Source: a virus
Virus record (IMG/VR): IMGVR_UViG_3300025910_000175
Coordinates: 1 to 25,795 of that record
Strand: one strand, 5' to 3'
DNA length: 25,795 bases
Shown here: in pieces, positions 1 to 25,795 of the stretch
Position numbering within the stretch: the first letter of the stretch is position 1
How the letters are laid out: each line of letters opens with the position of its first letter
Notes under the pieces: model-generated
Database searches by the model: none
Told to the model about the DNA's origin: nothing
The model's input: only the letters and a program-made list of their open reading frames with translations
Program-made: the position numbers and the translations under genes

Positions 1-19
1 ATGGACGCGGGACCCCGGC

Positions 20-52
20 CCGGCCGGCGCCCTTGACCGGGGCGCCGGCCGG
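20..52. repeat. 13-bp perfect inverted repeat around a -35 element
   Basis: Positions 20-32 (CCGGCCGGCGCCC) pair perfectly with 40-52, leaving a 7-nt loop that contains the TTGACC -35 hexamer of the next promoter. A GC-only 13-bp stem could end transcription arriving from the left or act as an operator. There is no T-tract, so an intrinsic terminator is not proven. It lies upstream of the expected transcription start and so would not be in the new transcript. Confidence 0.6.
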
Positions 53-61
53 TGCTACACT
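33..61 (+). promoter_or_regulatory. Promoter for the first gene, leaderless type
   Basis: TTGACC (33-38), a 17-nt spacer ending in TGC (extended -10), then TACACT (56-61). The ATG of the next gene is at 71, only 9 nt beyond the -10, so the transcript should begin 0-3 nt before the start codon and leave no room for a Shine-Dalgarno sequence. The same GGTGCTA core recurs at other gene starts in this window. Confidence 0.75.
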
Positions 62-70
62 CTACGGACC

Positions 71-703
71 ATGGGTTTCACGGAGTTGTACGCCGGTCAT
101 TTCGGTTCTGGTCTCCCCGAGCGGGGCCAAGCCGGCTCGGCCCTGACTGGCATCGTCGCAGCGGCCGCTGACGGCACGGTGTGGACACTCCGGTATCCGG
201 AAACCACTGTGATGCCCGGCGCGTCGAAGGGCGCGGGCGGGCTGCAGCGTCGGTTGTACGTCCAGCGCATCCACGTCCAGTACGTGACGTTGACGGCGTT
301 CACCACGCCGGTCACCGCCGGGCGTGCACTGCGGCTGGTCCGCGGTGCCCCGACCAGTGGCACTGCGTCGAACCCGTCGGGCGGCGCGGCGTACACGATG
401 GTGCACAAGCGCTCGGACGTCACGAACGAGACCCTCGGCGTTGGCCGGGTGTCCACGACCGCGGTGCTGACCACCACGGGTATCACGTTCGAGTCCGCGC
501 CACTGCAGCGCATGATGCTCGTCCAGGCCGGCTCGTCCGGCAACTCGTACGACGAGGCCTGGCGGTTCGACGGTGTCGAGGCCGACCCGATTTTCTTGCT
601 GCCGGGCGAGCTACTGGCCATCCAGACAGACTCCGCGTTCGACGCCGCCGGTACTTTCCAGCTCCAGGTCGACGTCGACGCCGTCGAGTGCGTCGGGGCC
701 TGA
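71..703 (+). CDS. Putative virion surface/structural protein (beta-rich)
   Basis: A 210-residue protein of unknown family. The sequence is rich in beta-prone Val/Thr/Gly segments and ends with a pattern (LLPGELLAIQTD near residues 177-188, then alternating Val/Asp) seen in small phage virion proteins where a Pro-Gly-Glu turn precedes a final strand. No signal peptide, membrane segment or catalytic motif is visible. The ATG at 71 follows a promoter by 9 nt, which fixes the start and suggests a leaderless message. It is followed after 3 nt by the lectin-like gene at 707, so the two are probably co-expressed. Being placed next to the coat-protein operon suggests a head decoration or appendage role, which is inference. 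Confidence 0.65.
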   Translation: MGFTELYAGHFGSGLPERGQAGSALTGIVAAAADGTVWTLRYPETTVMPGASKGAGGLQRRLYVQRIHVQYVTLTAFTTPVTAGRALRLVRGAPTSGTASNPSGGAAYTMVHKRSDVTNETLGVGRVSTTAVLTTTGITFESAPLQRMMLVQAGSSGNSYDEAWRFDGVEADPIFLLPGELLAIQTDSAFDAAGTFQLQVDVDAVECVGA

Positions 704-706
704 CCG

Positions 707-1540
707 GTGGGGAGCGGGCTATCCGGGCGGTACTCCAACCAGCGCCCCGTAACGTCCGGCACGACCGGGCCGTGGCTACCGGCTACGATACCCCAGGTCG
801 CCGCGGGGTACTACTGGGATGTGGCGGATGCCTCGGGGCTGGGGACGGCCGGGTTCAAGGTCCCGGAGGGCAACCTTCACACCACGTTCGACCTGGTGCA
901 GGCCACTGTCGCGAATCAACCCACGGCGCTCACCGAGTCGGGCAACGCCCAGTTCCGGATGCGGAAGCAGTCGGACCCCAATCCCAGCCGGGCGGTATCA
1001 GGAGCCGTGCAGGCGGGCTGGACCGGAGCCACGTATGTCGGAGGGTGGTTTCGTCAGCCGGATGCCAATGGCGACACCGCGGCAGCCGGCACGTACTTTT
1101 CGCACAACAATACGACAGGCGCCCAGGGTCGCATCATTTGCGTTTCCGGGACCACCGGCGGTGACAACATCGGACTGACCTGTAACGCCACCGGCGTTGG
1201 TGGGGCTACCAGCCGCAACGCCGTGGCTAGCACTCTCGTCGGCGCCGGCTGGCACTGGCTAGAGTGGATATTCGACCCGCTGCTAGTGCTGGGCGGCAGC
1301 GCCACAGCCGACCGAGGCAAGATTTTTTCGGACTTCGTGCTGCGGACACGCGTTGTTACCGAGTCGGTCGGCGCCATGCCCACTTCGATTTTCAACGGTA
1401 ATGCGTTTATCGCCATTGCCTGTGGAACCGCCACCGCATCAGACGCTGACACCACCGACTGGGCCGTGTGCTACTACTGCAACGGCATCCCGTCGCTCGC
1501 CAACCGTGAGGCGCTGATGCGCCACCACGCGCCGGCTTGA
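707..1540 (+). CDS. LamG/concanavalin-like jelly-roll structural protein (putative)
   Basis: A 277-residue protein starting at GTG, 3 nt after the previous stop. Its second half resembles LamG-type jelly rolls: a GWHWLEWIFD stretch (about residues 180-189), alternating strands, then a closing segment of the type 'DWAVCYYCNGIPS...NREALMRHH' in which a short strand precedes a small C-terminal helix. Such domains bind sugars or stabilise trimers in phage head fibres, tail appendages and host-adhesion proteins. No enzyme motif is seen. It probably forms a two-gene unit with the gene at 71. The assignment rests on overall pattern only, and another beta-sandwich virion protein is possible. Confidence 0.55.
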   Translation: MGSGLSGRYSNQRPVTSGTTGPWLPATIPQVAAGYYWDVADASGLGTAGFKVPEGNLHTTFDLVQATVANQPTALTESGNAQFRMRKQSDPNPSRAVSGAVQAGWTGATYVGGWFRQPDANGDTAAAGTYFSHNNTTGAQGRIICVSGTTGGDNIGLTCNATGVGGATSRNAVASTLVGAGWHWLEWIFDPLLVLGGSATADRGKIFSDFVLRTRVVTESVGAMPTSIFNGNAFIAIACGTATASDADTTDWAVCYYCNGIPSLANREALMRHHAPA

Positions 1541-1579
1541 CGGTGTGGTCGGGGTGTGGCCGCCTATGTAGAAAAATTC

Positions 1580-1608
1580 TTGACCGCCTGACCGGTCGGT
1601 GCTAAGCT
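1580..1608 (+). promoter_or_regulatory. Strong promoter for the capsid operon
   Basis: TTGACC (1580-1585), an exact 17-nt spacer ending in TGC, then TAAGCT (1603-1608). An A-rich tract (GAAAAATT) lies directly upstream and could act as an UP element. The expected start at about 1615 coincides with the first base of the hairpin at 1615-1638. Confidence 0.7.
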
Positions 1609-1614
1609 ATATGT

Positions 1615-1638
1615 AGGTCCGACATGCGTGTCGGACCT
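1615..1638 (+). promoter_or_regulatory. 5'-terminal mRNA hairpin
   Basis: AGGTCCGACA (1615-1624) pairs perfectly with TGTCGGACCT (1629-1638) across a TGCG loop. Given the promoter just upstream, this 10-bp stem would form at the extreme 5' end of the capsid mRNA, where such structures are known to shield transcripts from 5'-dependent decay. A repressor-binding operator is the alternative. Confidence 0.65.
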
Positions 1639-1756
1639 CGGCGCGACTTTGGGAGCCGTTAGCGAGAGCCCCGATGGTGATGTAGCGACCTTGGCGCGGG
1701 CCTGAACAGCGAAACCAAACCCGTTTCTCTGTTTTCTCACCAAAGGTCGTAATATC

Positions 1757-3100
1757 ATGTCGTTGGGGTCATGGGCGGACGCAGCGCTCCACCAATACTA
1801 TGAGGAAGTCCAAGAGCTGCACACGCTCGTGGGCCGGGCCTCCCCACTCGTCGACCGACTCTCCAAGTCGGCCGTCGAAGGCGCCGTAACTGGCGAATTT
1901 TTCACGCTTTCTGGCGGCATGGGCATCGCAGGCGACCTCGCCTCGGCCCAGGAAGTGGCCAATCAGGTCGGCACCAACGGCGCGGGCACTGCCCCGGGCG
2001 CCGGGTCGCACGACGGTGAGTGGCTGCTCCCCACTGGTCAAATCGAGACGTCCCTGCGCATCAAGTACAAGGACCTCGTTGCCGGCAAGACGAACAAGGG
2101 CGCGTATCTCCGCAACCTGACCCACGCCACCGACAAGCACGGCGAGTACTTCGGCGAACGCTTCGCCCAGGTCATCCTCGGCTCCAGCGGCTACCGGTTC
2201 TCCCTCGCCGACCTGACGACCTTCGCGACCGGCGTGATTACGCTGCTCGACTCGGCGGGTAACGTCGACCCGAACAACATTGCCAACTTCTACAAGGGCC
2301 AGGTCCTCGTCGCCTCGGCGAACGAGGGGACTTCGTTGTCCCACACCCTGCTCCCGAGCAACATCGCCGCCCAGCGTGCGTACGTGCTCTCCGTCGACCG
2401 AGACGCCGGTACCCTCGTGGTCTCGGACTCGCCCAACGGTGCCCCGGAAATCCCCGCGGGCTGGGGCGTGGCCGGTGACAACGTGTCGATTTTCCCCCTC
2501 GGCCAGTTCAAGCCCACCCTCCCAGGCTCCACGCTGACGAACAAGCTGTTGTGCCAGACGCTGTCGGACTGGATTACCCCCACGGTCGCGACCGACACGT
2601 TCGGTACGGTGGACCGCTCGGCGGACTCGGCGCTCTCCGGCGTCCGTATCCCCACGACCGGCCCCATCGGCGCGCTGTCCCCCGAGCACAAAATCGGGTT
2701 CGCCAGCTCGTACATGCAGTCCCGCTACGCGGGTCGCAAGGCCCTGACGTTCGTGGCCCAGTCGGAAGTCTGGTTCGGAATCGTCCGCTCGCTGCACGCC
2801 CAAGGCCTCGTGTCCGACATCGGCGCGATGCTGACCGGTGGCGCCCGCTCCGTTCAGGTCGCCGGTGTCAACGGCATGTGCGAAATTATCGCCGAGCCGC
2901 ACCAGGACCCGACGTTCATCTACGGCCTGGACCTCCCCGAAATCATGATTCGCCACCTCGACGGCCTCCCCGGCGTCGCGAACGCGGACGGCCTCGAAAT
3001 GCTTCGTCAGGCGGATTCGAACGACCTGGAGTTCCGGCTGATTTGCTTCCCCCAGCTCATCGTCCGGGAGCCCTGGCTCCACTGCCGGTTCGCGGTCTAA
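1757..3100 (+). CDS. Major capsid protein (candidate)
   Basis: A 447-residue protein with no catalytic motif. Reasons for calling it the coat protein: it is the first gene behind the strongest promoter, it has a hairpin-capped leader, its length is right for a P22-like/HK97-fold coat protein, and small beta-rich genes follow. Internally it has an N-terminal helical stretch (about 1-45), a segment rich in Lys, Tyr and Gly (about 100-150) that could form an extended loop, and a C-terminal half of mixed helices and strands (about 300-447), an architecture compatible with the HK97 fold. ATG start with AAAGG ten nt upstream. Unusually, it lies on the strand opposite the portal and scaffold genes. 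I cannot match it to a named family by eye. Confidence 0.7.
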   Translation: MSLGSWADAALHQYYEEVQELHTLVGRASPLVDRLSKSAVEGAVTGEFFTLSGGMGIAGDLASAQEVANQVGTNGAGTAPGAGSHDGEWLLPTGQIETSLRIKYKDLVAGKTNKGAYLRNLTHATDKHGEYFGERFAQVILGSSGYRFSLADLTTFATGVITLLDSAGNVDPNNIANFYKGQVLVASANEGTSLSHTLLPSNIAAQRAYVLSVDRDAGTLVVSDSPNGAPEIPAGWGVAGDNVSIFPLGQFKPTLPGSTLTNKLLCQTLSDWITPTVATDTFGTVDRSADSALSGVRIPTTGPIGALSPEHKIGFASSYMQSRYAGRKALTFVAQSEVWFGIVRSLHAQGLVSDIGAMLTGGARSVQVAGVNGMCEIIAEPHQDPTFIYGLDLPEIMIRHLDGLPGVANADGLEMLRQADSNDLEFRLICFPQLIVREPWLHCRFAV

Positions 3101-3111
3101 GGAGCTGAGTA

Positions 3112-3486
3112 GTGGCTAACACCTACGCTCTCCAGTCGGCGTCGTACGACCCGACGTTCACCGCGTACAAGCGCGGGGCCTTCGCACAGCTGGTCGTGAC
3201 GTTCGCCGCCGGTGCGCCGGCGGTCGACACGGCCCGCTCCGCGCCAGGCTTCACGATTGCTGACGGCGCATCGGGCGCCTACACCGGGACGGCGCCGCTC
3301 GCGTCCCGGGGTCTCATGTTCATCCAGCCCAAGAGGGCGGTGGACGTGGACTCGTGTTCCGTCGATGTGGTCGCCTACTCGCCCACGCTCGGGACATTTA
3401 CCCTGCAAGCATACGTCAACGACGCCCCCGCAGACATCGACGACGGCGACGAACTTTGGATTTTGTTCCTCCTCGAAGGGGGCTGA
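3112..3486 (+). CDS. Small beta-rich virion protein (possible decoration protein)
   Basis: A 124-residue protein beginning at GTG, preceded by a clear AAGGAG Shine-Dalgarno (3100-3105) with good spacing. It is the first gene after the coat-protein candidate. Beta-strand patterning dominates (for example FAQLVVTFAAG and FTLQAYVNDAPA), with an acidic IDDGDE turn before a hydrophobic C-terminus. No Cys cluster or membrane segment. A small gene directly downstream of the coat gene is often a head decoration or cement protein, which is the suggestion here by position only. Confidence 0.6.
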   Translation: MANTYALQSASYDPTFTAYKRGAFAQLVVTFAAGAPAVDTARSAPGFTIADGASGAYTGTAPLASRGLMFIQPKRAVDVDSCSVDVVAYSPTLGTFTLQAYVNDAPADIDDGDELWILFLLEGG

Positions 3487-3498
3487 TAGGTACCTACA

Positions 3499-3915
3499 AT
3501 GGCTGACAACGCTCCCAACTCTGTTTCGTTCGGCCCGCTGCCGAACATCGTCAACATGCTGAAGCGGCGTGTTGAGCAACACGTGCTCACGTTCACGGGC
3601 GCCAACGGTACGTCCGTGATGCTGCAGACGCTGTCCTCGGCCGGATGTACGGTAACGTATGTTTCCGAAGGCGTCTACGACTTCACGTTCCCGCCAGGCG
3701 GCACCGGCGCCATCGGCTGGGTGCAAGTGTGCCCACCCGTCACCTCGGCGAACACTGTCGCGGATACGCGCATGTACGCCCTGGACTCGGACCTACTGAA
3801 CTTCGCGACTGGCGCCGGGCGCCTGACCGCGGTGGACGGCTCGGCCACCCCCATCGTGTCGGACATCATCGGCACGTGTACGCTGCTCATCTGCCTCATC
3901 CGCCCGCAGGCGTAA
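3499..3915 (+). CDS. Small virion protein, unknown family
   Basis: A 138-residue protein starting at ATG, 12 nt after the previous gene. After a short N-terminal helix (about 15-30) it becomes beta-rich, with a DFTFPPGGTGAIGW turn-containing segment (about 60-73) and a hydrophobic Cys-containing end (TCTLLICLIRPQA). It may be a second decoration or a head-completion protein. No recognisable domain. Placement between the coat candidate and the tiny basic genes argues for a structural role. Confidence 0.55.
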   Translation: MADNAPNSVSFGPLPNIVNMLKRRVEQHVLTFTGANGTSVMLQTLSSAGCTVTYVSEGVYDFTFPPGGTGAIGWVQVCPPVTSANTVADTRMYALDSDLLNFATGAGRLTAVDGSATPIVSDIIGTCTLLICLIRPQA

Positions 3916-3916
3916 C

Positions 3917-4114
3917 ATGGCAGGCGGCAAGAGCGAATACGGGTGTGCGGCCGACGGCCTGAAGTCGGCCGATTTCCCCGCCCTGAACACCAAGCCGGTG
4001 AACAAGGGCGAAATCGGGTACTCGGGCAAGTCCGCGGGTAAGCCGTCCTCGAAAGGGTACGTCTGCCCGCCTCCGCAGAAGGGCCTCGGCCCGAAGGGAA
4101 CCCGCCGTGGCTAA
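3917..4114 (+). CDS. Tiny basic protein, unknown function
   Basis: A 65-residue Lys/Gly/Pro-rich protein, low in hydrophobic residues and probably disordered. ATG start 1 nt after the previous stop. It has two widely spaced Cys residues (about 10 and 54) but no CxxC knuckle. Its last 8 nt overlap the next gene (GTGGCTAA), indicating translational coupling. It may bind DNA or be an internal capsid component, but nothing in the sequence proves this. Confidence 0.5.
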   Translation: MAGGKSEYGCAADGLKSADFPALNTKPVNKGEIGYSGKSAGKPSSKGYVCPPPQKGLGPKGTRRG

Positions 4115-4346
4115 GAAGTCTGACCTGGGGCCGGTGATGCCGGCCGCGAAGCGCGAGCGGCCCGAAATCGGTGCCGGCCCGGGGTCGTACAAGTCCCAGG
4201 ACGGGTACGCGACCGCATACCGTACCATGAACCCCAACACCGACGCCATGGCCCGCCTCATCGGCGGCCCCAAGGGCGGTGTGACCAGCACCAAGGGCGC
4301 CATCGCGGCCCCGAAAACCCCTGGCTCCTACGGAAAGAACTCGTAA
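4107..4346 (+). CDS. Tiny basic Gly/Lys-rich protein
   Basis: A 79-residue protein from GTG 4107, overlapping the previous gene by 8 nt. Rich in Lys, Gly and Pro, with a short possible helix around TAYRTMNPNTDAMARLIGG. Similar in composition to its upstream neighbour, so the pair may be divergent duplicates, but no alignable core is obvious. Function unknown, probably virion-associated by context. Confidence 0.5.
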   Translation: MAKKSDLGPVMPAAKRERPEIGAGPGSYKSQDGYATAYRTMNPNTDAMARLIGGPKGGVTSTKGAIAAPKTPGSYGKNS

Positions 4347-4347
4347 A

Positions 4348-4704
4348 GTGTCCGAATTCCTCAAAAACTTCGTGCGTTCGAAGACTTTCAAGGCCGTTTT
4401 GGCTCTCCTGGCCGCCGCGGCGACCGCGTACGCCACCCAGGGGTGCGCGGGGCTGCTCGGGGGCAGTCAAACTGCGCGAGTCGCGCGCTTTAACTGCCAA
4501 GTCGACGCGCTGCAGCCCGTTTTCGGCGACGTGCTCGACACGGCGGACCTCGTCCGCAGCCTGTACAAGGGCAACGCGAGCCTGGAGGCCGCTCTGGCGG
4601 CCGCCGGTGCCACCGAGGCCGAAGTCCGCGCACTGGTCTCGGCCCTCCGCGCGTGCGAGGGGCCCCCGGACGTCCCGGGCGACGCCGGCCTGACCGCATC
4701 CTGA
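4348..4704 (+). CDS. Small protein with N-terminal membrane-type segment
   Basis: A 118-residue protein from GTG 4348 with a GGAAAG sequence about 12 nt upstream. Positively charged N-terminus (residues 1-15), then a hydrophobic Ala/Leu segment (about 16-36) ending near a Cys (YATQGCAG), then a mainly helical soluble part with two further Cys residues. This could be a secreted protein, a membrane-anchored one or a holin-like protein. The Cys context is a poor lipobox, so a lipoprotein is not claimed. It sits between the capsid accessory genes and the adaptor. Confidence 0.5.
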   Translation: MSEFLKNFVRSKTFKAVLALLAAAATAYATQGCAGLLGGSQTARVARFNCQVDALQPVFGDVLDTADLVRSLYKGNASLEAALAAAGATEAEVRALVSALRACEGPPDVPGDAGLTAS

Positions 4705-4734
4705 ACCCCGCCCGGCGGGCCGGAGTACCCGACC

Positions 4735-5487
4735 GTGCAGTCCAAGACCCTGACCCAAATCATCGCCGAGGTGCGGTCGGCCAGTGACACCCAGTCCCTG
4801 ACCGACCGACACCCCGACGCCGACCTGACCATCGCCATCAACGATTCCATCCGGTCGTTGCGCGGACTGGTGACGTCGCGCGGGTTCCCGTACTTCCTTT
4901 CCGTGACGACCGCGGCCACCCTCGCCGGTACGCGCGTGACCGGCGAGACGTACTCCGTCGTCCCGTGGCCGGCTACAGCCATCCAAATCCACGGCATCGA
5001 CGTCGGGTTCAACTCCGCGGGCAGTGATTTCGGCAACTGGTATCCACTGAAGCCTATCACATGGGCCCAACGCCGGGACACCACCCAGGAATGGCGGACG
5101 AATCTGTCCCCCGGCACGGTGGGAGCACAGTATGTTTTCTCCGTGCTTACGCTCCCCCAGGGCTCCGGCGCGTCTACCACGCCGGGCACTATCGCGTTGT
5201 TCCCCGCGGCCGACTCGGGACAGTACAAAATCTGGTTCTTAACTGAGTTTACGGACCTGACGTCCTCGGATGTTTTTTTGGCACTCCCGGATTGGCACGA
5301 GTGGATAATCCAGGACGTGGTCGAGAAACTGGCCCAGCGTGATGACGACCAGCACGAGACCGCGGGCATCGCGGCCAAGCGCCGCGCCGAAGCCGACGCC
5401 CGCATGATGGAGTCCGTCCCGCGGGTAGTATCCGCCGGCCCCCTACGCCCACGCCGCAACGGCACGCGGCGTAGGTGGTCGATGTGA
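4735..5487 (+). CDS. Head-to-tail adaptor protein (gp4/gp11-like, putative)
   Basis: A 250-residue protein from GTG 4735 with GGAG about 10 nt upstream. It opens with a helix followed by a 'DADLTIAINDSIRSLRGLV' pattern (about 28-47), has a beta-rich middle ending in 'ALFPAADSGQYKIWFLTEF', and closes with a long charged helix ('PDWHEWIIQDVVEKLAQRDDD...AAKRRAEADARMM') and an Arg-rich tail. This helix-beta-helix plan, the size, and its place before the nozzle match the ring protein that sits under the portal in P22-like (gp4) and T7-like (gp11) phages. It would dock on the portal and hold the tail. The family is recognised by pattern, not by a catalytic signature. Confidence 0.65.
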   Translation: MQSKTLTQIIAEVRSASDTQSLTDRHPDADLTIAINDSIRSLRGLVTSRGFPYFLSVTTAATLAGTRVTGETYSVVPWPATAIQIHGIDVGFNSAGSDFGNWYPLKPITWAQRRDTTQEWRTNLSPGTVGAQYVFSVLTLPQGSGASTTPGTIALFPAADSGQYKIWFLTEFTDLTSSDVFLALPDWHEWIIQDVVEKLAQRDDDQHETAGIAAKRRAEADARMMESVPRVVSAGPLRPRRNGTRRRWSM

Positions 5488-7085
5488 CTGCTCCACGGCG
5501 ATTCGTCCCCCCGTCTAAGCTGCCCGATGAACGGGCGCTACTGACCACGTTCCGGCAGGTCGCGGACGCGTTCGACCACCCGGGCGTGCCCCGACAGCGG
5601 TACCGCGACCGGCGCGGACACCAAGTCACCGCCCAAGCCGGCGACCTGGTGCGCGTCCAGACCAACGACACCGTGTTGCTGCCCGCCCCGCGCCCGTGTG
5701 CGGGTCAGACGGTCACAGTCGTGGTCGAGGGTACCCCCGTGACCGTCAAGGCCACCACGGGGCTCGTAGACGGCGCGGCGTCGGTCTCCGCCACGACCGT
5801 GGGGGCGTACCATTTCGTCGCCACGAACGAGGGCTGGTGGCGCGGGCCGGGCGGGGCCGCTGGCGCGACCGGGCCGACGGGGCCGACTGGGCCGACGGGG
5901 CCCACTGGGCCGACGGGCCCGACGGGCGCCACCGGAACCTTCACAGGCGCCACCGGCGCAGCCAACGGCTATGCCAGCTTGCACGTCTACGCCAACGCGA
6001 GCTCTGCGCTCGTGGGCACGACGTTCCTCGGGGTCACGGTCGAGTCCGCGGCCACCTATTCAGCTTCGACCGATATCGATACCGGCAACTGGTTCGATGT
6101 CGTCACGGTCGGGTCCGGCGGCGGCGGCGCGGGCGGGGCGCCCATCTTCCAATCGCAGGAAAACGGCTCTCCCGGCGGCGGCGGCGGCTGTTACAACCGG
6201 CGGACCTTCGCGCGGTCGGCGTTGGTGACGGCGCTCCCCATCGCCATGACCATCCCACTCGGCGGGGCGGGTGGTGCCGGCCAGACTAGCAACTCTGGCG
6301 CTGGGTTGCGTCCGAACGTGGGCGTTAATGGCGGTACTACGTCGTTCGGCTCGCTGCTCGTGGCCTTCGGCGGCGGCGGCGGTAACGGCATGAGTGCGGT
6401 GCAGGGTGTATCGTGCGGCGGCAGCGGTGGCGGCGTACAGGGGCCTGGGGTGGGGGCTGCGGCGGCGTCTACTGGCTCCAACCTGGGGGGTGAACCGTCA
6501 TTGGCCGCGACCAATACCACGCTGGTTCAAAATGGGTTCGGTGGAGCCAACGCCAATACCGCAGTTGACGGTATGGCCGCGTGCGATGGGGGCGGTTCCG
6601 GAGCCCCGAACCGCACGTCCGCCACCACGACCGGGCGCGCGGGGGGGCGGGCTCTGCACGGTGGCGGAGGCGGCGGCGCGGGCGGCGGATGTAGCAACGG
6701 GGTTCCCGCGACCAACGCGGCATCCGGAGGCAACGGGGGCCTTTCCGGCCCATCCACAACCGCACTAGTGGCGTCGGCACAGTCTGGGCTCGGCGGCTTA
6801 GGCGGCACCGGGGCTGGTAATGGAACCAGTAACCCCGGCGCAGACGGTGCCATCGGCACGATGGACCACGCGGGCTCGGGCGGTGGTGGTGGCACCGGCT
6901 CCAATCGCACCAGTAGCAGCAACGGTACGTCCACGTCCGGGGCGGGCGGCGCGGGCGGATTCCCCGGCGGTGGCGGGGGCGGGGGCGGTGCGGCCTCGTC
7001 CTTCGGCGGCACGAACGCGGCCACGTCCGGCAAGGGCGGCAACGGCGGCGACGGCATCATCATCGTGATGGGTCTGCCGGCCTAA
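5475..7085 (+). CDS. Collagen-like and glycine-rich receptor-binding fibre/adhesin
   Basis: A 536-residue protein from GTG 5475, overlapping the adaptor by 13 nt. Residues 1-45: charged helical N-terminus, likely the virion anchor. Residues 50-123: a beta domain ending in 'HFVATNEGWWRG', typical of phage fibre heads. Residues 127-161: collagen-like G-X-Y repeats including six Gly-Pro-Thr in a row. Residues 165-212: small beta region. Residues 213-536: extremely Gly-rich with runs of 4-8 Gly separated by Ser/Thr/Asn loops. A glycine-rich lattice with variable loops is the design of polyglycine-II adhesins such as T-even-like gp38, where the loops contact the receptor. Host recognition is therefore the likely role. 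It could instead be a non-tail surface fibre. Confidence 0.7.
   Translation: MVDVTAPRRFVPPSKLPDERALLTTFRQVADAFDHPGVPRQRYRDRRGHQVTAQAGDLVRVQTNDTVLLPAPRPCAGQTVTVVVEGTPVTVKATTGLVDGAASVSATTVGAYHFVATNEGWWRGPGGAAGATGPTGPTGPTGPTGPTGPTGATGTFTGATGAANGYASLHVYANASSALVGTTFLGVTVESAATYSASTDIDTGNWFDVVTVGSGGGGAGGAPIFQSQENGSPGGGGGCYNRRTFARSALVTALPIAMTIPLGGAGGAGQTSNSGAGLRPNVGVNGGTTSFGSLLVAFGGGGGNGMSAVQGVSCGGSGGGVQGPGVGAAAASTGSNLGGEPSLAATNTTLVQNGFGGANANTAVDGMAACDGGGSGAPNRTSATTTGRAGGRALHGGGGGGAGGGCSNGVPATNAASGGNGGLSGPSTTALVASAQSGLGGLGGTGAGNGTSNPGADGAIGTMDHAGSGGGGGTGSNRTSSSNGTSTSGAGGAGGFPGGGGGGGGAASSFGGTNAATSGKGGNGGDGIIIVMGLPA
5871..5924 (+). repeat. Six 9-bp tandem units encoding Gly-Pro-Thr
   Basis: Six consecutive in-frame 9-nt units, each coding Gly-Pro-Thr (GGG/GGC-CCG/CCC-ACG/ACT), flanked by degenerate Gly-Ala-Thr units. 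They encode a collagen-like triple-helix segment of the fibre. The near identity of the units suggests copy-number change by slippage. Confidence 0.85.
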
Positions 7086-7089
7086 CCGG

Positions 7090-7098
7090 TGCTATACT
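7090..7098 (+). promoter_or_regulatory. Extended -10 promoter before the SPFH gene
   Basis: TGC plus TATACT, preceded by CCGG, with the GTG start at 7108 exactly 9 nt beyond the -10, the same spacing as at 56-71. No good -35 is visible at 17 nt (GGGTCT). The predicted transcript is leaderless or has a 1-3 nt leader. It sits in the only gap between the fibre gene and the SPFH gene. Confidence 0.65.
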
Positions 7099-7107
7099 AG
7101 GACTACT

Positions 7108-7641
7108 GTGCTCGATAAACTAGTCGAAACGATAATTTCCGTCGTGCACTGGTTCCGATTCTGGGCCATATGCGGCGCCGAGTACCGCGGTGTGATGTGC
7201 CGTTTCGGCCACCCCGTGCGCGACCTGCGCCCGGGATGGAACTGGAAGTTACCTCTCGGCGTGGAATCCGCGGCCCTCGCCGACGTGCGGGTGTGGGCCG
7301 ACGTGCTCCCAGCCCAGTCCCTCCGCACGACCGACGGTGTTACGCTGGTGGTGTGCCTGATGGTGTCCCACCAGGTGGTCGACCCGAAGGCCTTCCTTTT
7401 CCAGGTGTTCGATTCGAATAACAATTTCCAGGACGTAGCCGCAGGGCAGCTCGGCGCCGCCGTGATGTCGGCCACCGCCGCCGAAGTCTACGACGGCACC
7501 GTCCTCCGAAAGGTCCGCCGAAAGGTCGTCACCGCCGCCAAGGCGTGGGGACTAGTGGTACACAATGTTCAATTCACCAGCTGCGCCGAAGCGCCCGCGT
7601 TCCGGCTATTCGGCATCCCCGGAGGGGGCCCCCATGAGTAA
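7108..7641 (+). CDS. SPFH/Band 7 (stomatin-like) membrane protein
   Basis: A 177-residue protein from GTG 7108. Residues 5-23 form a hydrophobic membrane helix. The rest is a compact Band 7 domain: YRGV (26-29), RFG (32-34), an 'LRPGWNWKLPL' segment (40-50) matching the PGlh-k-P signature, 'TTDGVTLVV' (74-82), a 'VVDPKAFLF' segment (90-98), an Ala-rich helix (110-127) and AWGLVV (146-151), the usual WGi/WGv motif. SPFH proteins form ring or cage oligomers on membranes and organise lipid domains or regulate proteases such as FtsH (HflKC, stomatin, prohibitin). The C-terminal coiled coil of full-length stomatins is absent. The next gene overlaps by 8 nt and is also a membrane protein. Its promoter is separate from that of the structural genes. 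The function in the phage is unknown. Confidence 0.8.
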   Translation: MLDKLVETIISVVHWFRFWAICGAEYRGVMCRFGHPVRDLRPGWNWKLPLGVESAALADVRVWADVLPAQSLRTTDGVTLVVCLMVSHQVVDPKAFLFQVFDSNNNFQDVAAGQLGAAVMSATAAEVYDGTVLRKVRRKVVTAAKAWGLVVHNVQFTSCAEAPAFRLFGIPGGGPHE

Positions 7642-7843
7642 TAACTCAGTCCGTGACGAAGGTCGCTACGCCCTGATACCGAAGGTGACTCTCGCGTCAC
7701 TGGACCAGCGGCTTAGCAATCTGGAGCGCATACTGCTGTCGATGCAGGCCCAGCAAACCCCGAAATGGGTACGCATGGGCGGCTGGACGTCCATCGTCGG
7801 GGCGGCCCTCGGCGTGGCCGTGAAAGTGTTGCTGGGGTCCTGA
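7634..7843 (+). CDS. Small membrane protein with coiled coil and C-terminal helix
   Basis: A 69-residue protein. I chose ATG 7634 because GGAGGGGG (7621-7628) gives it a good Shine-Dalgarno and it overlaps the SPFH stop by 8 nt. A longer upstream reading is possible but would lie inside the SPFH gene. Residues 14-40 form a heptad-like helix (LASLDQRLSNLERILLSM), and residues 48-68 a Gly-rich hydrophobic helix. This topology resembles XhlA/BhlA-type lysis-associated proteins, so holin-like activity is possible. A structural partner for the SPFH protein is the alternative. Confidence 0.65.
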   Translation: MSNNSVRDEGRYALIPKVTLASLDQRLSNLERILLSMQAQQTPKWVRMGGWTSIVGAALGVAVKVLLGS

Positions 7844-7844
7844 C

Positions 7845-10800
7845 GTGTCGCGTCTAACCCCACTCGCCATCCCGTTCGTCTCCGGCCACACGGACGAAAT
7901 CGACGAGAAGCTCCTCCCCAACGGGGTGTTCGCGGACGTGTCCAACGCCCGCCTCCCCCAACCCGGCGGGTTGCGGCTGCGGCGTGGGTGGCGGCCGGTA
8001 CCAATGGCGGACCTGGCGAACGGCTCCACCCTAACCGCCATCGACCTGTACTCGTTCGGTGAATCGCTGCTGGCGCTGAACACGAAAGTAGGCAGCAATC
8101 AGCAGTTCCTGCTGGCCACGTACACCCAATCTAACGCGACGCGGCCGTGGGTACTGAACACGGATTCCGGCCTGCCGCCCATCACCCGCGTCAGCAGTGC
8201 TGGCAACATGCCGGCACTGTCGTCGAACGTGAACAACGCGTCGGCGGCGCTGACTGCGGATGGCGTGTACGGGTGTGTGCTGCAGCAGTCCGCGACCCAG
8301 TCGGTGTTCCGCGTGTTCGTGCGGGCTACGGACGAGACCGTGGCGTACGGTGAGCTGACCAACGGGTCTCGCGTCCGCAAAGTCGTGTCCATGGGGTCGA
8401 CATTCGGCCTAGTGGAGAACACCGGCGCCGGGCTGGATTTGTACTCCCTGAACCCTACCGGCACCGCCCCGGCGTGGGCGTTGGTGGGTACGCTGTTCGC
8501 TGCGGTAGTGACGTGGTTTGATGTGGCGGTCGCGTGCGATTCCACGCCTACGGCGCTCCATATCGCGGACGTAGTCGGCGCGGTCGGGTCGTACCGGCAG
8601 TTCACGTTCGCGGGGGTACAGACCGGAGCCACCAAAACCGTGGCCGCGGCCACATGCCTGGCGGTTACGCTGTGCTCGAATGACGCCGCGGTGGAGTACG
8701 TCTCCCAGGACTCCGGCACGAAGGAGCTGGCGTTGACCAGTTTCTCCGCCACGTCGCCGTTCACCACGGCTGCGGGCCCGACCGCAGTGAACGCCGGCCA
8801 GGCGGTCGTGGATGGGCTGTTCTGCGTGGGGTTGTCCATCTCCGGGGTAGCAGCCACGCCGACGTCCGTGATGGTCGCGTCCGAGCACGCGGCGGGCGCG
8901 AATGATTTGCGCGAGGTTTCCTACAACACCATCAGCTCCCACGCCACCCACGCCGTCAACACGCGCCGAATCGCACTGGGGCAGCAGTTGTTCGGCGGGT
9001 TCATGATGCGTAACGCGTTGCTGGGCATAGGGCTGTCTCGCAGGCCTACGGGGTTTGGGCTGTCGGGCTCGGGTGGGTCGACATCCATGTACGCCGCGGC
9101 CGCTACGAATCTAACAGCGCCGTGGTGCTATATCGATTTTGGCATCGCGGCACAGTTTGACTTTTTCGCACATCCGCCGTTTTGGCCGGCCCAGTGCCCT
9201 ACGGGAGACTGTCTGGTGCTGGCGCCGCGGGACGAAACCCCGAATACCGGCGTCACGCCCCGTACGGCCACGTGCCGCGCGTTGCGGTTGGGGTCGAGTG
9301 AACGCCGCCCCGCGGCCCAAGTCAACGGCGGGTTGTACATCACCGGCGGCATCCTGACCGAGTGGGTCGGGGCGCTGAACGAAAACGGCCAGCTGTTCCC
9401 CATCATCAACACCCTGGCCGGGTCCAACTCGACCGGCACCATCGCTAACGGCACGTATCAGTACCGCGCCGTGATGGTGTGGGAGGACGAGCGACAGAAC
9501 ACCCACCGCTCGATAGTGTCGGGCCCAGCCCAGCTAGCGCTCGCCGGGGCCAACGACACCATCACGGCGACGGTGTACGCCGCCAAGACACTGCGCCGAA
9601 ACGCGAACCTAATCACGAACCCGCGTATCGAGTTGTACCGCACGGAGGCCGGGCCGGGGGCGCTGTTCTATCTGACGAACTCTGCCGCCGTGGCCACGTT
9701 CACGGACACCGTCACTATCGTGGACACGATGCCAGACGCTACGCTGGTCGGCCAGGCCCAGCTCTACACCCAGGGCGAAGTCGGCGCCACGTCGGGCATT
9801 CTCGACCAGGCCCCCGCGCGGCCCAGCGCGTTCGTGGCCGCTACGAAACGTCGGCTTGTTTTGGGTTCGTCCAACACGTCGTATCAGTGGAGCCAGATTT
9901 CATTCCCCGAAACCCCAATATGGTTCGCCGAGCCCGGTGTGTCCGGCGACGCCGCCCAAGCGTACTTCGACGATGTCGAGGGCGGGCGCATCACGGGCGT
10001 CGCGGCACTCGACGAAATCGTGTTCATCGGGACCGCCGACCGGATTTACGTCACCGGCGGCACGGGGCCGAACTTGGCCGGCGCCGGGGGTGAGTTCTCC
10101 CCGCCGGTACAACTCCCCGCCGACGTGGGGTTCTTCAACGCCCAGTCCATTCTGGAGACCTCCGAGGGGCTATGGTTCCTCGGGTCCATCAACACGTTCT
10201 ATCTGCTCGCACGCGGCACCCCCACCCCGGAGTTGTCCCGCGCCGTCCAGGACCGCCTGACCACCGCGGTGGTCGGGTGCGGGTACGACCACGTCGACAA
10301 CGTGGCCGTGTGGGCCACGGCGTCGGCCACCGCCGTCGTACGCCAGCTCGACACCAAGCAGTGGTTCGGGGACACGTTGCCGTTCACCCCGATAGCGCTC
10401 CACTCGCACGGGGGTCAGTTATACGCCATCGCGTCCGATGGCGTGGTGTGGGCCCAGTCCCCGACCGCATACGGTGACGGTACGTCGGGGGCTACGGCGG
10501 TGGCGCTCCGGGTCACGACGGGCCAAATCGGTCCGTTCGAGATGGCCGGGTGGGGGCGGTTGGCCGTGGTGGAGCTCCTAGGGGAGTTCGAGACGGCGGC
10601 GGCACTGCTCGCGGAGATATCCTACGACGACGGGCTGACGTGGACGTCCCTCGGCACCCACACCGTGACGGGGTTGTCGTCGGGGCAGGCGTGGCAACGC
10701 CAGTGGTACCCGGCCCGCCAACGCGGGGACCGGTTCCGATGTAGGTTCACAATGACGCCGACCGTCACCACCACGGAAGGATGCCGGCTGACCGGTTCAG

Positions 10801-10859
10801 TGGTATACTACTCCAAGCGGTCGGGTCAGACCCGGCTGGATTCGGCTAAGCGCCGGTGA
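7845..10859 (+). CDS. Tail nozzle / stabilisation protein (gp10- or gp12-like, putative)
   Basis: A 1004-residue protein from GTG 7845, 1 nt after the previous stop. The N-terminus contains the pattern 'IPFVSGHTDEIDEKLLPNG...NARLPQPGGLRLRRGW' (about 9-48), characteristic of short-tailed phage nozzle proteins: an invariant Asn, then a Gly and a basic-Arg-Gly motif. The body consists of many beta-blades of about 50-70 residues ('...YGVVWAQSP', 'GLWFLGSINTFYLL', 'DEIVFIGTADRIYVTGG' near 720-735), as expected for beta-propellers. It would form the distal tube of the tail, below the adaptor. No enzymatic motif. Length is in the T7 gp12 (about 790) to larger range. Confidence 0.7.
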   Translation: MSRLTPLAIPFVSGHTDEIDEKLLPNGVFADVSNARLPQPGGLRLRRGWRPVPMADLANGSTLTAIDLYSFGESLLALNTKVGSNQQFLLATYTQSNATRPWVLNTDSGLPPITRVSSAGNMPALSSNVNNASAALTADGVYGCVLQQSATQSVFRVFVRATDETVAYGELTNGSRVRKVVSMGSTFGLVENTGAGLDLYSLNPTGTAPAWALVGTLFAAVVTWFDVAVACDSTPTALHIADVVGAVGSYRQFTFAGVQTGATKTVAAATCLAVTLCSNDAAVEYVSQDSGTKELALTSFSATSPFTTAAGPTAVNAGQAVVDGLFCVGLSISGVAATPTSVMVASEHAAGANDLREVSYNTISSHATHAVNTRRIALGQQLFGGFMMRNALLGIGLSRRPTGFGLSGSGGSTSMYAAAATNLTAPWCYIDFGIAAQFDFFAHPPFWPAQCPTGDCLVLAPRDETPNTGVTPRTATCRALRLGSSERRPAAQVNGGLYITGGILTEWVGALNENGQLFPIINTLAGSNSTGTIANGTYQYRAVMVWEDERQNTHRSIVSGPAQLALAGANDTITATVYAAKTLRRNANLITNPRIELYRTEAGPGALFYLTNSAAVATFTDTVTIVDTMPDATLVGQAQLYTQGEVGATSGILDQAPARPSAFVAATKRRLVLGSSNTSYQWSQISFPETPIWFAEPGVSGDAAQAYFDDVEGGRITGVAALDEIVFIGTADRIYVTGGTGPNLAGAGGEFSPPVQLPADVGFFNAQSILETSEGLWFLGSINTFYLLARGTPTPELSRAVQDRLTTAVVGCGYDHVDNVAVWATASATAVVRQLDTKQWFGDTLPFTPIALHSHGGQLYAIASDGVVWAQSPTAYGDGTSGATAVALRVTTGQIGPFEMAGWGRLAVVELLGEFETAAALLAEISYDDGLTWTSLGTHTVTGLSSGQAWQRQWYPARQRGDRFRCRFTMTPTVTTTEGCRLTGSVVYYSKRSGQTRLDSAKRR

Positions 10860-10872
10860 GGGACTGACGACG

Positions 10873-12303
10873 ATGTACGACCCCAGAAACCCCAACGGTA
10901 CGCCGACCGCCCCGACCAACGACGGCGGCCGGTCACAACCCATGGCGGCCCCGGTGGTAACGCCGACGGCGGCCCCCGCCCCAGCCGAGCGTGCACCGAT
11001 GCCCACCAGTAACCCGGGTATCGGGTACAAATGGGTCTACGTGCCAGCCACGAATACGTGGGAAATCCAGGGCGCGTCGGCATCGGAGAAGATGGACCAG
11101 CAACTCGCCGCGGCGTCCGCGCCGCCGCCCGCGCCGGTCGTCCCGTACGCCAACGCTGGGGCGTCGGCCACGCCGGCCCAGCCCGCGGTGCAAGACGACG
11201 GCTCCGGCGGGCGGGGGTACATCTCCCCGAACGTCTCCCAGACGTATATCGACGCGGGTCAGGCCGCGCAGGCCGCGGCCGCCGCGCCCAAGCCCCAAGG
11301 CAGCGTCATCGGCTACGACCCGGGGTACGCTAAAGTCGACCGCACGGCGTACGACCAGGCCGCCCAGGGTTACGACCGGGCCGTGTCGACGTTCCAGTCT
11401 GAGCTGGACCGGTTGTCCGGCGTGGACCCGTTCGGCAACCAGGCGTTCCTGCGGCAGGCCACCGACCGTGCGGCCGCACAGGCCGGCGGGCTAGCGGCGG
11501 GCGGATTGTCGACGGCGACGGCACGCGCCGGCAACATGCGCCAGGCCCAGGGTGTGCAGGCGGCCCTGTCGTCCCAAGGCCGCGACCAGGCGGCCATCCA
11601 GCGTAACGCCGACGAGGTCCAGGCGGGCCAACTCCGGCTGAACGCCGCGGGCGGGCTGGCGAACACCCTAGGCGCGAAGGCGACGAACGAAATCGAACTG
11701 GCCAAGCTGGACACCCAGACCGGCATGGCGAACATGGATGCGTACCTCAAAAAGTACGGCATCGACGCCCAGCTGAAGCAGCAAGACATCGAATCCCTCC
11801 GCAACGTCAACGTGGAGCTCCAGCGCCTCGGCGAACAGGCGTCCGAGGCCGATGTGAACGCGCTCCTCCAGAAATACGGCATCGACCAGCAGACCAAGAC
11901 CGCGCTGAAGCAAATCGCCCAGTCCGGGAAGTTCACGCTGAAAGACGTCGTCGGCGGGGTGTTCGGCGTCGGCGCCGCGGTCGCGGGCGGTATCGCCACG
12001 AAGTCCGACCGTCGAGCCAAGTTCGACATCCGGGACCCCGACTTGCGGGACCTGGAGGACTATCTAGGCCGTACCAAGGGCAAGCTGTACCGGTACAAAG
12101 AACCCAAGTCGCTCGGCCAACGCGCGGGACTGAACTATGGCCCAATGGCCCAAGACCTCCAGAAGTCGAAAATCGGTAAAACCGTCGTCATCGACCGCGG
12201 GGAGGACGGACTGTACGTCGACACGGCGCGTCTCGCGCTGGCGGACCACGCCGCGCTGGCGCACCTGGCGGCCGAAATCCGCACGTTGAAGGGCGGTAAG
12301 TAA
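10873..12303 (+). CDS. Virion protein with C-terminal S74 intramolecular chaperone domain
   Basis: A 476-residue protein from ATG 10873 with GAGGGA upstream. Residues 1-110 are Pro/Ala-rich; 140-350 are Gln/Ala-rich, helical and probably coiled coil; 357-376 form a Gly/Val/Ala hydrophobic stretch; 377-476 match the S74 chaperone domain: 'KSDRRAKFDI' with the Ser-Lys dyad (S378, K383), then a Tyr-rich strand, 'GLNYGPMAQDLQ', a 'DGLYVDTARL' strand and a final helix 'AALAHLAAEIRTL'. S74 domains help trimerise phage proteins and then cut themselves off before the Ser. Here the body is helical rather than a beta-spike, so it may be an internal or ejected protein. The next gene overlaps by one nt (TAATG). 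Confidence 0.75.
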   Translation: MYDPRNPNGTPTAPTNDGGRSQPMAAPVVTPTAAPAPAERAPMPTSNPGIGYKWVYVPATNTWEIQGASASEKMDQQLAAASAPPPAPVVPYANAGASATPAQPAVQDDGSGGRGYISPNVSQTYIDAGQAAQAAAAAPKPQGSVIGYDPGYAKVDRTAYDQAAQGYDRAVSTFQSELDRLSGVDPFGNQAFLRQATDRAAAQAGGLAAGGLSTATARAGNMRQAQGVQAALSSQGRDQAAIQRNADEVQAGQLRLNAAGGLANTLGAKATNEIELAKLDTQTGMANMDAYLKKYGIDAQLKQQDIESLRNVNVELQRLGEQASEADVNALLQKYGIDQQTKTALKQIAQSGKFTLKDVVGGVFGVGAAVAGGIATKSDRRAKFDIRDPDLRDLEDYLGRTKGKLYRYKEPKSLGQRAGLNYGPMAQDLQKSKIGKTVVIDRGEDGLYVDTARLALADHAALAHLAAEIRTLKGGK

Positions 12304-14201
12304 TGGCCCTCGGAGACCCGAACGACGACCTCCTAGACCCCGCCGTAGCCGAGGCCACCGGGCTAGCCCCCGGCGCGTCCGACGTCGTGTCGGTGACCCC
12401 GCACGACGTCGACCCGGCGTATTCCATGGTCGAATACGCCGACGGGCGTAAGGAAACAATGCCCACGTCTGAGGCGTCGGCGCTGCCCCAGGCGCAGCCA
12501 CAGATAGGCCCCCCGCCGCCAATGGGCCCGCCCCCGCCGCCTGTCGGCGCAGGCAACCCGGACGCTGCAGAACCGCCGCCCGGCGACCCGACACGTGACG
12601 CGTGGCTCGCGCAGCAGCAGGCTGCTGGATTCCACGGCGAGACGCCCGGGAACCCGTTCCCGCGTGACGTATCTCGATATAAGCCCCCGGGCGCCCCGGA
12701 CTCCACGTTGGAGCTGGCTCCGGGTGATGGGCCGGGCACACTGCCCTCCGCCCAGCCCGACCCGAACGCCCCCGTCGCCCCGGGCGACGCTCCGACTGTT
12801 GCCGGCGGGAAGTACTCCACCGGCGTAACCGAGAACGAAACCGTCGCGGACCCGGGCGCGCTGATGGAGAACACTCTCGGCACGGCCGACGAGGTGGCCG
12901 GCGCCCTGGACGAGCAAGCCCGTGGCGCCCAGGTGGCCACGTCTGTGCAGAACCAGGCCGAGCTGGAGGCTAACGAGGCCCGCCAGCAACAGGTCCAAGA
13001 CGACCTACACAAGGCCCAAATCCACACGGAGGAGGCCCAGAAGGTCGTCGACGCTATCGAGGCTACCCCTATCGAAGAGGACTTCTATAAAGACGCCCCC
13101 GGCCGCCAGGTCGCAGCGTGGGTGGCACTGGCGTTGTCCGGGTTCCTGTCGGGGAGCACCCAGGGCGCCAACCCCGCTATGGCCCAAATGATGCAGGCGC
13201 TCCAGCACGCCCAGGACCGGTTCATCGACAACCAGAAGGCCTCGAAAACGTCCAAACTGGCCCTACGTACGAAGCAGCTCGGCGACGCGAAAGTCGCTGA
13301 GGCGTCCATGCGGATGCAGATGGGGAAGCTGTTCGACGACCACGCCAAAATCCAAGCCAAGCAGTTCGGCCTGGACGCGCTGCCCCCGGCGGTGTCGACG
13401 GCCGGCGCCAAGATGCGCGTCGACGCGGCCCAGCAGGCGAACGTGGTGGGCATGCACGTCAAGCGCACGACGGACGAACGGTTCGAACGTGAACGCCAGC
13501 CCGCCGCCCCGACGAACCAGGCCGAGCAGCAGCTCCAGGGCATCCTGGGCCCCCAGTACGCCAAGAAGCACCAGGAGGCTACGGACCCGAAGGGTACGAA
13601 CCTCCCCGGCATCCTGACCGGTGCCCAGCGCGCCGAGCAAATCAAGTCCCGTCTCGACCAGCTCGCGGCCAAGCACGGCGGGTCGCTACCCGGCGAGGGC
13701 GTCACGGGGACGTTCGGCGCCAGCACGTCGGCCAAGGTGTTCGGCGACCAGGCATCGAAAGACGTCCTGGAGGCCCAGTCCCTGAAGGAGGAGCTGAAGC
13801 TCGCGTTCAAGCAGTCCTCGACCACCAGCAAGTACTTCGACTCCGAGAAGGAAGGCCAGGGGTTGAACGACATCCTGAACACGGGGAATTGGGAGACGTC
13901 CTCCAAGGCCGTCTCGTCGTACGTCCAGCGCGCCAAACAGGCCGCGCTGTCCATCGCGGACGGCGTCGCGCCGGGGCGCGGGCCGCAGTACCTCCAGTAT
14001 CTACAGGGAGCGTCTACCGAGCGGGCCAGCGCGCCCACGCCGAAGCGTTCTACGGGGTTTAAGGTCGAGGGCGCCAGTCCGGCGGCCACACCCACGGGCG
14101 AGGCCCCGGCGCCGCGCCCTTTACCGACGGCCGGCTCGACCCCGCCCCAAACGGGCTCCCGACCCGGCACCTACGTCAGGCAACACAAGTCCCGTCCGTG
14201 A
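12303..14201 (+). CDS. Large virion protein, Pro-rich and coiled-coil
   Basis: A 632-residue protein from ATG 12303 (overlapping TAATG). Residues 1-60 are acidic; 60-185 are very Pro/Gly-rich and probably disordered; 205-260 form a charged coiled coil (ANEARQQQVQDDLHKAQ); 268-300 include a hydrophobic Gly/Ala segment (WVALALSGFLSGS); 300-560 are long Gln/Lys/Ala helices; the C-terminus is again Pro/Thr-rich. No catalytic motif. It lies between the S74 protein and the glucosaminidase, a position occupied in podoviruses by internal core or ejection proteins. Its overlap with the next gene (GTGA) indicates coupling. Specific function unknown. Confidence 0.6.
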   Translation: MALGDPNDDLLDPAVAEATGLAPGASDVVSVTPHDVDPAYSMVEYADGRKETMPTSEASALPQAQPQIGPPPPMGPPPPPVGAGNPDAAEPPPGDPTRDAWLAQQQAAGFHGETPGNPFPRDVSRYKPPGAPDSTLELAPGDGPGTLPSAQPDPNAPVAPGDAPTVAGGKYSTGVTENETVADPGALMENTLGTADEVAGALDEQARGAQVATSVQNQAELEANEARQQQVQDDLHKAQIHTEEAQKVVDAIEATPIEEDFYKDAPGRQVAAWVALALSGFLSGSTQGANPAMAQMMQALQHAQDRFIDNQKASKTSKLALRTKQLGDAKVAEASMRMQMGKLFDDHAKIQAKQFGLDALPPAVSTAGAKMRVDAAQQANVVGMHVKRTTDERFERERQPAAPTNQAEQQLQGILGPQYAKKHQEATDPKGTNLPGILTGAQRAEQIKSRLDQLAAKHGGSLPGEGVTGTFGASTSAKVFGDQASKDVLEAQSLKEELKLAFKQSSTTSKYFDSEKEGQGLNDILNTGNWETSSKAVSSYVQRAKQAALSIADGVAPGRGPQYLQYLQGASTERASAPTPKRSTGFKVEGASPAATPTGEAPAPRPLPTAGSTPPQTGSRPGTYVRQHKSRP

Positions 14202-14623
14202 ACACCCCCATCGATATGGGGGAGGTCCGTCAGAAGCTGCGCGGGTTGCTCGGGGACGACTCCCCGGCAGTGGACCTGCTGGCGGCCCAAATCGCCCTGG
14301 AGTCCGACGACGGCCGCGCCACCCGCGGGTACAACGTCGGCAACCGGAAGCCGGCGGACCAGCCCGGGGAGAAGTACCAGGTGTTCCGTACGTGGGAGCT
14401 GGAGAACGGGCGCCGTGTCGACCGAAACGAACCGTTCCTGGCCCACGACTCACTGGACGAAGGTCTGCTAGAATACGTGAAGTACCTCGACCGGAAGGGC
14501 CTGCTGGACGCGGCCGACACGGGCGATGTCGACACGTACAACCGGGCGCTGAAAGCAGCCGGGTACTACACCGCGGATGAAACCAAGTACGGTAACATCC
14601 TAAAAAAGAAGCTGGGGCGCTGA
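14198..14623 (+). CDS. GH73-like glucosaminidase (peptidoglycan hydrolase)
   Basis: A 141-residue protein from GTG 14198, overlapping the previous stop by 4 nt. It follows the GH73/FlgJ plan: 'LLAAQIALESDDGR' (28-40) with the likely catalytic Glu35, 'YNVGNRK' (about 45-51) in place of the usual N-x-FG-x-K, 'YQVFRTWE' strand, 'FLAHDSLDEGLLEYVKYL' helix, and 'ALKAAGYYTADETKYGNIL' near the end, equivalent to the AGYATDPxYA motif. The enzyme would cut the glycan backbone of the cell wall. No signal peptide or wall-binding domain and a position among the ejection-type proteins suggest a virion-borne enzyme used at entry, rather than the lysis endolysin. That role is inference. Confidence 0.75.
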   Translation: MNTPIDMGEVRQKLRGLLGDDSPAVDLLAAQIALESDDGRATRGYNVGNRKPADQPGEKYQVFRTWELENGRRVDRNEPFLAHDSLDEGLLEYVKYLDRKGLLDAADTGDVDTYNRALKAAGYYTADETKYGNILKKKLGR

Positions 14624-14626
14624 CGC

Positions 14627-17600
14627 ATGGCCGACCTATACCTAAAAGACCCTAAGACCGGCGAAGTCGTCGTATTCGACGAGGCTGACGCCCAGGGCGC
14701 GGCCAATGCCGGGTACCAGCCCGTCGACCAGGCCACGTATGCCAAGGCCCGACAGGCCGAGGCCGCCAGTATGGGCCAAGGCGAGGCCGTCAAGGCTGGT
14801 CTGCTACAGGCCCCGGCGGACTACTCCAAGAGCACGGAGTTCCTGTCGAAAGTCGTATCCGGCGCCACATTCGGGCTAGGGGCGCCTGCGGACCCAGAGT
14901 CCGCCGCGTACGCCCAGCGATACCAGACCGAGCACCCATACGCGGCGGCGGGTGCGGAGATGCTCGGCCAAGCCCCGGCCATGCTGCTGGGCGGTGCGGC
15001 CGGCTCGGCCGTACGCGGCGCGGCCGAGGCCGGTGGTGGTCTACTCGCCCGAGCCGGTGGCGTGGCGGCGGACTACGGCATCAACGCCGCCGTCGGCGGC
15101 GCCCAGATGGAGGCCGAACGCGCCCGTACTGCGGGGGACGATTTCTCGTTCACCGACGCGGCCATCGCCGGCGTCGGCGCGGAAGTCCTCGGCCGGGGGG
15201 CGGCGTGGGGCATCTCCAAGGGCGTCGGCGGCGCCAGAAACCTCGTCGCTCGAGCCGGTCGTGACGCGGTCGCGGCGGACGCCGAGCGGACGCTGTCGAA
15301 AGGCGGCTGGGTGGGCGACTACCGCACGGCCCAGCACGCCGACGTGTACCACGACCAGCTAGCGGACCTCGGCGCCAAGGACCTCGACACCCTGGAGACC
15401 GCCACGGCCGAAGTCGGCCGGCAGGATAAGAAACGCGCCCGTATCATGCGGTCAGTGGTGGAGCGGCCCGCCGCCCAGCACGAAATCAACGTGGCGTCAG
15501 TCGAGGGGCTCCAGCGTCTACGCGGCGCCCTGGCGGATGAGCTGGAGTCCGCGCCCAGCGGCCCGGCCAAACGCCTCGCCAAGCAGCTCGACGACCGCAT
15601 CGCGGCGCTGGAGGAGACCCCGCGCGGGAAGAAACTATGGCGTATCCTGGACGAAAACCGCCAGGCGCTACAGGAATACCGCCAGGACCTCCACCAGGCC
15701 TACGACACGAACCCCGGGTCGGCGTGGTTGTCGCGTGAAGGCCTCGCGGCCATCGACGCGGCCGAGGAAGCCACCCGTAACGCGCTCCTCCGCGAGGACG
15801 CGTGGGGTGAGGCCGCGGCGCGTATGCAGCGCGAGTATAACGTCCCGTTCCACGAGAAGTGGTTCCCGGCCCGCAAGACGGTGCTGAGCGACCTACATTT
15901 CGCGACCGGCAAAGACGCCCAGGGGTTCACCACTTACCGGGGCGAGCCGGGCAAGCTGCGAAAATTCCTCACCGGCTTGGGGGGAACGTCACCGGACACC
16001 CACCGGGCGCGGGAATTATTCACCCAGTACCTAGACGGGGCCGAGGCCATCGCCCGTGCGGGCGAAAAGGACTCCCCGAAGGCGGCGCGTGAGGCCCTGG
16101 AGGCCGTCCGTCGATTGCGTAAGAACATGGCCAACGCCACGTTCATCAACGCCGCCGCGGCGCGTACCGCCGAGCGTGGCGCCCTGGCGTCGGCCGGGGC
16201 CACCGTCGCTGGCGCTGCGGTCGGTGGGGCGGTCGGGGGGGCCGGTGGTGCCGTGCTCGGCGGCGCGGCCGTGCGCGGCGCCAAGCTCGGGACGTGGTTC
16301 GGCCAAGTCGCCCACCGGTTCAAGGTGTTCCACGGCACGGCCGAGTCCATGGCTGAGCTACTGGCTAAGGACGCCCTCCCGCCCGCGCGTACCGCCGCGG
16401 AGGAGCTATCCGAGCGCCTGACGGGGGACATCCTCGACGCCCCGTTCCCCAAGGCGGAGTCTCTCCGCGCGCCGGCCGACACCGGGGCGCTCGCCGGGCA
16501 ACCCCAGCGCGCCGTCGGCGTGGCCGCGCCCCCGGAGCCCCCCGGGCCGGGAGTGTTCCCGGGGCCGGGCCAGGTCGGGCGGCAGGACACCCCCCGCCGA
16601 CCCGCGGGCATGGAGGCCATCACCCCCCAGGCCCAGCGCGACGTCGGCGCCGCGCCGCCCCCGCCGACGCGCGGCGGTGGTGGATGGACACCGATGGCCG
16701 CCCCGTCGTCACTGGAGGGCGACCTGGAGCGCCTCGGCGGGGGCGAATCCCAACTCCCGTCGGTCCGCGAAGGCGCCGAGGTCCCGCTGCCCGGGGAGGC
16801 CCACGTCAACGAAACCCCCACGTTCCCGACCCCGTACCGCACCGAGGGCGCGGCCGACCTGGAGGCCCGCCTGGCGCCCCACGCCGGCGCCCAGTCGCGT
16901 GAGGCCGCGCGTCTCACGGCGTTGACCGAGGGCGAGTTCGCCCACGTGGTCGACGGGCTGAACGCCGCGGGCCAGCGCGCCCCCGATGGTACACTGCTGG
17001 GGGACTTCCTGCGGTCGCACGCGGATGAGCTGAAGTCCTTCGGTCTCATCGCCGCGGGCACGGGCGCCGGTGCCGCGGCCGAGTACGCCGAAAACGACGG
17101 CCACGCCGGGTACGCCGGAGCGGCCGCGGGTGGCCTGGCGGCGCTGGGGCTGTCGGGGCGGTTGGGCAAAGCGCTCCTCCTCGGGGCGCGATTCGAGGCG
17201 TCGGAGGCGGGTAAGGCGGAGGCCACGGCTATCGTCAACAAAGCCATGCACTCCCTGCCGCCACCCCCGGAGCAGGTCACGACCCACTACTACGGGAGCA
17301 TGGTCGGCACCGTGGACGACCCGTCGGGGAAGCTCGCGGGGCTGAAACGCATGTTCGAAGTCACGCGTGACGCTGCGCGGCACCTAGAGCCCGAAGAACA
17401 GCACGCTATCTCCGAATGGGTGGGGACGTCGTCCCCCATCAAGTACGAGCAGCGCACGGGGTTGCAACTGGCGCATCGCGCAGACGACGCGCCGCTAGCC
17501 CCCGCATTCGAGTCGGCGATGGATAAGCTCACCGTCACGAACCCCACCAAGCACGGGGATTTGTACCGGTACGTGCACCTGGAGGACTCGGGTCTCGCGG

Positions 17601-18727
17601 ACCTCCTGACGAAAGACGAGTTCAAGGCCGGGTCGCACCTGTCGACGGCGTACTACCCGGATACGGACTTCGGACCCCACGAGCTGCGGTTCACGAAAGT
17701 CGATGCGGCGGGTGGGCTCATCGGAGTCAACCCGGCCGAGATGGAAATGGTCATCCCGCCCGACGCCCGGTTCCGCGTCACGGGGCGGTACGCCAACCCG
17801 GAGACGGGGAACTTCACGTTCACGCTAGAGGAAATCCCGGACACCCGCGCGGGCGGTCTAAAGGATGTCGGCTATCTGGCACTACCGGCTGTCGGCGCCG
17901 GGGCCCAGGCCTTGGCCGGGGGTGGCGGGGACGAGTCCGGCGGTGGGGACGACGGCACGTCGGGCGCGTCGATGGGATTCATCGGCGCGGCGGCGATGTT
18001 CAAGCAGGCCCGCGGGCGCCTCGTGGCGGACGTCGCGCGGCGACTGTTCTCCCCGACGGTGGGGCGGCTAGCGACCAAGCTCGCGGCGCGCGCGGTCTAC
18101 TCCCGGGCGGACCTGGCCAAGCGGCGCCAGGAGTTCCAATCGTGGCAGGAGAACCCCCAGGAACTCGTCGACCGCGTGGCCGAGGGGTTCCGCGACGTGC
18201 CGCCCGGCGACGCCCAGGTAGCCACCCACGCCGGGGTGTTCCGGGCGGCGGCGTTTCTGCGCGAACGCCTCCCCCAGACCACGAAGTCCAACCCAATGTC
18301 GATGCGGGAACTCCCCGTGTCGACCGAGCAACTCGTGAAATACGCCCGGTACGAGGACGCCGCGCTACGCCCCCGCGACGCCTGGGCCGACGCCGCGGCG
18401 CGGGGGCACATTTCGCCGGAACTACTCGAAACGACTGAGGCTTTACACCCGGACTTACTGGCCGAAATCCGCGTGGCGGCGTACATGACGGTGCGCGACG
18501 AGGGGCCCCCGGTCTCGGTCCAGGGCCGGCTCCAATACGCCGCGCTGTTCGACGGCGAGGGTTCGTTCGCGGACCCCGCCATGGGGAAGGACGTGGCGAC
18601 CATGGCGGCGCTCGCGTACGAGCAGCAGGTCCCCACGAAGTCCGGGGGCGGGCCCACGTCGAGCGGCAACGTGTCGCACGTAGCGGCCGCGGTGCAGGCC
18701 CCGGCGGGGTTAGCGCGTCTGGGGTGA
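14627..18727 (+). CDS. Giant internal/ejected virion protein with ADP-ribosyltransferase domain
   Basis: A 1366-residue protein from ATG 14627, 3 nt after the glucosaminidase. N-terminus (1-60): a short 'PKTGEVVVFDEADA' beta unit seen in phage internal proteins. Residues 80-220: Gly/Ala-rich amphipathic helices. About 220-500: charged helices. About 518-552: glycine-zipper hydrophobic stretch. About 620-740: Pro-rich linker. About 800-860: second Gly/Ala hydrophobic stretch. About 887-1065: ADP-ribosyltransferase fold with the R-S-E signature: Arg981 in LYRYV, Ser1006-Thr1007 in HLSTAYY, and E1038-x-E1040 in 'EMEMVIPPDARFRV'. The ExE spacing is that of arginine-specific enzymes. C-terminal 300 residues helical. 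This suggests a protein ejected with the DNA that forms a membrane channel and modifies a host protein, comparable in concept to T4 Alt. Substrate unknown. Last gene before the terminator. Confidence 0.75.
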   Translation: MADLYLKDPKTGEVVVFDEADAQGAANAGYQPVDQATYAKARQAEAASMGQGEAVKAGLLQAPADYSKSTEFLSKVVSGATFGLGAPADPESAAYAQRYQTEHPYAAAGAEMLGQAPAMLLGGAAGSAVRGAAEAGGGLLARAGGVAADYGINAAVGGAQMEAERARTAGDDFSFTDAAIAGVGAEVLGRGAAWGISKGVGGARNLVARAGRDAVAADAERTLSKGGWVGDYRTAQHADVYHDQLADLGAKDLDTLETATAEVGRQDKKRARIMRSVVERPAAQHEINVASVEGLQRLRGALADELESAPSGPAKRLAKQLDDRIAALEETPRGKKLWRILDENRQALQEYRQDLHQAYDTNPGSAWLSREGLAAIDAAEEATRNALLREDAWGEAAARMQREYNVPFHEKWFPARKTVLSDLHFATGKDAQGFTTYRGEPGKLRKFLTGLGGTSPDTHRARELFTQYLDGAEAIARAGEKDSPKAAREALEAVRRLRKNMANATFINAAAARTAERGALASAGATVAGAAVGGAVGGAGGAVLGGAAVRGAKLGTWFGQVAHRFKVFHGTAESMAELLAKDALPPARTAAEELSERLTGDILDAPFPKAESLRAPADTGALAGQPQRAVGVAAPPEPPGPGVFPGPGQVGRQDTPRRPAGMEAITPQAQRDVGAAPPPPTRGGGGWTPMAAPSSLEGDLERLGGGESQLPSVREGAEVPLPGEAHVNETPTFPTPYRTEGAADLEARLAPHAGAQSREAARLTALTEGEFAHVVDGLNAAGQRAPDGTLLGDFLRSHADELKSFGLIAAGTGAGAAAEYAENDGHAGYAGAAAGGLAALGLSGRLGKALLLGARFEASEAGKAEATAIVNKAMHSLPPPPEQVTTHYYGSMVGTVDDPSGKLAGLKRMFEVTRDAARHLEPEEQHAISEWVGTSSPIKYEQRTGLQLAHRADDAPLAPAFESAMDKLTVTNPTKHGDLYRYVHLEDSGLADLLTKDEFKAGSHLSTAYYPDTDFGPHELRFTKVDAAGGLIGVNPAEMEMVIPPDARFRVTGRYANPETGNFTFTLEEIPDTRAGGLKDVGYLALPAVGAGAQALAGGGGDESGGGDDGTSGASMGFIGAAAMFKQARGRLVADVARRLFSPTVGRLATKLAARAVYSRADLAKRRQEFQSWQENPQELVDRVAEGFRDVPPGDAQVATHAGVFRAAAFLRERLPQTTKSNPMSMRELPVSTEQLVKYARYEDAALRPRDAWADAAARGHISPELLETTEALHPDLLAEIRVAAYMTVRDEGPPVSVQGRLQYAALFDGEGSFADPAMGKDVATMAALAYEQQVPTKSGGGPTSSGNVSHVAAAVQAPAGLARLG

Positions 18728-18892
18728 CGGCTCCGGGTCGTCTTTACCAGGACACGAAGCCCGGGCGGCCGATACTGACGCCCGGGCTTTCGTGTAAACC
18801 AGCCCGCACCGTGTGCAGACTTGCCAGGGCAGATTAGCAGTTGTACGAGCGCGTTTGAGGGGGAGTTGTTCCGGCTGGTGAGGCTTATTCAT
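18710..18892 (-). CDS. Tiny Cys-motif protein (possible)
   Basis: A 60-residue frame starting at ATG 18892, overlapping the end of the small-terminase-like gene. It has a basic N-terminus, then WQVCTRCGLVYT (CxxC, about residues 23-34) and a third Cys near 47 (ASCPGK), suggesting an incomplete zinc knuckle. A promoter-like TGGACC-17-TACTAC with TGC before the -10 ends 8 nt upstream of the ATG. Against it: the frame runs through the terminator hairpin and ends inside the opposite-strand gene. It is more likely real than not, but weakly supported. Confidence 0.4.
   Translation of the reverse strand: MNKPHQPEQLPLKRARTTANLPWQVCTRCGLVYTKARASVSAARASCPGKDDPEPSPQTR
18752..18795. terminator. Bidirectional terminator between converging operons
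   Basis: ACACGAA-GCCCGGGCG (18752-18767) pairs with CGCCCGGGC-T-TTCGTGT (18779-18795), a 16-bp stem with one bulge and an 11-nt loop. It begins 25 nt after the stop of the giant virion gene and faces the end of the minus-strand packaging operon. T-tracts are short (TTT on each side), so efficiency is uncertain. It lies within the tiny minus-strand Cys-protein frame. Confidence 0.7.
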
Positions 18893-19385
18893 GCCCTGGT
18901 GTAGTAGCACCCGGCGCGGGCGGGGTCCACCCCGCCTCCAACAGTATCTTATCGAGCACCGCCGGCCGGGAGAGCACCAGCTGCCGTACCATCTCGGCCT
19001 CGGCTTCCGCGTCGGCGTCCGACGGGCGTAGCGACGCGGCCGACGCGTTGCGCGTGGCACGCGGACCCCACACGTCCGGATGGCGGAGCTGCAGCCACGC
19101 GATGGCGGCCCGCCAGTCCACCGCGGCGGCGGACTTGATGGCGTTGATGTGGGGTAGTTGCTGACCCTCCTCCTGGGCCACGAACACCCGCGCGAAGTCG
19201 CGATAGGGGTTCGTCGCGCCGGGGGAAAGCCCCATCTTTAGCCAGAGGTCGAGGGTGTCCTCCGAGATGCCCACGCACCGTGCGCAGGCCTCTTTGAACA
19301 GCCCCGAACGGGCCGCGGCCAGGAGCTGGTCCGCCAGGGCGGGCGTCAGCTCGTGGCCGGCGGGGGCGAGCGCGCCGTCAGTCAT
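18885..19385 (-). CDS. Terminase small subunit-like DNA-binding protein
   Basis: A 166-residue protein from ATG 19385, overlapping the previous gene by 8 nt (ATGACTGA). Residues 17-50 form a helix-turn-helix of the type found in phage small terminases and related regulators: 'LLAAARSGLFKEACARCVGISEDTLDLWLKMG'-like spacing with Ala/Cys at the turn and Ile40-Ser41 before the recognition helix. Next comes a 'YRDFARVFVAQEEGQ' helix (61-75), then 'INAIKSAAAVDWRAAIAWLQLRHPDVWG' (80-107), also typical of this group. The acidic C-terminal part (115-166) may contact the large terminase. It would recognise viral DNA for packaging. It is the penultimate or last gene of the packaging operon, well away from the large subunit. 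A transcription regulator is the alternative. Confidence 0.65.
   Translation of the reverse strand: MTDGALAPAGHELTPALADQLLAAARSGLFKEACARCVGISEDTLDLWLKMGLSPGATNPYRDFARVFVAQEEGQQLPHINAIKSAAAVDWRAAIAWLQLRHPDVWGPRATRNASAASLRPSDADAEAEAEMVRQLVLSRPAVLDKILLEAGWTPPAPGATTPGHE
18901..18929 (-). promoter_or_regulatory. Weak leaderless-type promoter inside the small-terminase-like gene
   Basis: On the minus strand, TGGACC, a 17-nt spacer ending in GGGTGC, then TACTAC, 8 nt before ATG 18892. It matches the GGTGCTA core of the other promoters but lacks the final T of TANNNT and is inside coding sequence, so chance is possible. Confidence 0.3.
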
Positions 19386-20103
19386 ACGCTACGAAGTAGA
19401 TTTCCTTCGACGACACGAGCGCGTAATAGCGTCGGGTGTACTGGCCATCTGCGCCGCGGACGACCCTAACCAGGGAAGTGCACATGTACGACGGAGAGAA
19501 CGCCACGACGTCGCCCCGGGCTACGTCGCACTTGACGTCCGGGCCCGTGCGTACGACCCGCGCGTACTGCAGCGTGACCGAATCGCGCGGGCGCGACCCG
19601 GATTCCTGCGGGTTGTCGCGGTTGGCCGCGGCCGCACCGGTCGCGAGCAGCGAGTCCGGTGGCAGGATGGGGGACGAGTTGAACGCGTACTTGCGCATCG
19701 CCGCGTCGTCCCGCTCGACCAAGATGACGTCCTGGCGGGGAATCAGCTCCCCGTCCTTAACCACCGCCCACACGAACCGTGCCGGCACGATGGCCGACTC
19801 GACGCCATCGAACGACAGGAACGCGGAGATGCCGTTGGCTGAAATCCCCCCATCGTCGCCGCCGATGTACACGACGACCCGCTGGCCGGGTTCGAGCCCC
19901 GGCGTGGCCGACGCCACGACCTCCAGCTCCTGCGACGTCTCGGACGTCGTCAGCCGGTCGTCCAGGAGGATGATGCCGCCCGCGGTGGTGAACCCCGTAG
20001 CCACGCCGACGCGTTGGCCGTGGTGGTCGACCGTGATGCCCTCGCCGTGGTCGGTGACACAGTCCCGGGCGACGATGTGATTGTTCTTGCAATAGGCGCG
20101 CAT
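19378..20103 (-). CDS. Tandem GroES-like co-chaperonin (two Cpn10 domains)
   Basis: A 241-residue protein from ATG 20103, 2 nt after the previous stop. Domain 1 (about 5-117): NNHIVARD opening strand; TTAGGIILLDD (39-49), the GroES mobile loop with hydrophobic tripeptide I44-I45-L46; 'EVVASATPGLEPGQRVVVY' (61-79), matching the V-a-V-G...G-D-x-V core; closing strand near 110-115. Domain 2 (about 119-241): 'ELIPRQDVILVERDD' (119-133), the counterpart of I-R-P-L-x-D-R-V; a degenerate loop SSPILPPDS (143-151); 'ARVVRTGPDV...GDVVAFSPSY' (181-206); and closing 'YALVSSKEIYFVA'. Single-domain phage co-chaperonins (T4 gp31, RB49 CocO) cap host GroEL to fold the coat protein; the doubled plan recalls chloroplast Cpn20. 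It sits in the head-assembly operon, consistent with capsid folding. Confidence 0.75.
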   Translation of the reverse strand: MRAYCKNNHIVARDCVTDHGEGITVDHHGQRVGVATGFTTAGGIILLDDRLTTSETSQELEVVASATPGLEPGQRVVVYIGGDDGGISANGISAFLSFDGVESAIVPARFVWAVVKDGELIPRQDVILVERDDAAMRKYAFNSSPILPPDSLLATGAAAANRDNPQESGSRPRDSVTLQYARVVRTGPDVKCDVARGDVVAFSPSYMCTSLVRVVRGADGQYTRRYYALVSSKEIYFVAYD

Positions 20104-20105
20104 GG

Positions 20106-20306
20106 TCAGTAAGCCTTCGGGTCTTTCTTCGAGAACGACTCGACGAACTCGGCCTTCGACTTCTTGGCCTTTTTCTTGCCCTTCGACGACTTCCCGGCCT
20201 TCGACATGGCGATGGCCACGGCCTGCTTTTGGGGCTTGCCGGCCTTACGCTCGGTGGCGATGTTGGCCGATACAGCGGCCTTGGACGAACCTGATTTGAG
20301 TGACAT
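20106..20306 (-). CDS. Small basic phage protein, 'SLKSGSSKA...[12 protein letters not shown]' family
   Basis: A 66-residue Lys-rich protein from ATG 20306, 3 nt after the previous stop. Its first half has a pattern I recognise from many environmental podoviruses: Leu-Lys-x-Gly-x-Ser, then '[26 protein letters not shown]' in shape (split here: [10 protein letters not shown], then [14 protein letters not shown]). The second half is a Lys/Ser tail ([11 protein letters not shown]). It is probably a nucleic-acid-binding or virion accessory protein. Its function is not established to my knowledge. Lies between the zinc-ribbon gene and the co-chaperonin in the head-assembly operon. Confidence 0.65.
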
Positions 20307-20309
20307 GGG

Positions 20310-20492
20310 TCAGTCTTTCGCGGGCAGGAAGGGCCCCTGCTTTAGTAGATACTGAGGATAGTACTGGTCATGAACGCAGGCCCCGCATGAGGCCCATTCG
20401 CGCTGGCGTTCGTTGTGATACACGGGGGCATCCCAGTAGTAGCCCCCGGCGCCGTGGCAGTTAGGACACTGCGATTGCTTCGGTTTCAACAT
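20310..20492 (-). CDS. Small zinc-ribbon protein
   Basis: A 60-residue protein with two Cys pairs: CPNCHGAGGYYW (about 9-20; CxxCxGxG, as in DnaJ-type zinc modules) and CGAC (about 36-39), which together could bind one zinc. Two starts are possible: ATG 20510, overlapping the scaffold stop as TGATG (coupling), and ATG 20492, which is preferred here because TGC-TAGGCT with TTGCGG 17 nt upstream ends 8 nt before it, fitting the leaderless promoter pattern. Next to a co-chaperonin, it may aid folding or assembly, but that is speculative. Confidence 0.6.
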   Translation of the reverse strand: MLKPKQSQCPNCHGAGGYYWDAPVYHNERQREWASCGACVHDQYYPQYLLKQGPFLPAKD

Positions 20493-20500
20493 ACCGATGC

Positions 20501-20529
20501 AGCCTAGCATCACTTGGACTGAGCCGCAA
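20501..20529 (-). promoter_or_regulatory. Internal leaderless-type promoter before the zinc-ribbon gene
   Basis: On the minus strand, TTGCGG, a 17-nt spacer ending TGC, then TAGGCT, with ATG 20492 lying 8 nt beyond. It overlaps the last codons of the scaffold gene. It would allow the zinc-ribbon, basic, co-chaperonin and small-terminase-like genes to be expressed apart from portal and scaffold. Confidence 0.45.
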
Positions 20530-21532
20530 TCCACTCGTCTTTGGTCAGCTTGCGGATTTTGCTCGGCGCCGTACCGGCCGCGCGTTCCGGGGCGCGGGCC
20601 CGCTTGGCCTTCGGCGCGGCGGCACCGCCGTCGGCACCGAACACCTTCGCGCGGCGCTCGTACTCCTCCCGCTCGCGTCGGACTACCCGCGCGGCTGCTT
20701 GCTTCACGGACAGCTTCGGCTCGCCGAGGTCCGGGTCGATGGAATCCCGGAGTGTATCCGCGACCTTAGCCTCCCACCCGTCGATTTGCCGGACGACGTC
20801 CTTGACGTCGACCTCATCGCGGAGGGTCTCGTGGAACGCGGCGTCCGCGCGGGCCGCGCGTTCGGCCTCCAGCTCGGCCAGGCGCGTGTCCTTCGCGGCC
20901 AGCTGGGTCGTCAGCGCCGGCACGCGGGGGTCTACCGACCCACGGGCCCGCACGGCCGCAGTCCAGGCCTGGTCCGGGTCCTGGTCCGTAAGCAGCGCCA
21001 CCAGCTCCAGCAGGGCCTCGGGCCGGCCCGACCGGGTGGCCTCGACGAGGCGAGACACGGGCGACCAGCGCTCGACGACGGTCTCGGCCTGGCGTAGCAC
21101 GCGGTCGCGCTCGGCGACGACTTTGGCCTCTTTCCGTTGACGCGCGGCCCACTTCGGGGTCTTTTCGTCGAATCCCGCGGGGTCCTCCCCGAGTAGGTCG
21201 GCGATGGTGTCCAGGTCACCAGCCCGGAGTGCCTGGAGGACCGCACTGGGGTCCGGGGCGGTACTGGAGGGTGTTGTCGCATTCGGCGGCGCTGGCGTGG
21301 CGTCGGTCGACCCGGCATTGGCACGCGACACAGACTTGCGCTTGGGTGCGGGGGGCGGGGAGTCCGCATCCCCCTCGGCATCGGGGGGCGGCGCGGCCGC
21401 AGCGAACTTGCCCGTCGCCGGGTCGCGGGGGGCTTTTGGGTCGGACGGGGTCTCCTCGTGGTCGTGTCGGGGGGCGTCAGACGACGGGGCGTCGGGCAGC
21501 TTGGCGATGAAGGCGTCGAAGTCGATGGCCAT
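20510..21532 (-). CDS. Capsid scaffolding-like protein
   Basis: A 340-residue protein from ATG 21532. Residues 1-100 are Pro/Ala/Asp-rich and disordered; 100-150 contain short helices (VLQALRAGDLDTIADLLG); 150-290 are long charged Ala/Arg/Glu helices likely to form coiled coils; the C-terminus is basic and ends in a helix, 'KIRKLTKDEWIAAQSK'. A disordered acidic N-terminus, helical core and basic terminal helix is the layout of P22-like scaffolds, whose C-terminal helix contacts the coat protein. It lies directly after the portal, the usual position. No protease motif is present. The function is inferred from composition and context. Confidence 0.65.
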   Translation of the reverse strand: MAIDFDAFIAKLPDAPSSDAPRHDHEETPSDPKAPRDPATGKFAAAAPPPDAEGDADSPPPAPKRKSVSRANAGSTDATPAPPNATTPSSTAPDPSAVLQALRAGDLDTIADLLGEDPAGFDEKTPKWAARQRKEAKVVAERDRVLRQAETVVERWSPVSRLVEATRSGRPEALLELVALLTDQDPDQAWTAAVRARGSVDPRVPALTTQLAAKDTRLAELEAERAARADAAFHETLRDEVDVKDVVRQIDGWEAKVADTLRDSIDPDLGEPKLSVKQAAARVVRREREEYERRAKVFGADGGAAAPKAKRARAPERAAGTAPSKIRKLTKDEWIAAQSK

Positions 21533-21632
21533 ACGGGGCGGGTATCCTTATTTCAGTTTGGGGGCCGAACCTATAATAAGGCCGGCCCGTTCGTGTGCGT
21601 GTCCGTTAGTAACGGACACGCGGGTGGAGATG
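21533..21632 (-). other. Portal-scaffold intergenic region
   Basis: This 100-nt gap is the longest in the minus-strand operon. In the reading direction it has the perfect hairpin, then GGCCGGCC, then TTATTATAG (possible -10 TATTAT), and then AAGGA about 12 nt before the scaffold ATG. It appears to decouple portal from scaffold expression, which are needed in very different copy numbers. Confidence 0.4.
21598..21620. promoter_or_regulatory. Perfect hairpin between portal and scaffold genes
   Basis: CGTGTCCGTTA and TAACGGACACG form a perfect 11-bp inverted repeat around a single central base, i.e. a 10-bp stem with a 3-nt loop in RNA. It lies 12 nt after the portal stop on the minus strand. 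There is no T-tract, so it looks more like an RNA processing/stability element or a dimeric-protein operator than a classical terminator. On the minus strand GGCCGGCC and TATTAT (21587-21574) follow, possibly a promoter for the scaffold gene. Confidence 0.55.
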
Positions 21633-23621
21633 TCAGAGCCCGAGCGGACCGGATTGGCCGGCGGGCGGCGGGGGAGGCGGAGCCATCGCCGGGGCCATCC
21701 CAGGCGGGGCGGCTCCGCCGACGGAGCCCCCCAACCCGACGGACATGCCGGCCGAGCCCTGCACGGGCGCCGGCATGCCGAGTGCCGGCTGTGGCGCCTG
21801 GGGCGGGGAGACCTCAGCCGACATCTGGGCGGACAGCTCCGCGATGAAGTCGAGGAAGTACTGCAGCCGTTCGGTCGGGACCTCCGACAGCTCGGCTTCC
21901 ATCAGGGAGTCGATGACCTGCACCATGGCGTCGGCCTTGCGCATCCACGGCCGAGGACCCTGATAGAAATTCGGCTCGTTCAGTTCCTCGTCCTTCGACA
22001 TCAACCAGCGGTCGATTTGCCATGCCACCCAGCGCCGCTGGGTTTTGATGACCTTGGTTTCGCCCGGCACGTCGTAGTTCTCCAGGCACGCGATGTACGC
22101 CTCGAACGGAATGGCGCCCTTCTCCAGCAGCTCCTCCGCGTACTGGACGCGTTCCTCGGGAGTGTTCTTCTTTTCGGAGACGGGCTTGACCTGGACTTGC
22201 AGGGCCTCCAGGTCGAGGTCCAGGATGTCCTTCGCCTCGATTTCCTTGGAGAAAAACTCCCCGGTCCACTTGCGGGAGAACGCCGCGTTCTCTTCGTACA
22301 GCTTGCGCTGGGCCCGGAGCATATGCCGGGCAATGTCGACGGCGACCCACTGCACGTACGCGCGGTGGCCGGTGGCGTGGCGGTTGTCGAACCGCTCGCC
22401 GGCCGTGCGCTGGGCTACGCCGGACGGGAGTCCAGGTTCAGCCTTCGCGGCAGTGTGCATGTCGGCGATGCCGAGGGTCTCCGCGATGCCGGTCTCGTGC
22501 TCGTGGAGCAGCTCCATATCGATGCGGTTGAACGGCGCGGGGTTCTCCACGACGGGCTTGGCGTTCGGGTTCTTCAGCCGGATGACCTTGATGGTGTCGA
22601 TGACCGTCAGGTCGTTGATGTCCACCAGGTCCTTTTCGACCACGTAGTGGATTTGCTGGGCGTTGTCCGTGTGGGCCTCGTCGCACCGGAAAAGAATCTC
22701 GTTCGCTTTCAGGACCTCGTCGAACACGATTTCCATCATGGGCGTGGACCAGAACCCGGCCAGCGCCGGAGCCGTGTGCAAGAACGCGAACGGGGGCTCG
22801 TCCGAATCCCATTCCTCGTCCAGCAGTACCGTGCCGTTGCGGAGGGTGACCAGGTGTCGGCCGGGTTCGTCGCCCACGCGTACCGCCCAGGCCTCCCATA
22901 CAGGGACCATCTCGGCGCGCTTGGTGCGGCCGGTGAACGTCAGCCCACCCCGGTCCTTCCGGGACTCGACGGCTTGGTGGATGGCGGTTGAGTGCGAGGG
23001 GTACGAGCGGGCGAGCTTGTAGGGCGCCCACCACGTAACCTCGCCGAACGTACGGGGCGTGCCGTACGACAGCTCCGTATCGTCGAGGAACATGTCCAGT
23101 GTGTCGTGGAGCTCCACGACCACGCGGTCTTCCTCGGGCCAGGGGTAGATTTTCGCGGCCACGGACCCGGTCGCGGAGCACGCGATGCGGAGGCCCTGGT
23201 GGGCCAAGGCGTGCACGTTGGCATAGTTCCCCTGGCGCAGGTCGTACTCCGCGGACAGGATACGCTCGTTCAGCGTGACTTTACGTTTGAGCTCCCAATC
23301 CCCGTCGGTCACCATCAGTGCTGGCTGGGGCGCGTCGTTCGCGCCGATTTTGCCGACGTACGTCTCGACGAACTTGTACGAGTAATTCCGCGTCAGAGGG
23401 ATGTTGTCGTCCGTGCCGGACCGGGTATCCCGCCAGGAGAAGCGCGCATCTCTCGCAAAGGGCGTGTCCAAATTCCGCCCATGATAAAATCCAGCTAACC
23501 GCCTTGCTCTTGCGCGCCTCCATGTATACTGCTTGGAGTACTCGGTCTCCAGCTCCACGATTTTGTGAGCGGCCTCCTTAGAATCCCGCTCCCACCACGC
23601 CAGGTCCGGTTCGTATGCCAT
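21633..23621 (-). CDS. Portal protein
   Basis: A 662-residue protein from ATG 23621, 7 nt beyond a TGC-TAGAAT promoter. It has the features of large podovirus portals: an N-terminal helical and aromatic segment (about 1-60), 'NYSYKFVETYVGKIGANDAPQ' in shape near 78-98, a beta-rich wing with 'HDTLDMFLDDTELSYG' (about 172-187), a 'PPFAFLHTAP...GFWSTPMMEIVFDEVLKANEILFR' region (about 277-313) that corresponds to the stem and helical core, a long Lys/Glu crown helix (about 450-520), and a Pro/Gly/Met-rich disordered tail (about 610-662). It would form the dodecameric DNA channel at one capsid vertex and bind the terminase and adaptor. First gene of the packaging operon. Confidence 0.8.
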   Translation of the reverse strand: MAYEPDLAWWERDSKEAAHKIVELETEYSKQYTWRRARARRLAGFYHGRNLDTPFARDARFSWRDTRSGTDDNIPLTRNYSYKFVETYVGKIGANDAPQPALMVTDGDWELKRKVTLNERILSAEYDLRQGNYANVHALAHQGLRIACSATGSVAAKIYPWPEEDRVVVELHDTLDMFLDDTELSYGTPRTFGEVTWWAPYKLARSYPSHSTAIHQAVESRKDRGGLTFTGRTKRAEMVPVWEAWAVRVGDEPGRHLVTLRNGTVLLDEEWDSDEPPFAFLHTAPALAGFWSTPMMEIVFDEVLKANEILFRCDEAHTDNAQQIHYVVEKDLVDINDLTVIDTIKVIRLKNPNAKPVVENPAPFNRIDMELLHEHETGIAETLGIADMHTAAKAEPGLPSGVAQRTAGERFDNRHATGHRAYVQWVAVDIARHMLRAQRKLYEENAAFSRKWTGEFFSKEIEAKDILDLDLEALQVQVKPVSEKKNTPEERVQYAEELLEKGAIPFEAYIACLENYDVPGETKVIKTQRRWVAWQIDRWLMSKDEELNEPNFYQGPRPWMRKADAMVQVIDSLMEAELSEVPTERLQYFLDFIAELSAQMSAEVSPPQAPQPALGMPAPVQGSAGMSVGLGGSVGGAAPPGMAPAMAPPPPPPAGQSGPLGL

Positions 23622-23628
23622 TCGCCCT

Positions 23629-23637
23629 ATTCTAGCA
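23629..23637 (-). promoter_or_regulatory. Promoter of the portal operon (leaderless type)
   Basis: On the minus strand, TGC plus TAGAAT; ATG 23621 lies 7 nt beyond the -10, so the transcript should begin at or within a base or two of the start codon. The -35 position (TAGCAC) is the mirror image of the opposing promoter's -10. Confidence 0.65.
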
Positions 23638-23658
23638 CTGGCCGGCCCGCCGTGCTAG
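23632..23658. repeat. Inverted repeat joining two divergent promoters
   Basis: CTAGCAC (23632-23638) and GTGCTAG (23652-23658) are perfect mirror arms around 13 nt containing GGCCGGCC. Each arm contains the start of one promoter's extended -10 and occupies the other's -35 position, so the two promoters occupy the same 33 bp. Confidence 0.7.
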
Positions 23659-23661
23659 TAT
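23653..23661 (+). promoter_or_regulatory. Promoter of the large terminase gene (leaderless type)
   Basis: TGC plus TAGTAT, with GTG 23668 lying 6 nt beyond, consistent with transcription starting at the start codon. It faces away from the portal promoter and overlaps it. Confidence 0.65.
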
Positions 23662-23667
23662 TCCTGT

Positions 23668-25032
23668 GTGCTAGCGCCCCTGACTCGACTCCTCAAAATC
23701 CCCGAGGAGCGCCGCGCCCTCACGCCTCCGGAGTTACGATTCGTCAGTTCCCCCGCCAAGCGCCGCACAAACTGTTCCGGCCGACGCGCCGGCAAGTCGT
23801 TCTCCGTGACACTGTGGCTGGTTGAGCAATGGCGCCGGCGCCCCAACCAGTCGTCGATTTTCATGGCGCTGTCGCAGGAGTCCGCCATCAAAATTGGGTG
23901 GGACGCCCTACGGGAGTTCAACGACCGGTTCGGGTGGGGGGCGGTCTACAATGGCACAGACGCCACGTGGACATTCCCCAATGGTTTTACATTGTACTAC
24001 ATGGGGTGTAAGGACCGTCGTTCGGCCAACCTCGTCCGTGGCGTGCCGAAAATCCATCGCGTGGCCGTCGACGAGTGCGGCCAGATAGCGGACCCCCTGC
24101 TGGAGTACCTAGTCGTCGACGTGGTCGAACCCACGTTGGCCGACACGGACGGGGACCTCTGCCTGCTCGGGACGCCGTCGGATACGGGCGTGGGGTTCTA
24201 CGAGGATGAAATGACCGCGTGCGAGGAGGCCGGGGCACACTTCGCCTGGACCGCCGCGGAGAACCCATATCTCGAAAAGCCCGGGGGCCAGTTCATCGCC
24301 GAGGCCCTCGCCAAGCGGTTCGCCGGCAACGCGGCGAACGCCACGTTCCGGCGGGAGTACCTCGGCCACCGCGTGCAGGAGGAGGGCATCCTCATATACC
24401 GCCCGTGCGCGGACCTCGACGAGGGGTTCTATGAGCGGGCCCCGTCACGGGACAACTACACGGCCATGGGCATCGACATCGGGTGGTCGGACGGCGCGGG
24501 GCTGTCCGTGCTCCGGGCCCGCGACCCCGAGCCCGGGGCCCACATTCTGGAGTGCTACCGCGAGGCGGAACTCACCGTGCCGCGACTCGCCGCCATCGCG
24601 GAGCGGATGGTACAGGAGCATGACGTCACGGAGATATTCGTTGACGCGGCGGGGGGCGGGGGGCGGACGATATGCGAAACGCTCCGGGCGTCGTATGGCC
24701 TGGATGCGACGCCGGTCGACAAGCGCGCCCGTCGAATGCGTATCGAGCAGCTCCGGACCATGTTGGATGCGCGCACGCTACGGGGGTCCGTAGGTCGGTG
24801 CGCCCAGGTCCTGGAGGAGTGGCGGGGGTTGCCGTGGAACCTGGAGCGGGACAACCATCGCGAAGGGTACGTCGACGAATGCACCGACGCCACCCAGTAC
24901 GCGCTACAGGGTGGCGGGTTCACACAGCTCACGACCTGGGTGGTGGAGCCTACACCCGAGCAGGCCTACGCTGCTCGGGTGGCGGAAATCCAGCGGGGCA
25001 AGCGTTTACGAACGCGGTCCGGGCGGCGCTGA
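23668..25032 (+). CDS. Terminase large subunit (TerL)
   Basis: A 454-residue DNA-packaging motor. ATPase: Walker A G38-R-R-A-G-K-S44; Walker B 'RVAVDE' with D135-E136; coupling motif 'LLGTPSD' (167-172). Nuclease, RNase H-like: 'MGIDIG' with D270, 'IFVDAAGGG' with D326 and a third acidic residue in the 'DECTDATQYAL' segment (D407), the usual three-acid metal site. It would bind the portal, pump DNA into the capsid and cut it. GTG 23668 is chosen because it is 6 nt from a -10 element and the N-terminus is of normal length. It is alone on the plus strand between two minus-strand groups. The last 27 nt overlap a small gene on the other strand. Confidence 0.93.
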   Translation: MLAPLTRLLKIPEERRALTPPELRFVSSPAKRRTNCSGRRAGKSFSVTLWLVEQWRRRPNQSSIFMALSQESAIKIGWDALREFNDRFGWGAVYNGTDATWTFPNGFTLYYMGCKDRRSANLVRGVPKIHRVAVDECGQIADPLLEYLVVDVVEPTLADTDGDLCLLGTPSDTGVGFYEDEMTACEEAGAHFAWTAAENPYLEKPGGQFIAEALAKRFAGNAANATFRREYLGHRVQEEGILIYRPCADLDEGFYERAPSRDNYTAMGIDIGWSDGAGLSVLRARDPEPGAHILECYREAELTVPRLAAIAERMVQEHDVTEIFVDAAGGGGRTICETLRASYGLDATPVDKRARRMRIEQLRTMLDARTLRGSVGRCAQVLEEWRGLPWNLERDNHREGYVDECTDATQYALQGGGFTQLTTWVVEPTPEQAYAARVAEIQRGKRLRTRSGRR

Positions 25033-25173
25033 CGTCGCCAGCAAGTACCACATATCGAACACCGCGCACGCCAGGCACACGAACCCCCAGCCGGTCTGGT
25101 TGAGCATGGCGCACATCAGCGCGCCCATGCCGGCCTGACCCAGGCCACACGCGACCCACTCACGCCTCGTCAT
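25006..25173 (-). CDS. Short membrane protein (55 residues)
   Basis: A short frame from ATG 25173 that overlaps the end of the preceding gene by 14 nt and runs 27 nt into the terminase gene from the opposite side. It encodes a basic N-terminus (MTRREW), then two hydrophobic stretches (about 8-24 and 28-47, including WGFVCLACAVFDMWYLL), and a short polar tail, i.e. a two-helix or one-and-a-half-helix membrane protein with four Cys and several Trp/Met. That is the shape of small holins or other inner-membrane phage proteins, but no family is recognised. The alternative is that the 127-nt gap is non-coding. Confidence 0.5.
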   Translation of the reverse strand: MTRREWVACGLGQAGMGALMCAMLNQTGWGFVCLACAVFDMWYLLATSAPPGPRS

Positions 25174-25471
25174 CGTCGCACTCCGTCTCCTCCAGCCGCT
25201 CGACCGCGGACACCAGGGCCTCGAACGTCACGTCGTCCGCGCCTTCGGCCGCGATGAACGCCCGGGCCGCGGCGATGACGGCCTCGCGGGGGTCGGTGCA
25301 TGCGGCGCGGATTTCGGCCAGCCGCTCATCCAAGGTGTATGACCCAGCCACAGACAGGTAGAACGGCGTCGAGTTTGGGTTGTCCACGTCCAGCAGGAGA
25401 CACACATCCCCCTCGTCGTCACGGCCGACATCCCAGTACCCTACGGTCCCGATTTTCTTGATGTTGTGCAT
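25160..25471 (-). CDS. Small acidic protein, unknown function
   Basis: 103 residues from ATG 25471; an alternative GTG at 25483 overlaps the previous stop by 4 nt. N-terminal beta-strands (KKIGTVGYWDVG, 'GDVCLLLDVDNPN', 'PFYLSVAGSY'), then a helical region (DERLAEIRAA, 'PREAVIAAARAFIAAEGADD') and a strongly acidic tail (ETECDDDEA). An acidic surface and small size could fit an early host-interaction or anti-defence protein, but there is no specific evidence. The strand differs from the terminase, so it belongs to a group that continues beyond the right edge. Confidence 0.6.
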   Translation of the reverse strand: MHNIKKIGTVGYWDVGRDDEGDVCLLLDVDNPNSTPFYLSVAGSYTLDERLAEIRAACTDPREAVIAAARAFIAAEGADDVTFEALVSAVERLEETECDDDEA

Positions 25472-25479
25472 TGGAGGTA

Positions 25480-25795
25480 TCACTTTCTAGCACCGTACAC
25501 GACGCCGTTGACAATGGCCCGTCCGGCCACTATTGGGATTCCCTGTAGCCAGAACGTCCCATCTGACAGGTAATGTACCACGCCAAACGCGTGTTGCCAC
25601 TGCCGCCGCACTAAATCGCGATGTCGGTAGTCGATGGCCTCGGCGCTGCCCAGCCAACCCAACGTTGCACCGACATGACGTTTGCCGCGCACGGTGCCTT
25701 GATAGACTATCTGCAGCTGGTGCACATGCCCGAAGCACACATTTGTCCCGACATCCTGTAGCGACTGGCGCGCCGCGTTCACCCCACAGCGGCCG
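25480..25795 (-). CDS. Metallophosphoesterase-like protein, C-terminal part (cut by window edge)
   Basis: The frame is open to the right edge, so this is the end of a longer gene; an internal GTG at 25782 is unlikely to be the real start. Visible are 'VCFGHVHQ' (GHxH, the last metal-binding motif of calcineurin-like phosphoesterases), a 'GKRHVGATLGWLGSAEAIDYRH' strand-turn-helix, 'QWQHAFGVVHYL' and a closing 'GIPIVAGRAIVNGVVYG' sheet, which matches the standard end of this family in phages. These enzymes hydrolyse phosphoesters (nucleotides, DNA ends or phosphoproteins) using two metal ions. The rest of the active site lies outside the window. Confidence 0.65.
   Translation of the reverse strand, partial: GRCGVNAARQSLQDVGTNVCFGHVHQLQIVYQGTVRGKRHVGATLGWLGSAEAIDYRHRDLVRRQWQHAFGVVHYLSDGTFWLQGIPIVAGRAIVNGVVYGARK
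25484..25492 (-). promoter_or_regulatory. Possible extended -10 before the acidic-protein gene
   Basis: On the minus strand GGTGC-TAGAAA, 12 nt before ATG 25471. The core matches the other promoters but the last base of TANNNT is A, and it lies in the final codons of the upstream gene. TTGTCA is found 19 nt upstream, a poor spacing. Confidence 0.35.

Follow-up and report, generated by a model that had tools for sequence, protein, structure and literature searches.

In a soil-type phage, a minus-strand gene at positions 19378–20103 of the window encodes a protein in which two successive Cpn10-type domains are supported within one chain, a layout of the Cpn20 type. The window is the whole stretch of DNA analyzed, 25,795 bases of an IMG/VR virus record with 67.6% G+C. 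The gene runs from ATG to TGA, stop codon included, and specifies 241 aa. The first domain comprises residues 1–116 (positions 19756–20103) and the second residues 117–241 (positions 19381–19755). The favored reading, given a probability of about 0.72, is that of a Cpn20-like tandem co-chaperonin that caps the GroEL of the host to fold phage head proteins. A first-pass annotation had based two GroES-like units on three peptide strings, and these are all located in this open reading frame: TTAGGIILLDD at residues 39–49, ELIPRQDVILVER at residues 119–131 and SSPILPPDS at residues 143–151.

The tandem family is poorly recognized, being unknown to Pfam and below the cut-off in NCBIfam. A direct Pfam hmmscan of the 241 aa protein, PF00166 included, gave no match. 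The NCBIfam GroES model NF001530 aligns to residues 39–116 with an E-value of 0.0062, below cut-off, and the GroES of Thermus aligns in the right register in a single-sequence search with an E-value of only 0.77. Single-sequence searches in Pfam, PHROGs and PDB produced nothing decisive. Evidence for the two domains comes from profile comparisons. An alignment of 10 sequences, i.e., the window protein and nine homologues, was divided into halves, and each was compared by hhalign with a profile of 14 single-domain co-chaperonins from phages and plasmids. Half 1 matches with a probability of 94.3% (P = 9.9e-8) and half 2 with 92.4% (P = 5.2e-7). Column-shuffled controls, 60 per half, reach a maximum of 4.3% for half 1 and 1.2% for half 2, and 10 pieces of the portal alignment give 0.85% or less. 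Searched separately in this way, both halves bear out the earlier proposal of two successive GroES-like domains. With a plain HMM, the window halves score 10.2 and 7.3 bits, above all 322 shuffled halves (maximum 6.2), but most of the homologue halves, taken singly, are not above the shuffled ones. When the two halves are compared to each other by profile there is no match (2.4%), so the two are very old or of separate origin. A recent direct duplication of one half is unsupported for the same reason.

The nine homologues have 31–68% identity to the window protein. They were collected by way of the adjoining portal gene, which opened up the tandem family; searches with the peptide patterns of the tandem protein itself found near relatives only. 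The portals beside the homologues are 46–82% identical to the window portal, and the gene order around the tandem gene is kept down to the portal of 46% identity. The portal-scaffold-TerS block is the constant setting of the gene in related phages. Comparison of the gene with three relatives shows dN/dS values of 0.29–0.35 in half 1 and 0.21–0.32 in half 2. Because of these values and the presence of homologues of similar length at the same place in other phages, the open reading frame is a genuine gene under purifying selection rather than a frame open by chance. Neither of two scans of bacterial genome contigs detected a relative, thus no prophage or host is known.

The two ends of a 43,153-base relative carry an identical 60-bp direct repeat. 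Since this repeat lies inside the window (positions 18248–18307), the relative is a circularly assembled, complete genome, and its virus is practically that of the window. It is without GroEL and without a second Cpn10, and the best match of a single-domain Cpn10 profile on its genome is the tandem gene. Neither GroEL nor any other recognizable Cpn10 is present in the window record or in five related records of 42–44 kb, of which the complete genome is one. With no GroEL or single Cpn10 of the family's own, the tandem protein would therefore have to work with the GroEL of the host. A related record, L003, has an extra open reading frame between the co-chaperonin and TerS genes (positions 6674–7258 of that record) that is not in the window. 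It has a KIDGTN motif and is RNA-ligase-like, with an E-value of only 0.024 to NCBIfam Rnl2.

The gene is part of a minus-strand block in the order portal, scaffold-like protein, 74-aa open reading frame, 66-aa protein, co-chaperonin and TerS, in agreement with the earlier placement of the gene in an operon with portal and scaffold, to which TerS is now added. The portal (positions 21633–23621) is SU10-like, with an E-value of 0.0017 to Pfam SU10_portal that is below cut-off, and portals are found beside the homologues as well. The scaffold-like protein of 340 aa (positions 20510–21532) is so termed by position and composition; it has no significant family match in Pfam or PHROGs. The 74-aa open reading frame upstream of the co-chaperonin (positions 20310–20534, minus strand) has the sequence CPNCHGAG, which fits the DnaJ zinc motif CxxCxGxG, and CGAC further on. 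The 66-aa protein (positions 20106–20306) is basic and matches phrog_2423, a family without an assigned function (E = 3.1e-16). The co-chaperonin gene starts two bases past the end of this gene, and the ATG of TerS (positions 18885–19385; phrog_4102, E = 2.8e-14) lies inside the last codons of the co-chaperonin gene. Because of this short gap and the overlap, one message very probably serves for the translation of all three genes. TerL (positions 23668–25032) is on the strand opposite to the portal gene and diverges from it. TerL and TerS thus lie on opposite strands, one on either side of the portal gene, which is an unusual separation of packaging genes. Elsewhere on the plus strand, a 447-aa protein (positions 1757–3100) that is 59–84% identical in four divergent relatives has no match in Pfam or PHROG and is the probable major capsid protein. 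A plus-strand protein of 536 aa (positions 5475–7085), in which a glycine-rich domain comes after a collagen-like GPTGPTGPTG repeat, is probably a tail or surface fibre.

The mobile loop of GroES is its contact with GroEL. The first loop of the tandem protein, TTAGGIILLDD (positions 19957–19989), aligns to the GroES sequence SAGGIVLTGS, and the motif G-[IL]-x-L, also written G-[IL]-[IVYF]-L, is retained in nine of the 10 aligned sequences. The exception is homologue L033, which can be aligned two ways. The description of this loop as standard therefore stands. The second motif, SSPILPPDS (positions 19651–19677), aligns to the same GroES segment and had been called degenerate. This is correct only in part: the GG is lost, yet nearly all homologues retain a hydrophobic pair with x-P-[DEG] after it. 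The homologous sequences are SPILAPD, SPIHVPD, SPLYAPD, SVIHAPG, SVLFPPE, SLLFLPE, SVLFAPE and RILVPGS; the motif differs between clades, and in homologue L021 even the hydrophobic pair is lacking. The dN/dS values between the window gene and its relatives are 0.08–0.57 in loop 2 and 0.18–0.32 in loop 1. This comparable constraint suggests that loop 2 is altered and not junk. In contrast to both loops, an insertion that separates strand 1 from loop 1 (residues 15–38, positions 19990–20061) is fast-evolving, with dN/dS of 0.5–2.2; it is mostly of pLDDT under 50 and mostly absent from homologue L011. A longer stretch follows the loop 2 motif. The loop together with this long insertion (residues 142–176, positions 19576–19680) has pLDDT values under 50 and is probably flexible.

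Two AF2 models were made. Model 1, built from two sequences, is poor. Model 2, built from 10 sequences, is of moderate confidence (pLDDT 68.7, pTM 0.71) and has a strand order that fits two barrels. Its stretches of pLDDT < 50 are residues 18–42, 83–89 and 142–176, which cover all of loop 2 and the residues leading into loop 1. In a comparison of model 2 with viral models, the top three matches span the full query. These include A0A516L046 and A0A516LTQ1, and the third, 200 aa long, is the protein annotated as Cpn10 in Cellulophaga phage phi18:3 (E = 9.6e-6). The next 36 viral matches are mostly phage GroES or unnamed proteins of similar size. Results with PDB differ between the models: the top four matches of the poorer model 1 include Mtb Cpn10, T4 gp31 and human Hsp10, but no Cpn10 is present among the top 50 matches of model 2. 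The structural check proposed with the first-pass annotation thus gives a mixed result, with Cpn10 matches in the viral library and, for model 1, in PDB, and none among the PDB top 50 for model 2. The two domains are connected by a predicted hairpin (residues 111–131, positions 19711–19773) with strands at residues 111–116, 119–122 and 126–131. Residues D117 and G118 are invariant in all 10 aligned sequences and form the turn that links the last strand of domain 1 to the first strand of domain 2. In the GroES ring, adjacent subunits pair the last strand of one with the first strand of the next. Because the D117–G118 turn joins strands that neighboring GroES subunits pair, the fusion looks as if made for adjacent places in a ring.

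The first-pass annotation held that known phage co-chaperonins are single-domain. This does not hold, as flavobacterial podoviruses, some of them marine, carry double-length co-chaperonins of 180–200 aa beside TerL and portal. The window protein is therefore real but not unique, double phage co-chaperonins being already in databases. One of them is gp096 of Cellulophaga phage phi18:3 (200 aa, phrog_13932), which adjoins TerL and portal; others are Flavobacterium elemo gp30 (180 aa), Cellulophaga phi38:1 gp089 and the versions in Calle_1 and Maribacter Panino. The phi18:3, phi38:1, elemo and Panino proteins carry the plain annotation "GroES" and the doubling is unremarked, and podovirus ctfjg026 has an unannotated double-length protein of 187 aa. 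The open-access literature, with subscription papers outside the scope of the search, yielded no description of a doubled co-chaperonin in phages. The aligned halves of the flavobacterial family match the Cpn10 profile with 84.7% and 96.4%. The phrog_13932 doubles resemble the window protein in that both adjoin terminase and portal, and phi18:3 is among the best structural matches. Sequence comparison gives a different result: halves of the two families compared by profile give about 1–3%, no match, and phrog_13932 does not match the window protein at E-values up to 1 or two homologues at 0.1. Since there is no sequence match, the two double families either share a very old ancestry or arose independently; descent of the window protein from the flavophage form is neither shown nor excluded by the profile comparison.

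The two families also differ in their chaperonin complement. All six flavobacterial-type phages analyzed (L060–L065) encode a separate single-domain Cpn10, and five of the six encode a full GroEL close to it, whereas the family of the window has neither. This set of GroEL with single and double Cpn10 is like the Cpn60, Cpn10 and Cpn20 of chloroplasts. The GroEL of phi38:1 has been detected by mass spectrometry in infected cells (PMC13288928). In several jumbo phages of approximately 350 kb (L044 and others; CBB, GAP32 and SNUABM types), each genome has two GroES matches apart from each other.

Cpn20 of the chloroplast and apicoplast has two Cpn10 domains head-to-tail in one chain, as does the window protein, and the likeness noted in the first-pass annotation is correct to this extent. 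It does not extend to the loops. Apicomplexan Cpn20 keeps mobile loop, roof and sheet in both domains (PMC3542282), and a canonical loop is present in both, while the second loop of the window protein is non-canonical. For this reason the protein is Cpn20-like in layout only and is not classed as a Cpn20. The partner of Cpn20 is an organellar Cpn60, and there is no sign of common descent with the window protein. Cpn20 works with GroEL as a homo-oligomer, and Cpn20s are described either as tetramers with one domain left unbound on GroEL or in seven-domain rings with Cpn10 (PMC5780408, PMC3542282). Among phage proteins, T4 gp31 substitutes for GroES and, with the GroEL of the host, folds gp23, the capsid protein (PMC3012670), and its loop, longer than that of GroES, is linked to a larger cage (PMC6318259). 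T4 gp31 and RB49 CocO are phage co-chaperonins that act with host GroEL, take part in the folding of head proteins and have a loop longer than that of GroES (PMC3012670, PMC6318259), but unlike the window protein they are single-domain and form homo-heptamers. The GroES genes of Xanthomonas phage PBR31 and Phage DSL-LC05 adjoin TerL, portal or scaffold, like the window gene. Their products, annotated as GroES, differ from the window protein in having one domain, and that of PBR31 is directly recognized by Pfam and PHROGs.

Ring formation, GroEL binding, the roles of the loops and the substrate of the tandem protein are inferred, as are the altered symmetry of GroEL binding and the specialization in coat-protein folding suggested in the first-pass annotation. 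Two GroES-fold barrels would be joined almost without a linker by the DG beta-turn, with the final strand of the first barrel pairing with the opening strand of the second as adjacent subunits of the GroES ring do. Three or four tandem chains would give six or eight domains in a ring, or seven if one host GroES joins. This ring would cap host GroEL, as neither a GroEL nor a further recognizable Cpn10 is encoded by the phage. The canonical loop 1 would provide most of the GroEL binding, and the longer, altered loop 2 may bind more weakly, or may enlarge or re-shape the cage. Head proteins, the coat proteins of the phage among them, are the most likely substrates because the gene is very probably co-translated with portal, scaffold and TerS, and the protein would fold them as T4 gp31 does gp23. 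A more specific proposal is tentative: the two loops of each chain may be specialized, with loop 1 gripping host GroEL and the long loop 2 shaping the cage for a particular head protein, with no single-domain partner, and the Cpn20 layout may have been reached more than once by tailed phages. Somewhat more doubtful is a version of the main reading in which the protein works only in a mixed ring, where three tandem chains and one host GroES make up seven domains, an arrangement proposed for Cpn20 and Cpn10 of plants. The presence of a single-domain Cpn10 in every flavobacterial double-Cpn10 phage fits such a 3+1 arrangement, and plant and algal Cpn20 form seven-domain mixed rings with Cpn10 (PMC5780408, PMC3542282). 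However, the family of the window has no phage single Cpn10, so that a mixed ring would have to rely on a host GroES that is very divergent, and Plasmodium Cpn20 is active alone (PMC3542282).

Three alternatives depart from a tandem co-chaperonin that assists folding. It is unlikely that the protein keeps a GroES fold without a chaperonin role and acts in the head module, in assembly or in association with the portal, with no binding to GroEL. In the relatives examined, the place of the gene is indeed between the scaffold and TerS genes, and the sequence is far from any GroES and has an altered loop 2. Against this, loop 1, the GroEL contact of GroES, shows good conservation and constraint, and genuine phage GroES genes are found in this neighborhood too. 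A poison or brake, in which tandem chains would stall protein folding in the host by capping GroEL or by entering the GroES rings of the host, is improbable. A dominant-negative lid could well have chains of this kind, with one loop good and the other altered, and phages are known to take over host machines; against this, loop 2 is constrained, and the gene is in a structural operon, coupled to TerS, and not among takeover genes. The least probable alternative, now largely refuted, is that only one half is a Cpn10 and the other is an unrelated beta-barrel. It would account for single-sequence searches that match domain 1 only, but it conflicts with the hhalign result for domain 2 alone, with a full-length profile search in which domain 2 is the first to align to Cpn10, and with the full-length structural match to double Cpn10s.

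The even number of domains against the seven-fold GroEL ring is an old puzzle from chloroplasts. Phage doubles represent simple test systems for it, with two sequence-unrelated families, one with and one without GroEL and single Cpn10 of its own. The phage doubles also suggest that the need to fold head proteins selects for changes in the GroES lid other than that seen in T4 gp31.
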